64,000 nt of DNA from Agrobacterium larrymoorei (GTDB lineage: Bacteria; Pseudomonadota; Alphaproteobacteria; Rhizobiales; Rhizobiaceae): NCBI RefSeq assembly GCF_013322225.1, contig NZ_JAAMFB010000031.1, forward strand, positions 62,001 through 126,000, read 5' to 3'. The translations under genes and the position numbers were made by a program. The notes under the pieces are model-generated. The model was not told the DNA's origin. It worked only from the letters and a program-made list of their open reading frames with translations, and searched no databases. This document shows, piece after piece, positions 1 to 64,000 of this stretch (positions are counted from its first letter, which is position 1; the number at the start of each line of letters is the position of its first letter).

Positions 1-584
1 AGCGTCTGCCATCTCGTCTCACTGGATTCGAACGCCAGAGAGCCGATGAGCCAACGTCTGAGCGTTTCCAGTCCTTGCTGGTCGAGAAGCAGAATGGCGG
101 TCGTCAAGGCGCTGAAAAGAGCACTGATGACCACGCCTGAAAGGACAAGACGTGCCTGATTTTGCGTCGTGCCCGCATTGAGCAGAACGAAAAATGCAGC
201 AACGACCGCACCCGTAAATGCAAGTATCGGGATCATTGCCAAGGTATTATTCGGCAGCACCAGCAGACCGCAGACGACAAAAAATGCGGCGCCGCTGTTG
301 ATGCCAAGCAAGCCGGGATCTGCGAGAGGGTTTTCGGTCAATCCTTGCATGAGTGCGCCTGCCAGGCCGAGTGCTGCGCCAACGATGAGGGCGCTGAAAA
401 GGCGCGGCATGCGCATGTCAAGTACGATGTTGTGAAGTGGATTGGTTTCATCGGGGAAGATTACTGCGTGCCAGACGACGCTCCATTCGAGCGGACGCGC
501 GCCCAAAGCAAGATGCATGATGGCAGCAACGACCAATAGGAGTAGGAGTATCACGAACTGGGAGAAACGCGCAGCAGAGGGCAT
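1..584 (-). CDS. FecCD-family siderophore ABC permease (partial, C-terminus beyond window edge)
   Basis: This is the membrane permease of an iron-siderophore ABC importer. Reading the complement from the ATG at 584 gives about 194 residues with no stop up to the window edge, so the C-terminal part is missing. The N-terminus is a hydrophobic helix rich in Leu/Val, followed by a FecCD-like segment with RMPRLFSALIVGAALGLAG and GLTENPLADPGLLGINSGA, both typical of the family. More hydrophobic helices follow. The start lies 6 bases after the stop of the ATPase gene, so the two are co-transcribed. The periplasmic binding protein is not in the window and may lie further left. The exact siderophore cannot be told from sequence. 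Confidence 0.9.
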   Translation of the reverse strand, partial: MPSAARFSQFVILLLLLVVAAIMHLALGARPLEWSVVWHAVIFPDETNPLHNIVLDMRMPRLFSALIVGAALGLAGALMQGLTENPLADPGLLGINSGAAFFVVCGLLVLPNNTLAMIPILAFTGAVVAAFFVLLNAGTTQNQARLVLSGVVISALFSALTTAILLLDQQGLETLRRWLIGSLAFESSETRWQT

Positions 585-590
585 TTTACT

Positions 591-1367
591 CTACTCGCCA
601 AGCGATGACGGGATGCAAAAAGCGTTGCCGGTCGCAGTGTCCGTCAGCATTCTGGAGCGGACACCAAACACGTCCTCGATGTTGTGGTCATTGAAAACAA
701 GGTTCGTCTCACCGTGGGCAACGACCCGTCCGTCGCGCAACATCACCAGTTCGTCCGCATATCGCGCAGCCTGATTGAGATCGTGTAGAATGGCCACCAC
801 GGTCCTACCTGCTTCACGCAGAATGGAGAGAAGATCGAGCAGGCTCAACTGATTGGCGACGTCGAGATAGGTTGTCGGCTCGTCCAAGAGAATGACCGGC
901 GCATCCTGCGCCAGTGTCATGGCGATCCAAGCGCGCTGTAACTGTCCTCCTGACAGGCTTGAAAGCGGGCGGTCGAGCAATGCCTCGACCCGGCACAGCG
1001 AAGCGGCGCGAGTGACGGCGTCCTCATCTTGCCGGGACCAACCGCCGAGCCAGTTGCGCCAGGGAAAGCGCCCCTGGGTCAGTAACTCGCGGACATTCAA
1101 CCCCTCAGGCTGTTGCGTGTGTTGTGGAAGGAAGGACACCAAACGCGCAAAGTCCCGCCTTGAATAGGATGAGATGCTTCGTTGTCCCAGTGCGACGTCT
1201 CCGCTTCTGGCGCGAACTGTCCCCGCTATCGTGCCAAGAAGTGTGGACTTGCCGGAACCGTTGGGGCCGATCAAGGCGGTGAACCGACGTTCCGCAATCT
1301 GCAGGTCTATTCCACGCAGGACATGCACGTTGCCGTGATACACATGTAAATCGCTTATCGAGAACAT
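591..1367 (-). CDS. Siderophore ABC transporter ATP-binding protein (FecE/FhuC type)
   Basis: This is the ATPase that powers ferric-siderophore import. The 258-residue protein has the Walker A motif GPNGSGKST (residues 34-42), a Q-loop at about 81-82, the ABC signature LSGGQ (138-142) and Walker B VILLDEP (158-164), with a switch His near LHD further on. Length and motif spacing fit the FecE/FhuC/BtuD subfamily. It is followed after 6 bases by the FecCD permease and is divergent from a TonB-dependent receptor, which together form an iron-uptake locus. Expression is probably iron-controlled through the shared intergenic region. I did not find a convincing Irr, RirA or Fur box by eye. Confidence 0.93.
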   Translation of the reverse strand: MFSISDLHVYHGNVHVLRGIDLQIAERRFTALIGPNGSGKSTLLGTIAGTVRARSGDVALGQRSISSYSRRDFARLVSFLPQHTQQPEGLNVRELLTQGRFPWRNWLGGWSRQDEDAVTRAASLCRVEALLDRPLSSLSGGQLQRAWIAMTLAQDAPVILLDEPTTYLDVANQLSLLDLLSILREAGRTVVAILHDLNQAARYADELVMLRDGRVVAHGETNLVFNDHNIEDVFGVRSRMLTDTATGNAFCIPSSLGE

Positions 1368-1458
1368 CTAGGTTTAATCCGCTCGCCGGTGAACATCGAC
1401 GGAAACATGGAGCTCTATTGGGTAGGCGACCTGTAACACCGGACCATGAACCTCACGC

Positions 1459-1494
1459 AACGCTAAAAGTGTAACGAGACACTTTAGCGTTTTT
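1459..1494. promoter_or_regulatory. Inverted repeat in the divergent siderophore promoter region
   Basis: Arms at 1459-1472 and 1479-1491 are complementary, 13 pairs with one bulged A, around a 6-base loop, and the plus strand continues with a T-run to 1494. The shape is that of a rho-independent terminator reading right, but no gene ends here. It sits between the ATPase start (1367) and the receptor start (1592), so it could be an attenuator, an operator or the end of a short RNA. The structure is seen directly; its role is inference. Confidence 0.5.
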
Positions 1495-1591
1495 CCAGAA
1501 GTGCATCACGTGTTAGTGACGCCCATCTTTGTTGACCGGCACTGTCATGTTTATGCAGTCAGGTCAAGTATCATGTCGGGGTCGGGGTCCA

Positions 1592-3763
1592 ATGCGTAAA
1601 CGTTTCAAAGTCGCCAACAGAGGTTTGTTTTGCTCTTCAGCAGCGCTCAGCGTTGCTGCTTTCGCTTTGACGGGTGCATTTGGACATGATGTTTTCGCTC
1701 AGGAAAGTGGCGGGGCTACCCTTCTGGAGACCATCGTCGTCAAAGGAGCGCGCGCTTCGACCGCTCCCATCGAAGGTTATGTAGCAAGCACAAGCAGCAG
1801 CGGCACGAAGACTGACACACCCATCCTGCAGACCCCTCAGTCGCTTTCCGTTGTCTCCGCGACCGAAATCAAGGATCGCGATGCCCGGACGCTGGCGGAG
1901 GTGCTTTCCTACACTCCAAGCTTTACCGCCCAACCACGAAACTTCTCACGCGTCGCGGACCGGTTTCGGATCAGAGGTTTCGATGTAGAGCCCGGAACTG
2001 GAGGCCTGCTGCGTGACGGAATGCGTCTTCAGAATAATTCCTACGACGGCACGCAGGAACCGTTCGGTCTTGAGCGGGTCGACGTTGTGCGAGGAGCGTC
2101 TTCGGTTCTTTACGGCCAGCTTTCCCCTGGTGGTTTCATCAATGGCGTCAGCAAGCGCCCGACTGATGAACCGCTTCGAGAAGTCGGTATCGAGGGTGGA
2201 CTTCATAAGCGCAAACAGTTCACGGCCGATGTCAGTGATGCGATAACCGAAACTTTGTCTTACCGTTTGACGATGATGGGACGAGATAGCGACACGAATG
2301 TCGATTACATCAACGACAATCGTTTTTATATAGCGCCCGCGCTGGCGTGGAATCCAGACGATGATACATCACTAAACGTCCTCGGCTTCTATCAGCACAG
2401 CAGCACACGTTTTCCCGCTCCGCTACCTTACCAGCTCACCGAAGGGATCGGAAACGGGCCATTTTTCGTTGGAAGGGATACATTCATCGGCGAGCCGAAT
2501 TACGACCGTATGGCGAGCGACATGAGTGCAATTGGCTACGAATTCACCCACCGGTTCGATAACGATCTGCGTTTTTCGTCGAAATCACGTTACTACGAAT
2601 CGGATCTGGATTGGCGCTATCTTATGGCGCAGACCACGCCGGCTGCTATCAACAACGCAGCGACGACCGGCATTCTTGCCCGCCAACATAGCGACCGGCA
2701 TGACCGCGCAAAGGGCTTTACACATGATATGAATGTGGAGTTCGACATTGAGACTGGTCCTCTAAACCACTCCTTCGTCGCCGGTTACGATTATTACGAC
2801 ACCACGTATGATTCAGATAATTTCCGTGCCGCCGTCACATCGATCGATCTGAATAATCCAGTTTACGGGACAGGCGTTGTCGTCAACCGAAGCTTAAATC
2901 GAGGTGGCAAGACATCGACGATTCAGCACGGCATCTACCTTCAGGACAAGATCAACTTCCAGGAACATTGGAACGTGCTTCTTGGATTGCGGCATGACTG
3001 GGCGGATCAGGAATTCACAGCGCACAGAACCGGACAGACTGTGGCTCGTGACAACCAGAAAACGACATGGCGTGCGGGTCTGGTCTACGAGGCAGACAAT
3101 GGTCTGGCTCCTTACATCAGCTATGCCCAATCCTTCTTTCCGGTGTCCATTGCAGACTACACCAACGCAATAAATTTCGATCCCACGACCGGCGAGCAGA
3201 TCGAAGCAGGTATCCGCTACCAGCCTGTCGGCACAGACATGCTTTTCAGTGCAGCGATATATCAGTTGACGCAGGATAATGTGGTGTCCGCCAATCTTCT
3301 TGGCGAACTGACCCAGATCGGTCAGCAGCGCTCTCGCGGATTAGAATTGGAAGCAAAGGCGGACCTTACCGCCTATCTGACCATGGTCGCGTCCTACGCC
3401 TATACGGATGCCAGAATCACCAGGAGCGAAGTTGCGACCGAAATCGGTCGGCGTAGCGAGAACACACCTTATCATCAGGCCGCTCTGTGGATGACCTATG
3501 ATCTTGCTCAAGTCGGCATCGAAGGCTTGAGTGTAGGCGGCGGCGTTCGCTACAACGGAACGACCCGCGCCTCCGGTATCGACCGCTCGATCCCAGGCTA
3601 TACTCTGGTGGATGCGCTGGTCCGTTACGATGTGAACGAGAACGTTTCGGTGTCGGTCAATGCGACCAACTTGTTCGGCAAGGATTATGCTAACTGTGAA
3701 TTTGCGATCTGCCGTTACGGTGATGGTCGCGAAGTCATGGCTTCTCTCCGCGTCAAGTGGTAA
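1592..3763 (+). CDS. TonB-dependent siderophore receptor
   Basis: This is an outer-membrane gated beta-barrel that imports a ferric siderophore using TonB energy. The ATG at 1592 is preferred over upstream TTG/ATG codons because it starts a clean signal peptide (basic MRKRFK, then a hydrophobic stretch, cleavage near AFAL...VFAQ) after a G-rich ribosome site. The 723-residue product has a TonB-box-like ETIVV near residue 46. A plug domain follows at roughly 70-190 (QTPQSLSVVSATEI, then RGFDV, DGMR, ERVDVVRGASSVLYG, SPGGFIN). The barrel ends in the aromatic strand MASLRVKW, a normal outer-membrane terminus. It resembles the FhuA/FoxA/FpvA group. The ligand is not predictable. The adjacent ABC permease and ATPase probably complete the route. 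Confidence 0.95.
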   Translation: MRKRFKVANRGLFCSSAALSVAAFALTGAFGHDVFAQESGGATLLETIVVKGARASTAPIEGYVASTSSSGTKTDTPILQTPQSLSVVSATEIKDRDARTLAEVLSYTPSFTAQPRNFSRVADRFRIRGFDVEPGTGGLLRDGMRLQNNSYDGTQEPFGLERVDVVRGASSVLYGQLSPGGFINGVSKRPTDEPLREVGIEGGLHKRKQFTADVSDAITETLSYRLTMMGRDSDTNVDYINDNRFYIAPALAWNPDDDTSLNVLGFYQHSSTRFPAPLPYQLTEGIGNGPFFVGRDTFIGEPNYDRMASDMSAIGYEFTHRFDNDLRFSSKSRYYESDLDWRYLMAQTTPAAINNAATTGILARQHSDRHDRAKGFTHDMNVEFDIETGPLNHSFVAGYDYYDTTYDSDNFRAAVTSIDLNNPVYGTGVVVNRSLNRGGKTSTIQHGIYLQDKINFQEHWNVLLGLRHDWADQEFTAHRTGQTVARDNQKTTWRAGLVYEADNGLAPYISYAQSFFPVSIADYTNAINFDPTTGEQIEAGIRYQPVGTDMLFSAAIYQLTQDNVVSANLLGELTQIGQQRSRGLELEAKADLTAYLTMVASYAYTDARITRSEVATEIGRRSENTPYHQAALWMTYDLAQVGIEGLSVGGGVRYNGTTRASGIDRSIPGYTLVDALVRYDVNENVSVSVNATNLFGKDYANCEFAICRYGDGREVMASLRVKW

Positions 3764-3814
3764 TTGACCACAGCGGAAAGTCTGGCGTATCGGCTTATCC
3801 TAAGCTTTCGAAGG

Positions 3815-5170
3815 CTAAGCCAAGCTGTTCTGGAACTTCGCGAGGATCGACAGTCCTCGTGAAAGTTCTTCGAAGGAAGGGCCTCCCAGGCATAAGCGTA
3901 TTCCGCTGTTGCCGTCCTCCCTGTTTGCTCGCACTGCATCGGGCGGAGTTACGTGTATGCCCATCATTTCAGCTGAAGAAGCAAAAGCTTCTGCTTCCAA
4001 ATGCGGCATGGGTAACCAAGCATGAAAAGCTGACGGATCGGTGAGGATATCTCTTCCAGCCATAAGTGACGAAACAAGCTCAACCCTGCGGCTTGCCTCG
4101 GCCCTCAACGACACGCGCGTCGCCTCAACGATTCCGCTCGTAAACCACTCTTCCAGCAAGGCATAATCTACAGGCGAGGCAGCCAGCGGGAGGATTTGTA
4201 ACGCCACCTCAGCCACACTTGTCCACTTTGAAGGAAGAACCAGCACACCGAGCCTTAGACCTGGGGTCATGGTTTTAGACAGACTCGTGACATGGAAAAC
4301 GTGATCCGGAGCCAACGCGACAAGAGGCGGACGTTCAGGAGCGGCACCGAGCGTATAAACACCGTCTTCAACGATGGGGACATCGCGCTTACGGCATATC
4401 TCGACGATCTCGCGTCTGCGCGTAATGCTCATCGAAACAGTTGTGGGGTTGTGGAGAGTGGGAGTGACATAGACCAGTCGTCGACGCCCACTATTGCTTT
4501 CCCTGTCCAAAATGCGTGCAAGATCCTCGGGGATCATCCCCTCCGAGTCCATGTCCACGCCTTCGACCGGATGTCCTCTGTAACGCGCAAGAGCAATTGC
4601 ACCCGAGTAACTCAGTCGCTCCGTTACGATGAGACCTTTTCCGCCGCACAAGGTGTCGAAAGCCAACCATAACGCCTGCTGTCCACTGCCAGCGAGAATG
4701 ATCCGGCTCGGATCGGCGACAATACCAAGAGTTTCCAGCCACCGTCCGAGGATTCGGCGGTGTGCATCATGCCCGGCAAGAGGTGGTCGCAGGTGAACAT
4801 GTTGCGCATCTATCTTGTTCGCTATGGTCGATAGACTTCTGGCCAGGAGCCTATCACTCAGCATCGGCGGTATGGCATTGACAGACAAGTCGATAATTCG
4901 CCGGTTCTCCGACTGCAATACCGCGACGAAGGTGCCTCTACCCTTTACGCTTCGCGCAAGCCCGCGACGTTCCAGCATTGCGTAAGCCTTGGTAACAGTC
5001 CCGACCCCCAGACCTAACTCCCACGCCAATTCTCTATGGGGAGGGAGCCTGTCGCCACCCGTCAAAAGCCCTGAAAGAATATCTTCTGACAGTGCTTCCA
5101 GCAGCCGGGTGGACGGAGTGACATTTCCGTCAGCGAGACGCGCCTTCCATGGAGACTTTAGACGCATCAA
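3815..5170 (-). CDS. MocR-type regulator: GntR DNA-binding domain fused to aminotransferase-like domain
   Basis: This 451-residue protein is a PLP-binding transcription factor of the MocR/PdxR group. Residues about 20-85 form a GntR winged helix (GDRLPPHRELAWELGLGVGTVTK). The rest is a fold-type I aminotransferase domain with HNPT (240-243), the PLP-phenol Asp in VEDGVY (about D269) and the Schiff-base Lys in SLSK (K299). Because the PLP residues are kept, it probably senses PLP or an amino compound. It ends close to the convergent receptor gene and starts downstream of the LLM-monooxygenase operon. A direct repeat lies just upstream (5209-5228), as expected for autoregulating MocR proteins. 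The regulon is unknown. Confidence 0.93.
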   Translation of the reverse strand: MMRLKSPWKARLADGNVTPSTRLLEALSEDILSGLLTGGDRLPPHRELAWELGLGVGTVTKAYAMLERRGLARSVKGRGTFVAVLQSENRRIIDLSVNAIPPMLSDRLLARSLSTIANKIDAQHVHLRPPLAGHDAHRRILGRWLETLGIVADPSRIILAGSGQQALWLAFDTLCGGKGLIVTERLSYSGAIALARYRGHPVEGVDMDSEGMIPEDLARILDRESNSGRRRLVYVTPTLHNPTTVSMSITRRREIVEICRKRDVPIVEDGVYTLGAAPERPPLVALAPDHVFHVTSLSKTMTPGLRLGVLVLPSKWTSVAEVALQILPLAASPVDYALLEEWFTSGIVEATRVSLRAEASRRVELVSSLMAGRDILTDPSAFHAWLPMPHLEAEAFASSAEMMGIHVTPPDAVRANREDGNSGIRLCLGGPSFEELSRGLSILAKFQNSLA

Positions 5171-5208
5171 TCTTTCCTGTTAGCGGCGACCATCGAATTG
5201 CATGTTCA

Positions 5209-5228
5209 CCTGTATAAATATCCTGTAT
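5209..5228. promoter_or_regulatory. Direct repeat upstream of the mocR-type gene (candidate operator)
   Basis: The heptamer CCTGTAT occurs at 5209-5215 and again at 5222-5228, 13 bases apart, within an AT-rich stretch about 40-60 bases upstream of the MocR-type start. Members of this regulator family are known to bind direct repeats. The repeat is visible; binding is inferred. Confidence 0.35.
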
Positions 5229-5296
5229 TTCTACGGCGGAAATGCCGAGCAACGCCAGCAGTAGATCATCGCTGGGAGCTGTCATTCTTTCGAGAA

Positions 5297-5316
5297 GCCG
5301 GCCTTTTCAAAGCCGG
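5297..5316 (-). terminator. Hairpin after the LLM monooxygenase gene
   Basis: Complementary arms CCGGC (5298-5302) and GCCGG (5312-5316) form a short hairpin just past the stop of the last gene of the minus-strand operon. A proper T-run is lacking, so termination may be weak or factor-dependent. Confidence 0.35.
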
Positions 5317-5320
5317 GAGA

Positions 5321-6616
5321 TTACAGCGATGGCCTGGCGAGCCCCAGATGGTCTCGCAGCGTCGAGCCGCTATATTCAGTGCGGAACAGTCCACGTTCCT
5401 GCAGGATTGGCACGACCATTTTAGTGAAGTCCTCGAGACCGTCCGGGAAAAATGGCGGCATGACGTTGAAGCCATCGGCAGCGCGTGTTTCGAACCATTC
5501 CTGTATGCGGTCGGCAACCTCGACCGGAGTTCCAAGCACGATGTGATGTCCACGTCCCGCAGCGACACGCAGTGCCAATTGCCGGATCGTCAGATTTTCC
5601 CGGCGGGCGAGGGCGGTCAACAATTCGGCTCTGCTGCGTAGTTGGTCGGAAATCGGAAGATCGGGCAGAGGGCCGTCCGGATCGTAATCCGAAAGCGTAT
5701 GACCGATGCGTTCTTCGAGAAGAGGCATAGCGCTTTTCAGATCCGTCCATTGGTCAAGCTCAGCCAGCTTTTCTGCTGCTTCTTTGGACGTTCTGCCTAT
5801 AACCGGGAGAAATCCGGGCATGACGGCAACATCATCCGGTTGCCGACCAAATTTCTCGACGCGTGCCTTGAGGCTCTTGTAAAAGGCCTGGGCTTCCGCA
5901 AGACTTTGTTGAGCGGTAAATACAACGTCGGCTGTGCGGGCGGCAAGATCTTGTCCTGGACCGGACGACCCAGCCTGGATCAGGATTGGATGCCCCTGTG
6001 GCGAGCGAGGGATGTTGAGAGGACCCTTGACCGAGTAATACTTACCCTTGTGGTCAAGAACATGAACCTTGCCTGGGTCGGCATAGATCCCGTTTTCCTT
6101 ATCCTTGATGAAGGCATCGTCATCCCAGCTATCCCACAGCCCGCGGACGACATCGACAAACTCTTCAGCAACAGCATAACGTTCGTCGTGTTCGGGATGG
6201 GACTTGGCAAAATTATTGGCAGTGCGTGCATAGGAGGTCGTAACGATGTTCCAGGCGGCGCGTCCGTGGCTGAGGTGGTCTATCGATGAAAAGGCCCGTG
6301 CCGTGTGATAGGGCTCGCCATAGGTGGTGGATGCGGTGGCCGCCAGGCCGATTTTATCGGTGACGAGCGCCAGCGCGGAAAGCAGTGTCAGGGGCTCGAA
6401 ACGGGCAATGGTAGACGGGTGCGCATCGACCCCGCTTGTCAGACCATCGGCCAGAAAAACCATGTCGAACTTAGCCTGCTCCGCCAGTTGCGAAACCCGG
6501 CGAAGCAGGTCGAAATTTTCGCTGCCTGCCTCTGCATTTGGATGTCGCCAGCCCGACACGTGATGACCGGCACCCTGAAGGAACAGACCGAGGTGAATTT
6601 GTCGCTTGGCACTCAT
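5321..6616 (-). CDS. LLM-class flavin-dependent monooxygenase (NtaA/SnaA/DszA family)
   Basis: This is a two-component flavin monooxygenase that uses reduced FMN supplied by a separate reductase. The start MSAKRQIHLGLFLQGAGHH, the following GWRHPNA and the block FDMVFLADG are typical of the NtaA/SnaA/DszA (SoxA) branch of bacterial luciferase-like enzymes. Further family blocks are FEPLTLLSALA and WNIVTTS. I chose ATG 6616 (431 residues). A TTG at 6634 overlapping the previous stop would add six residues. It is the last gene of the importer - MmgE/PrpD - LLM operon. Relatives attack aminocarboxylates, sulfonates or organosulfur compounds. No flavin reductase is seen nearby, and the substrate is unknown. 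Confidence 0.9.
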   Translation of the reverse strand: MSAKRQIHLGLFLQGAGHHVSGWRHPNAEAGSENFDLLRRVSQLAEQAKFDMVFLADGLTSGVDAHPSTIARFEPLTLLSALALVTDKIGLAATASTTYGEPYHTARAFSSIDHLSHGRAAWNIVTTSYARTANNFAKSHPEHDERYAVAEEFVDVVRGLWDSWDDDAFIKDKENGIYADPGKVHVLDHKGKYYSVKGPLNIPRSPQGHPILIQAGSSGPGQDLAARTADVVFTAQQSLAEAQAFYKSLKARVEKFGRQPDDVAVMPGFLPVIGRTSKEAAEKLAELDQWTDLKSAMPLLEERIGHTLSDYDPDGPLPDLPISDQLRSRAELLTALARRENLTIRQLALRVAAGRGHHIVLGTPVEVADRIQEWFETRAADGFNVMPPFFPDGLEDFTKMVVPILQERGLFRTEYSGSTLRDHLGLARPSL

Positions 6617-6630
6617 GGCGAAGTCTTTCG

Positions 6631-7971
6631 TCAAACGGAGTTCTGATTGAGCAGCGATAGGAGGCGTGCAAGATCTGCCTCGTTCGTCATGCTGCGGACG
6701 AGATCTGGAACATCTTCAAATGCCGGGTTTCCGGCCGTTGCGCCTTGGAATTTTGGGGTAGGATCTGAAACGCCGGGCAGTCCATCGAAACGCCTCGTGA
6801 TTTTTGTCCCGTCTTTAAGCGCCACATCGAGAACGACAAATCGGGTCTTTGGGTCGTTCGACATTCGTGGCGCCGTTTCATCGTGATGGCGTGTGGCAAG
6901 TGCCGCGAGTTTCATGATGCGGTCTTCCACCGGCCTTTCATCGAAGTGATCGAGCCTCACAGCCCCATCCATCAAAGCAGCAGCAAAGACATATTCAGGA
7001 CTGAATCGGGCTTCGATCCCATTGGTCGGCTTCGTCACCACCAAAGCTGCATCCGCACCGGGTGGGTAGGTGAAGGTTATCGCCTCGACCTGATCCGCGT
7101 CCAAGCCTTCACGATTGAGTTCTATCCCCAGAGACGCGACCGGGTGGCTTGCCGTGCAGCAGGGATAAGCTTTCAGTGTAAGTCCGGGTGATACGATCTG
7201 CCAGGGCGCGCCCCAGTTCTTGACCGCCAGATCTGGCTTTCCGACGTCAAAAGCGAAGGCGGAATGGAAGCCGACAGGATTATCCAGAAAGTCGGGCGCA
7301 CCGCTAAATCCTGCCATGGCCAATCTTGCGGCAAGCAGACCGGAACGTGCCGCCATTCCGGCGTGATACGGTTTTGCGTCGAAGCCAAACTGTAGCCGCA
7401 GGCCCGCAGCCTGAGTCGCTCCCAAGCCGAGTGCGATTTTTGTATGGGCGACGGACGCACCCGTCAGGTGGCAGATTGCAGCGGCAACCCCAATCGGGCC
7501 GAGCGTTGCCGTGGCATGAAAACCATTTTCGTAGTGTCGCGATCCGAGCGACAGCCCCACGCGAGCCATAGCCTCAACCCCGACGGCATAAGATGCGACG
7601 AAATCTTCCGCGCGCACCTCTTGTTCGGCGGCAAATGCGAGCAAAGCCGGGATAATAACGGTCGTGGGATGACCCCGCACACTTGAATGGACATCGTCAT
7701 AGTCCAGCACATGACCCGCATATCCGTTAATGACCGATGCCGTTAGAGGATCGGTCTTCCGTTCCTGACCGATGACAATGGCATGACCCGGCAGATTTCC
7801 ACCTAGTGCCTCCGCTAGAATGGCAATCGTGCGGTCTTTGGCCCCTGCAATCGCACAGGCTAGAAAATCGATGATCGCTGTGCGTGCAGCCTCCATTGCT
7901 GGAGCATCACCACGTGGGTCGGATGTTACGACCGCATTGGCAAGGGCGGTGGTGAGGGGAGCATAGGTCAT
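6631..7971 (-). CDS. MmgE/PrpD family protein
   Basis: The 446-residue product belongs to the MmgE/PrpD fold (2-methylcitrate dehydratase, cis-aconitate decarboxylase and related enzymes). Family marks are DFLACAIAGA, the block NGYAGHVLDYDDVHSSVRGHPTTV written here only in part (GHVLDYDDVH), HATATLGPIGVAAA and KAYPCCTASHP. The reading frame extends further upstream, but ATG 7971 lies two bases after the ATPase stop and gives the normal family length. It is translationally linked to the importer genes before it and the LLM monooxygenase after it. Many PrpD-family members in such operons have unknown substrates. A hydro-lyase or decarboxylase acting on the imported compound is inferred. Confidence 0.9.
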   Translation of the reverse strand: MTYAPLTTALANAVVTSDPRGDAPAMEAARTAIIDFLACAIAGAKDRTIAILAEALGGNLPGHAIVIGQERKTDPLTASVINGYAGHVLDYDDVHSSVRGHPTTVIIPALLAFAAEQEVRAEDFVASYAVGVEAMARVGLSLGSRHYENGFHATATLGPIGVAAAICHLTGASVAHTKIALGLGATQAAGLRLQFGFDAKPYHAGMAARSGLLAARLAMAGFSGAPDFLDNPVGFHSAFAFDVGKPDLAVKNWGAPWQIVSPGLTLKAYPCCTASHPVASLGIELNREGLDADQVEAITFTYPPGADAALVVTKPTNGIEARFSPEYVFAAALMDGAVRLDHFDERPVEDRIMKLAALATRHHDETAPRMSNDPKTRFVVLDVALKDGTKITRRFDGLPGVSDPTPKFQGATAGNPAFEDVPDLVRSMTNEADLARLLSLLNQNSV

Positions 7972-7972
7972 G

Positions 7973-8758
7973 TCAGATGCCTTCGCCGTCTCGTACTGCA
8001 CGTCCGCCTGAAAGACCTCCCACAAACTGCCGAATGCGCGGATTTTCGGAAGCATGAAAAATCTGCTGTGGTGAACCATGATCCACGATTCGACCGTTCT
8101 CGGTGAAGACGACCGTATCACTGATCTCTTCGGCAAAACGCATTTCGTGTGTGACGAGAATGCTTGTCATGCCATCGCGGATCAGATCGCGGATGACCCA
8201 CAGGACTTCGCCCACCGTCTCAGGATCGAGCGCCGATGTCACCTCATCGAACAGTACGAGTTCCGGTTTCATGGCAAGGGCGCGGGCAATCGCGACACGC
8301 TGCTGCTGGCCGCCCGACAGTTGTCCCGGATAGGCTTCGGCCTTTTCCGAAAGCCGTACTTTTTCCAGCAGCTCGCGTGCGAGCTTGACGGTCGCGGAGC
8401 GGTCCCCACCCAAAATGCGTGTCGGTGCCAACACGATATTGTCGAGCACGGTCAGATGCGGAAAGAGATTATATTGCTGAAAAACAATGCCGACGCGCTT
8501 GCGCAGATTGATCCGCTCGCTCTCCTTCGTCAACTGATCCACCCGCGTACCATCCACGGTGATCCTGCCTTTCTGAGGCGTGACCAATGCGTTGATACAG
8601 CGCAGAAGCGTCGACTTGCCCGAGCCAGACGGGCCGATAATCGAAACGGCGTCGCCCTTGTTCACGGTGAGATCAATGCCTTTGAGAACATCTGTCTGCC
8701 CGAAGGACAGATGGACGTCTTCCAACTTCACGATCGCCGTATTTGCGGATGTGTTCAT
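7973..8758 (-). CDS. Polar amino-acid-type ABC transporter ATP-binding protein (GlnQ/HisP family)
   Basis: This cytoplasmic ATPase of 261 residues belongs to the amino-acid importer class. Walker A is GPSGSGKST, the Q-loop region reads [12 protein letters not shown], the signature is [17 protein letters not shown] and Walker B is LVLFDEVTSALDPE, followed by VTHEMRFA. All are diagnostic of the GlnQ/HisP group. In Walker B the usual Pro of DEPTS is Val (DEVTS), a variant found in some members of the group. It lies third in order after two permeases and before MmgE/PrpD. The substrate of such systems is often not an amino acid when catabolic enzymes follow. Confidence 0.94.
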   Translation of the reverse strand: MNTSANTAIVKLEDVHLSFGQTDVLKGIDLTVNKGDAVSIIGPSGSGKSTLLRCINALVTPQKGRITVDGTRVDQLTKESERINLRKRVGIVFQQYNLFPHLTVLDNIVLAPTRILGGDRSATVKLARELLEKVRLSEKAEAYPGQLSGGQQQRVAIARALAMKPELVLFDEVTSALDPETVGEVLWVIRDLIRDGMTSILVTHEMRFAEEISDTVVFTENGRIVDHGSPQQIFHASENPRIRQFVGGLSGGRAVRDGEGI

Positions 8759-8769
8759 AACAATGTCCT

Positions 8770-9552
8770 TCAGCCTGCGTTAAAACGCTGCTCGAGGCGG
8801 CGGGTGAGGCGGGCAATCGGGTAGCAGAGAGTAAAAAAGGCAGCCATGACCACTACGTAAGCAATGACCGTGAAGTCAAGGCGGCGCACGGCGGTGCTGG
8901 CGTCAGTCGCCGCGTGCATCAGTTCGTGCACACCCACAAGGGACGCGAGCGAAGTGCCCATTGCGATGGAAGAGGCAACATTCATCCACGGCGGTAGTGA
9001 GCGGCGTATGCATTGCGGCAGGATAACGAAGCGCAGCGCCTGCAAACGAGAAAAGCCAAGCCCCTTCGTTGCCTCCCACTGGGTCGTCGGAATGGAAAGC
9101 ACCGCCCCACGCGTGATCTCGGCGATATAGGCGCTTGCGAGGATGGCCAGACCGATAACCGCCTTGATCCAGTCGGGGAAGGGGAGGTAATTCCCAAAGG
9201 CTACGATCTCGAACGGGAAGATGTAGGTCGTCGCAAAGATCAGGACGAGCGCTGGGGCGTTGCGGAACACCTGCACGTAAATTCCCGCTGGCCAGCGAAC
9301 GAACCAATAGGGCGCCAACTGCATAAGGCCGATCATAATCCCGGCCGTCGTTCCAAGGCTGACAGCGCAGATCGTGATGAGAACGTTCATTGAGAAGCCG
9401 GAAGCGAGATAGGGGATCCAATCCACCAGCTCTTTCCCGAGCGTCAGATCCGCCAGCGACCAGACGACGACGAGGAGAGGCATTGCAATGTAGCCGAGGT
9501 ATCGTAGCACGGGGCCGGTTGGCTTTGCGTTAGGATTGCTTGTCGTACTCAT
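8770..9552 (-). CDS. Amino-acid-type ABC transporter permease (HisM/GlnP family)
   Basis: This inner-membrane permease of 260 residues starts at ATG 9552, whose bases overlap the TGA of the previous permease (ATGA junction). Several transmembrane segments are visible, together with the cytoplasmic-loop signature of the family: ITRGAVLSIPTTQWEATKGLGFSRLQALRFVILPQ. In pieces the key residues are R-G-A near SIP, the E-A-x-x-L/G turn and the ILPQ end. It pairs with the next permease to form the channel and couples to the ATPase at 7973-8758. Confidence 0.93.
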   Translation of the reverse strand: MSTTSNPNAKPTGPVLRYLGYIAMPLLVVVWSLADLTLGKELVDWIPYLASGFSMNVLITICAVSLGTTAGIMIGLMQLAPYWFVRWPAGIYVQVFRNAPALVLIFATTYIFPFEIVAFGNYLPFPDWIKAVIGLAILASAYIAEITRGAVLSIPTTQWEATKGLGFSRLQALRFVILPQCIRRSLPPWMNVASSIAMGTSLASLVGVHELMHAATDASTAVRRLDFTVIAYVVVMAAFFTLCYPIARLTRRLEQRFNAG

Positions 9553-10295
9553 AGGCCATATCCCGGAACTGCCAGCTTCCGCTCCACCCACACCCCGATA
9601 CGAGCAAGGACGAAATTGATAAGGCTGAAGAAAGCGAGGAGCACGATCATGAGTTCGACCACGTTGTCGCGCTGCGTCCAGACCATGATGGAGGCGTAAG
9701 TAATTTCACTCACCGCAATCGCGTTGCCGACGGTCGTTGATTTGACGAGGCTGATCAGGCCGTTGACGATCGCCGGGAGGGATGAGCGAAGGGCCAGCGG
9801 AACCTGAACGTAGCGGAGAATTTCAAATTGGCTGAAACCCATACCCCGGGCCGCTTCAACCATCGAGGCCGGAACGGCTTCGATGCCGCCACGGATTGCT
9901 TCTGCGTGCAGAGCCGCCACATGAAGACCAACCACTGCCACGACCCAGAAAAAAGGTGAGAGAGGGTTGTTCTGCGCTCCTCCAACCAAATTGGAAACGA
10001 CGGTGTTCAGAACAAGAAAACTGAACATTAGTTGCACGAGCGTCGGCGTGTTGCGCGTCAGTTCTACAAATGCGCGTACCGGCAGAGACAGCCAAAGCCT
10101 GCCTGATGTCAGGCAGGCAGCGAAAATCAGGCCGAAAACGAGACTGACTGGAACGGTGATGGCAACGAGATAAAGCGTTGTCAGAAAACCATCACGCCAG
10201 ATCTGCGCTTCATAGCCTGTTAGAAGAAATTCGTAATTAAGGCCCAGCCTGCTCGTCAAATCGACAAACAGGCCGGTCACATTCAAGTCCTGCAT
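9549..10295 (-). CDS. Amino-acid-type ABC transporter permease (HisQ family)
   Basis: This 248-residue inner-membrane permease has the HisM/HisQ signature: VELTRNTPTLVQLMF in the N-terminal half, then AIRGGIEAVPASMVEAARGMG and a VQVPLALR loop that contacts the ATPase. It follows the binding-protein gene after 23 bases and overlaps the second permease by 4 bases. It is part of the importer that precedes the MmgE/PrpD and LLM genes. Confidence 0.93.
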   Translation of the reverse strand: MQDLNVTGLFVDLTSRLGLNYEFLLTGYEAQIWRDGFLTTLYLVAITVPVSLVFGLIFAACLTSGRLWLSLPVRAFVELTRNTPTLVQLMFSFLVLNTVVSNLVGGAQNNPLSPFFWVVAVVGLHVAALHAEAIRGGIEAVPASMVEAARGMGFSQFEILRYVQVPLALRSSLPAIVNGLISLVKSTTVGNAIAVSEITYASIMVWTQRDNVVELMIVLLAFFSLINFVLARIGVWVERKLAVPGYGL

Positions 10296-10318
10296 GACAT
10301 GCTACCGCTACTTTCCGC

Positions 10319-11155
10319 TTATTGGGCAGAGGAAAGCTTTTTCTTCTCTTCCTCGAGATAGGTGGTGTTCAGCAGACGGTTTGCCTTTGCCATCTCAAGC
10401 ATTTTGCCCGAGGCGTGAAGCTTCTTGACGACATTATCCAACGCGGACTGGGTATCGCTTTCGCCCTTGCGCAGCCAAATCACGGAGTCAGAAGGGATAA
10501 GTTCGGTCGGGAACGGAATTGCGTAATCTTTCCACTCGTCGGCACGGTCCACCAGCAACAAACCGACCGTCGCCCCGACGTGAACGGCTGCAACGCAGTT
10601 TCCGCCCTGAAGCGCCAGAAGCGATTCTGGCTGGCTCGGCAGGCCCTTGACGATAGCGCCGTACTCCTCAGCAAGCGGCTGAGCGTAATTCGAGCCTTGC
10701 GATATGCAGACTGGCTTGCCCTTGAGATCGGCCCAGTCTTTCAAGCCGCTGTCTTTACGAACAACGGCAGCGCCCCCGGCACGATCATAGGGTGTCGGCA
10801 CGTAATCAAGTATTTTCGCGCGCTCTTCGGTGTATTGCATATTTGCGATCAGGATATCGACCTTACCCTGCTGCAGGAATTGTACCCGGTTTGGCGGTGT
10901 CACCGTCACGGTTTCCAGTTCTACGCCGAGGTCAGCGGCGAGCGCTTTCGCAAGATCGACGTTATAGCCTTTTTGCTCCTGCGATTTAGGATCGATGAAG
11001 CCGAATGGAGCACCCGACAGGATAACGCCGACGGTGAGTTTTCCTCGTCCCTTGATGCGATCCAGCGTAGCGTCTGCCGATGCTTGAGTTGCGGCAAGAG
11101 TAGCTAGCGACAGGGAAAGGGCGAAGACGGTCTTGGTGAAGGCTTTGACAAACAT
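10319..11155 (-). CDS. Amino-acid-type ABC transporter periplasmic binding protein
   Basis: This is a family-3 solute-binding protein of 278 residues with an N-terminal Sec signal peptide (MFVKAFTKTVFALSLSLATL, cleavage near TQASA). Mature-domain marks are LTVGVILSGAPFGFIDP, GYNVDLAKALAADLGVELE and the KVDILIANM...R-A-K block. It is the first gene of the operon, so the promoter should lie in 11156-11300. The binding pocket cannot be assigned to a particular amino acid or other solute. The downstream LLM and PrpD genes suggest a compound that is oxidised by FMNH2 and O2. Confidence 0.93.
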   Translation of the reverse strand: MFVKAFTKTVFALSLSLATLAATQASADATLDRIKGRGKLTVGVILSGAPFGFIDPKSQEQKGYNVDLAKALAADLGVELETVTVTPPNRVQFLQQGKVDILIANMQYTEERAKILDYVPTPYDRAGGAAVVRKDSGLKDWADLKGKPVCISQGSNYAQPLAEEYGAIVKGLPSQPESLLALQGGNCVAAVHVGATVGLLLVDRADEWKDYAIPFPTELIPSDSVIWLRKGESDTQSALDNVVKKLHASGKMLEMAKANRLLNTTYLEEEKKKLSSAQ

Positions 11156-11566
11156 CGATGACTCCTAATTTGCCGCAACATATTTGAACCCTGTAGTGCC
11201 CACGAGGAAATTTGTTCTTTGTTTATGGGCGGGCGCAGAAAAACCGTCTCGCAGGATCGCTATTATATGTCATTTTCGTTCAATAGATCACGGGAGTACC
11301 GGTTACAAGTCGTATGCCATGAGTACGTCCGAGAGCAAGGATAAATCGCAGGCTTTTATAGGCCTTGCTAAGGGGCAGCAGATTCCATTCTTCCTGACAT
11401 TTTTATGCGGCTCAAGGAGTTGAGGGCCGCCGTCAGTTGACCTTCGAAAAAGGCATGATGAGCGGCTGTGCCAGTGTCATTGGGTTGCCCCGCGGCACGA
11501 GAAGAATGTTCCTACCAGCGTCTCAGTTTCGAAGTGTTCTGGACGCTGGCATTTTTGATATCACAA
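11156..11566. other. Intergenic region: importer promoter side and an unassigned hairpin pair
   Basis: There is no convincing gene here. The left part must hold the promoter of the 11155-5321 operon. The right part (11468-11556) holds two hairpins, described separately. A short reading frame beginning near 11319 has no recognisable product or supporting ribosome site. Confidence 0.5.
11515..11556 (+). terminator. Rho-independent-like hairpin reading right, with no upstream gene
   Basis: CCAGCGTC (11515-11522) pairs with GACGCTGG (11542-11549), extended inward by CAG/CTG after one bulge. On the plus strand it is followed by CATTTTT. A second weak stem (GTGCC 11468-11472 with GGCAC 11494-11498) lies just before it. 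On the minus strand, where pcaF ends, the T-run is absent. It may end a small plus-strand RNA, or it may simply be a symmetric pcaF terminator. Confidence 0.4.
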
Positions 11567-12772
11567 TCAAACGCGTTCAAGTGCAACGGCGATACCCTGT
11601 CCGACGCCGATGCACATTGTGGCCAATGCGTAAGAGCCATTGGTCGTTGCGAGTTCCAGCGCCGCTGTCCCCGCTAGTCTGGCTCCCGACATGCCCAGGG
11701 GGTGCCCCAGTGCGATGGCACCGCCGTTTGGATTTACTCGAGGATCGTCATCAGCAATGCCAAGGGCACGCAGCGTTGCCAGTGACTGAGATGCAAATGC
11801 TTCGTTGAGTTCGATGACGTCAAACTGGTTCTGCGTCAGGCTGAGCCTTTCCATCAGTTTTCTCGAGGCCGATACCGGGCCGATGCCCATGATGCGGGGC
11901 GGTACACCCGCTGCCGCTCCCGCCATCACCCGGGCAATCGGTGTCAGTCCATATTTCCGGGCCCCGGCTTCCGATGCCAGGATCAAAGCCGCTGCCCCAT
12001 CATTGACGCCAGACGCATTTCCGGCCGTCACCGTCCCACCGTCTTTCCTGAATGGTGTCGCAAGCTTTGCAAGTGCCTCCATCGTGGTTGCGCGGGGGTG
12101 TTCATCCTTCGAAACAGAGATCGGATCGCTCTTGCGCTGTGGAATGGTGACGGGAGTAATCTCTCTGGCCAGTCGACCATTTTCCTGGGCGGCGGCGGCC
12201 TTGCTCTGGCTCGCCACTGCAAAGGCATCCTGATCCTCGCGAGAGATCGTGTAATCCGCAGCCACGTTTTCGCCGGTCTCCGGCATGGAATCCACGCCGT
12301 ACTGCTTTTTCATCAGCGGGTTGACGAAGCGCCAGCCGATTGTCGTGTCATAGATTTCGGCGTTTCGGGAAAAGGCGCTGTCCGCCTTGGGGATGACAAA
12401 CGGCGCGCGGCTCATGCTTTCCACGCCACCGGCGATGACGATGTCCGCCTCACCTGATTTGATGGCGCGGGATGCGGTGATAACGGCGTCCATACCCGAA
12501 CCGCAGAGGCGATTCATGGTGGTGCCTGACACAGACACCGGCAACCCCGCCAGAAGCAGAGACATGCGCGCAACGTTGCGGTTGTCCTCACCGGCTTGAT
12601 TGGCGCACCCGTAAATCACATCGCCAAGCGCCTCCCAATCGACGTCAGCATTTCTCTCGATCAGCGCTTTCAAGGGTACTGCGCCCAGATCGTCAGCTCT
12701 TACGGAAGACAGGGAGCCGCCGAAACGGCCAATCGGAGTGCGGATGTAATCGCAGATAAAGGCTTCAGCCAC
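11567..12772 (-). CDS. pcaF: Beta-ketoadipyl-CoA thiolase PcaF
   Basis: This enzyme cleaves beta-ketoadipyl-CoA with CoA to succinyl-CoA and acetyl-CoA, the last step of the beta-ketoadipate pathway. The GTG at 12772 is chosen because AGGAG lies about 9 bases upstream and it gives AEAFICDYIRTPIGRFGG at the N-terminus (401 residues, the usual PcaF length). Thiolase residues are present: nucleophile C90 in MNRLCGSGMDA, His in GHPLGMSGARL and the second Cys in CIGVGQGIA. The start lies inside the end of pcaJ (12-base overlap), so translation is coupled. Alternative: another degradative acyl-CoA thiolase, but the pcaIJ context settles it. Confidence 0.95.
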   Translation of the reverse strand: MAEAFICDYIRTPIGRFGGSLSSVRADDLGAVPLKALIERNADVDWEALGDVIYGCANQAGEDNRNVARMSLLLAGLPVSVSGTTMNRLCGSGMDAVITASRAIKSGEADIVIAGGVESMSRAPFVIPKADSAFSRNAEIYDTTIGWRFVNPLMKKQYGVDSMPETGENVAADYTISREDQDAFAVASQSKAAAAQENGRLAREITPVTIPQRKSDPISVSKDEHPRATTMEALAKLATPFRKDGGTVTAGNASGVNDGAAALILASEAGARKYGLTPIARVMAGAAAGVPPRIMGIGPVSASRKLMERLSLTQNQFDVIELNEAFASQSLATLRALGIADDDPRVNPNGGAIALGHPLGMSGARLAGTAALELATTNGSYALATMCIGVGQGIAVALERV

Positions 12773-12783
12773 GTTGTTTCTCC

Positions 12784-13473
12784 TCAGCAATCTGGAACGA
12801 CAAGGGCCGCAACCGCACCCTCGATATGAAGCTGGGCACCCGTTATGGATTGCAGTTCTTCGATGCTGATTGCGGAAAGTTTCTCACGCAGCACGAACCG
12901 TCCCTTGACGACATCGATGACTGCATGGCTGGTGTAAATTCTTGTCACACAGGCGACCCCCGTTAGCGGAAACGTGCATGTCTCCACCAGCTTCGGCTCA
13001 CCGTTTTTTGTGGCATGTTCTGTGATGACGAAGACCTGCTTTGCCCCGTGGACCAAATCCATCGCGCCACCGACTGCGGGCACGCCCTTCGAGCCGACCC
13101 GCCAGTTGGCAAGATCGCCATTTTGCGCCACCTGCAAGGCACCAAGGATTGCGATATCGAGATGGCCACCGCGCACCATCGCGAAGCTGTCGGCATGGTG
13201 GAAGAATGCAGCGCCAGGCTTCAATGTCACCGCTTTCTTGCCCGCATTGATCAGATCCCAGTCCTCTTCACCTGCCGCCGGAGCATTGCCGAAATCGAGT
13301 ATGCCGTTTTCGGTATGAAAGATCGCTTCGCGCCCGGGCGGCTGGTAGCGCGCGACCATTTCGGGAAAGCCGATGCCGAGGTTGACATAGGCTCCGTCCG
13401 CGATGTCCTGAGCAGCGCGCCAGGCAATCTGGGCGTTGGTAAGTTTGATGGTGTCAAAGGTCTGGTCTGTCAT
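12784..13473 (-). CDS. pcaJ: 3-oxoadipate CoA-transferase subunit B PcaJ
   Basis: This is the beta subunit of succinyl-CoA:3-oxoadipate CoA-transferase, 229 residues. The family block IFHTENGILDFG carries the Glu that forms the enzyme-CoA thioester. GIGFPEMV near the N-terminus and GGAMDLVHGAKQV are further subunit-B marks. Its ATG overlaps the pcaI stop (ATGA). It works with PcaI to activate beta-ketoadipate before PcaF. Confidence 0.96.
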   Translation of the reverse strand: MTDQTFDTIKLTNAQIAWRAAQDIADGAYVNLGIGFPEMVARYQPPGREAIFHTENGILDFGNAPAAGEEDWDLINAGKKAVTLKPGAAFFHHADSFAMVRGGHLDIAILGALQVAQNGDLANWRVGSKGVPAVGGAMDLVHGAKQVFVITEHATKNGEPKLVETCTFPLTGVACVTRIYTSHAVIDVVKGRFVLREKLSAISIEELQSITGAQLHIEGAVAALVVPDC

Positions 13474-14177
13474 GCGTAGGTCACTCCGGCGCGAATGAGT
13501 TCCTCTTCCTGCTGGGGCTGCGAAACCTCAACGATACGATTGACGAATATTCCCGGCGTGATGACGTGCTCTGGATCGATCTCGCCTGCGTCCACGATCT
13601 TTGACACCTGCACGATTGTCTGCGTGGCCGCCATGCACATCAACGGATTGAAGTTGCGCGCCGCCTTGTTGTAGGTCAGGTTGCCGTGGCGATCTCCGAT
13701 ATGCGCCTTGATGATAGCGAAATCCGCTTTCAGCCAACGCTCCTGAACATAGTGCCTGCCATCGAACTCCGCGGTTGGTTTGCCCTCTGCAAGTTCGGTG
13801 CCGTAGGCAGTCGGGGTATAAAAGGCCGGAATTCCTGCGCCGCCGGCACGAATGCGCTCTGCCAGCGTCCCTTGAGGGACGAGTTCAAGTTCGATTTCAC
13901 CAGCGAGATATCGATCCGTAAATGCACGCGGATCCGATGATTTGGGAAATGAGCAGATCATTTTCCGAACCATGCCTGCATCGATCATCGCGGCAATTCC
14001 GATCCGGCCATTGCCTGCGTTGTTGTTGATGACCGTCAGATTTTTCGGCCCACTGTCAATCAGCGCGTGGATGAGCTCGATTGGAGCACCTGACCCGCCA
14101 AAGCCGCCGATCATCACTGTCGCGCCGTCTTTGATCTCCGAGACAGCGTTTTCAAGGCTCGAATTCGTTTTATCCAT
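13470..14177 (-). CDS. pcaI: 3-oxoadipate CoA-transferase subunit A PcaI
   Basis: This is the alpha subunit of the CoA-transferase, 235 residues. The glycine-rich ATVMIGGFGGSGAPIELI near the N-terminus and VINNNAGNGRIG are typical of subunit A, as is DFAIIKAHIGDRHGNLTYNK in the middle. It is the first gene of the pcaIJF operon and is divergent from pcaR. The perfect inverted repeat at 14261-14305 in the shared promoter region is the likely control site. Confidence 0.96.
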   Translation of the reverse strand: MDKTNSSLENAVSEIKDGATVMIGGFGGSGAPIELIHALIDSGPKNLTVINNNAGNGRIGIAAMIDAGMVRKMICSFPKSSDPRAFTDRYLAGEIELELVPQGTLAERIRAGGAGIPAFYTPTAYGTELAEGKPTAEFDGRHYVQERWLKADFAIIKAHIGDRHGNLTYNKAARNFNPLMCMAATQTIVQVSKIVDAGEIDPEHVITPGIFVNRIVEVSQPQQEEELIRAGVTYA

Positions 14178-14260
14178 CCACGACCTCCCAGGGATGAGGG
14201 TATTCCGACTTCCTGCTGAAGCCGCTTCACTAAGTAATCCCGCAGCCTCTGGACCTCAAT

Positions 14261-14305
14261 CATTTTGTGCGATATGCGTATTTTGTTACCATATCGCACA
14301 AAATG
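14261..14305. promoter_or_regulatory. Perfect 16-bp inverted repeat between pcaI and pcaR (candidate PcaR operator)
   Basis: The arm CATTTTGTGCGATATG (14261-14276) is exactly complementary to CATATCGCACAAAATG (14290-14305), with a 13-base AT-rich spacer. Arm starts are 29 bases apart, near three helical turns, so both halves face the same side of DNA. Each arm contains ATATCGCAC, close to the ATAATCGCAC core remembered for the Pseudomonas PcaR site. It lies just upstream of the pcaR TTG start and about 85 bases from pcaI. The symmetry is observed; PcaR binding is inference. Confidence 0.75.
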
Positions 14306-14314
14306 GAGTGAGGT

Positions 14315-15076
14315 TTGTCCGGAAAACAAGCAGACCTGATGAGTGGACTGGCGAAGGGGTTGCGGGTGATTGAGGCTTTTACGGCAGAGACGCCGCGCCT
14401 GAGCATCTCGCAGGCTGCCGAACTCGCAGGTCTGGATCGGGCAACGACGCGCCGGTGCCTGCTGACGCTGGCAGAGCACGGGTACTGCGCCTATGACGGC
14501 AAATTTTTTACAGTCACACCGCGGGTCCTGCGCCTAGGTACAGGCTGTCTTGCATCCATGCCACTGCCGCGGATCGTCCAGCCATGGCTTGACAGGCTGT
14601 CCGAAGAGATCGGCCAAAGCACCTCGGTAGCGATCCTGGACGATGCGGACATTGTCTACGTAGCGCGGGCCGCGCAACGCAAGGTGATGTCGATTGCACT
14701 GATGCCGGGTTCGCGTCTCCCCGCATTCTGCACCTCGCTGGGACGCATCATGCTGGCTTCATTGCGTGAACAAGAGGCTCGTGATCTCTTGGATGCACAT
14801 CCGCCGCAGGCCAGAACTGCGCATACCCTTGTGGATACCAATGGTCTGGTGGCTGAACTGCAGCGGGTGCGAAACCAGGGATACGCCGCAGTCGATCAGG
14901 AGGTCGAAGAAGGCTTGCGTTCGATTGCGGTGCCACTGAAAAACGCGCGTGGGGTTGTCGTGGCGTCTCTCAACACTGGGCTTGCCGTCTCTGCGGAACC
15001 GATGGACGACCTTGTCAGGAAATATCTTCCGTCGCTTCAAAAGGTCAGCCGGGAGCTTCAGGGCGTTCTGGCGTGA
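14315..15076 (+). CDS. pcaR: IclR-family regulator of the beta-ketoadipate pathway, PcaR
   Basis: This 253-residue IclR/PcaU/PobR-type regulator has an N-terminal winged helix (RLSISQAAELAGLDRATTRRC, about 28-60) and a C-terminal effector domain with GRIMLASL and the terminal SLNTGLAV block. The TTG at 14315 has GGAG six bases upstream and is preferred; ATG 14339 is an alternative. It is divergent from pcaIJF and is the expected activator of those genes in response to beta-ketoadipate, known for this family in Pseudomonas and Agrobacterium. It may autoregulate, because the inverted repeat ends 10 bases before its start. Confidence 0.92.
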   Translation: MSGKQADLMSGLAKGLRVIEAFTAETPRLSISQAAELAGLDRATTRRCLLTLAEHGYCAYDGKFFTVTPRVLRLGTGCLASMPLPRIVQPWLDRLSEEIGQSTSVAILDDADIVYVARAAQRKVMSIALMPGSRLPAFCTSLGRIMLASLREQEARDLLDAHPPQARTAHTLVDTNGLVAELQRVRNQGYAAVDQEVEEGLRSIAVPLKNARGVVVASLNTGLAVSAEPMDDLVRKYLPSLQKVSRELQGVLA

Positions 15077-15098
15077 GGCTCAAATGATATGACGCCGC

Positions 15099-16022
15099 TC
15101 ACAGGAGGCTCCTTGACGCAGCCGCCTCGCGGATTGTTTGCAACAGAAGAGACATTGCCACTGAGGGAACGGCGTCCGTGCGCGTCGTGAGACCCACCGG
15201 CCCGCGGGTGTCGCTCGTGTCTATCGGCAGCGTAGAAAGCCACCCCGCCTCGACGTCGCGGGCGACAACGCCGGCGGAGATGATCCAGACCGCATCGCTT
15301 GTCGAGACAAAAGCACGGCCAAACGAATCCGACACGGTCTCGATCTGGTTCGGCAGGCTGGAAATGCCGTTTGTGATGAGAAACTGGTCCACGAATGGCC
15401 TGATGATCGACGATGTGGTGGGCATGAGTACCGTGTACTCGCCTAAATCCGCGAATGCAGAACGAGTTGAGGTCAGCAACGGATGTCCTGCGCGCACGGC
15501 GAACACGACCTGCTCGGAATAGAGATGTTCGAAAAGGAACCCTGCCATCTTGTCTGCGCCCGCGAGACGACCGACAACGAGATCAAGTTCACCAAATCGC
15601 AGTTGCTCCAGAAGGACCGAATTCTCGCCGGTGACGATCCTGATGCGGCTCCATGTTTTTTCTTTAAGGAAGAGATCCATAGCATAGGGCATGATGTGAC
15701 TGGACACTGTTGGCAGTGTGCCGACGCGCAAAAGGGGCGCGTCTCCAGCCCGGGCCTGCGACACGGAGTCTACACCTTGCCGGAGTGCGGCAATCGCTGC
15801 ACCCGCATGTTTGAGAAAAACTTCACCATACCGGGTGATCCGGATTCCGCGACCGTCACGCTCCACGATGGCGATGCCGAGCGCATCCTCCAACTCTCGG
15901 AGGGTTTTCGTGACCGCTGGCTGGCTGACATTGAGAAAGCCTGCCGCCTTGACCACGCTTCTGTGACGCGCGACTTCGATGAAGGTTTGCAGATGGCGAA
16001 ACTTGACGCGATGCTCGTTCAT
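15099..16022 (-). CDS. pcaQ: LysR-family regulator PcaQ
   Basis: This LysR-type activator has a helix-turn-helix at residues about 18-38 (RSVVKAAGFLNVSQPAVTKTL) and an effector domain with TVSSHIMPYAMDLF. Divergent placement next to pcaDCHGB is the classic Agrobacterium/Sinorhizobium arrangement, where PcaQ activates pcaD with carboxymuconate or carboxymuconolactone as co-inducer. I prefer ATG 16022 (MNEHRVKFRHLQTF, 307 residues). The ATG at 16037 lies inside the putative PcaQ box 16030-16045 and has no clear ribosome site. The upstream start would add only MVINS. Confidence 0.93.
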   Translation of the reverse strand: MNEHRVKFRHLQTFIEVARHRSVVKAAGFLNVSQPAVTKTLRELEDALGIAIVERDGRGIRITRYGEVFLKHAGAAIAALRQGVDSVSQARAGDAPLLRVGTLPTVSSHIMPYAMDLFLKEKTWSRIRIVTGENSVLLEQLRFGELDLVVGRLAGADKMAGFLFEHLYSEQVVFAVRAGHPLLTSTRSAFADLGEYTVLMPTTSSIIRPFVDQFLITNGISSLPNQIETVSDSFGRAFVSTSDAVWIISAGVVARDVEAGWLSTLPIDTSDTRGPVGLTTRTDAVPSVAMSLLLQTIREAAASRSLL

Positions 16023-16029
16023 TGAATTG

Positions 16030-16045
16030 ATAACCATTTGGGTAT
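16030..16045. promoter_or_regulatory. Candidate PcaQ binding site between pcaQ and pcaD
   Basis: The sequence ATAACCATTTGGGTAT is an interrupted dyad (ATAACC-N4-GGGTAT, five of six positions symmetrical). It closely resembles the ATAACC-N4-GGTTAA motif that I recall for PcaQ of Sinorhizobium. It lies about 70 bases upstream of the pcaD start, a normal place for LysR activation, and just upstream of the preferred pcaQ start. Confidence 0.6.
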
Positions 16046-16115
16046 GGATAGCGCCGAAAAAGTCATTTTACCTAACTGCTTCAATATACCAAGATACCGC
16101 CGGGAGAGATTTTCA

Positions 16116-16925
16116 ATGCAATTCGCACGTATCAACGACATCGCTATCCATTATCAGGTCATTGGCGGGCCTGCCGACAAACCGGTGATCGTCTTCGCCA
16201 ATTCGCTCGGCACCGATTTTCGTATCTGGCGGGATGTGGTTGTGCGCCTTGCGGGCGATTTTCCCATCGTGCTTTACGACAAGCGGGGCCATGGCCTTTC
16301 GGACATCGGCGCGACGCCTTATTCCATCGCTGATCATGCGTCGGACCTTGCAGGCCTGCTGGATCATCTTAACGTCAGGAATGCCATCATCTGCGGCTTG
16401 TCGGTCGGAGGGCTGATTGCGCAGGCACTCTATCAGACGCGCGCCGATCTCGTTCAGGCGCTGATCCTGTGCAGCACGGCAAGCAAGATCGGCACGGAAG
16501 AGACCTGGAACAGCCGCATTGCAGCAGTCGAAGAGGATGGGATCGAAAGCATTCTGGATACGGTTATGGAGCGTTGGTTCACGCCAGTTTTCCGTCGTCC
16601 GGATAACGTCGCCTTTACGGGATATCGAAACATGCTGGCGCGTCAGCCGCGCGAGGGTTACGCGGCGACCTGTGCAGCGATACGCGACGCCGATTACACC
16701 GAGGCTGCAAGGCGGATTGACGTTCCCACGCTTTGCATTGTCGGCGATCAGGACGGTGCGACGCCACCCGATCTCGTTCAATCAACAGCACGGATAATTC
16801 CCGGCGCTCGTTTCGAGGTCATCAAGGATGCGGGGCATATTCCATGCGTTGAACAACCCGAAGTCCTGACTGAACTCGTCAAGGCTTTCATAGGCAGTAT
16901 CAATACCGGAGGAAAACCTGCATGA
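16116..16925 (+). CDS. pcaD: 3-oxoadipate enol-lactonase PcaD
   Basis: This alpha/beta hydrolase converts beta-ketoadipate enol-lactone to beta-ketoadipate. The 269-residue protein has the oxyanion block VIVFANSLGTD (25-35), the nucleophile elbow GLSVGG (Ser96) and the C-terminal His in DAGHIPCVEQP. The frame is open further left, but ATG 16116 follows GGGAGAG at good spacing and starts MQFARINDIAIHYQ, the family N-terminus. It is the first gene of pcaDCHGB and overlaps pcaC by 4 bases. It is probably activated by PcaQ. Confidence 0.96.
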   Translation: MQFARINDIAIHYQVIGGPADKPVIVFANSLGTDFRIWRDVVVRLAGDFPIVLYDKRGHGLSDIGATPYSIADHASDLAGLLDHLNVRNAIICGLSVGGLIAQALYQTRADLVQALILCSTASKIGTEETWNSRIAAVEEDGIESILDTVMERWFTPVFRRPDNVAFTGYRNMLARQPREGYAATCAAIRDADYTEAARRIDVPTLCIVGDQDGATPPDLVQSTARIIPGARFEVIKDAGHIPCVEQPEVLTELVKAFIGSINTGGKPA

Positions 16926-17332
16926 CCGAGGTTGAAACAGATCGCCACCGGCAAGGCATGGCAACCAGACGCGCAGTGCTTGGAAACGCTCATGTCGACC
17001 GGGCCGAAGCCAATTCAACTGAATTCGATCAGCCTTTTCAGTCTTTGATCACGGAAGCTGCTTGGGGTCACGTCTGGTCGCGCCCCAATTTTACAAAACG
17101 CGAGCGCTCGATCGTCACCATCGCTTTGCTCGCAGCACTTGGTCAGGATGACGAGGTTGCGATGCATGTTCGGGCAACCGCCAATACCGGCGCATCGCGT
17201 GACGATGTTCGCGAAGCCCTGTTGCATGTCGCCATTTATGCGGGCGTACCGGCAGCTAATCATGCGATCAAGATTGCCAAGCGGACCTATGAACAGATGG
17301 ATGCCGAAGTCGCAGCGCAGGGAGGAATGTGA
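16922..17332 (+). CDS. pcaC: 4-carboxymuconolactone decarboxylase PcaC
   Basis: This small AhpD-like enzyme (136 residues) decarboxylates gamma-carboxymuconolactone to the enol-lactone used by PcaD. Family marks are [20 protein letters not shown] and [21 protein letters not shown], followed by [12 protein letters not shown]. It is a stand-alone protein, unlike the PcaD-PcaC fusion (PcaL) of some bacteria. Its start overlaps the pcaD stop. Confidence 0.96.
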
Positions 17333-17334
17333 GG

Positions 17335-18084
17335 ATGTCCACCAACTCAAACAGGAAGCCCGAAACAGGTGCATTTTTTGCCCGTGACATGAACTGGCAC
17401 GCCCCGGCATTGACCCCGGGCTACAAGACCTCGGTGCTTCGGTCCCCGCAGCGTGCGTTGTTATCGCTGGATGGAACGATTTCGGAAACGACCGGCCCGG
17501 TGTTCGGGCATTCGATGATCGGCGAACTGGATAATGACCTGATCTTCAACTATGCCAGCCCCGGTGAAAGCGCCATCGGTGAGCGTATCATCGTTCATGG
17601 AAGGGTACTGGACGAGAGAGGACGGCCGGTGCCAGGCGCTCTGCTGGAGTTTTGGCAGGCAAACGCGGGCGGGCGATATCGGCATAAAAAGGAAACCTAT
17701 CTCGCGGCCATCGACCCGAATTTCGGTGGTTGTGGACGCGCGATCACGGACGATGACGGGCACTACGCATTCCGCACGGTAAAACCCGGCGCATATCCTT
17801 GGCCGAACGGCGTAAACGACTGGCGGCCTGCCCATATCCATTTTTCGGTCTTCGGCTCCGGCTTCTCCCAGCGTCTGATCACCCAGATGTATTTTGAGGG
17901 AGACCCGATGATCTGGAAATGTCCGATCGTGAATACGATACCTGACAAGGCCGCTATCGAACAGCTGATCGCTCCGCTCGATTGGGGCGCTACCATCCCG
18001 ATGGACTCACGCGCTTTCAAATTCGACATCGTGCTTCGGGGGCGCCGCTCGACGCTTTTCGAAAACCGGATGGAGGGCAACTGA
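17335..18084 (+). CDS. pcaH: Protocatechuate 3,4-dioxygenase beta subunit PcaH
   Basis: This subunit carries the non-haem Fe(III) centre that cleaves protocatechuate between the hydroxyls to 3-carboxy-cis,cis-muconate. The ATG at 17335, 9 bases after GGAGG, gives 249 residues; a GTG at 17329 is too close to the ribosome site. The iron ligands are recognisable as Tyr115 (GRYRHK), Tyr154 (GAYPW) and His167/His169 (RPAHIHF). It starts two bases after the pcaC stop and overlaps the pcaG start by one base. Confidence 0.96.
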
Positions 18085-18698
18085 TGGTACAGAAACTTCA
18101 TACCCTGAAAGAGACGCCATCACAAACGGCTGGCCCTTATGTCCATATCGGGCTGACGCCGAATTTCTGTGACATTCGTGGCGTCTACGACAACGATCTC
18201 GGGACGGTAATGGTCAACGACCAGACCGTGGGCGAACGCATCGCCATCCGCGGGCGTATCTTCGACGGAGCCGACATGCTTGTGCGCGATGCGATTGCAG
18301 AAATCTGGCAGGCCGACAGCGCTGGCCTTTACAACAGCCCTTCGGAAATGCGTGGTAGTGCCGATCCCAATTTCACCGGTTGGGGGCGCTGTCCCACCAA
18401 TGGAGATGACGGGTTTTTCCATTTCGAAACCATCAAGCCGGGCAAGGTTCCATTTAAAGACGGACGCTGGATGGCACCGCATATCACGCTTTGGATTGTA
18501 GCGCGCGGCATCAATATGGGCCTGCACACACGTATCTATTTCCCCGAGGAAACCGACGCCAACGCGGTCGATCCATTGTTGCTGCGCATAGAACATCGCA
18601 GTCGCGTCGAGACGATGATCGCGCAAAAGGAAGGTAACAGCTATACGATCGATATCCATCTTCAGGGACCTAAGGAAACGGTCTTCCTCGATATCTAA
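18084..18698 (+). CDS. pcaG: Protocatechuate 3,4-dioxygenase alpha subunit PcaG
   Basis: This is the non-catalytic but structurally required partner of PcaH, 204 residues. It begins [21 protein letters not shown], matching the PSQTxGPY alpha-subunit N-terminus. It contains AEIWQADSAGLY and APHITLWIVARGINMG, where the iron ligands of the beta subunit are not kept. The ATG overlaps the pcaH TGA (TGATG), which favours equal synthesis of the two subunits. Confidence 0.96.
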   Translation: MVQKLHTLKETPSQTAGPYVHIGLTPNFCDIRGVYDNDLGTVMVNDQTVGERIAIRGRIFDGADMLVRDAIAEIWQADSAGLYNSPSEMRGSADPNFTGWGRCPTNGDDGFFHFETIKPGKVPFKDGRWMAPHITLWIVARGINMGLHTRIYFPEETDANAVDPLLLRIEHRSRVETMIAQKEGNSYTIDIHLQGPKETVFLDI

Positions 18699-18736
18699 TC
18701 GTCTCGATCTTTTGGCCCATTCAATCCGGATTTCTC

Positions 18737-19795
18737 ATGCCTCTGTCCCCCTTCGATCATCCTTTTCTGTCAGGCATTTTCGGGGATGATGAAATCGCGT
18801 CCCGGCTTTCGGCGGACGCCGATCTGAATGGAATCCTTGCCTTCGAAGGCGCTTTGGCTCGCGCTCAAGCAGGCCTTGGCATCATCCCTTCGCAGGCCGC
18901 TGACAGAATCTCGACTGTATGCGACAGTTTCGTTCCGGATATGCCCAAGCTGAAAGCCGCAGTCGCATCAGACGCCGTCGTTGTGCCCGAACTGGTCAGG
19001 CAGTTACGTGATGCGCTCGGCGGCGATGCTGCCAGTCATATCCACTTCGGCGCCACCAGTCAGGATGCCATCGACACCAGTCTGATGCTCCGGCTCAAGG
19101 CCATCGTGCCTGTCTTCGAAGAGCGTCTGTCGAGGATCATAGCGCTGCTTGAAGGTCTGGATAAGCGCTTCGGCGCAGTTCCTTTGATGGGCTATACCCG
19201 CATGCAGGCCGCCATCCCGATTCGTGTTTCAGATCGTTTGAAAAGCTGGAGGGCTCCGCTGGAGCGGTGTGTCGCATCGTTTTCCAGTTTCGAATTTCCG
19301 GTTCAATTGGGTGGGGCCGCCGGTACGCTCGATAAATTGGGACAAAATGGCCCTGCCGTTCGAGCAGCACTAGCAAGAGAACTCGACCTTGTAGACGTTG
19401 AGCAGTGGCACAGCCAGAGAGACCCTATTGTGGCCATCGGACAGCAGTTGTCCTTGGTGACCGGCGCGGTCGGCAAGATGGGGCAGGATATTGCGCTTAT
19501 GGCTCAGGATGGGCGTGAAATTACCATGGTGGGTGGCGGTAAGTCGTCCGCCATGGCGCATAAGCAAAATCCGGTTGCCGCAGAAACACTGGTCGCGCTT
19601 GCGCGGTACAACGCCATGCAGGTCTCTGGATTGCATCATTCGCTAGTGCATGAACAGGAGCGCTCCGGTGCAGCCTGGACACTGGAGTGGATGATCTTGC
19701 CGCAAATCGTGCTCGCAGCCGGTGCCTCACTGCGTCTGGGCGAAGAGGTGCTGAAAATGGTGAGAAGGATCGGTGCGGCTGATAGCGTCGGCTAA
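18737..19795 (+). CDS. pcaB: 3-carboxy-cis,cis-muconate cycloisomerase PcaB
   Basis: This fumarase/adenylosuccinate-lyase superfamily enzyme converts 3-carboxymuconate to gamma-carboxymuconolactone. The 352-residue product has HFGATSQDAIDT, GYTRMQAA and the superfamily signature in GGGKSSAMAHKQNPV (GSSxMxxKxNP type). It is shorter than the roughly 450-residue Pseudomonas enzyme, which fits the compact rhizobial form. It is the last gene of pcaDCHGB and ends 12 bases from the convergent aroE-like gene. Confidence 0.95.
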   Translation: MPLSPFDHPFLSGIFGDDEIASRLSADADLNGILAFEGALARAQAGLGIIPSQAADRISTVCDSFVPDMPKLKAAVASDAVVVPELVRQLRDALGGDAASHIHFGATSQDAIDTSLMLRLKAIVPVFEERLSRIIALLEGLDKRFGAVPLMGYTRMQAAIPIRVSDRLKSWRAPLERCVASFSSFEFPVQLGGAAGTLDKLGQNGPAVRAALARELDLVDVEQWHSQRDPIVAIGQQLSLVTGAVGKMGQDIALMAQDGREITMVGGGKSSAMAHKQNPVAAETLVALARYNAMQVSGLHHSLVHEQERSGAAWTLEWMILPQIVLAAGASLRLGEEVLKMVRRIGAADSVG

Positions 19796-19807
19796 GTCAC
19801 CATGCCT

Positions 19808-20635
19808 TCATAATTTGGCGATCTCACGAAGGTTCTCCGCCGTCGTTGTCGGCAGGCCAAAGAACTCCAGATAAGCCGGGATTTGTTCGAAAAGCATGTC
19901 CGTGCCGACCTGATAGTCGCAGCCTTGCGACCGCGCAGCAGCCAGAAACGGGGTGATCTCCTTGCTCAAGACGACCTCACCTGCGAAAGCGCTGGGAGAT
20001 ATGCGCGTGACATCGAATGGAAGAGGATCGCCTTCGTTCATCCCAAGCGGCGTCGCATTGATAACGATGTCGTATCCTGCCGGATCGGAATGGCCAGTCA
20101 GCACTTTCATATCCGGGCAGTAACGACGCAATCTGCTAGCAAGCCCCTCCATCATGGGGATCGATGCGTCTGATAAAGCCAGTTCCGCAAGGCCAGCCTT
20201 TGCCAGCGACGCGGCGATTGCCGAGCCGACACCGCCGGCTCCCGCCATGATTGCTCGACGTCCCTTTATCTCCCTGCCGCGGCGCAGGGCTCCACGCACG
20301 AAACCTTCGCCGTCAAACATATCGCCAACGAGCCCGCCATCATCACGAAGCCTGACGGCATTGCACGCACCCGCGACCTGCGCGTTGACGGAAATCTCGT
20401 CCAGCAATTCCATCGTGGTGATTTTGTGCGGCATGGTGATCAGCGCACCATGGATATTGGACAGACGAAAAACCAGTTTCAGGAAGGTGCGGTAGTCTTC
20501 CGGCTTGCATCCCATCGGGACAACGACCGCATCGATCCCGTTCTTTTCGAAATAGGGATTATAGATCAACGGTGCCTTGAAAGAGTGTGTCGGGTACCCG
20601 AGATGTGCAATGAGTTTCGTGTTGCCGCTGATCAT
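19808..20635 (-). CDS. Shikimate/quinate dehydrogenase (AroE family)
   Basis: This 275-residue member of the shikimate dehydrogenase family has the catalytic Lys71 in ITMPHK, Asp108 in GDMFDGEGF, the Rossmann loop GAGGVG (132-137), INATPLGM and a C-terminal VGTDMLFEQIPAYLEFFG. The substrate Ser-x-Ser motif is altered to THSF. Asp156 ends the second beta strand (ALSDAS), where NADP-dependent AroE proteins carry Asn-Arg-Thr. That suggests NAD use and a catabolic direction. It is last in the operon with aroQ-like and ABC genes and faces quiC, so oxidation of imported quinate or shikimate is the likely job. Confidence 0.9.
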   Translation of the reverse strand: MISGNTKLIAHLGYPTHSFKAPLIYNPYFEKNGIDAVVVPMGCKPEDYRTFLKLVFRLSNIHGALITMPHKITTMELLDEISVNAQVAGACNAVRLRDDGGLVGDMFDGEGFVRGALRRGREIKGRRAIMAGAGGVGSAIAASLAKAGLAELALSDASIPMMEGLASRLRRYCPDMKVLTGHSDPAGYDIVINATPLGMNEGDPLPFDVTRISPSAFAGEVVLSKEITPFLAAARSQGCDYQVGTDMLFEQIPAYLEFFGLPTTTAENLREIAKL

Positions 20636-20669
20636 CGGCCTGACCTCCCGGCTGCAAATTCAAACCGCA

Positions 20670-21440
20670 TCAATGCCGCCCAAGAATTTCACCCAGGAAC
20701 TTCCGGGTACGTTCATGTTTGGGATTAGAGAAAAATTCGGCGGGAGGCGCCTCCTCGATGATTGCGCCGCTTGCCATGAAGATCACGCGATCAGCAACCT
20801 GACGCGCGAAGCCCATTTCGTGAGTCACGCAGATCATCGTCATACCCTCATCGGCCAATGCGATCATCGTGTCGAGAACTTCCTTGACCATTTCGGGGTC
20901 TAGCGCTGACGTCGGCTCATCGAACAGCATCGCCTTCGGCCGCATGCAAAGCGCGCGGGCAATGGCGACGCGCTGTTGCTGCCCACCCGAAAGCTGTGCT
21001 GGATATTTGTCGGCCTGTTCGGAAATCTTGACTCTTTCCAGCAGTTGGCGCGCGCGCTCCTCGGCCTGCGATTTATCGAGACCGAGCGACTTCACGGGGG
21101 CCAGCATGCAGTTCTGCAAAACCGTCAGGTGAGGGAACAGATTGAACTGCTGAAAAACCATCCCGACCTCGCGGCGCACCGCATCGATCGATTTCGAACC
21201 GTGTCCAAGGGGTATTCCACCCACATGGATGTCACCTTTCTGATAGTCTTCAAGATGATTGATGCAGCGGATGAGGGTGGATTTACCACTGCCGGAAGGG
21301 CCGCAGAGGACGATCTTCTCGCCCTTGGAAACCGATATATTGATATTGTCCAGTGCCTGAAAAGCACCGTACCACTTGCTCACGCCAGACAGGCTGATCA
21401 TCGGTTCGGCGAGATTTTCTCTCGCTACGGTCTGGTTCAT
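20670..21440 (-). CDS. Amino-acid-type ABC transporter ATP-binding protein (quinate/shikimate operon)
   Basis: This GlnQ/HisP-type ATPase has Walker [22 protein letters not shown], signature [17 protein letters not shown], Walker [15 protein letters not shown] and VTHEMGFA. The ATG at 21440 is preferred because GGAG lies 9 bases upstream. ATG 21476 directly abuts the permease stop and would add 12 residues. It drives the importer formed by the two permeases and binding protein at 21477-24200. Its position between aroQ-like and aroE-like genes suggests quinate/shikimate rather than an amino acid as substrate. Confidence 0.92.
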
Positions 21441-21476
21441 CGGTGAAACTCCGGTATTGATGGGATCGCGCCACAT

Positions 21477-22118
21477 CTATCGATTGGCAGCTACAAATTT
21501 GCGCTCGAGACGCGCGCCGTAGATGGTGAGCGGGCAGCACATGAGGAAGTAGAGAATTCCCACCACGCCGAAGACTGTCAGCGGCTGGAAGATCTGATTG
21601 GATATGATGTTTCCTGCACGGGTAAGCTCGGTAAAACCAACGATCGAAGCAAGCGAGGTTCCCTTGATCAGTTGCACGAGGAAGCCGATCGTTGCCGGAA
21701 GCGAAATCCGTATTGCCTGCGGCAAAACAACATCTTTCATGCGCGATATATAACCGAGGCTCAAAGCTTTTGCCGCCTCAGTCTGGCCGCGCGGAACCGC
21801 TTCAATCGAGCCGCGCCAGATCTCGCCTAGAAAGGCGCTGGCGTGCAGTGTTAGCCCCACCGAAACCGCTGCCCAGGCATCCATCTGGATGCCGATCAGT
21901 GCAAGACCATAATAGACGACGAACAGCTGCATCAGAAGCGGCGTTCCCTGAAAGACGGCAATGTAACCGGCTGTCACGCGTTCTAAAACGGCGATGCCGG
22001 AAGTGCGCGCCAATGCCACCAGAAGTCCGGCGATGCACCCGCATACGAACGCCACAACGGACAGGGCTACCGTCCACTTCAGCCCAATGAGAAGGAATAG
22101 AAACTCATCTTGTCCCAT
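21477..22118 (-). CDS. Amino-acid-type ABC transporter permease (quinate/shikimate operon)
   Basis: This 213-residue inner-membrane protein has several hydrophobic helices and the HisM-type loop IWRGSIEAVPRGQTEAAKAL ending VVLPQAIR. FQGTPLLMQLFVVYY is the usual upstream block. It forms the channel with the neighbouring permease (22131-22799), from which it is separated by 12 bases. Confidence 0.92.
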   Translation of the reverse strand: MGQDEFLFLLIGLKWTVALSVVAFVCGCIAGLLVALARTSGIAVLERVTAGYIAVFQGTPLLMQLFVVYYGLALIGIQMDAWAAVSVGLTLHASAFLGEIWRGSIEAVPRGQTEAAKALSLGYISRMKDVVLPQAIRISLPATIGFLVQLIKGTSLASIVGFTELTRAGNIISNQIFQPLTVFGVVGILYFLMCCPLTIYGARLERKFVAANR

Positions 22119-22130
22119 GTGATTTCCTCC

Positions 22131-22799
22131 TCACTTGACCGGATAGCTGAAGTAGCGGGCAGAGAAGATGGCAAAGATGCGCATCATCACCCAGGAAATG
22201 ACGAGATAGAGCGCCGTCACCGTGAAATAGACCTCGAAGCTGCGGAAGCTGTCGGATTCGATGCGTTGCGAAACCGAGGTCAGCTCATAGGCGGAGATTG
22301 CCGATGCGATGCTGGTCGTGAGCGTCAGCAGAATGAACTGGCTTGTTAGTGACGGATAGATTGCTCTCAAGGCAGGCTTGAGGACGATAAGCCTGAAGAC
22401 CTGAGCTTTATGCAGGCCGAGTGCAAGTCCAGCTTCGATCTGTCCCTTCGAGATCGACTGCACGCCGCCTCGAATGATTTCTATGGCGTAGGCACCGCCA
22501 TTGATGCCGAGTGCGATAATCGCGGTCGGTGTGGGATCAAGACGAATACCGGCCAAGGGCAGCGCAAAATAAATGAAGAATATCTGCACCAGAAAAGGCG
22601 TGTTGCGGATGATTTCCACGAAGCCGATAATCAGCCAACGCAGCGCCTTGACCGGCGACTGACGCAGGACAACTCCGCCGATGCCGATTATGATTGCTAG
22701 AAACATGCCGCAAAAGGCGAGCGTCAGGGTTCCGAGGCAGGCCCACAGAAGATTAGGCAGCCCTTCGATAACCGGTGTAAAATCAAGAGTGTAATTCAT
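22131..22799 (-). CDS. Amino-acid-type ABC transporter permease (quinate/shikimate operon)
   Basis: This 222-residue permease has FVEIIRNTPFLVQIFFIYFA, the cytoplasmic signature EIIRGGVQSISKGQIEAGLALG and the IVLKPALR end. It lies 21 bases before the aroQ-like gene on the map, which means just downstream of it in transcription. That gene order (binding protein, dehydratase, permeases, ATPase, dehydrogenase) interleaves transport and catabolic genes. Confidence 0.92.
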   Translation of the reverse strand: MNYTLDFTPVIEGLPNLLWACLGTLTLAFCGMFLAIIIGIGGVVLRQSPVKALRWLIIGFVEIIRNTPFLVQIFFIYFALPLAGIRLDPTPTAIIALGINGGAYAIEIIRGGVQSISKGQIEAGLALGLHKAQVFRLIVLKPALRAIYPSLTSQFILLTLTTSIASAISAYELTSVSQRIESDSFRSFEVYFTVTALYLVISWVMMRIFAIFSARYFSYPVK

Positions 22800-22820
22800 T
22801 GCCTCTCCTGCTTCCCGTCT

Positions 22821-23264
22821 TCAGCGCGGTGCAACCATTCCGGCCATAGCCTCGATTGCGAGTTCATAGCCGCGCGCGCCAAATCCAATCATGATCCCGG
22901 TCGCTGTGCGGGAAATAAGGGAATTATGGTAGATGCTTTCGCGTGCGTGCACATTCGAGATATGCAGCTCGATTTTGGGCCCTTCGAACGTCTTCAGGGC
23001 ATCTAAAAGCGCGATAGACGTGAATGTATACGCCGCTGGATTGATGATGATGCCGCAGGCAAGCTTGCGTGCCTGGTGAACGGATTCGACCAGTTCGCCT
23101 TCGAAGTTTGTCTGGCGAAAGTCGACTGCAAATCCGAGGGAAGCTGCCTTTGCCTCACATGCTCCCTTAATATCGGCAAGGGTCGCGGTGCCATAGATGG
23201 AAGGTTCACGCTCACCCAGAAGATTGAGGTTGGGACCGTTCAGCACAAAAATAGTCTGGCTCAT
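22821..23264 (-). CDS. Type II 3-dehydroquinate dehydratase homologue (AroQ family) with altered substrate pocket
   Basis: This 147-residue protein would convert 3-dehydroquinate to 3-dehydroshikimate. The start MSQTIFVLNGPNLNLLG is typical. The sequence aligns without gaps to the residue numbers I recall for the Mycobacterium enzyme: Arg19, Tyr24, Asn75, Asp88, His101 and Ser103 are kept. Residue 81 is Phe instead of His (AYTFTS), and 112 is Tyr instead of Arg (SIYHNS). Both normally bind the substrate, so activity on dehydroquinate may be changed or a related substrate used. It lies in a quinate/shikimate-type transport operon, not a biosynthetic one. Confidence 0.9.
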   Translation of the reverse strand: MSQTIFVLNGPNLNLLGEREPSIYGTATLADIKGACEAKAASLGFAVDFRQTNFEGELVESVHQARKLACGIIINPAAYTFTSIALLDALKTFEGPKIELHISNVHARESIYHNSLISRTATGIMIGFGARGYELAIEAMAGMVAPR

Positions 23265-23283
23265 CGCAAATGGCTCCGGCCGC

Positions 23284-23337
23284 ACCGGCGCGCCGGCATA
23301 ACGGGGCACCGATGCTGGCGCCCGCAGTTCGGGCGCC
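23284..23337 (-). repeat. Intercistronic hairpins between binding-protein and aroQ-like genes
   Basis: GGCGCCCG (23317-23324) pairs perfectly with CGGGCGCC (23330-23337) around a 5-base loop. A self-complementary stretch ACCGGCGCGCCGG lies at about 23284-23297. There is no T-run. Such stems after a binding-protein gene usually protect its mRNA or partly stop transcription, giving more binding protein than permease. Confidence 0.6.
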
Positions 23338-23369
23338 GTCTCGTGTTTTAGAATGGGACGGAATACGGC

Positions 23370-24200
23370 TTAATTCGCTGTGAACGAAATGCCTTCCAGG
23401 CTCTTCGGGAACTCTGGAACGGGAACCTTCATCCACTTGTCGTAGATTTTCTGAAGTTCGCCATTTGCCTTGATCTTGTCGATGAAGGCATTCACCGCAA
23501 CGTTGATTTCCTTTTCCCCTAGACGCGTGCAGGCACCGTTGTAGAGTTTCTGGAATTCAAGTTTGTTTTCGTACTTTCCAGGTACGGCCTTCTCAACCCT
23601 ATCCAGGTAGAAGATGTTGCCACCGAGAGCGTCGACCTGACCGGATGCGAGCGCCTGTACACTGGCTGCGTCGCCATCATATCGGCGGATCGTTGCGGTT
23701 GGGGGTGCATTCTTGGTGACCTGCGTATCCTGCGCTGCGCCCTTGGCAACGCTGATCGTAAGACCAGCCATATCTTCGTTCGTCTTGATGGATTTGTCCT
23801 TGGGGCCGATAAGGACGATGGCATTGGCGTTATAGGGCTGGCTGAACTGAACGGCCTTCGCGCGGTCCGGCAACATTGCCATCGTCGCGAACAGGATATC
23901 GACACGACCGGATGTCAATGCGGGAATTCTGTTGTTGACCTCAAGTGGAACGAATTCGACCTCGACGCCAAGTTCCTTGGCGAACAGGGTGCCCATTTCG
24001 GCATCGAAGCCGTCCTGCTTTCCGGCGCTGGTCACAAAGCCCCAAGGTGGGTTGTCGCCCTGAATGCCCACGACGAGCTTGCCCTTGGCCTTGATTTCTT
24101 CCGGTGTGATGGCCGCTGCCGGCTGTGATAGCGATGCCGCCGTCATAAGCGCTGCTGCCCCCAGAAGCGCATTGCGGCGGCTAATTTTCAATCCGAACAT
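23370..24200 (-). CDS. Periplasmic binding protein, family 3, of the quinate/shikimate-type importer
   Basis: This 276-residue solute-binding protein starts at ATG 24200, 5 bases after AGGAGG. The N-terminus MFGLKISRRNALLGAAALM has a twin-arginine pattern (SRRNALLG) before a hydrophobic stretch and an Ala-rich cleavage site, so Tat export is possible. Mature marks are KLVVGIQGDNPPWGFVTS, DGFDAEMGTLFAKELGVEVE and RVDILFATMAM. It is the first gene of the six-gene operon and is divergent from quiC. The ligand is inferred from context as quinate, shikimate or dehydroshikimate. Confidence 0.9.
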   Translation of the reverse strand: MFGLKISRRNALLGAAALMTAASLSQPAAAITPEEIKAKGKLVVGIQGDNPPWGFVTSAGKQDGFDAEMGTLFAKELGVEVEFVPLEVNNRIPALTSGRVDILFATMAMLPDRAKAVQFSQPYNANAIVLIGPKDKSIKTNEDMAGLTISVAKGAAQDTQVTKNAPPTATIRRYDGDAASVQALASGQVDALGGNIFYLDRVEKAVPGKYENKLEFQKLYNGACTRLGEKEINVAVNAFIDKIKANGELQKIYDKWMKVPVPEFPKSLEGISFTAN

Positions 24201-24318
24201 ATCATTTCCTCCTGTGATAGCTCTTTGCCAGCCACGTGTCCTCCAGCTGGTATCAACCAGAAGCTCGCATAAGGCCTTCATCAAATCAACCGAGTTTTTT
24301 AAAAATCTATGATAAAAA

Positions 24319-24349
24319 TTGCTTAAGCGTTGATAGTCTGCTTTATACT
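24319..24349 (+). promoter_or_regulatory. Possible quiC promoter
   Basis: TTGCTT at 24319-24324 and TATACT at 24344-24349 are separated by 19 bases in an AT-rich stretch about 42 bases before the quiC start. The spacing is longer than ideal. The palindrome GCTTAAGC (24321-24328) overlaps the -35-like element and could be part of a regulator site. Confidence 0.3.
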
Positions 24350-24390
24350 ATGGGTCTAGCGCCTGAGTTTGTTGTTTGGAGGAGCAAGAT

Positions 24391-26280
24391 ATGAAGACGT
24401 CGATCGCTACGGTTTCAATAAGCGGCGAGCTGCCAGAAAAGTTGAAGGCAATTGCGGCTGCGGGCTTCGACGGAGTAGAAATTTTCGAGAATGATTTTCT
24501 CGCTTTCGATGGCAGTCCTGTAGACGTTGGCAACATGGTGCGCGACCATGGACTCGAAATCACTCTCTTTCAGCCTTTCCGTGATTTTGAAGGAATGCCG
24601 GAGCCTTTGCGCAGCCGCGCCTTTGACCGCGCCGAGCGTAAATTCGACGTCATGCAACAGCTTGGCACGGATCTGGTGCTCGTCTGCTCCAACGTGTCTC
24701 CAGCTGCCCTCGGCGGTATTGATCGCGCTGCTGCAGATTTCCACGAGCTGGGAGAGCGTGCTGCGAAACGTGGCTTGAAAGTGGGTTTCGAGGCTCTCGC
24801 GTGGGGCCGCCATATCAACGATCATCGTGACGCCTGGGAAATCGTCCGGCGCGCCGATCATCCTAATATCGGGCTCATACTTGATAGTTTCCACACATTG
24901 TCGCGCAAAATCGACATCAATTCGATCCGCTCCATTCCAAAAGACAAGATCTTCATCGTGCAGATGGCGGATGCGCCGCTGATCGATATGGACCTTCTCT
25001 ATTGGTCAAGACATTTTCGTAACATGCCCGGCGAAGGCGATTTGCCAGTGACTGAGTTCACCAGAGCGGTCGCGGCAACGGGCTATGACGGTTATCTGTC
25101 CCTTGAAATCTTCAACGACCAGTTTCGTGGCGGTTCTCCCAAAACAATTGCAGATGATGGCTACCGCTCCCTGATTTACCTGGGTGACCAGGTTCGCCGC
25201 AGTCCCGAGGCTGCGACCCTGACGGTGGCTGACATGCCGGATCGCGCTAAGGTGAGCGGTATCGGGTTCGTGGAGTTTTCCACCGACGAGGATGATGGCA
25301 AAGTACTCGCAGGTATTTTAACGACTCTCGGGTTTCGAAAGACCGCAGTTCACCGTTCAAAGAATGTAAGTCTTTTTGAGCAGGGAAACATTCGTCTTTT
25401 GCTGAACACTGATGACAGTGGCTTCGCCAACGCGTCCTTCGCTGTGCACGGTACATCCGCTTATGCGATGGCGATGATAGTCGATGATGCGGAAGAGGCA
25501 CTGCGGCGTGCGGTTGCTCTGGGTGCCGAGCCATTCGAGCAGCCAGTGAGGGAAGACGAAATGAAAATTCCCGCCATCCGTGGTCTTGGAGGCGGGCTGA
25601 TCTATTTCATTGATGGTAAAACTGCCCTTGGCAGATTTGCCGAAATCGATTTCAAACCTGTTTCTGAGGATGCAGACAACACAACTGCGCATCTGGCCCA
25701 TATCGACCATGTGGCCCAGACCGTGGCTTATGACGAGATGCTGACGTGGCTGCTTTTCTACACGTCAATTTTTGAGGCCAGCAAGACGCCGATGGTGGAC
25801 ATCATCGATCCTGCCGGTGTGGTACGTAGCCAGGTCGTTGAAAATGCATCCGGCAGTCTGCGTCTCACGCTGAATGGAGCGGAAAACCGGCGCACATTGG
25901 CGGGGCATTTCATAGCAGAGAAATTCGGCTCCGGCATTCAGCATCTGGCTTTTCACACGGACGACATTTTCGCTACAGCAAACGCCTTGCGCGCCAATGG
26001 CTTCCGGCCTTTGCCCATCTCACCGAATTACTATGACGATCTGGAAGCCCGCTTCGGACTGGACCCGGAACTGGCAGAACGGCTGAAAGCCGACGATATT
26101 CTCTATGATAAAGACGAAAACGGGGAGTATTTTCAGCTATATAGCACGACTTTCGGCGAAGGCTTCTTCTTTGAGATCGTTCAACGGAGCGGCTATCGCG
26201 GCTACGGTGCCGCGAATGCAATATTCCGCATCGCTGCACTCAGAAAATCGCTGCGACCCGAAGGCGTGCCAAGGGTATAA
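24391..26280 (+). CDS. quiC: 3-dehydroshikimate dehydratase QuiC (TIM barrel fused to HPPD-like domain)
   Basis: This 629-residue enzyme converts 3-dehydroshikimate to protocatechuate, linking quinate/shikimate to the pca genes. ATG 24391 follows GGAGGAGC. Residues 1 to about 285 form a sugar-isomerase-like TIM barrel with metal ligands Glu134 (FEALAWG), Asp165 (LDSFH), Gln191 (VQMADAP) and Glu239 (LSLEIFND). These are the same positions I recall for Pseudomonas QuiC1. Residues about 290-625 form a vicinal-oxygen-chelate, hydroxyphenylpyruvate-dioxygenase-like domain (HIDHVAQTV, IQHLAFHTDDI, FFEIVQRSGY). It is divergent from the transport operon and followed by two GntR genes. Confidence 0.95.
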   Translation: MKTSIATVSISGELPEKLKAIAAAGFDGVEIFENDFLAFDGSPVDVGNMVRDHGLEITLFQPFRDFEGMPEPLRSRAFDRAERKFDVMQQLGTDLVLVCSNVSPAALGGIDRAAADFHELGERAAKRGLKVGFEALAWGRHINDHRDAWEIVRRADHPNIGLILDSFHTLSRKIDINSIRSIPKDKIFIVQMADAPLIDMDLLYWSRHFRNMPGEGDLPVTEFTRAVAATGYDGYLSLEIFNDQFRGGSPKTIADDGYRSLIYLGDQVRRSPEAATLTVADMPDRAKVSGIGFVEFSTDEDDGKVLAGILTTLGFRKTAVHRSKNVSLFEQGNIRLLLNTDDSGFANASFAVHGTSAYAMAMIVDDAEEALRRAVALGAEPFEQPVREDEMKIPAIRGLGGGLIYFIDGKTALGRFAEIDFKPVSEDADNTTAHLAHIDHVAQTVAYDEMLTWLLFYTSIFEASKTPMVDIIDPAGVVRSQVVENASGSLRLTLNGAENRRTLAGHFIAEKFGSGIQHLAFHTDDIFATANALRANGFRPLPISPNYYDDLEARFGLDPELAERLKADDILYDKDENGEYFQLYSTTFGEGFFFEIVQRSGYRGYGAANAIFRIAALRKSLRPEGVPRV

Positions 26281-26390
26281 GGAAAATTTCTGGAAATTCC
26301 CGTCAATCATCGTGGAACTCTCTTTTTCGTGATAGAGCTGCTTCGTGGGCATTCTCAAGAATGCATGACGATCTTAAAAATGTTTGAGAT

Positions 26391-27071
26391 ATGAGAATTT
26401 CATTGGATCAGCAGAGCGAAACCGTTGCCGAGAGCAGCTACAGGAAAATTCGAAGCGACATTATATTTGGCCGCCTTGCCCCTGCGCAAAAGCTGAAGCT
26501 CGAGAAGCTGAAGGAAACCTACGACACGAGTGTCAGCACCCTTCGGGAAGTGCTCAATCGGCTCGCGTCTGAAGGTCTCGTCCTTGCGGAAGGGCAGCGA
26601 GGTTTTCAGGTTACACCGATGTCATCCGTCGACCTAAGGGAGATTGCTGGCTTGAGGCTGCTGCTTGAAACACATGCATTAGAGCAATCCTTTGACTACG
26701 GGGATGTCGACTGGGAGGCGGATCTGGTCGCGGCCCACCACAAGCTGGCACGCATGGAAATCGTCATGGCGTCTGGAGAAACGGGGCAAACCGAGGAATG
26801 GAAACGTTATGACTGGGAATTCCATCAGGCGCTGATTTCCGCATGTGGGTCGAAGCTTTTGATGGAAACGCACGCAGCCGTGTTCGACAAGTACCTCCGC
26901 TACCAGATGGTCGCATTGTCGTATCGTGGCAAAATAGCCTCGGATGAGCATAAGCAGCTTTTGAACGCAGCACTCGGACGCGATAAGCAGGCCGCCAAAG
27001 CGATACTCGAGCGGCATATCAACGGTGGCGTGGAGCACGCCCTGTCCCTCCAATCGCCGCTTCAGGATTAA
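26391..27071 (+). CDS. GntR-family (FCD) regulator, first of a tandem pair
   Basis: This 226-residue regulator has a GntR winged helix (residues about 15-80: YRKIRSDIIFGRLAPAQKLK, TLREVLNRLASEGLVLAEGQRGFQV). An all-helical FCD effector domain follows, with WEFHQALISACGS and the metal-binding His pattern ending HINGGVEHAL. It lies downstream of quiC, 110 bases away, and four bases before a close paralogue. Likely role: repressor of the quinate/shikimate genes responding to a pathway compound, inferred from position only. Confidence 0.9.
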   Translation: MRISLDQQSETVAESSYRKIRSDIIFGRLAPAQKLKLEKLKETYDTSVSTLREVLNRLASEGLVLAEGQRGFQVTPMSSVDLREIAGLRLLLETHALEQSFDYGDVDWEADLVAAHHKLARMEIVMASGETGQTEEWKRYDWEFHQALISACGSKLLMETHAAVFDKYLRYQMVALSYRGKIASDEHKQLLNAALGRDKQAAKAILERHINGGVEHALSLQSPLQD

Positions 27072-27074
27072 ACG

Positions 27075-27770
27075 ATGAGCGAGCATGGCCCCGGAGATCA
27101 TCCACAAACGAGCCTGGTAGAAGGGGTAAGTGACGCCGTCTTCCGGCGTTTGCGGCAAGATATAATTCTCGGCGCGCTGCCGCCGGGATCCCGGATCCGG
27201 CTGGAACAGGCGCGCGAGCGCTACATGATCAGCATTTCTTCCCTGCGTGAAATTCTTTGCAGGCTATCGGCAGAAAATCTGGTTCTGGCAGAAGGGCAAC
27301 GTGGATTTGAGGTAAGCCCTGTATCAGAGCAGGAGCTCGTGGAACTTGCCGATCTTAGAATAGTCCTCGAGTGTCACGCGATAGACCGAGCGTTCGCTTC
27401 TGGCGATCTGGAATGGGAAGGGCGCATCGTCGCCGCTCATCATCGATTGGCTGCGGCGGAACGAAAACTTCTTGCGGACAACAGTTCACGTGCCGCCGAG
27501 TGGGTCCGATATGACTGGGAGTTTCATAAATCGATAGTCTCGGCGTGTCATTCTGCGGTCCTCATGCAAAACCTGTCATCCGTGTTCGATCGCTTCCTTC
27601 GCTACCACATGCTTGCAGGCAGCTTTCGGGGCAAGGCGGTCGTGGACGATCACAAATTGCTGTTCGAGCACGCCCTCGCAAGAAACACAAAGTCCGCCAA
27701 GGCGATATTACGAAGCCACATTCAGAACGGCGTCGAGCACATCCTCAAGGACCGATCATTTCTTTCCTGA
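27075..27770 (+). CDS. GntR-family (FCD) regulator, second of a tandem pair
   Basis: This 231-residue paralogue of the preceding gene shares NLVLAEGQRGFEV, VRYDWEFHKSIVSACHS, FDRFLRYHM and HIQNGVEHIL with it at matching positions. It has a GntR winged helix (ISSLREILCRLSAENL) and FCD domain. It begins three bases after the stop of the first gene, so both are made from one mRNA. The pair probably arose by duplication and may form heterodimers or bind two sites. Confidence 0.9.
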   Translation: MSEHGPGDHPQTSLVEGVSDAVFRRLRQDIILGALPPGSRIRLEQARERYMISISSLREILCRLSAENLVLAEGQRGFEVSPVSEQELVELADLRIVLECHAIDRAFASGDLEWEGRIVAAHHRLAAAERKLLADNSSRAAEWVRYDWEFHKSIVSACHSAVLMQNLSSVFDRFLRYHMLAGSFRGKAVVDDHKLLFEHALARNTKSAKAILRSHIQNGVEHILKDRSFLS

Positions 27771-27788
27771 GGTTGCGCTAGAAGTCAT

Positions 27789-27822
27789 TATGGCTGCGGC
27801 GCGTGCGCTCGCCGCAGCCATA
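27789..27822. terminator. Symmetric hairpin between convergent genes
   Basis: TATGGCTGCGGCG (27789-27801) pairs perfectly over 13 bases with CGCCGCAGCCATA (27810-27822), loop of 8. It lies between the end of the second GntR gene and the end of the dehydratase gene. There is no T-run on either side, but the strong stem probably marks the end of both transcripts. Confidence 0.6.
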
Positions 27823-27833
27823 TGTGAGGCTTG

Positions 27834-28973
27834 TCACGGATAGGCCGTGGCACCGTCAGGCTTGCGGGTGATCTTTCGTTCCCAATGAACGTAATCATCC
27901 GACTGGAGTACCTTTTCGTCTATCTCCAGACCCCAGCCGGGGCGGTCTGGGCGTAGCTCCATGTGACCATCGACCGGCATATACGGATCGATAGCCCATG
28001 GTGCGTAAACATGGGGCTTGAACTCGAGCACTTTAAAGTTCGGCTGGGCAGCGCAGAAGTGGATGTTTACCGCCGTAGCAAGCGGACCCATGGGGTTGTG
28101 TGGGGCGATTGTTACATAATGCGCTTCGGCGATAGCTGCGATGCGGCGCATTTCGCTGACGCCGCCAACCACGCAGATATCCGGCTGGATGATATCGGCA
28201 CCGCGAGCCGAAAGAAGCGACAGGAATTCAAAGCGAGAGTAAAGGGACTCGCCGGTCGCCAGTGGAACTGTAACCTTCGACTTCAGTTCTGCCCAGGCAG
28301 GGATATGTTCGGGCCGAATTGGCTCCTCGTAGAACAGAGGATCATTGGGCGCGATGGCGGCGGCAAGCTGTACGGCCTGGTAAGGCTCGAAAATCTTCGC
28401 GTGTGCATCGAAGGCGTACTCGAAATGAGACGGTGTAATTTCGCGAATCCTGCCGAACCAGTCACCGGTTTCCTTCACCAACTGGCCCCACCTGCCGGAA
28501 TGAAGATCGCGGCGATAGGGGCTGAGTTTGAAGGCGGTATAACCGTATTTCTCGTTGAGTTCGATTGACTGGTCACGCGCTGCTTCCGGGTCCGGTGCCG
28601 TATAAACTCCGCAATAGACCTTGACTCGATCACGCACATTGCCGCCGAGCAGCATGTAGACCGGCAGCCCTGCGGCTTTGCCTGCAATATCCCAGAGCGC
28701 GTGGTCTATTGCCGAGATGGCAGCTAGGCCGAGCGCGCCCGGTGGAAAGCGGCATTGCTGATTGAGCTTGAGAACAAGAAATTCAACCCGGCGTGGATCT
28801 TCGCCCTCTATCTGATGAAAGAGATAATCGAGAAGCGGTGGCAGCGCCCAGTCCGGGCCGTGGTTGTAGCACTCGCCCCAGCCGGAAATGCCTTCGCTGG
28901 TTTCGATCTTGAGAAGCAGGCGCGGGCGTTCGTCCACGCGTTGCATGTAGGTCTTAAAGCCTGTGATATGCAT
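27834..28973 (-). CDS. Enolase-superfamily acid-sugar dehydratase (mandelate racemase/DgoD-like)
   Basis: This 379-residue protein dehydrates a sugar acid to a 2-keto-3-deoxy acid. ATG 28973 follows AAGGA and begins MHITGFKTYMQRVDERPRLL. The C-terminal barrel has AFKLSPY, the Asp-x-His element in FAYDAHAK, Glu ligands in YEEPIRPE and TGESLYSR, and a late His in APHNPMGP. This pattern belongs to the D-galactonate/D-gluconate/mannonate dehydratase branch. It is followed in transcription by nothing and preceded by a DapA-family aldolase and a GntR gene. The exact acid sugar is unknown. Confidence 0.9.
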   Translation of the reverse strand: MHITGFKTYMQRVDERPRLLLKIETSEGISGWGECYNHGPDWALPPLLDYLFHQIEGEDPRRVEFLVLKLNQQCRFPPGALGLAAISAIDHALWDIAGKAAGLPVYMLLGGNVRDRVKVYCGVYTAPDPEAARDQSIELNEKYGYTAFKLSPYRRDLHSGRWGQLVKETGDWFGRIREITPSHFEYAFDAHAKIFEPYQAVQLAAAIAPNDPLFYEEPIRPEHIPAWAELKSKVTVPLATGESLYSRFEFLSLLSARGADIIQPDICVVGGVSEMRRIAAIAEAHYVTIAPHNPMGPLATAVNIHFCAAQPNFKVLEFKPHVYAPWAIDPYMPVDGHMELRPDRPGWGLEIDEKVLQSDDYVHWERKITRKPDGATAYP

Positions 28974-28983
28974 TGAATATTCC

Positions 28984-29904
28984 TTAAGCCGCGCGGCTCT
29001 TTTCCGAGACGTTGTCCACAATGGCACGCAGTTCAGCGCGCTCGGCTTCCGTCAGTCTTTCGACGCCCGGTACACGGACCGGTCCGACATCCGTTCCAAG
29101 CATGCCGAGCGCTTCCTTGACCACCGTGACATTGGCACCGTTGAGATACTTCGTACGCAGTGCCTCGAAACCGGCGATGTCATCAATGAGCGCGCGTGCT
29201 GCTGCGTAGTCACCCTTCTCAAGCGACTGATGGATGGCATGTGAACGTTGCGGAAAGACATTGACGAGGCCGGACGTGAAGCCTCTGGCACCCATGGCGT
29301 AAAATGCGGGCGCCCAACCTTCGGCAAGCCCGCAGACCCAGATCGCCGGGGCGTCCTTCGTTGCCCGGATCACCTCGGACAGAAGCATGAGGTTGCCGGA
29401 CGCGAACTTGATACCTGCAATATTTGGATGAAGGGCCAGCTTGCGAAAATCCGCAACGGAGAACGTGTCGCTCCGGACATAGGCGATCACGGGAACGGTG
29501 CTGGCATCGGCGAGTTCAAGGAAATACCGTGCCTGATAGCTTGGGCCAGCGAATGGGTCCATCGGGTGATGTCCCATGATCGCGTCGGCACCTTCTGCAA
29601 TTGCAGTGCGTGCAAGAGCCTTGGCTTCGGTGAGGGAGCGACCGACAGCGGCGCTGACGAGGGACTTGCCCGCAGCAGCCTTGATTGTCGTGGCATGCAC
29701 GGTCCGCACTTCATCCATTGTCAGGGTGAAGAACTCACCCGTGTTGCCAGCGGCCATCAAATTGTGGACCCGCGCGTGCGCGAGGCCCGTGATCAAGGCT
29801 GAAAGCTTGGCAGTATCCACGCCACCCTCAGCATTATAAGGGGTAACAGGTACGCCCGATATGCCCGTCAGGGCCTTGCGGATTTTTTCCATTGCCTCGG
29901 TCAC
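28984..29904 (-). CDS. DapA-family aldolase/dehydratase
   Basis: This 306-residue class I TIM-barrel protein of the dihydrodipicolinate synthase family has the Schiff-base Lys in AGIKFASGN, the Tyr in VIAYVRSD and LMAAGNTGEFFTLTMDE near the N-terminus. GTG 29904 has AAGGA 9 bases upstream; ATG 29892 is the alternative. It probably cleaves or dehydrates the 2-keto-3-deoxy product of the next gene (keto-deoxy-sugar-acid aldolase type). It starts two bases from the end of the GntR gene and ends 10 bases before the dehydratase start. Confidence 0.9.
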   Translation of the reverse strand: MTEAMEKIRKALTGISGVPVTPYNAEGGVDTAKLSALITGLAHARVHNLMAAGNTGEFFTLTMDEVRTVHATTIKAAAGKSLVSAAVGRSLTEAKALARTAIAEGADAIMGHHPMDPFAGPSYQARYFLELADASTVPVIAYVRSDTFSVADFRKLALHPNIAGIKFASGNLMLLSEVIRATKDAPAIWVCGLAEGWAPAFYAMGARGFTSGLVNVFPQRSHAIHQSLEKGDYAAARALIDDIAGFEALRTKYLNGANVTVVKEALGMLGTDVGPVRVPGVERLTEAERAELRAIVDNVSEKSRAA

Positions 29905-29905
29905 G

Positions 29906-30613
29906 TCAGATATCCTTCGTCTTGAATACTATATTGAGGTAGGTCTCGCCGGAGCGCACCACGTGGTCGCGCATCACGCGTTCGGCGTTGTCACTATCGT
30001 TGGCTACGATCGCGGCAGCGATTGCAGTATGTTCTGCGAGCGCCTTGCCGCGTTCCAGCGGGTTTGAATGGATGATGCGGCGGATGCTGCCATCATAGAA
30101 CTGCTGCCGTTCGATCATTCGCGACAGATACTGGCACCTCGATGCGATGTGGATTTGCTCATGAAACGTCTCGTTGAGCGAAATCAGATCGTCTGCCGCA
30201 CCGTCTTCGGTCGCTTTTCGCATTAGCTCAGCGATCTCCTCCAGCTTCGCGGCCTCGGTCTTTTCGATCCGCTTAGCGGCAAGGTGAGCGATCATCGATT
30301 CCAGTGCGGCACGCGCCAGAATCATTTCCTCGGCCCAGCCTGCATTGAAGCGGATAAGAACGCCGCGGCGAGGCAGGGTTTCTACCAGGCCTTCTGTTTC
30401 AAGCTGCCGCAGTGCTTCCTTGATCGGCGTTGTGCTGACGCCAAGCTGTTCGGCGAGTTGGCGTTCATTGACCCTTTCATTCGGCGCAAATCGACCGGAA
30501 AGAATGGCTGTTCGCATACTCTTGTGAACGTGATCACGCAAAGTCGTCAAAAAACGCGCGTCGATCTTTTCCATGCGTTCTGCGCCAGCTTCTGCCGGGG
30601 CCTCATTTTGCAT
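29906..30613 (-). CDS. GntR-family (FCD) regulator of the sugar-acid cluster
   Basis: This 235-residue FadR-type regulator has an N-terminal winged helix (about 25-90) with NERVNERQLAEQLGVSTTPIKEALRQLETEGLV. The C-terminal FCD domain includes SLNETFHEQIHIAS and VMRDHVVRSGE. ATG 30613 (MQNEAPAEAG) is preferred over an upstream in-frame start. It is the first gene of the minus-strand operon and is divergent from the ABC importer, with a palindrome at 30653-30668 between them. Repression relieved by the imported acid sugar is the likely mode. Confidence 0.9.
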   Translation of the reverse strand: MQNEAPAEAGAERMEKIDARFLTTLRDHVHKSMRTAILSGRFAPNERVNERQLAEQLGVSTTPIKEALRQLETEGLVETLPRRGVLIRFNAGWAEEMILARAALESMIAHLAAKRIEKTEAAKLEEIAELMRKATEDGAADDLISLNETFHEQIHIASRCQYLSRMIERQQFYDGSIRRIIHSNPLERGKALAEHTAIAAAIVANDSDNAERVMRDHVVRSGETYLNIVFKTKDI

Positions 30614-30652
30614 TTTCGAAAATTCCCGTTGACGACAAATATGTTTCGTGAG

Positions 30653-30668
30653 ATCTGATATACCAGAT
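30653..30668. promoter_or_regulatory. Palindrome between GntR gene and ABC importer (candidate operator)
   Basis: ATCTGATATACCAGAT is symmetrical at seven of eight pairs and contains TGATATACCA, one base from the TGGTATACCA type of site common for FCD-class GntR proteins. It lies 40 bases upstream of the GntR start and 72 bases upstream of the binding-protein start, fitting control of both directions. Confidence 0.55.
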
Positions 30669-30739
30669 TTCACATCGATGTCGATATGAAAATTTGCGCT
30701 CCGGGATGAGATCTGGGGCGTCAGGGAGGAGAAAAAACA

Positions 30740-32335
30740 ATGAAAAGACGTAGTTTTTTGATGGCTTCAGCCATGGCTGCATCAATTCTCGCCATGCCGT
30801 TTGCAGCTTTGGCAGCAACGCCGAAGGACCAGCTGGTGATCGCCACCAACATGTCCTCCATGCGCGGTCTTGATCCCAATGAACTCAATCAGCTGGAGTC
30901 GGCGGAAATCGTCGCCAATCTTTATGAACGCCTGATTGTTCTTTCCGCCGATGACATCACCAAGCCGCAGCCGGGCATCGCCGAAAGCTGGACCGTGTCC
31001 GACGATGGAAAGACTTTCACCTTCAAGATACGTTCCGGGGTCAGCTTTCATTCCGGCAACGCACTGACAGCCAAGGATGTCGAGTGGTCGCTGCGCCGTC
31101 TGGTGAAGCTCGGGCTGGCGCCCTCGGTTGACCTTCGCCAATGGGGCATCACCGACAAGAATGTCGATGAGCTGATCAAGGCGAGCGATGATACGACGGT
31201 GGTGTTGCAGACGCCTGAAGTCTGGAACCCGAACCTGATCCTTTTCTCGCTTGCTAGTTTCTCGACCTCCATTCTGGACAGCAAGTTGCTGGCGGAAAAC
31301 GAGAAGGACGGCGACATGGGCCGCCAGTACCTGCAAACCAACGATGCAGGCTCAGGCCCCTATACGCTGCGGACATGGCGCGTCAACGATCTCCTGATCT
31401 CCGAAGCATACAAAGACTATTGGCAGGGTGCGCCCAAGATGCGTCGGGTGGTGTTGCGCCACATGCCGGAATCGTCCGGCCAGCGCCTTCAGCTTGAAGC
31501 AGGTGACGTGGACGTGGCAACACGCCTTTCATCGACCGATCTTGCGGCGATAGAGACGGGTGGCAATGCCGATATCCAGAAGACGCCGGGCTTTGGCTTC
31601 TACTATCTCGCACTGAACCAGAAGGACGAGATACTGTCCAATCCAAAGGTTCGCGAGGCATTCCGCTATCTCATCGACTACGATGGCTTGGCCAGCACGG
31701 TGATGAAATATTACGGCATCAAGCAGCAGACGATCATTCCTGGCGGACTTCCCGGTGCCAGTACGGAAAATCCCTACAAGCTGGACATCGAAAAGGCCAA
31801 GCAACTTCTGGCGGAAGCTGGTTATCCCAACGGCTTCTCCAAGGTCTATTATGCGACACCCGTTACCCCGGAATACGAGGTAGCCCAGTCGCTACAGGCC
31901 AACGCCACCAAGGCCGGTATCAAGCTTGATCTGCAGGGCGGGGACCACATCGGCAAATTCCGCAATCGCGAGTTCGAAATATTTTCCGCGCGCACCGGCG
32001 AGCGCCTTCCAGACCCTCATGCGGTGCTGGCGTCTTACGCGACGAACCCGAACAATGCCGATGATGCAAAGCTTGCCGGCCTGATTGCCTGGCGCTCTGC
32101 CTGGGAAGTGCCGAAGGACATTCAGGACATGGTCACGGCTGCCGCGCATGAGACGGATCAGCAAAAGCGGACCGATCTCTACACGAAGATCAATAAGGCC
32201 TATCTGGAAGCCTCGCCTGCGCTCATCACATCGTTCCAGCGCACGGATGCCAAGGCGGTGCGCAAGGAGGTCAAGGGCTATGTCGGCCATTCGACCTGGC
32301 TCACCCGCTGGGACACCGTCTCGAAGAGTGACTAA
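30740..32335 (+). CDS. Dipeptide/oligopeptide-type (family 5) ABC binding protein
   Basis: This large periplasmic binding protein of 531 residues starts with an export signal (MKRRSFLMASAMAASILAMP, cleavage after AALAA). It has the family-5 layout: LYERLIVLSADD, ESWTVSDDGKTFTFKIRSGVSFHSG, LAATI-type ligand loop replaced by DLAAIETGG, FYYLALNQKDE and FRYLIDYD. ATG 30740 follows a GGAGGAG site. It heads a five-gene importer operon. The partner enzymes (acid-sugar dehydratase, DapA-family aldolase) suggest a sugar acid or oligosaccharide rather than a peptide as ligand. Confidence 0.93.
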   Translation: MKRRSFLMASAMAASILAMPFAALAATPKDQLVIATNMSSMRGLDPNELNQLESAEIVANLYERLIVLSADDITKPQPGIAESWTVSDDGKTFTFKIRSGVSFHSGNALTAKDVEWSLRRLVKLGLAPSVDLRQWGITDKNVDELIKASDDTTVVLQTPEVWNPNLILFSLASFSTSILDSKLLAENEKDGDMGRQYLQTNDAGSGPYTLRTWRVNDLLISEAYKDYWQGAPKMRRVVLRHMPESSGQRLQLEAGDVDVATRLSSTDLAAIETGGNADIQKTPGFGFYYLALNQKDEILSNPKVREAFRYLIDYDGLASTVMKYYGIKQQTIIPGGLPGASTENPYKLDIEKAKQLLAEAGYPNGFSKVYYATPVTPEYEVAQSLQANATKAGIKLDLQGGDHIGKFRNREFEIFSARTGERLPDPHAVLASYATNPNNADDAKLAGLIAWRSAWEVPKDIQDMVTAAAHETDQQKRTDLYTKINKAYLEASPALITSFQRTDAKAVRKEVKGYVGHSTWLTRWDTVSKSD

Positions 32336-32359
32336 GGCTTTCCTGTCGAGGAGAATAAG

Positions 32360-33421
32360 GTGAGTATCTCACAAACGTCTGAAAGCGCGTCGGCAAGCGG
32401 CCGTGCGGCGCTTGGCGCCCTTCGCAAGGTGACGGCATCATTTGCCGTCATCCTTACAACACTGCTTGGCCTACTCGTGATAACCTTCGTGGTTGGTCGC
32501 ATGGTTCCTGCCGATCCGGTCATCGCCGTCATCGGCGATCAGGCCGATCACGAGACTTATGAGCGCGTCTACAAGGAGATGGGTCTCGATCAGCCGCTTT
32601 ATGTGCAGTTCGCAACCTATCTCGGCAACGTCGCTCATCTGGATTTCGGGCAGTCGCACGTCACGAAAAATCCTGTCGCAAGCGATCTTGCCCGCGTCTT
32701 TCCGGCAACGCTGGAGCTTGCGACGCTGGCCACGATCATCGGTGCTGGTTTCGGCATTCCGCTTGGCATCATCTCCGCTGTCCGCAAAGGCACGTGGGTG
32801 GATCATGTTGCACGTGTCGTTGGACTGCTCGGACACTCGACCCCGATTTTCTGGCTCGGCACGATCGTCATCCTTATCTTCTATGCGAAGTTCGGCCTCA
32901 TTCCCGGAAGCGGTCGGCTGGACGTCTATAATGAGGGGCTCGTCGAAGGCCCGACCAATTCCATCCTCATCGATTCCATTCTTGCGGGTGAGTGGGGAGT
33001 TTTCTGGGATGCCCTGCGCCATGTAGCCGCGCCCGCACTTATTCTTGGCTATGCGGCGATGGCTTATCTCAGCCGTATGAGCCGCAGCTTCATGCTGGAA
33101 CAACTGCGACAGGAATACGTGCTGACTGCCAAGGCCAAGGGACTTGGACAGCGAGCAATCGTCTGGCGACACGCCTTTCGCAACATTCGTGTTCAGTTGC
33201 TGACGATTGTTGCCCTTGCCTATTGCGGCCTGCTCGATGGCACAGTGCTGATCGAAACGGTGTTCGCATGGCCGGGACTTGGACAATACCTGACGTCCGC
33301 TCTGTTTTTTGCGGACATGAATGCGGTGCTTGGCAGCGTACTCCTCATCGGCATCATTTCCATTGCCATCAATCTTCTATCGGACCTGACCTATCGGTTC
33401 CTAGACCCGCGTACCCGGTGA
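32360..33421 (+). CDS. Dipeptide-type ABC permease (DppB family)
   Basis: This 353-residue permease has an N-terminal hydrophobic helix, then [41 protein letters not shown] and the DppB-type loop [20 protein letters not shown] with [25 protein letters not shown]. It starts 24 bases after the binding protein and pairs with the DppC-type protein. Confidence 0.94.
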
Positions 33422-33425
33422 CATC

Positions 33426-34337
33426 ATGGCGACACGATATCTCAACGATTTGCACGAATGGCTGATCAACGAGGATTTTTCCTCCACCCGTCAGGCGCGA
33501 TTGCATAAAGCCTATGTGCTCTGGCTCAACCTCATTGCCAATCCTCTGGCTTTCGGCGGCTTTCTGGTCGTCCTCATGTTGGTGCTGATCGCTCTCTTCG
33601 CGCCGCTGCTGGCCAATCACGATCCAGTCCTGCAGGATTTGACCATGGCGCTGAAGCCGCCATCGTCCGCGAACTGGTTCGGCACGGACGAATTTGGCCG
33701 GGACGTGTATTCCCGCCTTGTCTATGGCGCGCGCACGACGCTTTATATCAGCATCCTCGTTACGGTCATCGTCGCGCCAATCGGCTTTGCCATCGGTGCG
33801 ACGGCGGGCTATCTCGGCGGCTGGGTCGATGTCGTCTTGATGCGCATCACCGATATTTTCCTGTCGTTTCCGAGTCTGGTTCTGGCTCTCGCCTTTTCGG
33901 CGGCGCTCGGTCCGGGCATCGAGAATGCGGTGATTGCGATTGCGCTGACCGTCTGGCCACCCATTGCCCGCCTCGCGCGTGCCGAAACGCTGACGTTCCG
34001 TGCTGCGGATTTCGTTGTTGCCGCGGAGTTGCAGGGCGCGGGAATGGGCCGAATTCTGTTTCGCCACATCGTGCCGCTTTGCGCGCCCTCTATCATCATC
34101 CGTCTGACGTTGAACATGTCGAGCGTCATCCTGACGGCTGCTGGCCTTGGCTTCCTTGGGCTCGGCGCTCAGCCGCCAATGCCGGAATGGGGCGCGATGG
34201 CGGCGTCCGGCCGGCAATATCTTCTCGATGCCTGGTGGCTGACGACAGTGCCCGGTATCGCCATTCTCACGGTCAGTCTCGCCTTCAACCTCCTCGGCGA
34301 TGGACTGCGCGACATCATGGATCCACGCAATGCCTGA
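33426..34337 (+). CDS. Dipeptide-type ABC permease (DppC family)
   Basis: This 303-residue permease has an N-terminal OppC-like cytosolic segment, a first helix ([20 protein letters not shown]), the DppC block [24 protein letters not shown] and the coupling loop [24 protein letters not shown]. It follows the first permease by 4 bases. The 3-prime end overlaps the ATPase start by 8 bases. Confidence 0.94.
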
Positions 34338-35178
34338 ACAGTCCAAGCCGATCCTGTCGGTCAAGAACATGTCCGTGGAGTTTCCCACGCTGTCTGGCGT
34401 CGTAACCGCCGTCAAGAATGTCAGCTTCGACGTTGGACGCGAGAAAGTGGGTATTATCGGTGAATCCGGTTCCGGAAAAAGTACGACCGGACGCGCAATA
34501 ATGCGCCTGCAACCGCACACGGCCCGCGTCGTGGCAGATGAAATGCGCTTTGAGGATGTCGATTTGCTCTCAGCCAGCGAAGCGGACATGCGCGCAATTC
34601 GTGGAAGCAGGATTTCGATGATCCTGCAGGACCCGAAATATTCGCTCAACCCCGTCATGACCGTGGGTGAGCAGATTGCAGAAACCGTCATTCTTCACGA
34701 GCGGCTGGGGAAGAAGGCAGCGCGGGAACGCACGCTGGCCATGCTAGAACGGGTCAACATCCGTGACCCGCACCGGGTCTTCAATCTCTATCCCCACGAA
34801 GTTTCCGGCGGCATGGGCCAGCGCATCATGATCTCGATGATGCTTATCTCGTCGCCTTCCCTGATCATAGCCGACGAGCCGACCTCCGCACTTGATGTTA
34901 CGGTGCGCCAGCAGGTTCTCTCGATCCTCGATGACCTGATTACGGAAAGAAATATCGGCCTGATCTTCATTTCGCATGACCTGAACCTCGTGAAGAGTTT
35001 CTGCGACCGCGTCATCATCATGTATGCGGGCCGTATCGTGGAGACAATCGAAGCTTCCAGACTTGATGAGGCAACGCATCCTTACACACGCGGTCTCCTC
35101 GAAGCGCTTCCGAGTCTGGATCATCCCCGGGATCGTCTGGAGGTTCTGAAGCGTCAGGCAAACTGGACGGAGGTGTGA
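34330..35178 (+). CDS. Dipeptide-type ABC ATPase (DppD family)
   Basis: This 282-residue ATPase starts at ATG 34330 inside the end of the DppC gene. It has Walker [26 protein letters not shown], signature [15 protein letters not shown] and Walker [16 protein letters not shown]. The C-terminus carries the oligopeptide-transport helix region with [14 protein letters not shown], common to DppD and OppD. It acts with the following DppF-type ATPase. Confidence 0.94.
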
Positions 35179-35179
35179 C

Positions 35180-35950
35180 ATGTCCATCATATCGGTGAAG
35201 GACCTCGCCGTTTCTTTCGGCAATGGCGCTGACTTCAAACAGGTCGTGAAAAGCGTTTCGTTCGACGTGGCACCCGGCGAAACATTCGGTCTGGTTGGCG
35301 AAAGCGGATGCGGAAAGTCGACCGTGCTCGGCGCTTTGGCAGGACGAATCAAAAAATGGGACGGCTCGGTTTCCATTGACGGAGATACCATTTTAGCGAC
35401 GCGGTCCCGTGCGCAGCTTGCCAAGCAGCAGATGGTATTTCAGGACCCGTTCGGCTCCCTGCATCCGCGTCATACAATTGGGCGCACACTGCTTGAGCCC
35501 CTCGAAATCCACGGATTGGACCGTAGGCAAGAGCGTGTCGAGCAAGTGCTGCGCGATGTCGGTTTGCCACCCGGCTTTCGCCATCGCTTCCCGCACCAGC
35601 TCTCCGGCGGACAGCGCCAACGCGTCGCCATTGCCCGTGCGCTTATTCTGGAGCCGAAAATTCTCTTGCTCGATGAGCCGACCTCAGCGCTCGATGTCTC
35701 GATTCAGGCTGAAATACTCAATCTTTTGAAAGACCTGCGTGAACGGTCAAATCTGACATATATACTTGTCAGCCACGATATGGCGGTCATCGCGCATCTC
35801 TGCAACCGGGTGGCAGTCATGCAGGATGGTGTCTTCGTAGAGATCGCAACGCGTAGTCAGCTACTGGAGAACAATGTCGAGCACCCATACACAAGAACCT
35901 TGCTCGATGGGAGCAGAGGGTATGTGCCTGCGCGGCGGTTGATTGCATAG
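35180..35950 (+). CDS. Dipeptide-type ABC ATPase (DppF family)
   Basis: This 256-residue ATPase has Walker A GESGCGKST, FQDPFGSLHPRHTIGRTLLEPL, signature [17 protein letters not shown], Walker [17 protein letters not shown] and VSHDMAVIAHLC. It begins one base after the DppD stop. It is the last gene of the importer. A GC-rich imperfect hairpin lies downstream (35965-36004). Confidence 0.94.
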   Translation: MSIISVKDLAVSFGNGADFKQVVKSVSFDVAPGETFGLVGESGCGKSTVLGALAGRIKKWDGSVSIDGDTILATRSRAQLAKQQMVFQDPFGSLHPRHTIGRTLLEPLEIHGLDRRQERVEQVLRDVGLPPGFRHRFPHQLSGGQRQRVAIARALILEPKILLLDEPTSALDVSIQAEILNLLKDLRERSNLTYILVSHDMAVIAHLCNRVAVMQDGVFVEIATRSQLLENNVEHPYTRTLLDGSRGYVPARRLIA

Positions 35951-35964
35951 GTGACGTAAACTAA

Positions 35965-36004
35965 GAAGTCGCGAGAGGGGTGGGTTACGCTTCGCGACGA
36001 CTTC
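35965..36004. terminator. Imperfect hairpin between the ABC operon and the TetR gene
   Basis: GAAGTCGCGA (35965-35974) can pair with TCGCGA (35992-35997) and GACTTC (35999-36004), with one bulged base. No T-run is present. The position between convergent genes makes a bidirectional terminator plausible. Confidence 0.35.
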
Positions 36005-36014
36005 CGAAACTCTT

Positions 36015-36602
36015 CTAGCGCGTGCTATCGCGACCAGCGATGCGCCGGACCTCGTTTGAAGCAGCATCGAGTACACTCGTCGAGAGATGTTCATCCTCAA
36101 TGATTTTGGAAAGCGTCACCGCTCCCACCATCATCGACCATATGGCCATGGCCTTTTCGCTTCGAGCCAGACCGTCGCCTTCGCCAATAAATTCCGCCAG
36201 ACGCTCGAAGCGCTCTCGAATGCCATCTTCAAAAGGGCGACGAACTTGAGGAGTTTGACGGGCGGCGTCCGATCCAAGAGACACGAGGGGACACCCTTCA
36301 GCCTGCTCTCCACAATGATCTTTCGAGAGATATAAGCTTATGATCGATTCAAGGGGATCGGAAGCGTCTGCTGTGGCATCAGACCATCTCCTTGTACTGC
36401 TATCGAGCGCGCGCTGTGATGCGAGTGCCGCAAGATCGTCCTTGGATTCGAACTGCTTATAGAACCCGCCCTGCGTCAGGCCGGCACCTTTCATCAGGTC
36501 TTTCAGACCGATCCCATCGAAACCATGCTCTCTAAACAACCGGCTCGCGACATCGATTACGCGTTCCCGATTTGCTTCTGCCTGTGCGCGGCTCACTCTC
36601 AT
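36015..36602 (-). CDS. TetR/AcrR-family repressor of the RND efflux operon
   Basis: This 195-residue regulator has an N-terminal TetR helix-turn-helix (about residues 11-58: RERVIDVASRLFREHGFDGI, then LMKGAGLTQGGFYKQFESKDDL). Its C-terminal ligand domain resembles LmrA/YxaF-type proteins. It is divergent from the RND genes with 98 bases between, so it most likely represses them and itself. Short complementary heptamers TTAGATT (36615-36621) and AATCTAA (36658-36664) in that gap may be operator halves, though 36 bases apart. Confidence 0.9.
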   Translation of the reverse strand: MRVSRAQAEANRERVIDVASRLFREHGFDGIGLKDLMKGAGLTQGGFYKQFESKDDLAALASQRALDSSTRRWSDATADASDPLESIISLYLSKDHCGEQAEGCPLVSLGSDAARQTPQVRRPFEDGIRERFERLAEFIGEGDGLARSEKAMAIWSMMVGAVTLSKIIEDEHLSTSVLDAASNEVRRIAGRDSTR

Positions 36603-36700
36603 GTGGACCTCCAGTTAGATTTCATTTGACATCTATAGGTCTTTTAGAGTTAGGATGCAATCTAATAGTTTGATGTATTGCGTCAAGAAGGGGCGACGAA

Positions 36701-37810
36701 ATGAAACGAAAACTTATTGTCACTGCAGCCGCTGTGGTGGCGCTCGCCGCAGGGGGAGCCGCATCCCTGCTGCTGCCGGTGCACGTGCCCAACGCTGAAG
36801 CTGCCGACTCGCGAACCGCCGCGCCACTCGTCAACTTGGCCACTGCCAAGCTTCCTGGCAATTCGAGCCGCAGCTTTACCGGTACGGTCGGTGTGCGAGT
36901 GCAGAGTAATCTCGGTTTCCGCGTTCCCGGCAAGATCATTGAACGTTTCGTCGATGTCGGTGAGCAGGTGAAGGCGGGACAGCCGCTGATGGGTCTCGAC
37001 CCGACCGATCTTCGCCTTGCTTTGACTGCGAGACGTAACGCTGTCATCGCCGCTCAGGCAACATTCGTCCAGGCGCAAGCCGATGAGAGACGTTTTGCGA
37101 CGCTCGTAAAGACTTCTGCCGCATCATCGCAGCAATATGAGCGAGCCAAAGCATCGCTGGACACCGCGACAGCGCAGTTGGCCGCTGCTCAGGCCGATGC
37201 GAATGTTGCCGAAAACGAGGCCAAATATGCGGTTCTCGTTGCCGATGCAGATGGAACGATCGTTGAGACGCTTGGTGAGCCAGGCCAGGTTGTAACGGCC
37301 GGTCAGGCCGTCGTGCGGCTTGCAAAGTCCGGCCCGCGCGAAGCGATTGTCTGGCTTCCAGAGACCCTCCGCCCAGATATTGGAGCACAGGCTACCGCTT
37401 CAGTCTATGGCAGGGGCGATACGGAAAAGGCGACGTTAAGACAAATCTCCGATTCTGCCGATCAGCAGACCCGCACCTATGAGACAAGATGGGTGCTTGA
37501 AGGGGCGGCCGCCAACGCGCCGCTGGGCGCCACTGTTACCATCGAGATCGAAAACAGGGACGCGCAGAACCACGCAGAACTGCCAATCGGTGCGCTGCTG
37601 GATGACGGGACGCGAACAGGCGTGTGGATCATCGATCAACAGGCATCTGTCGTCAAGTTCCGTGACGTGAAAGTGGAACGATTGAGCGAGGAAAATGTAG
37701 TCGTGACCAACGTCAAGCCGGGAGAGGCAGTCGTTGCATTGGGCGCACATCTTCTGAAGGACGGAGCGCCTGTGCGCACTGGCCTTGAGACAAAAGAGGC
37801 GGCAAACTGA
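36701..37810 (+). CDS. RND efflux periplasmic adaptor (membrane fusion protein)
   Basis: This 369-residue adaptor has an N-terminal hydrophobic segment (AAAVVALAAGGAASLLL). The barrel-sandwich/lipoyl halves are GFRVPGKIIERFVDVGEQVKAGQPLMGLD and ADGTIVETLGEPGQVVTAGQ, with a helical hairpin of Ala/Gln repeats between them. It begins after AGAAGGGGC and ends sharing its last base with the pump gene (TGATG). It joins the inner-membrane pump to an outer-membrane channel that is not encoded nearby. Confidence 0.94.
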   Translation: MKRKLIVTAAAVVALAAGGAASLLLPVHVPNAEAADSRTAAPLVNLATAKLPGNSSRSFTGTVGVRVQSNLGFRVPGKIIERFVDVGEQVKAGQPLMGLDPTDLRLALTARRNAVIAAQATFVQAQADERRFATLVKTSAASSQQYERAKASLDTATAQLAAAQADANVAENEAKYAVLVADADGTIVETLGEPGQVVTAGQAVVRLAKSGPREAIVWLPETLRPDIGAQATASVYGRGDTEKATLRQISDSADQQTRTYETRWVLEGAAANAPLGATVTIEIENRDAQNHAELPIGALLDDGTRTGVWIIDQQASVVKFRDVKVERLSEENVVVTNVKPGEAVVALGAHLLKDGAPVRTGLETKEAAN

Positions 37811-40800
37811 TGAACCTCAATCTTTCCGCCCTGGCCGTTCGCGAACGCGCTGTGACGCTCTTCTTCATCGTGCTCCTGTCGATCGGTGGCGCGTATGCCT
37901 TCGTCAAACTTGGTCGCGCTGAAGATCCGTCATTTACGATCAAGACACTCACGGTTACGACCGTCTGGCCTGGCGCGACTGCCCGCGAGATGCAGGATCT
38001 CGTTGCCGAACCACTAGAGAAGCGTATTCAGGAACTGGCTTGGTACGATCGTGTCGAGACCACGACGCGGCCCGGCTTTGCTTACCTTACCGTGACGCTG
38101 AAAGACAGCACGCCGCCGAGTGCGGTTGCGGAAGAATTCTACCAGGCCCGCAAGAAGCTTGGGGATGAGGCCAGAAACCTGCCTCAAGGCGTTCTGGGGC
38201 CATTCGTCAACGACGAATATTCCGATGTCAGCTTTGGCCTTTACGCCCTCAAGGCACCAGGCATGCCCATGCGCGATCTGGTCCGGGAAGCGGAAAAGAT
38301 AAGGCAGGACATGCTGCATGTTCCTGGCGTGAAGAAAATCAATATTTTGGGGGAGCAGCCAGAGCAGATATTCGTCGAGTTCTCCTATCAGAAACTTGCG
38401 ACACTCGGCATCTCGCCGCAGGATATTGCCGCAGCGCTTCAACGGCGTAACACGGTAACGCCCGCAGGCTCGATAGACACACAGGGTCCGCAGGTCTTCA
38501 TCCGCTTCGACGGCGCTTACGATAGCATTCAATCGATTGCCGATACACCTATCGTCGCTTCAGGGCGAGCACTCAAACTTTCCGATATCGCAGAGGTCCG
38601 TCGCGGTTATCAGGAGCCATCGAGCTACATCATTCGCCATAATGGCGAAGCGGCTATCATGCTTGGCGTCGTGATGCAGCAGGGCTGGAACGGTCTCGAT
38701 CTGGGTAAAGCTCTGGAAGAGCGGTCCAGCCAGATCGCACAATCCCTGCCACTCGGCATCACGCTGACGAAGGTCAGCGATCAGGCGGTCAACATCGATG
38801 CTGCCGTTGGCGAGTTCATGGTGAAGTTTGCGATGGCTCTCGGCGTCGTACTTTTCGTCAGCCTTGTTGCGCTTGGCTGGCGGGTGGGCATCGTCGTTGC
38901 GCTCGCAGTGCCGTTGACGCTTGCGGTCGTCTTCATCATCATGCTGGACACGGGACGCTTCTTCGACCGCATTACCCTCGGTGCGCTGATCCTTGCGCTT
39001 GGACTGCTGGTGGATGACGCAATCATCGCCATCGAAGTGATGGTCGTGAAGATGGAAGAGGGCATGGACCGCATCAAGGCTGCGGCTTATGCCTGGAGCC
39101 ATACTGCGGCGCCCATGCTGTCGGGCACGCTCGTCACTATCATCGGCCTCATGCCGGTTGGCTTTGCAAGCTCTGCAGCCGGTGAATATGCGGGCAACAT
39201 TTTCTGGATCGTTGGTTTTGCGCTGATCGTTTCCTGGTTCGTTGCGGTGATTTTCACGCCCTATCTCGGTGTGAAGCTGCTGCCGGATATCAAGCCGGTG
39301 CAGGGTGGCCACCACGCGATTTACGACACGCCGAACTATAGACGCCTGCGCGGTGCAATCGAATTCACCGTCAAGCACAAATTCCTGACCTGCGCTGTCG
39401 TTGGCGTCGTGATGGCCCTTTCCGTCGTCGGAATGGGCTCGGTGAAGCAGCAGTTCTTCCCGACATCCGACCGGCCAGAGGTACTCGTCGAAGTGCGCAT
39501 GCCCGAAGGCACGAGCATCGAGACCACCACAGCCACAGTCAAGAAGCTCGAAGACTGGCTGAGGCAGCAGCCGGAATCCAAGATCGCGACGAGCTATATC
39601 GGTCAGGGCGCACCGCGTTTCTTCTTTGCCATGGCGCCTGAACTGCCCGATCCGGCTTTTGCGAAGATCGTCGTTCTGACGCAAGATGCGCATGAGCGCG
39701 AGGTGTTGAAACTGCGCCTGCGGGAAGCGGTGGCGCAAGGGCTTGCACCTGAGGCATTCGTTCGCGTAACGCAGCTCGTCTTTGGCCCCTATACGCCATT
39801 CCCGGTCGAGTTCCGCATCAAGGGCCCGGACGCCGGAGAACTGTACAAAATCTCCGAGCAGGCACTTTCTGTTATGAACACAGTGCCGGATGTCAGAAAT
39901 GCCAACCGCGATTGGGGCAATCGTACACCTGTTGTCCGGTTCGTTCCCGACCAGGACCGTCTTAACCTGATCGGCATGTCCTCTGCCGAGGCTGCCCAGC
40001 AGATACAGCTTCTGTTGAGCGGTCTGACCGTCACGCAAGTTCGCGAAAATATTCGTAACGTGCCTGTCGTGGCCAGAAGCGCAGGTCAAATCAGGCTCGA
40101 CCCTGCAAGGCTGGCAGACTTCTCAGTTGTGACGAGAGAGGGCCGTGCTATCCCGCTCGACCAGATCGGCCATACGGAGGTGCGCTTTGAAGAGCCAATC
40201 CTCAAGCGTCGTGACAGGACACCTGTTGTCACCATAAGGTCCGACATCGATGAAGCTACTCAGCCGCCGGAAGTTTCCCAGCAGGTCATGACCGCGCTGC
40301 GTCCTCTCATTGCATCTCTCCCGGCTGGCTACAGCATCGAGATGGGAGGAAATATCGAGGAGTCTCTCAAGGCGAACGCAGCCTTGGTGAAGGTGTTCCC
40401 GCTCATGATTGCGGCAACCCTGATCATCATCATCCTTCAGGTGCGGAGCCTGTCGACAATGACGATGGTGATGCTCACTGCGCCGCTCGGTTTGGCGGGT
40501 GTCGTGCCGACGCTCATCCTCTTCAACCAGCCTTTTGGCTTTAACGCGATCCTTGGGCTGATCGGCCTGGCGGGCATACTTATGCGCAACACGCTGATCC
40601 TTACCGAGCAGATCAAGGAGAACAAGGCGGCAGGACTCGATGACTACCATGCCGTAATCGAAGCAACTGTCCAGAGAACAAGGCCCGTCATCCTGACGGC
40701 ACTGGCAGCGGTTCTCGCCTTCATCCCTCTGACGCACTCTGTCTTCTGGGGATCAATGGCCTACACGCTGATTGGTGGGACGGCAGTCGGTACGCTGATC

Positions 40801-40923
40801 ATCCTGCTTTTCCTGCCAGCACTCTATGCAGCATGGTTCCGCATCAAGCCGCCAAAAGCGGAAATGCACTCCACGGCGCAAAGCAATGTGGAGACAACCC
40901 AGCATTCACTCGCGGCCGAATAG
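37810..40923 (+). CDS. RND-family efflux pump, inner-membrane transporter
   Basis: This 1037-residue proton-driven pump has the full RND layout: a first helix near residue 15-35, a large periplasmic loop, then TM2-TM6, with the proton-relay pair in LLVDDAIIAIE near residue 400. A second periplasmic loop and TM7-TM12 follow (MIAATLIIIILQV, GLIGLAGILMRNTLIL, GTAVGTLIILLFLPALYA). It belongs to the drug/solvent-type (HAE) rather than heavy-metal branch as judged from the TM4 motif. No outer-membrane factor follows, so it must borrow one. A terminator follows the stop. Confidence 0.95.
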   Translation: MNLNLSALAVRERAVTLFFIVLLSIGGAYAFVKLGRAEDPSFTIKTLTVTTVWPGATAREMQDLVAEPLEKRIQELAWYDRVETTTRPGFAYLTVTLKDSTPPSAVAEEFYQARKKLGDEARNLPQGVLGPFVNDEYSDVSFGLYALKAPGMPMRDLVREAEKIRQDMLHVPGVKKINILGEQPEQIFVEFSYQKLATLGISPQDIAAALQRRNTVTPAGSIDTQGPQVFIRFDGAYDSIQSIADTPIVASGRALKLSDIAEVRRGYQEPSSYIIRHNGEAAIMLGVVMQQGWNGLDLGKALEERSSQIAQSLPLGITLTKVSDQAVNIDAAVGEFMVKFAMALGVVLFVSLVALGWRVGIVVALAVPLTLAVVFIIMLDTGRFFDRITLGALILALGLLVDDAIIAIEVMVVKMEEGMDRIKAAAYAWSHTAAPMLSGTLVTIIGLMPVGFASSAAGEYAGNIFWIVGFALIVSWFVAVIFTPYLGVKLLPDIKPVQGGHHAIYDTPNYRRLRGAIEFTVKHKFLTCAVVGVVMALSVVGMGSVKQQFFPTSDRPEVLVEVRMPEGTSIETTTATVKKLEDWLRQQPESKIATSYIGQGAPRFFFAMAPELPDPAFAKIVVLTQDAHEREVLKLRLREAVAQGLAPEAFVRVTQLVFGPYTPFPVEFRIKGPDAGELYKISEQALSVMNTVPDVRNANRDWGNRTPVVRFVPDQDRLNLIGMSSAEAAQQIQLLLSGLTVTQVRENIRNVPVVARSAGQIRLDPARLADFSVVTREGRAIPLDQIGHTEVRFEEPILKRRDRTPVVTIRSDIDEATQPPEVSQQVMTALRPLIASLPAGYSIEMGGNIEESLKANAALVKVFPLMIAATLIIIILQVRSLSTMTMVMLTAPLGLAGVVPTLILFNQPFGFNAILGLIGLAGILMRNTLILTEQIKENKAAGLDDYHAVIEATVQRTRPVILTALAAVLAFIPLTHSVFWGSMAYTLIGGTAVGTLIILLFLPALYAAWFRIKPPKAEMHSTAQSNVETTQHSLAAE

Positions 40924-40931
40924 CGAGCTTC

Positions 40932-40967
40932 ATTCCTCCGCAGCAGATGATGTTGCGGAGGAATTTT
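40932..40967 (+). terminator. Rho-independent terminator of the RND operon
   Basis: ATTCCTCCGCA (40932-40942) pairs perfectly with TGCGGAGGAAT (40954-40964), loop 11 bases, followed by TTTT. It begins 9 bases after the pump stop codon. Confidence 0.8.
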
Positions 40968-41374
40968 CATCCGGCGTCGAGTTTTATTGCAAGGCGAGAT
41001 AGGGCGTATGTTCGCTCGCTAACAAAATCTTTCGGACTTCACAGGTCCTCCCCTTCAATGCGCCAATGAAGTGCCTCGATATAAACATTCCCGCCCATAT
41101 CAGTCTTCATTTATTGCGCTGGGGTAGGGCTATCTCAGGGATCTGCGTTTAGATCGTCTCTTGGGACAGTCAGACATACTACGCACTAAAATCTGACGTT
41201 CGCCAAATTCCCTAGTCGCGGGTATCTGCTGGATCGGGTGGGGTTTGCAGAATTACCTCGAAACAAGCGAGCAGCTATCGGCGTTCCGCTGCCGATTGGG
41301 AGAGCGGCGTACCCGTTTTGACCCCGTCATGGGCCGTGGTAACTCTGCGCTGGACAAAAAAGTTATCAGAAAGT
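40968..41374. other. Gene-free stretch
   Basis: About 400 bases without a supportable gene on either strand. The only structure noted is a short stem, ATCGGC (41277-41282) with GCCGAT (41291-41296). No recognisable remnant of a known gene or mobile element was seen. Confidence 0.5.
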
Positions 41375-41755
41375 CTATTTGACTAAGTTGGTGGCAGCTT
41401 CGGCGCGCGGGATGTCCGACCAAGCCTTGGCAACGGCGTCCTCAACAGAATTGAAGAGCGTTGGATAAATCTGTTTCCCGCTCCACAACACTGCGCCAAG
41501 GCAGGTACCATTCCGATCCTGTCTGGAAAAAACAAAGGTTCCTGACGGCAGCAAGCTTCCGGAAATTTCAGTGAATACATGCGTGCGTATCGCGTTCCAG
41601 CGTGAGGGCGGAATGCTGTTGCCGATCAAGGCGTGACTGGCGTCCCAAAAGGGATAGGGCTCGATTTTTCCGGAGCGATCCTGCACAGCAACAACATATC
41701 TGAGCCCCCGCCGCAGCCTTAGCAGCTGGATTTCATCCATTACATGATTTTCCAT
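41375..41755 (-). CDS. Hypothetical protein coupled to thioesterase gene
   Basis: A 126-residue protein beginning MENHVMDEIQLLRLRRGLRY. Its ATG overlaps the stop of the thioesterase gene by one base (TAATG), which supports translation. I do not recognise the family. It is mostly soluble, with no signal peptide or membrane helix, and has a basic patch (RLRRGLR) near the start and two Trp residues later. The in-frame upstream extension overlapping the thioesterase is less likely to be used. Confidence 0.6.
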   Translation of the reverse strand: MENHVMDEIQLLRLRRGLRYVVAVQDRSGKIEPYPFWDASHALIGNSIPPSRWNAIRTHVFTEISGSLLPSGTFVFSRQDRNGTCLGAVLWSGKQIYPTLFNSVEDAVAKAWSDIPRAEAATNLVK

Positions 41756-42228
41756 TATGCCTGCACAACCATGCACGTCGACGTACCGTGCGCAAACAGC
41801 TTTCCTTCCCGGGACGTGATAGATCCTTCAAGTGTTATGACCGTCCGGGTACGAGATATGACGGTTCCGCTGACGTGGAGAGGGCCGGCATCAACCGATA
41901 TCGGACGAACAAACTTGACGGACGTTTCCAGTGTCGGAGCGAGTTCTCGTCCTTTGAGCGTTGTATGGGCTGCAAGGTTCATGGACGTATCGAGCATTGT
42001 CATCGCCCAGCCTCCGTGGACCGTTTGCAGAGTATTCGCGAAGGACGGCTCGGGTGTCGCGACAAGCATAACCTTGCCCAACTCAGGCGCGAGCAATTCA
42101 AACGGCAGAATGCGGGCCATAGGCGGTCGCTCTATCGTTTCATCGAAAAGCGACCGGACGAAATGAAGTCCCGCCTGATCATCGTCCATTCGCGCGTGCG
42201 GCGAAGGCGTTTCGGTCGTGCCTGGCAT
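41755..42228 (-). CDS. PaaI/hotdog-fold thioesterase family protein
   Basis: This 157-residue hotdog-fold acyl-CoA thioesterase has the family core VHGGWAMTMLDTSMNLAAHT (HGG with downstream D-T) and the following LAPTLETSVKFVRPI. AGG AG lies about 10 bases before ATG 42228. It is divergent from a short-chain dehydrogenase gene across an inverted repeat. The substrate is unknown; relatives act on phenylacetyl-type or short acyl-CoA thioesters. Confidence 0.87.
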   Translation of the reverse strand: MPGTTETPSPHARMDDDQAGLHFVRSLFDETIERPPMARILPFELLAPELGKVMLVATPEPSFANTLQTVHGGWAMTMLDTSMNLAAHTTLKGRELAPTLETSVKFVRPISVDAGPLHVSGTVISRTRTVITLEGSITSREGKLFAHGTSTCMVVQA

Positions 42229-42286
42229 GGCTCTCTTGCTCCTCTAATTTCGCACATGCGTTTTATTTCACTTGTAATCTAATGGC

Positions 42287-42314
42287 AATATAGATTATGA
42301 GTGAAATCTATATT
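42287..42314. promoter_or_regulatory. Perfect inverted repeat between thioesterase and SDR genes (candidate operator)
   Basis: AATATAGATT (42287-42296) and AATCTATATT (42305-42314) are exact complements with an 8-base spacer, in an AT-rich divergent promoter region. The 28-base span is typical of TetR-type operators. No TetR gene adjoins it; the AraC gene at 43300 or a distant regulator could act here. Confidence 0.6.
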
Positions 42315-42350
42315 GAGTTCCCAGAGTTTACCAGTTTCGGAGAGCAAAGA

Positions 42351-43163
42351 ATGTCTGAAAATAAGAGTGTTGTGGTGACCGGAGCATCTTCCGGTATTGG
42401 GCAGGCGACGGTCAAGTTGCTGTCGCAAAATGGTTTCAAGGTGTTCGCAGGCTCACGCAATCCGGATAAGAATGGACCGGTCCCAGGGGTTGAGTACGGT
42501 CGCCTCGACGTGGATAGCGAGGATTCGGTCAGGCAGTTCGTGGAATGGGTTCTGTCGCGCTCTCAGCGTATCGATGTGCTGGTGAATAATGCTGGCGTCT
42601 CCCTCGTCGGTCCGGTTGAAAGTACATCGGATGAGGAGGCGAAAGCCATCTTTGAAACCAACCTTTTCGGCCCGTTGCGCATGTTGCGCGCTGTCTTGCC
42701 TGCTATGCGCAAGCAGAACTCCGGTCTGATCATCAACGTCAGTTCGGTCCTCGGCTTCCTTCCAGCGCCTTACATGGGCCTTTATGCCAGCAGCAAGCAC
42801 GCGCTGGAGGGGTTGTCAGAGACGCTCGACCACGAAGTTCGGCAATTCAACATCCGCTCCGTGCTTGTCGAGCCGACATTCACGAGGACGGGTCTTGACG
42901 TCAACGCACGGCAGACCGAAGCCCGCATCGATGACTACGCCCACCAGCTGGCGAAGTCCAATGAGGCAGTTCTCACCGCTATAAAAACTGCAAGCAGCCC
43001 GAAATTCGTTGCCGAAGAAATCATGAGCGCGATTAATGGTCCGCACAAAATGCGCAGACCAGTCGGCAAACAAGCCACGCTTCTTAGCCGTCTGAAAAGG
43101 TTCGTCCCGGCAAAAGCCCTGGATGGCGGTATCAGAAAGACGTTTGGCCTACCAAAGGCGTAG
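42351..43163 (+). CDS. Short-chain dehydrogenase/reductase (SDR)
   Basis: This 270-residue classical SDR has the nucleotide loop TGASSGIGQATV near residue 10, NNAGVSLVGPVE, the catalytic Ser in INVSSVLG and the YASSKHALEG Tyr-Lys pair. ATG 42351 follows GGAGAGC; an upstream ATG lies within the operator and is unlikely. It is divergent from the thioesterase gene. The C-terminus is longer and basic. Substrate unknown, probably a ketone or aldehyde. Confidence 0.92.
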   Translation: MSENKSVVVTGASSGIGQATVKLLSQNGFKVFAGSRNPDKNGPVPGVEYGRLDVDSEDSVRQFVEWVLSRSQRIDVLVNNAGVSLVGPVESTSDEEAKAIFETNLFGPLRMLRAVLPAMRKQNSGLIINVSSVLGFLPAPYMGLYASSKHALEGLSETLDHEVRQFNIRSVLVEPTFTRTGLDVNARQTEARIDDYAHQLAKSNEAVLTAIKTASSPKFVAEEIMSAINGPHKMRRPVGKQATLLSRLKRFVPAKALDGGIRKTFGLPKA

Positions 43164-43249
43164 GCACTCAAAGCTCGCTAGAGCAATGCGCTGGCGCGAG
43201 CAGTAATTGGCAATCTCGTTCCACCGTTCGCCAATTCCTAGCGCATTTC

Positions 43250-43286
43250 AAAGTCCTTGGGGCAAAGCGCTTGCCTTGAGGACTTT
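43250..43286. terminator. Hairpin between convergent SDR and AraC genes
   Basis: AAAGTCCT (43250-43257) pairs with AGGACTTT (43279-43286), and GGCAA (43261-43265) pairs with TTGCC (43271-43275) inside it. The flanking A and T runs on both strands make it a good bidirectional terminator for the two convergent genes. Confidence 0.65.
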
Positions 43287-43299
43287 ATCGGCGGTCAGG

Positions 43300-44244
43300 T
43301 TACGTGGTAGCTGAAGATGCACCCCTTCTGAGGAACTCCACATCTCGTTTTGGCGGAGCGCCGAACATTCTCGCATATTCGCGACTGAACTGCTGTACAC
43401 TATCGTAACCCACCTTGCCCGCTGCTCCATTGGCGGTGATACGCTCTGTCAGCATCAGATTTCTTGCCGCATGAAGGCGCAGTATTTTCTGGTATCGAAG
43501 TGGGCTCGTTCCCGTGAGCTGGCGAAAATTGTGGTGAAAAGTCGAGACCGCCATTCCCGACAGGCTTGCAAGTTTCTCGATCCGCAGCGTTTGCGCGTAA
43601 TTCATTTTCAGCCACTCGAGCGCCTTGACGATACCCGCTGCCTTGTACCCATCGCTTGCCATCAGTGAAACCCAAAGCCCTACCTCGCTTTGAAGCAATC
43701 GGACGTAAATTTCCGATTTGATGGCATCGACGAGAAGCGGAATATCGTTTGGGCGATGTGCCAGATCAATCAGGCGTTTGAACGCAACGAGCAGTTCTTC
43801 CGACGCGCGCCCGGTCGCGACGCCTCTTCCATGAGCAGTCCCTTCCGGCCCGGAAAACTGCATCTGCCTGGCCAACTCGTAAAGCCGAGTTGAGTCGACT
43901 TTCATGATTATCGAGACATAGCAGTTGTCTGGTGACGCCTCGATTACATGGGCAGATGTCGGTACATCGATGGACGTGACAAAGAAATCACCCGGATGGA
44001 AAAGCATCTCTTCCCCATTGAACACGATGCGCTTGACGCCGCTCAGGATGACCGCAATGCAGGGTTCATAAAAGCACCTGTGTGGCTCGTCGGGTTTCGA
44101 TAGGCGGAAAAACTTCAGCCCGGGGACGAGACTGGGATTGACCTGTTCTTGAGGGCACAACTGCTGGACGGCGGCCGCCAACATGGAGGCACTCGTCCAG
44201 GTTGGCAAGGCGTTTAGATCATCGATACGTTTAAACTGGTTCAT
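43300..44244 (-). CDS. AraC-family transcriptional regulator
   Basis: This 314-residue regulator has an AraC-type N-terminal domain of the kind found with alcohol/aldehyde reductases (EPCIAVILSGVKRIVFNGEE). The C-terminal domain has two helix-turn-helices (RIEKLASLSGMAVSTFHHNF and AAGKVGYDSVQQFSREYARMFG). ATG 44244 (MNQFKRIDDL) is preferred over an upstream start. It is divergent from a SnoaL-like gene and an aldo/keto reductase gene, which it probably controls, like YqhC-type regulators. Confidence 0.9.
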   Translation of the reverse strand: MNQFKRIDDLNALPTWTSASMLAAAVQQLCPQEQVNPSLVPGLKFFRLSKPDEPHRCFYEPCIAVILSGVKRIVFNGEEMLFHPGDFFVTSIDVPTSAHVIEASPDNCYVSIIMKVDSTRLYELARQMQFSGPEGTAHGRGVATGRASEELLVAFKRLIDLAHRPNDIPLLVDAIKSEIYVRLLQSEVGLWVSLMASDGYKAAGIVKALEWLKMNYAQTLRIEKLASLSGMAVSTFHHNFRQLTGTSPLRYQKILRLHAARNLMLTERITANGAAGKVGYDSVQQFSREYARMFGAPPKRDVEFLRRGASSATT

Positions 44245-44452
44245 GCGCGCGCCTCTCGCTCCACTCCTTAGAATGTGATCGAAAAATATGTTGCGCACAA
44301 GGCAATCGACAGGATCGTGCAAAAAATCGGCAGGATCAAGCTAACGCACTGGCTGAACGAAACCCTATGTTCTCCGGCATATTCAACCATGCCTGTCAGT
44401 ACAACGCGTCAACATTTACCGAAACCGGCAGGCAACTTTCTGGAGACAGACC

Positions 44453-44968
44453 TTGAACAAACTCGTGTTCGCTATCAGCATCGCGCTTGCATCCGTGGTA
44501 ACGGGTGCGTCAGTGCAGGCTCAGGAAGCGGTTGTTGCTTCGCCCAACCCCGACGCGTTGTTTACCAGCCCGGATCCAAAGCTTCACGCAAACAAGCAGG
44601 TTGCCTACAAGATCATTCTGGAGCTTCTGGAAGCGGGACATTGGGACAAGGCAAGCCAGTATCTGACCGATGATTACATCCAGCATAACCCGAATGCACA
44701 AAGCGGTCTGAAGCCGGTCGTGGCTTACTTCACTGAAGTCCTCAAGGTACAGCCCAAGCCCATCCCGGACAAAATTTCGATGAAAGTCGCGGATGTGGTC
44801 GCTGAGGGCGATCTGGTTATCGTGACCTATGCACGCACCGAGAAGGATCCAAAGGATCCGTCCAAGACCTATAGCACGACATGGTTTGATATGTGGCGCA
44901 TCGAGAATGGCAAGGCGGCGGAGCACTGGGATTCGGCGTTGCTGAATGAAGCGCCCGATCTGCGCTGA
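44453..44968 (+). CDS. Secreted SnoaL/NTF2-like protein
   Basis: This 171-residue protein has a Sec signal peptide (NKLVFAISIALASVVTGAS, cleavage near VQAQ) followed by an NTF2-like fold (ILELLEAGHWDKASQYLTDDYIQHNPN). It contains FTEVLKVQPKPIP and ends with WRIENGKAAEHWDSA. The start is TTG 44453, with GGAGAC upstream. The family includes small hydrolases, isomerases and binding proteins, so no reaction is assigned. It is upstream of the exported aldo/keto reductase. Confidence 0.85.
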   Translation: MNKLVFAISIALASVVTGASVQAQEAVVASPNPDALFTSPDPKLHANKQVAYKIILELLEAGHWDKASQYLTDDYIQHNPNAQSGLKPVVAYFTEVLKVQPKPIPDKISMKVADVVAEGDLVIVTYARTEKDPKDPSKTYSTTWFDMWRIENGKAAEHWDSALLNEAPDLR

Positions 44969-45069
44969 ACCGTCTCCGTAATTCATCTCGGATCATAGCC
45001 AAACGCTTTTCCGCGTTGCGACCCTGTCGCAACGAAATCTTTCCTGTTTCCAAAATTCTGGAGTTAATG

Positions 45070-46242
45070 ATGGAACGTCGCGATTTTTTGACTTTTGCAG
45101 CTACAACCGCGGTTGCTAGCGCTATCGCCCCAAGCCTTTTGCGGGCGCAGACACCTTCGTTCGAGGCGCAAACGGTTCAGGGAACCGTGATGCCGACTGT
45201 CGGCAAGGTCACTCGAACATCGCTGCCGTTGAACGGCCCCGCTGAAAACGGCATCAGATATCGCCCGCGCTATCGTTTCGGAATGGGTGGAACTCAAATC
45301 GGCAACATCTTCGCGCCGATCAGCGACGCGCAGGCACAGGCTACTCTCAACGCAGCCTGGGACGGCGGCGTCCGCCATTTCGACACCTCGCCCTTCTATG
45401 GCCATGGCCTTTCGGAGCATCGTCTCGGCACCTTCCTCAGAGGCAAGCCTCGGGACCAGTATCTGGTTTCTACGAAGGTCGGACGTGTGTTCAGCGCAAG
45501 CCGGGAACCGTTGAAGCCGGATTTTTGGACAGAAAAACTTAATTTTTCTTATGAGTATGCTTATACGGCAGAGGGTGCACGCCGGTCGGTTGAGGACAGC
45601 TTGCAGCGTCTGGGGCTTTCCAGCATCGACATCGTTTACATCCACGATCTGGGACCGGACAACACCGAGTTGCCACAGCCTTGGACGAATTCCTTCGAGA
45701 TTGCCCGAACCGGCGCTATGGTCGAACTGGAACGTATGCGTAATGAGGGCCTGATCAAGGCTTGGGGTTTCGGGATCAATCGACCGGAAGCCGCCGTACT
45801 GGCCGCAACAGGCGATGGTCCGACACCCGATATCGTCCTTCTTGCCTGCCAGTACAGCATCATCGACCATGAAGAAGCGCAGACGAAGACCTTCCCGGCA
45901 TTGGCTGCCAAGGGTATTACCGTGACGGTGGGCACGCCGCTCAACGACGGCTTCCTCGGCGGTCGTAACCGTTACCACTTCAGCGACAAGCTGCCTGCCG
46001 GTGTGGTCGAAAAGCGTGCGCAGCTTGCAGAGGTCGCGAAGCGTCATGGCGTCGATATACGAACCGCCGCACTTCAGTTCGCTGCTGCCCCGTCGATCGT
46101 CTCGGCAATCGTACCCGGTTCCCGTGTGCCAGGCCAGGTCGAAGCCAACATCCAGTCGATGAAGGTTGCGATCCCGGCAGCATTCTGGGACGAGTTGCGC
46201 GAACGCAAACTGATCCTGAAAGACGCACCGGTTCCCGCTTGA
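45070..46242 (+). CDS. Aldo/keto reductase with twin-arginine export signal
   Basis: This 390-residue protein starts MERRDFLTFAATTAVASAIA, a typical Tat signal (RRDFLTF, hydrophobic stretch, cleavage near LLRAQ). ATG 45070 is six bases from GGAG; the preceding ATG is only three. The mature part is an aldo/keto reductase of the D-threo-aldose/galactose-dehydrogenase-like branch: FDTSPFYG (Asp and Tyr of the active site), LVSTKVGR (Lys), YIHDLG (His) and the C-terminal VPGSRVPGQVEANI cofactor region. A NAD(P)-dependent enzyme exported to the periplasm is odd, unless cofactor is carried through folded. Confidence 0.9.
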   Translation: MERRDFLTFAATTAVASAIAPSLLRAQTPSFEAQTVQGTVMPTVGKVTRTSLPLNGPAENGIRYRPRYRFGMGGTQIGNIFAPISDAQAQATLNAAWDGGVRHFDTSPFYGHGLSEHRLGTFLRGKPRDQYLVSTKVGRVFSASREPLKPDFWTEKLNFSYEYAYTAEGARRSVEDSLQRLGLSSIDIVYIHDLGPDNTELPQPWTNSFEIARTGAMVELERMRNEGLIKAWGFGINRPEAAVLAATGDGPTPDIVLLACQYSIIDHEEAQTKTFPALAAKGITVTVGTPLNDGFLGGRNRYHFSDKLPAGVVEKRAQLAEVAKRHGVDIRTAALQFAAAPSIVSAIVPGSRVPGQVEANIQSMKVAIPAAFWDELRERKLILKDAPVPA

Positions 46243-46602
46243 TACCTGGCGCTCCAAGGTTCGCCCACATGATGAGTGACGTTAAAGCATAAACCCGAGC
46301 GCCATCGGGTAAGCCGTTCTAACGTTAAGCCGCGAATCTCGGAGCGTCGCCCTTGGTCCTTCGAAGCGGGATTAGTGGGCGTCTGGCTCGTGTCGGCCTT
46401 TCCGATAGGCCGACACGCAAATGAGCTATCTGTGTGATCGGCACGCCAGTTGAGTGGGCCTGCAGATCAATGTCTGCCACCTGATGAGGGGGAACCTCGA
46501 AAAGAACGCGTCGATTCACTCGTTGTCGGCGCGCGGTCGAGTTCCTCTCGTGCTTGATATCGTTCCTGTGCCATAAGAGATCTATGGAAAAAGAACGATT
46601 CG
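46243..46602. other. Intergenic region with two hairpins, no gene
   Basis: The gap between the aldo/keto reductase and recQ holds ACCCGA/TCGGGT (46293-46298 with 46305-46310), perhaps the terminator of the AraC-controlled operon. A perfect 11-bp stem (46389-46399 with 46407-46417) lies further on. A 94-codon frame on the minus strand here has no recognisable product and is not called. Confidence 0.5.
46389..46417. repeat. Perfect 11-bp hairpin upstream of recQ
   Basis: CGTGTCGGCCT (46389-46399) pairs exactly with AGGCCGACACG (46407-46417), loop of 7 bases. No T-run follows on either strand. It lies 186 bases upstream of recQ and could be part of an intergenic repeat family or a transcription boundary. 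Confidence 0.5.
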
Positions 46603-48462
46603 ATGCCAAAGCAAGCTGATACGACGCAGAGACTTTTCGACAGCGCGCAAATTGAAGAGCCGCGTGCGGTCCTCAAGCGGATTTACGGTTATTCGGAATT
46701 CCGCGGAAGGCAGGAGGAAGTCGTCGGTGAAGTCGTGCGTGGTGGCGATGCGGTTGTGCTGTTTCCCACCGGCGCCGGAAAGTCCCTGTGCTTTCAAATC
46801 CCTGCCCTATGCCGCAAGGGTGTGGGTATTGTCGTATCGCCGCTGATCGCGCTGATGCGTGATCAGGTCAATGCATTGAAGCAACTCGGTATCCAGGCGG
46901 CAGCACTCAACTCCTCGCTCTCGCGGGATGAGTTCTTAGACGTTCGCCGTGCGGTGCAACAGCAGGAACTCGATCTGCTATACGTCACTCCCGAACGCAT
47001 CGTGACACCAGCGTTCAAGGATCTCATCGGGTCGGCAACCATCTCTCTTTTTGCCATTGATGAAGCACATTGCGTATCACAATGGGGGCACGATTTCAGG
47101 CCGGAATATCGTGAGTTGGGGCGGCTTGCGCAGGACTATCCCGGCGTTCCGCGCATGGCTTTGACGGCAACAGCCGATCCGCAGACGCGCGAAGACATCA
47201 TCGATAGGCTTGGACTACATTCTGCCGAGGTTTTTACCACTTCTTTCGACCGGCCGAATATTGCCTACGAGATTGTTGAACGCGATCAACCAAGGCAACA
47301 ACTGCTGCAATTCCTGTCACGACATAAGGGGTCAAGCGGCATCGTATACTGCCTGTCCCGTGCCAAGGTTGAAGACACGGCGCAGTGGTTGAACGCGCAG
47401 GGCATCAATGCTCTCGCCTATCATGCAGGCATGGAGAGGGACCTGCGTGACCGCAATCAGGATGCCTTCTTGAATGAAGATGAGCTCTGTCTGGTTGCGA
47501 CTGTGGCGTTCGGAATGGGCATCGACAAGCCGAATGTTCGCTATGTCGCTCACCTCGATTTGCCGGGTTCCGTCGAAGCCTATTACCAGGAGACGGGTCG
47601 CGCGGGCCGTGACGGCATGCCTTCCGATGTCTGGATGGCTTACGGAATGGCCGATGTCATACAGCGCGGCCGTATGATCGACGAAAGCAATTCCAGTCCC
47701 GACATAAAGCGTATCGAGCGAGCCAAACTCAATGCACTGCTGGCGATTTGCGAGACTTCGGGCTGCCGCCGGCAGGCGATACTCAAGCATTTCGGTGAGT
47801 CATATCCAGACCGATGCGGTAACTGCGACACCTGTCTGAAGCCTGTAGAGACATGGGATGGGACCGAGGCCGCGATCAAGGCACTGGCAGCGGTTTACCG
47901 CACCGGCGAGCGATATGGAACAGGTCATCTCGTCGACGTCTTGGTTGGTAATGAGAACGACAAGACCATTCGGGCAGGACATGTGGGCATGCCCGTTTTT
48001 GGCGCAGGCAAGGAACTATCCGCGAAGACCTGGCAGTCTGTCTATCGCCAATTGCTGGCGGTGGGGTTGGTGCGCGTCGATCACGGCGCTTTTGGCGCCC
48101 TGAAACTCGAACAGGACGCAAAGTCTGTTTTCAAACGGGAACGGGAGGTTCGGTTTCGCAAGGATCGACCTTCGGGAGGTAAGGCAGGACGGGCCGCCTC
48201 ATCGCGCTCGGCGAACGCGCGGGCAGGGCTGGACGTTGCGGACGCGGAGTTGTTCGAGGCCCTTCGCAGTGCGCGCATGACAATTGCCAAGGAGCTCGGA
48301 GTGCCTCCATATGTCGTTTTTCCAGATACGACACTCGTTGCATTCGCAAAGGAGCGTCCTTCGGACGAAGATGAAATGCTGGACATATCCGGGGTAGGGC
48401 CTTCAAAGCTCGAAAGATTCGGCGAGGCTTTCCTTGAGGTGATCATTGCGCATTCAAGATAA
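46603..48462 (+). CDS. recQ: ATP-dependent DNA helicase RecQ
   Basis: This 3-prime to 5-prime DNA helicase acts in recombination and fork repair. The 619-residue protein has Walker A PTGAGKS (55-61), [28 protein letters not shown] and motif VI region [16 protein letters not shown]. The RQC domain has four zinc-binding Cys in [14 protein letters not shown]...CGNCDTC, and a C-terminal HRDC domain follows (about 540-615). Length and domain order match the RecQ family. It stands alone between two hairpin-rich gaps. Confidence 0.95.
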
Positions 48463-48588
48463 GCGTTCGTACTGAACCGTACACAGGCGCTCAAAACAAA
48501 GATTTGTCGGCACAATACTTATCTGACGAAACTGAAATTTAATGTCTCCTCAATAGCCTCGGGTTCTCGAAACAGGGGGAACTTGCTG

Positions 48589-49335
48589 ATGGCAACGAAA
48601 TGCAAGGGTTGCCACGATGGCGCGGAAGGTTTCGACATTCCGTTTTCGATGGCGTTCCAGCCCATCGTCAATGTTGATACCAACAAGACCTTCGCTCACG
48701 AAGCTTTGGTGAGAGGTCAGCAAGGCGAGGGCGCATGGCATGTTCTTTCGCAGGTGCGCCCTGACAACCGATATGCGTTCGATCAGCAATGCAGGGTGAA
48801 GGCAATCGAGCTTGCGTCGAAACTGTTCGATCGCACAGAGGACACGAAACTATCGATCAATTTCATGCCGAACGCGGTGTATGAGCCCCGCGCCTGTATC
48901 CGCCTTACGTTGGCGACGGCTATGCAGACCGGATTCCCGGCCAATCGCATTATTTTCGAGTTCACCGAAAATGAAGAACTCGATATAGATCACGTCCTCA
49001 ATATTTTGCGGACGTATCGCACGTTGGGCTTCAAAACGGCTATCGATGATTTCGGTGCCGGGCATTCCGGACTTGGTCTATTGTCTCACTTCCAGCCGGA
49101 CATCGTCAAACTTGACATGGGGCTAATCCGTGGAATCGATCAGGACCGTGTGAGACGGACTATCGTCAAACATACGCTGGCGATGCTGTCAGATCTTTCC
49201 ATTACGCCGATATGCGAGGGGGTTGAAACCCACGGGGAGCTTTCCGCCCTGCGCGACTTGGGAGTGGAACTCATGCAGGGCTATGCGCTGGCAAGGCCGT
49301 CTTTCGAGGCATTGGCCTTTGCACAGGCCGCATAA
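48589..49335 (+). CDS. Stand-alone EAL-domain cyclic-di-GMP phosphodiesterase
   Basis: This 248-residue protein is almost entirely one EAL domain: MAFQPIVNV, HEALVRG (EAL at 38-40), FEFTENEELD, AIDDFGAGHSGL, PDIVKLDMGLIRGID, CEGVETHGEL and LMQGYALARP. The metal and catalytic residues (Glu of EAL, Asp-Asp, Lys, Glu of EGVE) appear kept, so hydrolysis of c-di-GMP to pGpG is likely. The first residues contain CKGC, a possible metal- or redox-sensing tip. ATG 48589 follows GGGGGA. No partner GGDEF or sensor domain is present. Confidence 0.9.
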   Translation: MATKCKGCHDGAEGFDIPFSMAFQPIVNVDTNKTFAHEALVRGQQGEGAWHVLSQVRPDNRYAFDQQCRVKAIELASKLFDRTEDTKLSINFMPNAVYEPRACIRLTLATAMQTGFPANRIIFEFTENEELDIDHVLNILRTYRTLGFKTAIDDFGAGHSGLGLLSHFQPDIVKLDMGLIRGIDQDRVRRTIVKHTLAMLSDLSITPICEGVETHGELSALRDLGVELMQGYALARPSFEALAFAQAA

Positions 49336-49341
49336 TGCCGG

Positions 49342-50268
49342 TCATCGATTTCTGAATACCGTACAGGGGACCGAAGCGGCTCGAATCTGCTCGCATAGCT
49401 TGATGGCTTGCGCGCGCGTTTCACGTCCTATTCTGGCTGCGTAGCGAGGGCGATATCCAAAATTGCCACCTCGCTGGCGCACGATAAGCGCCCGCTCATC
49501 GTTGAGCGGTGCAGGCAGACGGCTGACGGCGCGCGTGAATAGGCTGTCCACGACGGACGGACGAAAATGTGCAGACAGTTGCACACCCCAGGGAGCCCAG
49601 TCGGCTGACCCTGCAAATACAGGTTCATTCATGCGCCTCTTATCTGCCAGTGTCACGCAGGCGTCCTGAAAAGAAAGGCGATCATCCAGTTTCGGCGCAG
49701 CATTTTCGGGAGGTGTATCCCGCCAGGTTTCGGCTGTGTGTCCGGTAATGGCAAAGACATAGTCGCGTGTCTCTATGGGTAGCCGACCTTCGGCAATGAA
49801 ACGCGAAGCTCCGCCTTCTCCAGCATTATATGCCGCAGCGGCAAGACCGAAATTGCCGAAACGAGCGGCTAGATCTTTCAGGTAAGCCGCAGATGCATCC
49901 AACGCTTCGATGACGTCGAAGCTGTTGGCCAACCCCCGCAGCCTTGCAGTGGCAGGCATGAACTGGGCTATACCTTCCGCCCCTTTGTGGCTGACCGCTT
50001 CCGGGCGGAAAAGGCTTTCTCGCCAGATGAGACGTGCAAAAAAAGCCGCGGGAACGCCGTGCCTGTCTGCAAAGTGGTCTATGGTCCGGCAAAGATCGGC
50101 GTTGAAATTCGTCTTGCTGATACAGAGGCCCGAGTTGCTGTCTTTTCCTTGATACAGGCACATCTCGGTCGGCGGCTTGTCCTCAGCCTTCAGGGGTAAG
50201 GTTGTTCCAGCCACGAATGGGAGAACGGCGATAAAGGCCAGCCAACGCCGAAAACATAGAGAACGCAT
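49342..50268 (-). CDS. Lytic transglycosylase (SLT domain)
   Basis: This exported 308-residue protein (signal peptide about 1-27, LAFIAVLPFVAGTTLPLKA) has a soluble-lytic-transglycosylase domain with the catalytic Glu in ARLIWRESLFRP, then GAEGIAQFMPATARLRGL and AAAYNAGEGG. It cleaves peptidoglycan to 1,6-anhydro-muropeptides in the periplasm. The C-terminal part (about 230-308) ends ARIGRETRAQAIKLCEQI, a SPOR-like tail in outline. It converges with the EAL gene with a 6-base gap. Confidence 0.9.
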   Translation of the reverse strand: MRSLCFRRWLAFIAVLPFVAGTTLPLKAEDKPPTEMCLYQGKDSNSGLCISKTNFNADLCRTIDHFADRHGVPAAFFARLIWRESLFRPEAVSHKGAEGIAQFMPATARLRGLANSFDVIEALDASAAYLKDLAARFGNFGLAAAAYNAGEGGASRFIAEGRLPIETRDYVFAITGHTAETWRDTPPENAAPKLDDRLSFQDACVTLADKRRMNEPVFAGSADWAPWGVQLSAHFRPSVVDSLFTRAVSRLPAPLNDERALIVRQRGGNFGYRPRYAARIGRETRAQAIKLCEQIRAASVPCTVFRNR

Positions 50269-50283
50269 TCAGCCTCTTCCTCC

Positions 50284-50562
50284 GCTAGAGCGCTTCATTG
50301 TTAAATGGAAGCAGTTCTGTTGGTTCAAACGGGATCCTCTGGTTGTTCGGACGGCGCGTGTCGTAGCAATAGCATACGGTCAAGCCGTACGAGCAATCGG
50401 AGGGTCCCGTTTCAACCAACCCGGAGGGCCGGGCATCTTTCCGCCAGGATCAAAGGCGATTGGCTCGACCGTACCTTCGGGTATGCCCTTCGCCAATCGC
50501 CTTTGCCCTGTCGAAAACCTGCTCCGGTAGAACGCTTCCATTTAACAATGAAGCGCTATAGC
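50284..50562. repeat. 279-bp element of nested inverted repeats
   Basis: An outer pair of 29-base arms (50284-50312 and 50534-50562) is complementary at 28 positions. Inside it lie three further stem-loops: 50320-50339 with 50400-50419 (18 of 20 pairs), enclosing TACGG/CCGTA at 50375-50389, and a perfect 13-bp stem AAAGGCGATTGGC (50452-50464) with 50492-50504. The last encloses GTACC-TTCG-GGTAT, a UUCG-like tetraloop. Folded, it gives a closed multi-arm cloverleaf. It fills most of the gap between two minus-strand cell-wall genes. It may be a miniature inverted-repeat element, a rhizobial intergenic mosaic-type repeat, or a structured RNA. Confidence 0.75.
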
Positions 50563-50676
50563 CGCGTATGATAGCCAGGCCTGCCTCAGAAGCACAACAT
50601 GCTCTTGACTGATGGCGTTGCAGTCCGTGCAAGGGCCTGCGCTATCGCGGAAGGCTCGTTTTGCTGTTGGCGTCCG

Positions 50677-51759
50677 CTACCTGGATGGTTGAGGTGGTTC
50701 AGGGGGCCGGGAGGCGGGAAGAGGAATGTTCTCAACATTGTCACTCATCCAGGTCGAGATATTGTGAGTGATCCCGGGTAAGTTATCGCTGAGATATGTT
50801 GAGTGTCCCGGCAGTCCCATCGGATAAAGCGCTTCGCGGCTCGCCTCGTATTCTACGCTCTTGTCGGTGCAAAGCTTGATACGCATATCTTCGGGACTGA
50901 TTTCTGGACGGTTCGTGACCGTCTCGACAGTTTCCGGTCCCTGTGTCAGTTCCCCACCGAATGCCTGCGTCATAAATTGCGCAGTACGTTCGTTACGCTC
51001 CCGCTCCGTCGTTGCACCAAGCGTAACCACCATGATCCTTTTGCCATCACGATTTGCGAGTGCCACGAAGTTTCGGCCAGATGCGCAAAGAAACCCTGTT
51101 TTAAGGCCGGTCGTTCCGCTGAACTGGGTCAAAAGAAGATTGTTGGACTTGATTTCCTTGCCATTGATGGTCACTGCGGACGGCAGGAAGAACTGCCTGT
51201 ATTGCGGGTATCGCGCATCCACGGCAAGTCCGAGCAGCGCCAGATCGCGTGCCGTCGTATAATTGGCCTTATCGAAAAGACCATTGGCATTGGTGAAATG
51301 CGAGCCTGTCATGCCCAACTGCTGAGCGGCGACATTCATGCGTTCGACGAAGGCCTGTTCGCTGCCAGCCACCGCTTCGGCCACGGCCACGGCCACGTCG
51401 TTTGCAGATGCGACGAGCATTGCGAAAAGGGCATCTTCAAGTGTCATGGTCTGGCCCAAAACGAGGCCGGATTCCAGAAATCTCTGGCTGACTGCACGTT
51501 TCGTCATGGTGACGGGGTCGGAGAGCCGGACCTGCCCCGCCTGAAGCGCCTCGAACACGACATAGGTCGACATCAACTTGGTCGTGGACGCCGGATACCA
51601 CGGATTGCCGGCCTGTTCCTGATAGAGAACACGATGACTATCGGCATCGACAACCAGAACAGGGGTGGCATTGGTCTTCCCGGCCATCAAAATGGATGAG
51701 CAGAGCAACAGTGCACGTGAAACTGTCCGTACCAATTTCGTTTCCTTCGCAAGCGGCAT
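50677..51759 (-). CDS. D-alanyl-D-alanine carboxypeptidase (PBP5/6, DacF type)
   Basis: This periplasmic serine peptidase trims the terminal D-Ala from peptidoglycan. The 360-residue product starting at ATG 51759 has an N-terminal hydrophobic signal (LVRTVSRALLLCSSILMA) and the three penicillin-binding motifs: S58-T-T-K61, S118-A-N120 and KTG in GLKTGFLC. A C-terminal extension of about 90 residues follows the catalytic domain and ends Pro-rich. The frame is open further upstream, but without a signal-like N-terminus. It lies downstream of the nested-repeat element on the map. Confidence 0.92.
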   Translation of the reverse strand: MPLAKETKLVRTVSRALLLCSSILMAGKTNATPVLVVDADSHRVLYQEQAGNPWYPASTTKLMSTYVVFEALQAGQVRLSDPVTMTKRAVSQRFLESGLVLGQTMTLEDALFAMLVASANDVAVAVAEAVAGSEQAFVERMNVAAQQLGMTGSHFTNANGLFDKANYTTARDLALLGLAVDARYPQYRQFFLPSAVTINGKEIKSNNLLLTQFSGTTGLKTGFLCASGRNFVALANRDGKRIMVVTLGATTERERNERTAQFMTQAFGGELTQGPETVETVTNRPEISPEDMRIKLCTDKSVEYEASREALYPMGLPGHSTYLSDNLPGITHNISTWMSDNVENIPLPASRPPEPPQPSR

Positions 51760-52052
51760 AAGACGGCTTGATGCCACAGCGGTGCAGCAAGATGCAATAA
51801 CGTGGGGGCCACAAGTGCCGGAAAGCTGATGGCATTGGGGATGATCGGGGTGGTTTTTCTTGCAAATAGGGTGACTGCCGCCGTTTGCACGCAATGTTCA
51901 GGGTTCTTTCCTGTGGCCTTCCTACACCCATGCGGCTGGAACATATGTGCCATCTCTTGCATCCTGCGAAAAGCGGAGGCAAATAGCGTTCAGCTTCCAC
52001 TCACCAAGGTCGATTGATTGGCTTTGGTCCAGCAAAACGGTACTGCGATATC

Positions 52053-52694
52053 ATGAAAGATTTTCCAGAATACCTTCTCAACGGCTACAAGAACTTTATG
52101 AGCGGTCGTTACGTCGATGAGCGCGAAAGATATCGCGTTCTGGCGGACACCGGCCAGAAGCCGCAAACACTATTCATTGCCTGTTGTGACTCCCGTTCTG
52201 CACCGGAAACCATTTTCGATTGCGGTCCGGGAGAGCTTTTCGTTGTCCGAAACGTTGCGAATATGGTCCCGCCCTTCGAGCCGGATGGTCAGTTCCACGC
52301 CACATCTGCTGCAATCGAATATGCGGTTCAGGTCCTGAAGGTTAAGGATATCGTGGTGATGGGCCATGGCCGTTGCGGCGGTATTCAGGCAGCACTCGAT
52401 CCGAACTTCGAATCCCTGTCGCCGGGCGATTTTATCGGTAAGTGGATGCACATGGTCAAATCCGCCGCCGAACAGATCCAGAGCAACGACGTGATGACCG
52501 CCTCCGAGCGTCAGACGGCTCTGGAGCGCGTATCTATCCGCAATTCAATCAGCAACCTTCGTGGCTTTCCTTTCGTAAAGGCCGCCGAAACGGCTGGCAA
52601 AGTGAAGTTGCATGGCGCCTGGTTCGATATTTCGACCGGAGAGCTTTGGGTGATGGACAACAAAACGGGCGACTTTCGCCGCCCGGATGCCTGA
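52053..52694 (+). CDS. Beta-class carbonic anhydrase
   Basis: This zinc enzyme interconverts CO2 and bicarbonate. The 213-residue protein has Cys45-Asp46-Ser-Arg48 (CCDSRSAPE), then His105 and Cys108 in MGHGRCGG, the full zinc and catalytic set of the beta class. GELFVVRNVANMVPP is the usual strand between. ATG 52053 (MKDFPEYLLNGY) is preferred. It stands alone, converging with the MltB-type gene. Confidence 0.95.
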   Translation: MKDFPEYLLNGYKNFMSGRYVDERERYRVLADTGQKPQTLFIACCDSRSAPETIFDCGPGELFVVRNVANMVPPFEPDGQFHATSAAIEYAVQVLKVKDIVVMGHGRCGGIQAALDPNFESLSPGDFIGKWMHMVKSAAEQIQSNDVMTASERQTALERVSIRNSISNLRGFPFVKAAETAGKVKLHGAWFDISTGELWVMDNKTGDFRRPDA

Positions 52695-52719
52695 TAGTTG
52701 AGTGTGGTCGGCGGTCGGG

Positions 52720-53535
52720 TTACTGGCCGTCGATCTGCTGGCCGATGTAGGCGATGGACTGCTGATAGACGTTCGCCGCATTCCAGCCTTCGATTGCCCG
52801 GAAGTTTGCCTGGCCCTGCTGATATCCTGCACCGCGCTGCCAGCCGTGGCCGACGAGGAAGTTTGCCGTAGACGCCAAGGCATCCGCGCGCGAGCCAACG
52901 AGATCGATACGGCCGTCGCGGTCGAAATCTACGCCGTAACGAACCACGTTGAGCGGCAGGAACTGCGTCTGGCCGATTTCGCCGTGGGCCGCTCCCTTGG
53001 CATTAACGTTGAGCGAGCCATTGCCGACGAGCTTCAGAGCGGCATAGAGCTGCTCGGTAAAATAATCCGAACGACGGCAATCGTAGGAGAGAGTCGCGAC
53101 GGCGGAGAGCGTATGCTGGTTGCCCAAGAACCCGCCGAAGCCGGTTTCCATGCCCCAAATCGCCAGCAGTGGACCGGCGGGAACGCCATAGGCGCGTTCT
53201 ATGTTGGCAAACAACGAGGCGTTGTTCTTCTTCATCGTCTTGCCGCGAGAGATGATGGCCTGGCCACCGCGCTTCTGCATGAATTGATCGAAGGAAAGCT
53301 TGAAGCTGTGCTGACCGCGGTCGGCGCGGATGGTGGCCTGATTGTAGGACACGTTGGCGAAGGCGCGATCCAGAACAGAAGCACTGACGCCACGACCGGC
53401 GGCTTCCTGCTTGAAGGACTGCACCCAGTTGCCGAAACCCGCTGATGTGTTACCGCACTGCGCTGCCAGTGCCGGTGTTGCTGCCAACATCGCAGCCACT
53501 GCTGCGCCAACGGAAAATGCTTTCTTTGCCCGCAT
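52720..53535 (-). CDS. Lytic murein transglycosylase (MltB/SLT_2 family)
   Basis: This 271-residue exported protein has a signal peptide (AFSVGAAVAAMLAATPALA). It has the MltB-type domain with the catalytic Glu in IWGMETGFGGFLGN, then LSYDCRRSDYF, GEIGQTQFLPLNVVRYGVDFD and VGHGWQRGAGY. It cuts peptidoglycan glycan strands. Unlike E. coli MltB it shows no lipobox Cys at the cleavage site, so it is likely soluble in the periplasm. Its promoter lies in 53536-53660. Confidence 0.92.
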   Translation of the reverse strand: MRAKKAFSVGAAVAAMLAATPALAAQCGNTSAGFGNWVQSFKQEAAGRGVSASVLDRAFANVSYNQATIRADRGQHSFKLSFDQFMQKRGGQAIISRGKTMKKNNASLFANIERAYGVPAGPLLAIWGMETGFGGFLGNQHTLSAVATLSYDCRRSDYFTEQLYAALKLVGNGSLNVNAKGAAHGEIGQTQFLPLNVVRYGVDFDRDGRIDLVGSRADALASTANFLVGHGWQRGAGYQQGQANFRAIEGWNAANVYQQSIAYIGQQIDGQ

Positions 53536-53662
53536 TGGAATCTGCCTTCGATATCTTCCGGAATCCGTCCGGTTCTGCCGCCACTCGACAGAGAATTAAG
53601 AAGCTTTAATGCCTGCCAGTTGCATAACCGGCAAATAAACTGGCCGTGATAAACAACGCAAG

Positions 53663-53699
53663 AAAAAACCCGCCCATTCTCAGGTGGAATAGGCGGGTT
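53663..53699 (-). terminator. Rho-independent terminator of asd
   Basis: AACCCGCC (53667-53674) pairs with GGCGGGTT (53692-53699). On the minus strand the hairpin follows the asd stop by 27 bases and ends in a run of six T (53663-53668). Confidence 0.85.
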
Positions 53700-53726
53700 A
53701 TAGTTAATAGTTATTAAAAAAACGTA

Positions 53727-54761
53727 TCAGGCTGCTGCCTTGCGTGGCTTGATGAGCCCACGGTTGACCAGAAGTTCTGCGATCTGGATAGCATTAAGGG
53801 CTGCACCCTTGCGCAGATTGTCCGAAACGACCCAGATGTTGAGACCGTTTTCAACCGTGGCATCTTCGCGGATGCGCGAGATGTAGGTCGCATCTTCGCC
53901 GGCACTTTCGACCGGCGTGATGTAGCCGCCGTTTTCATGCTTGTCGATGACGAGGCAGCCCGGTGCTTCGCGAAGGATATCGCGCGCCTGATCAGCAGTG
54001 ATCTCGTTTTCGAATTCGATGTTCACGGATTCGGAGTGACCGATAAAGACGGGAACGCGCACGGCCGTGCAGGTTACCTTGATCTTCGGATCCAGCATCT
54101 TCTTGGTTTCTGCCAGAACCTTCCACTCTTCCTTCGTGTAGCCGTCTTCCATGAAGACGTCGATGTGTGGAATGACGTTGAAGGCGATACGCTTGGTAAA
54201 CTTCTTGGATTCGACCGGATCCGCCACGAAGACGGCGCGGGTCTGCTGGAACAGCTCATCCATGCCTTCCTTGCCAGCGCCGGAAACGGACTGGTAGGTG
54301 GAGACGACGACGCGCTTGATCTTGGCTGCGTCATGTAATGGCTTCAGGGCAACGACGAGCTGCGCTGTGGAGCAATTCGGGTTTGCAATTATGTTCTTCT
54401 TGGTGAAGCCTTCGACGGCATCGGCATTGACTTCCGGCACGATGAGCGGAACTTCCTGATCGTAACGCCATGCGGACGAGTTATCGATAACGACGCAACC
54501 CTGCGCGCCGATCTTCGGGGACCACTTCTTGGACACATCGCCGCCAGCAGACATCAGGCAGATATCGGTGTCGGAGAAATCGTAGTTCTCCATGTTGGAG
54601 ACCTTCAGCGTACGGTCGCCGTAGGATACTTCCGTGCCCTGGCTGCGGGCAGAGGCCAGTGCTACGACCTCATCGGCAGGAAAGCCGCGTTCAGCCAGAA
54701 TGTTCAGCATTTCGCGACCGACGTTACCGGTGGCGCCTGCGATTGCTACTTTGAAACCCAT
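53727..54761 (-). CDS. asd: Aspartate-semialdehyde dehydrogenase
   Basis: This enzyme reduces aspartyl phosphate to aspartate semialdehyde, the branch point to lysine/diaminopimelate, threonine and methionine. The 344-residue protein from ATG 54761 has the Rossmann start KVAIAGATGNVGREML, the active-site Cys130 in ANPNCSTAQ and the substrate block RVPVFIGHSESVN. The frame is open upstream, but this is the family start. A stack of hairpins lies in its leader (54780-54848), and a strong terminator follows it. Confidence 0.96.
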   Translation of the reverse strand: MGFKVAIAGATGNVGREMLNILAERGFPADEVVALASARSQGTEVSYGDRTLKVSNMENYDFSDTDICLMSAGGDVSKKWSPKIGAQGCVVIDNSSAWRYDQEVPLIVPEVNADAVEGFTKKNIIANPNCSTAQLVVALKPLHDAAKIKRVVVSTYQSVSGAGKEGMDELFQQTRAVFVADPVESKKFTKRIAFNVIPHIDVFMEDGYTKEEWKVLAETKKMLDPKIKVTCTAVRVPVFIGHSESVNIEFENEITADQARDILREAPGCLVIDKHENGGYITPVESAGEDATYISRIREDATVENGLNIWVVSDNLRKGAALNAIQIAELLVNRGLIKPRKAAA

Positions 54762-54779
54762 GATCAAGCTCTCTTTCTG

Positions 54780-54848
54780 CCTCTCCTCTTTTTTGGTGAG
54801 GGGAACCCGCAAGACTGCGGCTTCCTTCTTCCCCGACCATACCGGGGA
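54780..54848. repeat. Three consecutive hairpins in the asd leader
   Basis: CCTCTCCTC (54780-54788) pairs partly with GGTGAGGGG (54795-54803). CCGC (54807-54810) pairs with GCGG (54817-54820). CCCC (54831-54834) pairs with GGGG (54844-54847). The pattern looks like a rhizobial intergenic palindromic repeat and would be transcribed in the 5-prime region of asd on the minus strand. Confidence 0.45.
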
Positions 54849-55263
54849 GAGAGCGGCGGGCCAGAGACGTTAGACGGTTTTAATCGTCGTTTTGGCCGTA
54901 ATTCGGGTAAAATGAGAAAGGCGTGCGGGATCACCGGCATAAACTGCCGGACTTTCACTGACAACCATGTCTGCGACATGTCTTATCAAGATCGTGCTCC
55001 CTTTCGTGGCAAAGCTATTAGGATGTTTGTATTTTCTGTCAAGCGCAAACATAATGGATTTCGGACGCTCTTCACGACTCCACCAATGCTGTTCGCAACA
55101 AATATGTGCGTCGGCCTTAGACTAAAGTCATACGCCGAAAGCATTGCTCTTCCTTTTGTTAATTTTCTGTCACTCTGCCTTCAGGTGCATCGCGCCAAAA
55201 GACAGCCCGGGGGAGAGTTGGGCTGTCGCGATGTGTCATTTCTATATCTGTGGAGGACAGACA
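54849..55263. other. Intergenic region upstream of the MFS gene
   Basis: No gene is supported. Short perfect stems are CCGGCA/TGCCGG (54934-54950), CATGTC/GACATG (54966-54980) and GACAGCCC (55201-55208) with GGGCTGTC (55220-55227). The last lies 37 bases before the MFS start, in its mRNA leader, and could influence translation. The asd promoter is presumably in the left part and the MFS promoter in the right part. Confidence 0.45.
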
Positions 55264-57150
55264 ATGGCAAACATAGCAGCGACAGGGGCGGAAAAAACCC
55301 GCCCCATGACCGGTGAGGAGAAAAAGGTGATTTTCGCCTCCTCCCTCGGAACGGTCTTCGAGTGGTACGACTTCTATCTCTACGGTTCACTCGCCATTTA
55401 TATCGGCGCAAACTTCTTCAGTCAGTATCCTGAAACGACACGCAACATCTTCGCGCTTCTCGCTTTCGCTGCGGGCTTTCTGGTTCGCCCCTTCGGCGCA
55501 CTCGTCTTCGGGCGTCTGGGCGATATCGTCGGCCGTAAATACACCTTCCTCGTCACAATCCTGATCATGGGCTTCTCGACCTTCGTGGTCGGCATTCTGC
55601 CCGGTGCCCAGCAGATCGGCATAGCGGCTCCGATCATCCTCATCATCCTGCGCATGCTTCAGGGCCTGGCGCTCGGCGGTGAATATGGCGGCGCTGCTAC
55701 CTATGTGGCCGAACATGCGCCGAATGGCCGTCGCGGCTATTACACCTCGTGGATTCAGACCACGGCCACGCTTGGCCTGTTCCTGTCGCTCGTCGTCATC
55801 CTCGGCGTCCAATTCGCAGTCGGCAAGGAAGCCTTTGCTGCATGGGGCTGGCGCATTCCGTTCCTGCTGTCGGTCATCCTGCTGGGTGTTTCGGTCTGGA
55901 TTCGTCTCAAGATGAACGAATCGCCTGCCTTCAAGAAGATGAAAGAAGAAGGCAAGACCTCGAAGGCACCGCTCAGCGAAGCCTTCGGCCAATGGAAGAA
56001 CGCCAAGATCGCCATCATCGCGCTGGTCGGCGCCGTCATCGGTCAGGCTGTCGTCTGGTACACGGGCCAGTTCTACGCGCTGTTCTTCCTCCAGAGCATT
56101 CTGAAGGTCGATGGCCAGTCGGCCAACATCATGGTTGCCTGCGCACTTCTGCTCGGCACCGGCTTCTTTCTTCTCTTCGGCTGGCTCTCCGACAAGGTCG
56201 GTCGCAAGCCGATCATCATGGCTGGCCTTGTGCTGGCGATGCTGACCTATTTCCCGTTGTTCAAGGCACTGACATGGGCGGGTAATCCTGCTCTTGCCCA
56301 GGCTCAGGCTTCGGTTCGTGCAACCGTGACCGCAGCACCGGGCGACTGCAAATTCCAGTTCAACCCGACAGGCACGGCGAAATTCACCACGTCCTGCGAT
56401 ATCGCCACATCCTTCCTGACGAGAAACTCCGTTCCTTATGACGTGGTTGAAGGTCCGGCAGGACAACCGGCAACGGTGAAAATCGGTAACGACACTGTCA
56501 CCAGCTATGACGCCACGACCGCAGGTGCGGATGCCGCTGCTCAGGACCGCGCGTTCCAGAAGCAGATCAACACTGCCCTGCATGATGGCGGTTATCCGCT
56601 GGTGCGTGGTGCAGCACAGGTTCCTGCTGCAAAGCTCGATGCCTTCATTGCGGCCAACCCGGAACTTGGTCTGAATGCGGACGCTGTTCGCGCAACGCCA
56701 GCAAAGACTGTGCCGGCCGACAAACTGGTTGCGGACAAGCTGCTGACGCCTGCCGAAGCCAATGGCGTCACGGAGATGCAGGTCTATACCGTTGCTGGCG
56801 GCGGAGCCTTCGCCATGGTTGCCGACCCCGCAGCCGTCAACTGGGTCGTCATCATCGCGGTGCTGACCGTCCTCGTCATCTATGTGACGATGGTCTACGG
56901 CCCGATTGCTGCTTTGCTGGTCGAACTGTTCCCGACCCGCATCCGCTACTCCGGCATGTCTCTGCCTTACCATATCGGCAACGGTTGGTTCGGGGGTCTC
57001 CTGCCCGCAACGGCATTCGCGATGAGTGCTGCCAAGGGTGATATCTACTACGGGCTCTGGTATCCGATCGTCTTCGCAGGCATCACGCTGGTCATCGGCC
57101 TGCTGTTCCTGCCGGAAACCAAGGATCGCGACATCCACAAAATGGACTGA
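55264..57150 (+). CDS. MFS metabolite:H+ symporter with a large extra loop domain
   Basis: This 628-residue major-facilitator transporter of the metabolite:H+ symporter group (ShiA/KgtP/ProP-like) starts at ATG 55264 after TGGAGGACA. N-terminal marks are ASSLGTVFEWYDFYLYGSLA, RPFGALVFGRLGDIVGRKYTF and GLALGGEYGGAATYVAEHAP. Usual members have about 430-450 residues. Here a stretch of about 185 mostly soluble residues (about 338-523, with a Cys pair CKFQF/SCDIA) lies between two transmembrane helices. The transporter then resumes (NWVVIIAVLTVLVIYVTMVYG, ELFPTRIRYSGMSLPYHIGN). It is a single gene with its own terminator. Substrate unknown, probably an organic acid. Confidence 0.92.
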   Translation: MANIAATGAEKTRPMTGEEKKVIFASSLGTVFEWYDFYLYGSLAIYIGANFFSQYPETTRNIFALLAFAAGFLVRPFGALVFGRLGDIVGRKYTFLVTILIMGFSTFVVGILPGAQQIGIAAPIILIILRMLQGLALGGEYGGAATYVAEHAPNGRRGYYTSWIQTTATLGLFLSLVVILGVQFAVGKEAFAAWGWRIPFLLSVILLGVSVWIRLKMNESPAFKKMKEEGKTSKAPLSEAFGQWKNAKIAIIALVGAVIGQAVVWYTGQFYALFFLQSILKVDGQSANIMVACALLLGTGFFLLFGWLSDKVGRKPIIMAGLVLAMLTYFPLFKALTWAGNPALAQAQASVRATVTAAPGDCKFQFNPTGTAKFTTSCDIATSFLTRNSVPYDVVEGPAGQPATVKIGNDTVTSYDATTAGADAAAQDRAFQKQINTALHDGGYPLVRGAAQVPAAKLDAFIAANPELGLNADAVRATPAKTVPADKLVADKLLTPAEANGVTEMQVYTVAGGGAFAMVADPAAVNWVVIIAVLTVLVIYVTMVYGPIAALLVELFPTRIRYSGMSLPYHIGNGWFGGLLPATAFAMSAAKGDIYYGLWYPIVFAGITLVIGLLFLPETKDRDIHKMD

Positions 57151-57170
57151 CTTTTGCATTGTTAACTGAA

Positions 57171-57200
57171 AAACCCGGCGAGATGATCGCCGGGTTTTTT
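57171..57200. terminator. Bidirectional rho-independent terminator
   Basis: AAACCCGGCGA (57171-57181) pairs perfectly with TCGCCGGGTTT (57187-57197), loop of 5 bases. A T-run follows to 57200 and an A-run precedes the stem. It serves the MFS gene and the convergent uxuB gene. Confidence 0.9.
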
Positions 57201-57222
57201 AATGGTTCAGGCAGAGAAACGA

Positions 57223-58629
57223 TCAGTCGCACAATCGTTTGAGCTCGCTATTGACCAGATCGCGCCAAGCTCTGTTTTGAAAGAGCGAAGCGGAAAACAA
57301 GCCATCGACTGCAAAGAAAGCAGCAGAAGGATCACTCGGGTCAACGTTGTCCGCTGCTGTCAGGATTTCATCCCGGCGGGGATCGTTCAGCTCCCCGCGT
57401 TTTTGGATCGAGGCTATCCATAGAGCAACGACATAGGCAAACTCCGCAGCGTCTCCGCCTGCTTGAAGCGTTTCCTCGGCCGCCGCGAGAATACGCTGTG
57501 GCAGCTTCTGGCTGGTGTCCATGGCGATCTGGACATTGCGATGGGCAATCGTTGGATTGGCGAAGCGCTCGAGTAACTCATCCATATAGACGGGTAGATC
57601 GATACCCGGAACCGGATCGAGCGTCTGTACCGCAGCCTGCATGTGCCGCTTTACCTTCGCAACGAATTCCGGAACTGCCATCACATCGCGTACGAATTCG
57701 AGATCGTGCAGGATGCCGAGATGAGCGATCATGGTATGCGAGCCGTTGAGAAGTCGCAGCTTCATCTTTTCGTATGCCTCGACAGCCTCTGCAAAGACCG
57801 CTCCGCCGGCCTCCCATGCCGGACGACCGGAGACGAAATCATCCTCGATAACCCATTGCATAAACGGTTCCGTCTCGATGGACAGAATATCATCCACGCC
57901 GAGCAGCGCCTTGGCGCGTGTGCGGCTTTCATCCGTTGCCGCTGGGACGATGCGGTCCACCATGCTGCATGGGAATTTCCCATTCTCCTCGATCCATTTC
58001 GAAAGCGTTGGATCGCGGCGCTCAGCCATCTCCAGCACCAGCCTGCGCACGACATGACCGTTGGACGGAAGGTTATCGCAGCACAACACGGTGTAAGGCG
58101 GGATGCCGAGTTCCCGACGCTTTGCCAACCCTTCCACTAGAAATCCAATGACCCCGATAGGAGTATGGGGATTTTCGAGGTCGGCGGCCACGGACGGATG
58201 CCTGAGATCAAGCTTACCCGTCACTGGGTCCAACCCGTAAGCCTTCTCGCTGACGGTCAGTGTGACGATACGGATGTCAGGGTTTACCAGATAATCGAGT
58301 ACGTCTTGCCCGCGCTCTGCTGCGCAGAGCCAGTCTACCGTGGAACCGATCACCTCGACATTATCGCCCTCGGCGCTTCGAACGACCACCGAATAAAGAC
58401 CGTCCTGTTCGGCAAGTGCACGAACGGGATCGGCTGAGCGAAGATTGACCGCGACGATTCCCCAGGGCCCGAAGTTCTTCGCAAGGGCGCGCTGCGTGTA
58501 GACCGCCTGGTGCGCTCGGTGAAACGCGCCGAGGCCGATGTGAACGATGCCCGGCTTCAGCTTCTCGCGATCATAGGCAGGTGTCGCGACTGTTGCGGGC
58601 AGTTTGCCTGAGGAAGATAATCTGCTCAT
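57223..58629 (-). CDS. uxuB: Fructuronate reductase / mannitol-dehydrogenase family (UxuB type)
   Basis: This 468-residue polyol dehydrogenase interconverts D-fructuronate and D-mannonate with NAD(H). Marks are IVHIGLGAFHRAHQAVYTQ near the N-terminus, CCDNLPSNGHVVRRLVLEMA and the active-site block KLRLLNGSHTMIAHLG with its conserved Lys, Asn and His. It follows uxuA by 3 bases and is last in the TRAP/hexuronate operon. A plain mannitol dehydrogenase is possible, but uxuA beside it favours mannonate. Confidence 0.92.
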   Translation of the reverse strand: MSRLSSSGKLPATVATPAYDREKLKPGIVHIGLGAFHRAHQAVYTQRALAKNFGPWGIVAVNLRSADPVRALAEQDGLYSVVVRSAEGDNVEVIGSTVDWLCAAERGQDVLDYLVNPDIRIVTLTVSEKAYGLDPVTGKLDLRHPSVAADLENPHTPIGVIGFLVEGLAKRRELGIPPYTVLCCDNLPSNGHVVRRLVLEMAERRDPTLSKWIEENGKFPCSMVDRIVPAATDESRTRAKALLGVDDILSIETEPFMQWVIEDDFVSGRPAWEAGGAVFAEAVEAYEKMKLRLLNGSHTMIAHLGILHDLEFVRDVMAVPEFVAKVKRHMQAAVQTLDPVPGIDLPVYMDELLERFANPTIAHRNVQIAMDTSQKLPQRILAAAEETLQAGGDAAEFAYVVALWIASIQKRGELNDPRRDEILTAADNVDPSDPSAAFFAVDGLFSASLFQNRAWRDLVNSELKRLCD

Positions 58630-58632
58630 GGC

Positions 58633-59829
58633 TTAAGCCGATCCATATCGTGGATGGAGAAGCGCCCGCTCAATACCGCGCAGTTCCGCCAATCCCTTCA
58701 ACCGTCCGATTGCCGGATATCCGGGCTGTGCTCCACGCTTGAGATCGTCCAGAATTTCCTGTCCGTGATCGGGGCGCATCGGGATCTCATGATCGGAAAG
58801 TCCAGCGTCCTCTCGGCGCTTCTCTTCCTCCAGAAGGGCCGCGATAACGGCAACCATATCCGTCGCGCCTTCCAGATGCTCATCCTCAAAGAAGGAGCAG
58901 GGCACCGTTTCGGTATCGCGTGTGACATTGCGCAAATGCACAAAATGGATTCGGTCGGCAAATCGCTTGGCGATGAACGGAAGATCGTTGTCCTTGTGGG
59001 CACCGAGGGAACCCGTACACAGAGTAACACCATTGGCGCGGTTGTCGACCTGGCTCAGCATATGCGCGTAATCCTCTTCCGTAGAGAGAATGCGCGGCAG
59101 GCCAAGCAGGGGCCAAGGCGGATCGTCACCGTGGGCGCAAAGGTTCACGCCGACCTCTTCCGCCACCGGCACGACTTCCGAAAGGAAATCCACGAGATTC
59201 TGCTGAAGCCTTGTCCGGTCGATGCCGTGATAGCTCCGCAGCTTTTCGAGAAGCTGGTCGAGCGTATAGCCGTCCGCCGAACCGGGAAGACCCGCGCCAA
59301 TGTTGCGGCCAAGCGCTGCGATCTTTGTGTCCGGCATGTCGGCAAAGCGCCTTGCCGCCTCTGCCACCAGCCACGCAGGATAATCCGATGCTGCATCTGG
59401 CCGCTTCAGAATGTGAATGTCGAACGCCGTAAAATCCGTAAGATCGAAGCGCATCGCTTTCGCACCATGACGTGTCTCCCAGCGTAAATCCGTACGCGTC
59501 CAGTCTAGAACGGGCATGAAGTTGTAGCAGACGGTGCGGATGCCGCTTGCCGAAAGTCTCCGCAATGTCTCCTGCCAGTTGGCGATATGCGTTTTCCAGT
59601 CGCCGGTCTGGGTCTTGATGTCTTCGGACATCCAGACGCTTTCCACCACATCCCAGTAGAGGCCACCCTCCCTGATTTCCGCGTGACGCTTTTCGATTTC
59701 CTCGGCCGGCCAGACATCGCCCGTCGGAATATGATGTAGCGCGCTGACGATGCCGACTGCACCCGCCTGTGCCGCGTCCTGAACCGTTACCTTATCGACC
59801 GGTCCAAACCAGCGCCATGTATGTCTCAT
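58633..59829 (-). CDS. uxuA: D-mannonate dehydratase UxuA
   Basis: This enzyme converts D-mannonate to 2-keto-3-deoxygluconate. The 398-residue TIM-barrel protein begins MRHTWRWFGPVDKVTVQDAA and has GIVSALHHIPTGDVW, NLCAHGDDPPWPLLGLPRI and FVHLRNV, with metal-binding His/Cys/Asp positions of the UxuA family. It is unrelated to the enolase-superfamily dehydratase at 27834. It works with uxuB. No KDG kinase or aldolase is in this operon, so those steps are encoded elsewhere. Confidence 0.95.
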   Translation of the reverse strand: MRHTWRWFGPVDKVTVQDAAQAGAVGIVSALHHIPTGDVWPAEEIEKRHAEIREGGLYWDVVESVWMSEDIKTQTGDWKTHIANWQETLRRLSASGIRTVCYNFMPVLDWTRTDLRWETRHGAKAMRFDLTDFTAFDIHILKRPDAASDYPAWLVAEAARRFADMPDTKIAALGRNIGAGLPGSADGYTLDQLLEKLRSYHGIDRTRLQQNLVDFLSEVVPVAEEVGVNLCAHGDDPPWPLLGLPRILSTEEDYAHMLSQVDNRANGVTLCTGSLGAHKDNDLPFIAKRFADRIHFVHLRNVTRDTETVPCSFFEDEHLEGATDMVAVIAALLEEEKRREDAGLSDHEIPMRPDHGQEILDDLKRGAQPGYPAIGRLKGLAELRGIERALLHPRYGSA

Positions 59830-59847
59830 GCTTTTATCCTCTGAAAA

Positions 59848-60897
59848 TCAATGCTGACCGCTAAAGGTGATCTGCACCTTGCAGGCCACGGAACGGTCGC
59901 CAGCCTGTTCGAAGGCTTCGACCGCCTGCTCGAGCGGAAAATGGTGCGAAATGATCGGGCGCACGTCTATTGCCCGTGATGAAATCAGTGACACGGCCTC
60001 GTCGAACTCACGGTCGAAACGCTGCGATCCGCGCCAGACGATCTCCTTGCCGACCAGCATGTTGAGCGGAATAGTCATATCGCCCGTTACGCCCACCTGC
60101 ACGATAACGCCGCGTGGCTTGATGGCTGCGAAGGCAGAGCGCAGGGCGGGACCTGCCGCAGAACAATCGAACACGACATCGAAGCTGCCCTTACCTTCCT
60201 GATAAGGGGCGAGGCCCTGCGGGTCGGAGGCGACATTGATGGTACGGCTGGCACCCATGGCCGGTGCCCGGGAAAGTGCAGCATCAGCAAGATCGGTAAC
60301 GACGATCTCCGCTGCTCCGGCGTGACTGGCGGCAGCAACCGTCAAAAGCCCGATTGGTCCTGCTCCAGTGACGAGAACCCGTTTATCGGAAAGGTCGCCC
60401 GCTTGTGCAACGGCATGGAGGCACACGGCAAGCGGTTCGGAGCAGGCAGCTTCGTCGGGGCTCGTCCCGTTCGAAAACGGAAAGCATTGTTTGGCAGGAA
60501 CGACCAGCCAGTCGCGGAACATTCCCTGCTCATGCGGAAGACGCATGGCGCTGCCCATGAAGCGCATGTCCAGACAATGAATCGGCTGGCCGATTGAGCA
60601 GTAATGGCACTTGCCGCACGGCTGCGATGGATTGACGGCGACCAGAGAGCCAAGCGTCAATCCGCTGACGCCATCGCCAAGCTTTTCGATATAACCGGAA
60701 GCTTCGTGGCCTGAAATAATCGGCTCACGAACCTGCACCGGACCAAATCCGCCGTCCTGAAAATAATGAAGGTCGGAGCCGCAAATCCCGCCCGTTGCCA
60801 TACGCAGCAGCACTTCGCCAACACCCGGTTCGCTATAGCCTTGGTTTTCGACCTTCAGGTCCTGTTTGCCGTAAAGACGTGCCACGCGCGTTTGCAT
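59848..60897 (-). CDS. Zinc-dependent L-idonate/L-gulonate 5-dehydrogenase-like alcohol dehydrogenase
   Basis: This 349-residue medium-chain dehydrogenase has catalytic-zinc residues Cys39 (GGICGSD) and His64-Glu65 (GHEASG), structural-zinc Cys94, 97, 100 and 108 (PCGKCHYCSIGQPIHC), and a Rossmann motif VTGAGPIGLL. It is closest in pattern to L-idonate 5-dehydrogenase. With UxuB and UxuA, oxidation of L-gulonate at C5 would give fructuronate, then mannonate, then KDG. It lies 18 bases upstream of uxuA in the operon. Confidence 0.9.
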   Translation of the reverse strand: MQTRVARLYGKQDLKVENQGYSEPGVGEVLLRMATGGICGSDLHYFQDGGFGPVQVREPIISGHEASGYIEKLGDGVSGLTLGSLVAVNPSQPCGKCHYCSIGQPIHCLDMRFMGSAMRLPHEQGMFRDWLVVPAKQCFPFSNGTSPDEAACSEPLAVCLHAVAQAGDLSDKRVLVTGAGPIGLLTVAAASHAGAAEIVVTDLADAALSRAPAMGASRTINVASDPQGLAPYQEGKGSFDVVFDCSAAGPALRSAFAAIKPRGVIVQVGVTGDMTIPLNMLVGKEIVWRGSQRFDREFDEAVSLISSRAIDVRPIISHHFPLEQAVEAFEQAGDRSVACKVQITFSGQH

Positions 60898-60928
60898 TTC
60901 GGTTCAGCTTTCTCTTTGAATTTGGAAT

Positions 60929-60958
60929 GCGCCCGCGCCGAAGCCACGGCACGGGCGC
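60929..60958 (-). repeat. Intercistronic hairpin in the TRAP operon
   Basis: GCGCCCG (60929-60935) pairs with CGGGCGC (60952-60958), with an inner GCCG/CGGC stem. It lies between the TRAP large permease stop and the dehydrogenase start and has no T-run, so it is more likely an mRNA-stability element than a terminator. Confidence 0.55.
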
Positions 60959-60963
60959 GTAAA

Positions 60964-62370
60964 TTACCTGATCAATCCCAATTGGGTTGGTAGCCAAAGC
61001 GTGATGGCCGGGACGAAGGTGATCAGCAACAACGCAACGAAAAGCGGAATCATCCACGGTAGGATCGCCAGCGTCGTTCGCTCGACCGACATTTTGGAAA
61101 TGCGTGAGAGAACGAAAAGAACCATGCCCACTGGTGGCGTCAAAAGCCCGATCATCAGGTTCAGCGTTATGATGATGCCGAGATGGACGGGATCGATGCC
61201 GTATCGGGCAGCAACCGGCATCAGGATCGGCACGAGAATGCTAATCGCGGCAATGGTATCCAGAAACGCACCAACGATTAGCAGCAGGACGTTGACGAGG
61301 ATCAGGAATGTCCACCAGTTGTCGGTCAGGCTGAAGATGAAGTCCGAGAACAACTGAGCAGCCTGACTGACGGTGAGCAACCATGCAAAGATCGATGCCG
61401 CAGTGACGATGAAGAGAACCGACGCTGTTGTTTCAATCGTGTCGAATGAGGCTTTGGCCAATGTTCTCATCGTCATCGTGCGGTAGCGAACAAGGCCAAG
61501 GAACATCGACCACATGACCGCCGCAACCGCCGCTTCAGTCGGCGTGAACCAGCCCATCGTCATGCCGCCGATCAAGAGCACCGGCGTCATCAATGCCATG
61601 ACGGCGGAGAAGTCGAAGTACCAGTCCAGTGCCACCAGAGCGACGAGACCGATCAGGACGGCGATGTTGACGGACAGCCCTGCTAAAACCAGCAGGTAAA
61701 CCGCGACCGGAAAGCTAAGGACGATGACGACTTCCAGCGATGCGCCCATCAGCTTGCGGAATTCAAAAGGCGTATCGGAGCCCCAGCCCTTGCGGCGGGC
61801 GAAAATATAAACCGTCAGCATCATCAGGACCGTCATGACGATGCCTGGGATGATTCCGGCCATGAACAGCGCGCCGATGGAGGCATTCGCCATCATGCCG
61901 TAAATTACGAAGGGCAGGGATGGCGGAAAGATCGGGCCGAGTGTTGCGGAGGCGGCAGTCACGCCGACGGCCGCCTCGGCCGGATAACCGTGATCCTTCA
62001 TGGCCTTGATTTCGATGGTGCCGATACCTGCGGCATCGGCAAGGGCGGTGCCGGACATGCCGGAGAATACCACCGAGCCGATGATATTGACCTGCGCCAG
62101 TCCACCTTTCATCCAGCCCACCAGAGAGAGGGCAAAGTGGTAAATCCGACCTGTAACGCCTGCAATATTCATGAGATTGCCGGCCAGAATGAAGAACGGC
62201 ACGGCAATCAGCGGAAAGCTTTCCACCCCGGCAATCATGCGCTGTGCGGCGATGATATCCGGCGCGACGCCATAAAGGACGAGATAAAGAAGTGACGAAA
62301 CAGCCATGGATACGGCAACGGGTGTGCCGATGATCATGAGCAACAGAAATGAGCCAATCAAAAGCAGCAT
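60964..62370 (-). CDS. TRAP transporter large permease (DctM)
   Basis: This 468-residue, highly hydrophobic protein is the ion-driven transport subunit of a TRAP importer. It starts MLLLIGSFLLLMIIGTPVAV, the usual DctM N-terminus. Helical blocks are VVFSGMSGTALADAAGIG, GPIFPPSLPFVIYGMMA, MTVLMMLTVYIF and LLTPPVGMVLFVLSRI. About 12-13 membrane segments are visible. It begins three bases after the small permease. The cargo is likely a hexonate such as gulonate, idonate or mannonate, from the downstream enzymes. Confidence 0.94.
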   Translation of the reverse strand: MLLLIGSFLLLMIIGTPVAVSMAVSSLLYLVLYGVAPDIIAAQRMIAGVESFPLIAVPFFILAGNLMNIAGVTGRIYHFALSLVGWMKGGLAQVNIIGSVVFSGMSGTALADAAGIGTIEIKAMKDHGYPAEAAVGVTAASATLGPIFPPSLPFVIYGMMANASIGALFMAGIIPGIVMTVLMMLTVYIFARRKGWGSDTPFEFRKLMGASLEVVIVLSFPVAVYLLVLAGLSVNIAVLIGLVALVALDWYFDFSAVMALMTPVLLIGGMTMGWFTPTEAAVAAVMWSMFLGLVRYRTMTMRTLAKASFDTIETTASVLFIVTAASIFAWLLTVSQAAQLFSDFIFSLTDNWWTFLILVNVLLLIVGAFLDTIAAISILVPILMPVAARYGIDPVHLGIIITLNLMIGLLTPPVGMVLFVLSRISKMSVERTTLAILPWMIPLFVALLLITFVPAITLWLPTQLGLIR

Positions 62371-62373
62371 CGA

Positions 62374-62952
62374 TTAAATTCCCTGTACATTCACGGCTTC
62401 ATCAGCCTGCTCACGGACGGTTTTCTCGCCTGTCATGTCCTTTATGAAGTTCTGAAGCGAACGCAGGAACATCAACAGAAAAGCTGCAAACACCGTGTAG
62501 AAAACGATACCGCGGGGAAGGTCGACGGTGACCATACGCTCGTCGCCGACGATTTCGAGATAGCGCCACATCAGCCAGGTGATGTAGGCGAAGAAGGCGA
62601 TATTGATGAGGTCCACTATGACCTCCAGCACCCGTCCCGCCCGGCGTGAGAGAAAGCGGTAGATCAAGTCTACCTGAATGTGCCTCAGCTGCCGTACACA
62701 CATCACCGAACCCAGGAAGACGACGACGACAAGGCAGTTCGCCGCGATCTCCTCGGTCCAGGCGAGGCTATTGTTCAATGCGTAGCGCGTGAAGAATTGC
62801 AGGAAGACGCTTGCCGCCATCCCCCAGAATACCAGAAGCGTCAGCCAGTCTTCGAACGAATAAGGGGAAAGGTCGACAGTCCCGACATCTTCTTCAAAGG
62901 CATGCGCCATCTCTTCCACGCTTATGGGCGCGCTTTTTTGATCGGTCATCAA
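62374..62952 (-). CDS. TRAP transporter small permease (DctQ)
   Basis: This 192-residue subunit has four membrane helices (about residues 30-50, 65-85, 105-125 and 150-170), with the family pattern FTRYALNNSLAWTEEIA and VRQLRHIQVDLIYRFLSRRA. It bridges the binding protein and the large permease. A perfect hairpin lies between it and the preceding binding-protein gene. Confidence 0.92.
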   Translation of the reverse strand: MMTDQKSAPISVEEMAHAFEEDVGTVDLSPYSFEDWLTLLVFWGMAASVFLQFFTRYALNNSLAWTEEIAANCLVVVVFLGSVMCVRQLRHIQVDLIYRFLSRRAGRVLEVIVDLINIAFFAYITWLMWRYLEIVGDERMVTVDLPRGIVFYTVFAAFLLMFLRSLQNFIKDMTGEKTVREQADEAVNVQGI

Positions 62953-62979
62953 GTTGCTCCAGCAAACAGGGCCAGTAAG

Positions 62980-63005
62980 GACCCGGCGTCCTTAGCCGCC
63001 GGGTC
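62980..63005 (-). repeat. Intercistronic hairpin between TRAP binding protein and small permease
   Basis: GACCCGGCG (62980-62988) pairs perfectly with CGCCGGGTC (62997-63005), loop of 8 bases. Its position right after the binding-protein stop suggests it stabilises that part of the mRNA or lowers read-through. Confidence 0.6.
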
Positions 63006-63012
63006 GGAGGGA

Positions 63013-63987
63013 TTACTGGATGGCGCGAATTGCTTCCCAGTCGGCTTTCTCATAGCCAAAGTCCTCGAACTTCACTTTTTCGAGCACGTTCTTTTCGAAA
63101 TCTGCCTTGTCGACTTCCGCAACTGTCAGGCCACGCTTCTTGAAGTCTTCGACAAGTGCTTTCTCACGCTCCTCGATGATCTTGGTGGTTTTGGTCGCAG
63201 CTTCCTGCATCACTTCCACGAAAATCTTCTTGTCCTCGTCTGAGAGGCTCGCCCAGCGTGATTTCGAAATCACTGTATTCAGATGGTCAACGATGTGGCC
63301 GGTCAGAACGATGTTCTTCTGCACTTCGAAGAACTTCTTGGCTTCGATGGTCGTCAGCGGATTTTCCTGCGCGTCCACGGTGCCGTTCTGAAGTGCGAGA
63401 TAAACCTCGGCAAACGCGATAGGCGTCGTATTCGCACCGCAAGCGCGGGGCATGGCGAGGTAGGCCGGAACATCCGGCACACGCATTTTCACGCCAGCCA
63501 GATCGGAGCATTTTTCGATAGGCTTGTTCGATGTGGTGTGACGCGTGCCGTAATAGCTGACAGCCGTAATTACGTTGCCGGTCTTGTCTTCGTAACCTTT
63601 TGCCAGTCGCTTGAAGACGTCGCTCTTGGTGTAGGCGATCAGATGGGCCGGATCGCGGAATATATAGGGGAAATAGGTGACACCGATGGGCTTGAAGTCG
63701 CGTGCCGCAAAGCTGGAGCCGGAAATGATCATGTCGACCGTCCCAAGCTTCAGGCCTTGATTGATGTCGGCTTCCTTGCCCAATTGAGACGCGGGGAAGA
63801 CATCGATCTTGTAGCGGCCTTCAGTGCGCTTCTCAATTTCCTTGGCGGCCCATACGGATTCCGTGTGGAACGGCTCGCTCGTTTCGTAAACATGCGCCCA
63901 TTTCAGCATGGTCTGCGCCTGGGCTGAAAGTGCGGATGCGACGACCACAGCTGTCGCACCAAGTAGAGTTGTCAATCTGAACGTCAT
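63013..63987 (-). CDS. TRAP transporter solute-binding protein (DctP)
   Basis: This 324-residue periplasmic protein has a Sec signal (LTTLLGATAVVVASALSAQA) and the DctP pattern: LKWAHVYETSEPFHTESVWA, FPASQLGKEADINQGLKLGT, the ligand-carboxylate Arg in AGVKMRVPDVPAYL and VDAQENPLTTI. GAGGAG lies just before the ATG at 63987. It is the first gene of the six-gene operon seen here. The promoter is probably beyond the right edge. The ligand is inferred as a hexonate. Confidence 0.94.
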   Translation of the reverse strand: MTFRLTTLLGATAVVVASALSAQAQTMLKWAHVYETSEPFHTESVWAAKEIEKRTEGRYKIDVFPASQLGKEADINQGLKLGTVDMIISGSSFAARDFKPIGVTYFPYIFRDPAHLIAYTKSDVFKRLAKGYEDKTGNVITAVSYYGTRHTTSNKPIEKCSDLAGVKMRVPDVPAYLAMPRACGANTTPIAFAEVYLALQNGTVDAQENPLTTIEAKKFFEVQKNIVLTGHIVDHLNTVISKSRWASLSDEDKKIFVEVMQEAATKTTKIIEEREKALVEDFKKRGLTVAEVDKADFEKNVLEKVKFEDFGYEKADWEAIRAIQ

Positions 63988-64000
63988 TTCTTTTCTCCTC

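Follow-up and report, generated by a model that had tools for sequence, protein, structure and literature searches.

A 275-bp repeat in a 64,000-nucleotide stretch of Agrobacterium larrymoorei DNA (the window) is most likely a non-autonomous mobile element (MITE) that IS630-type transposases moved in trans, a reading to which we assign a probability of about 0.8 from sequence comparison. This reading is preferred because the ends of the repeat resemble those of some IS630-family elements of about 1,050 bp in related genomes. An earlier reading of the letters alone (the sequence-only reading) had named insertion of a non-autonomous mobile element as one explanation of the locus. This was supported, as the repeat is multicopy, duplicates TA at four other loci, and has IS630-like ends.

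Bacterial MITEs are usually regarded as short remnants with little interior. The present family is found in many genera, shows matched changes in its interior, keeps a near-constant length, and exists naturally in one-, two-, and three-armed forms. Since arm variants occur, once at a single site, it can be asked whether the fold of a mobile DNA is selected for its movement or for a transcript, or is simply kept up by errors of replication. For the annotation of Rhizobiaceae genomes, the family supplies a defined element for stretches left blank or labeled as hypothetical proteins.

Bounds and predicted fold of the element

Comparison with other copies and with empty sites placed the element, with TA at both ends included, at positions 50286 to 50560 of the plus strand (275 bp). 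It had been drawn earlier as a 279-bp unit (50284 to 50562); the element itself was upheld, and the outermost GC at either side was reassigned to flanking DNA. The ends, about 33 bases each, pair with one another, the left terminal inverted repeat (50286 to 50318) forming the 5' side of an end stem, P1, and the right one (50529 to 50560) its 3' side. Between them stand the predicted hairpin arm A (50319 to 50420), a stub hairpin in the position of a middle arm (50421 to 50427; a 2-bp pair in the consensus structure), and the predicted hairpin arm B (50428 to 50528), all given on the plus strand. The outer arms noticed from the sequence alone, 29 bases long and with a single mismatch, are present at 50284 to 50312 and 50534 to 50562, and repeat detection placed them within a 38-nt inverted pair at 87%. 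The 20-base arm pair (18 of 20) that was noticed along with them would lie inside predicted arm A. The pattern of the element's ends has no second occurrence anywhere in the 64,000-nt window.

Arm B holds conserved internal loops and a perfect stem of 14 bp (50451 to 50464 with 50492 to 50505, enclosing 27 nt). The sequence-only reading had described this stem as 13 bp long and capped by TTCG; the stem is present at 14 bp, and by fold prediction, TTCG caps not this stem but a 6-bp hairpin nested inside it. Most other copies in the alignment have other letters at the TTCG position. The small hairpin reported between the arms is also present; in its place, other copies have a third arm, about 80 bp long. 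Folding was far stronger than chance would give for both nucleic acids. The RNA fold of the element was predicted at -169.7 kcal/mol, versus -90.25 ± 4.96 kcal/mol in shuffled sequences (z = -16.0), and the DNA fold gave a z of -13.8, with 0 of 200 shuffles as strong in either case.

The site in the window

The element is flanked by two minus-strand genes, an SLT-domain gene (lytic transglycosylase-like; 49342 to 50268, start codon at 50266 to 50268) and a D-alanyl-D-alanine carboxypeptidase-like gene (Peptidase_S11; 50677 to 51894, start codon taken from a mechanical ORF list). The GGAGG of the SLT-domain gene is located at 50279 to 50283 on the minus strand, and 2 bp separate it from the element upstream. 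A transcript starting further upstream would bear the predicted fold in the leader of this gene, and its translation or mRNA stability could change through such a leader fold. By consensus, neither a sigma-70-like promoter nor a terminator was found within 50200 to 50750, and there are no tRNA genes within the window. At the window's own insertion site, no relative aligns over both flanks; in genome G015, matches to the two neighboring genes lie at separate places.

Copies and distribution of the family

The A. larrymoorei genome holds four full copies (100, 95, 94, and 92% identity) as well as fragments. A single copy, with no covariation and no transcript, would have pointed to an accident in the sequence-only reading; the searches instead revealed a multicopy family. 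In a search of relatives, 16 of 61 genomes, including that of A. larrymoorei itself, gave matches at an E value of ≤1e-3, some of them short. Across the bacterial family, the 297 genomes searched included 22 bearers at an E value of ≤1e-10, which fell into 12 of the 109 genera, again with the own genome included; two candidates per genome were scored in this search, so that copy numbers, and perhaps the number of bearers, are floors. The plasmid collection contained 148 matching records, from Rhizobium (137), Sinorhizobium (9), Agrobacterium (1), and Martelella (1). Bearers of the family include root-nodule as well as crown-gall bacteria. When an A. larrymoorei plasmid copy was used as the query, only that record itself had most of the region. 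A phage origin was considered and rejected, with no match to the element at an E value of ≤1e-5 among 50,697 phage records and no match to the exact 28-base end pattern among viral contigs.

Eight contigs of assembly G001 (C1, C4, C5, C9, C10, C16, C20, and C22) end inside copies of the element, and these copies probably broke the assembly at those ends.

TA duplication at empty and occupied sites

At four Rhizobium loci, occupied strains have a TA-element-TA arrangement where empty strains have a single TA. For these occupied loci, 12 candidate empty-site records from much longer listings were compared, and 8 of them, spread over all four loci, showed a single TA. The empty sites were L145 and L146 (versus occupied L143) between the fucosidase and DUF4231 genes, L224 and L225 (versus L220) between metQ and metN, L227 and L228 (versus L218) between the methyltransferase and dienelactone hydrolase genes, and L229 and L230 (versus L223) between the hypothetical and LysR genes. 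The other four records were not simple, with two extra bases in L144, a deletion in L226, and a different left flank in both L147 and L231. TA target duplication is a mark of the IS630/Tc1/mariner class. The proposal of the sequence-only reading that an empty site and a target duplication should be sought thus found its answer at four other loci in Rhizobium, where TA is duplicated relative to a single TA.

L226 (NZ_CP050110.1, 640421 to 641215) has the appearance of a deletion scar, in which the last TCTA of the element is retained at the methyltransferase-dienelactone hydrolase site. From this scar, copies of the element may be lost imprecisely. At L121 (NZ_CP022668.1, near 265045), an IS110-family element adjoins the left end of a copy and stands in place of the initial base of the TA there. 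In Sinorhizobium meliloti (L235), the identical GAGAGCCT comes next after this IS110 as well, and the flanks differ from there on; the target core of this IS110 may overlap the end repeat of the element.

IS630-family elements as the likely mobilizer

The IS630 transposase domain (PF13358) was matched in 6 of the 12 genomes of the genus that were searched and in 8 of 14 further bearer genomes. At an E value of ≤1e-5, it had no match in the A. larrymoorei genome or in the copy-bearing genomes G010 and G022, and in G020, likewise a bearer of copies, there were just two defective matches, one partial and the other broken. Present activity in A. larrymoorei is doubtful because no IS630 transposase domain was found in its own assembly, and the mobilizer may be gone. 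In G253 and G021, copies of the repeat occur together with an IS630-family element having similar ends; G015 has such an element but only fragments of the repeat.

Thirty PF13358 loci were taken, and ends were scored for 11 elements (22 ends), two of which are copies of one element. The 19 unscored loci either allowed no convincing ends to be drawn or were further copies of a scored element. The scored elements are 1,022 to 1,056 bp long, with one of 1,094 bp, and have TAGAGC or a sequence near it at both termini, the ends having been chosen as inverted pairs that start with TA. Positions 8 to 27 were compared with the profile of the repeat ends against a null of 3,262 TA sites, and matched at both ends (P ≤ 0.0015) in the G015 element (two copies of one), the G021 element, and one G253 element. 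The remaining scored elements matched at one end or weakly, with inner-position P values of up to 0.14. On the preferred reading, IS630-family transposases would recognize the end repeats and cut there.

G015 carries six IS630-family elements (L148, L154, L158, and L160 to L162), each 1,051 bp long and nearly identical to the others. They were perhaps recently active.

Covariation and the level of folding

The alignment comprised 31 of 44 loci, with lengths of 272 to 279 bp and pairwise identities of 56 to 99% (median, 81%). Thirteen were dropped: ten copies, most of them near to kept rows (L002, L004, L045, L053, L070, L073, L076, L078, L121, and L186), the interrupted L122, and two copies that lacked a recovered left end (L177 and L181). 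In the predicted structure, standard pairs filled 96.7% of cells over the 31 copies. Changes on both sides were seen in 58 of 96 predicted pairs, compared with a mean of 23.0 after shuffling, and 0 of 500 shuffles reached the observed number, a count that is not a probability, since the copies are relatives of one another and also supplied the alignment behind the structure prediction. When partners were slid by one to three columns, 12 to 27 pairs had two-sided changes. The covariance analysis proposed in the sequence-only reading therefore found covariation in relatives.

The departures from standard pairing bear on the level at which folding occurs. Counted as cells rather than independent events, and with pairs whose commonest form is G-T excluded, G-T and A-C departures stood at 16:14 in stem P1, 20:4 in arm A, and 13:13 in arm B. 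A constraint on a plus-strand RNA alone would favor G-T throughout, which was seen in arm A only. Because the end stem and arm B have nearly as many A-C as G-T departures, although arm A does not, folding of the DNA would appear to fit at least as well as folding of one RNA strand. The sequence-only reading had invoked selection for RNA or DNA folding; conserved pairing was supported by the covariation, and for the RNA level the evidence divides between the G-T excess of arm A and its lack in P1 and arm B. The internal loops of arm B are also kept, with TTT/AAA in nearly all rows and a CCTGCTCC block in most. Constant length and conserved loops exceed what a plain MITE would need, which hints at a further function.

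Folding as DNA would take place while the element is single-stranded in replication or as a cruciform, and would draw the two ends close to each other and preserve the self-complementarity of the arms. We tentatively suggest, as a possibility we would not yet favor, that selection acts on the interior as a multi-arm DNA junction with interchangeable arms, in which the fold itself, rather than any coded product, makes a good transposition substrate. The arms of such a junction would fold on the single strand, hold the ends for the transposase, and be added or dropped as whole hairpins.

Arms as separable modules

Arm content was read in a different selection of 44 loci, which had been picked among the better matches from the own genome and relatives. 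There were 24 two-armed copies, 6 three-armed copies (one degenerate), 9 with arm B only (several degenerate), 2 with arm A only (one partial), 1 fusion of arms A and B, and 2 cut by contig ends. Arm B stands alone between the ends in L063 to L066 and arm A in L068, and in L063 and L068, the junctions lie where the missing arms would have had their bases. Loss of an arm would occur when replication skips the folded arm at its base. The third arm, M, is about 80 bp long, with two hairpins by prediction. It was found in G010 and on plasmids, where the 55 records containing it are all from Rhizobium; it takes the place of the stub in the copies read (L055 to L059, L232, and L234). At the fucosidase site, strain TP16 has the two-arm form and strain 23B the three-arm form. 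The two differ at other positions too, and separate insertion or conversion is a possible source of the two forms.

The end unit also occurs alone, as an arm-less imperfect palindrome of 33 bp at many sites in relatives. In the regions around single ends, the palindrome was found on both strands in 18 of 20, with L124 imperfect and L135 representing a half only. Two arm-less palindromes of G020 were absent in all aligned relatives (8 rows of 9 given for one and 9 of 9 for the other); 38 genomes matched per site, of which 9 were given, and their divergence is too high to prove TA duplication. Of the G020 palindromes L123 to L134, 6 of 12 have long open frames converging on them from either side, in some cases so near that the letters TA or TAG of the palindrome serve as stop codons.

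Weighing of alternative explanations

A coding function was considered and rejected. All 31 copies contain stop-free stretches of 68 to 91 codons, but in differing frames, and variation was alike at the three codon positions (0.138, 0.143, and 0.117), none of which stands out. The absence of a coding frame, as first read, was thus corroborated. Accidental structure in intergenic DNA is hardly credible, given the multiple copies, the covariation, and the defined ends. A structured RNA (a small RNA, a leader, or an RNase III substrate), kept for a conserved multi-arm transcript with mobility as a secondary matter, would account for the strong covariation, the conserved internal loops, and the arm A departures, which are as expected of a plus-strand RNA. 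The window copy also lies in the likely leader of the SLT-domain gene, though the minus strand would be read there. We nevertheless consider this explanation rather unlikely, as P1 and arm B lack a strand bias even though the structure was predicted by RNA rules, arms are missing from many copies, and no sigma-70-like promoter was found. Rfam is of no help to it either: no family was matched in the window at the gathering score, and eight relatives gave sub-gathering hairpin hits only when searched by E value, the best being a microRNA model at L180 (E = 9.4e-6; 43.7 bits versus a gathering score of 82). A known Rfam RNA was rejected on the same grounds.

Alternatively, the repeat could be a neutral MITE whose palindromes are perfected by template switching during replication, which would produce matched changes without selection for the fold. 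Within a copy, the left and right ends tend to vary in concert, also at fast-varying positions, and this, together with the lack of strand bias in P1 and arm B, speaks for such copying. However, template-switch copying alone would not keep the arm B loops, and the constant length of the 31 aligned copies likewise argues against it; we regard neutrality as possible but doubtful. Spread of a REP-like palindrome by a TnpA-REP (HUH) transposase agrees with the 33-bp palindrome being found alone at many places, but is very improbable in view of the TA target duplication at empty sites and the IS630-like ends. HUH elements are not known to duplicate a target. A MITE moved by IS630-type transposases remains our preferred reading.

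Comparison with known repeats

Among known repeats, RUP of Streptococcus pneumoniae is described, in the parts of the sources drawn on here, as a 107-bp repeat that has end repeats, targets that contain TA, and ends like those of IS630-Spn1 (PMC2229807, PMC3049150). As far as these excerpts go, the present element is likewise a non-autonomous repeat that targets TA and has ends resembling those of some IS630-family elements, but it differs in its length of about 275 bp, its two or three separable hairpin arms, and its presence in 12 or more genera of a single bacterial family. The Correia/NEMIS repeats of Neisseria, as excerpts of the source present them, have TA ends, 24-bp end repeats, and size classes of about 107 and 155 bp set by an internal block (PMC2229807). 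TA ends, end repeats, and size classes by internal block are shared, whereas the element is longer and has a multi-arm covarying interior, which is not part of the Correia/NEMIS description in those excerpts (PMC2229807). For BOX of the pneumococcus, the excerpted account gives a modular repeat whose content varies and whose end repeats pair within a strong fold, with ISSpn2 as the proposed mobilizer (PMC3049150). Variable module content and paired end repeats are found in our element as well; in contrast, the mobilizer proposed for BOX is ISSpn2 and not IS630-Spn1, and separable hairpins at one junction do not figure in this part of its description (PMC3049150). A passage of the 2007 article states that, apart from RUP, a resemblance between the ends of bacterial repeats and IS ends had been neither sought nor found (PMC2229807).

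The CIR repeats of Caulobacter and Brucella are, according to the same excerpts, long intergenic repeats with GANTC sites (PMC2229807). They resemble the element as alphaproteobacterial intergenic repeats, but GANTC is found in 19 of its 31 aligned copies, with 28 sites compared with a random expectation of about 33, and not in the window copy. In CIR, GANTC sites are placed at the repeat ends. Membership in CIR was rejected, as GANTC is not in every copy, and neither GANTC nor IHF motifs were characteristic of the 31 aligned copies. No description of the family was found in the titles and abstract starts of open-license literature. The family may already have been described, for example, among the Sm repeats of Sinorhizobium.

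RIME1 and RIME2 are palindromic intergenic repeats of Rhizobiaceae, about 108 bp long, with two large palindromes. The element, too, is a palindromic intergenic repeat of Rhizobiaceae, and differs from RIME in having 275 bp, two arms, an end stem, and a stub. Comparison of eight pckA-chvI-chvG regions with the 31 copies gave short matches only (best E value, 0.002). The chvI-chvG gap of L199 contains a two-palindrome repeat, about 105 bp long and clear in this one of the three gaps examined, which we take to be RIME1-like from its two-palindrome resemblance to RIME1; L199 was absent among the best 25 chvI-chvG-region matches to the element. The likeness to rhizobial intergenic mosaic elements raised in the sequence-only reading did not hold, and RIME membership was rejected: the L199 repeat and the element differ in sequence, and the L122 copy of the element has a copy of that repeat inside it. 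In L122 (positions 1001 to 1373; Sinorhizobium fredii CCBAU 25509 plasmid), this RIME1-like repeat of about 100 bp is inserted in arm B, and it is a close relative of the L199 chvI-chvG repeat.
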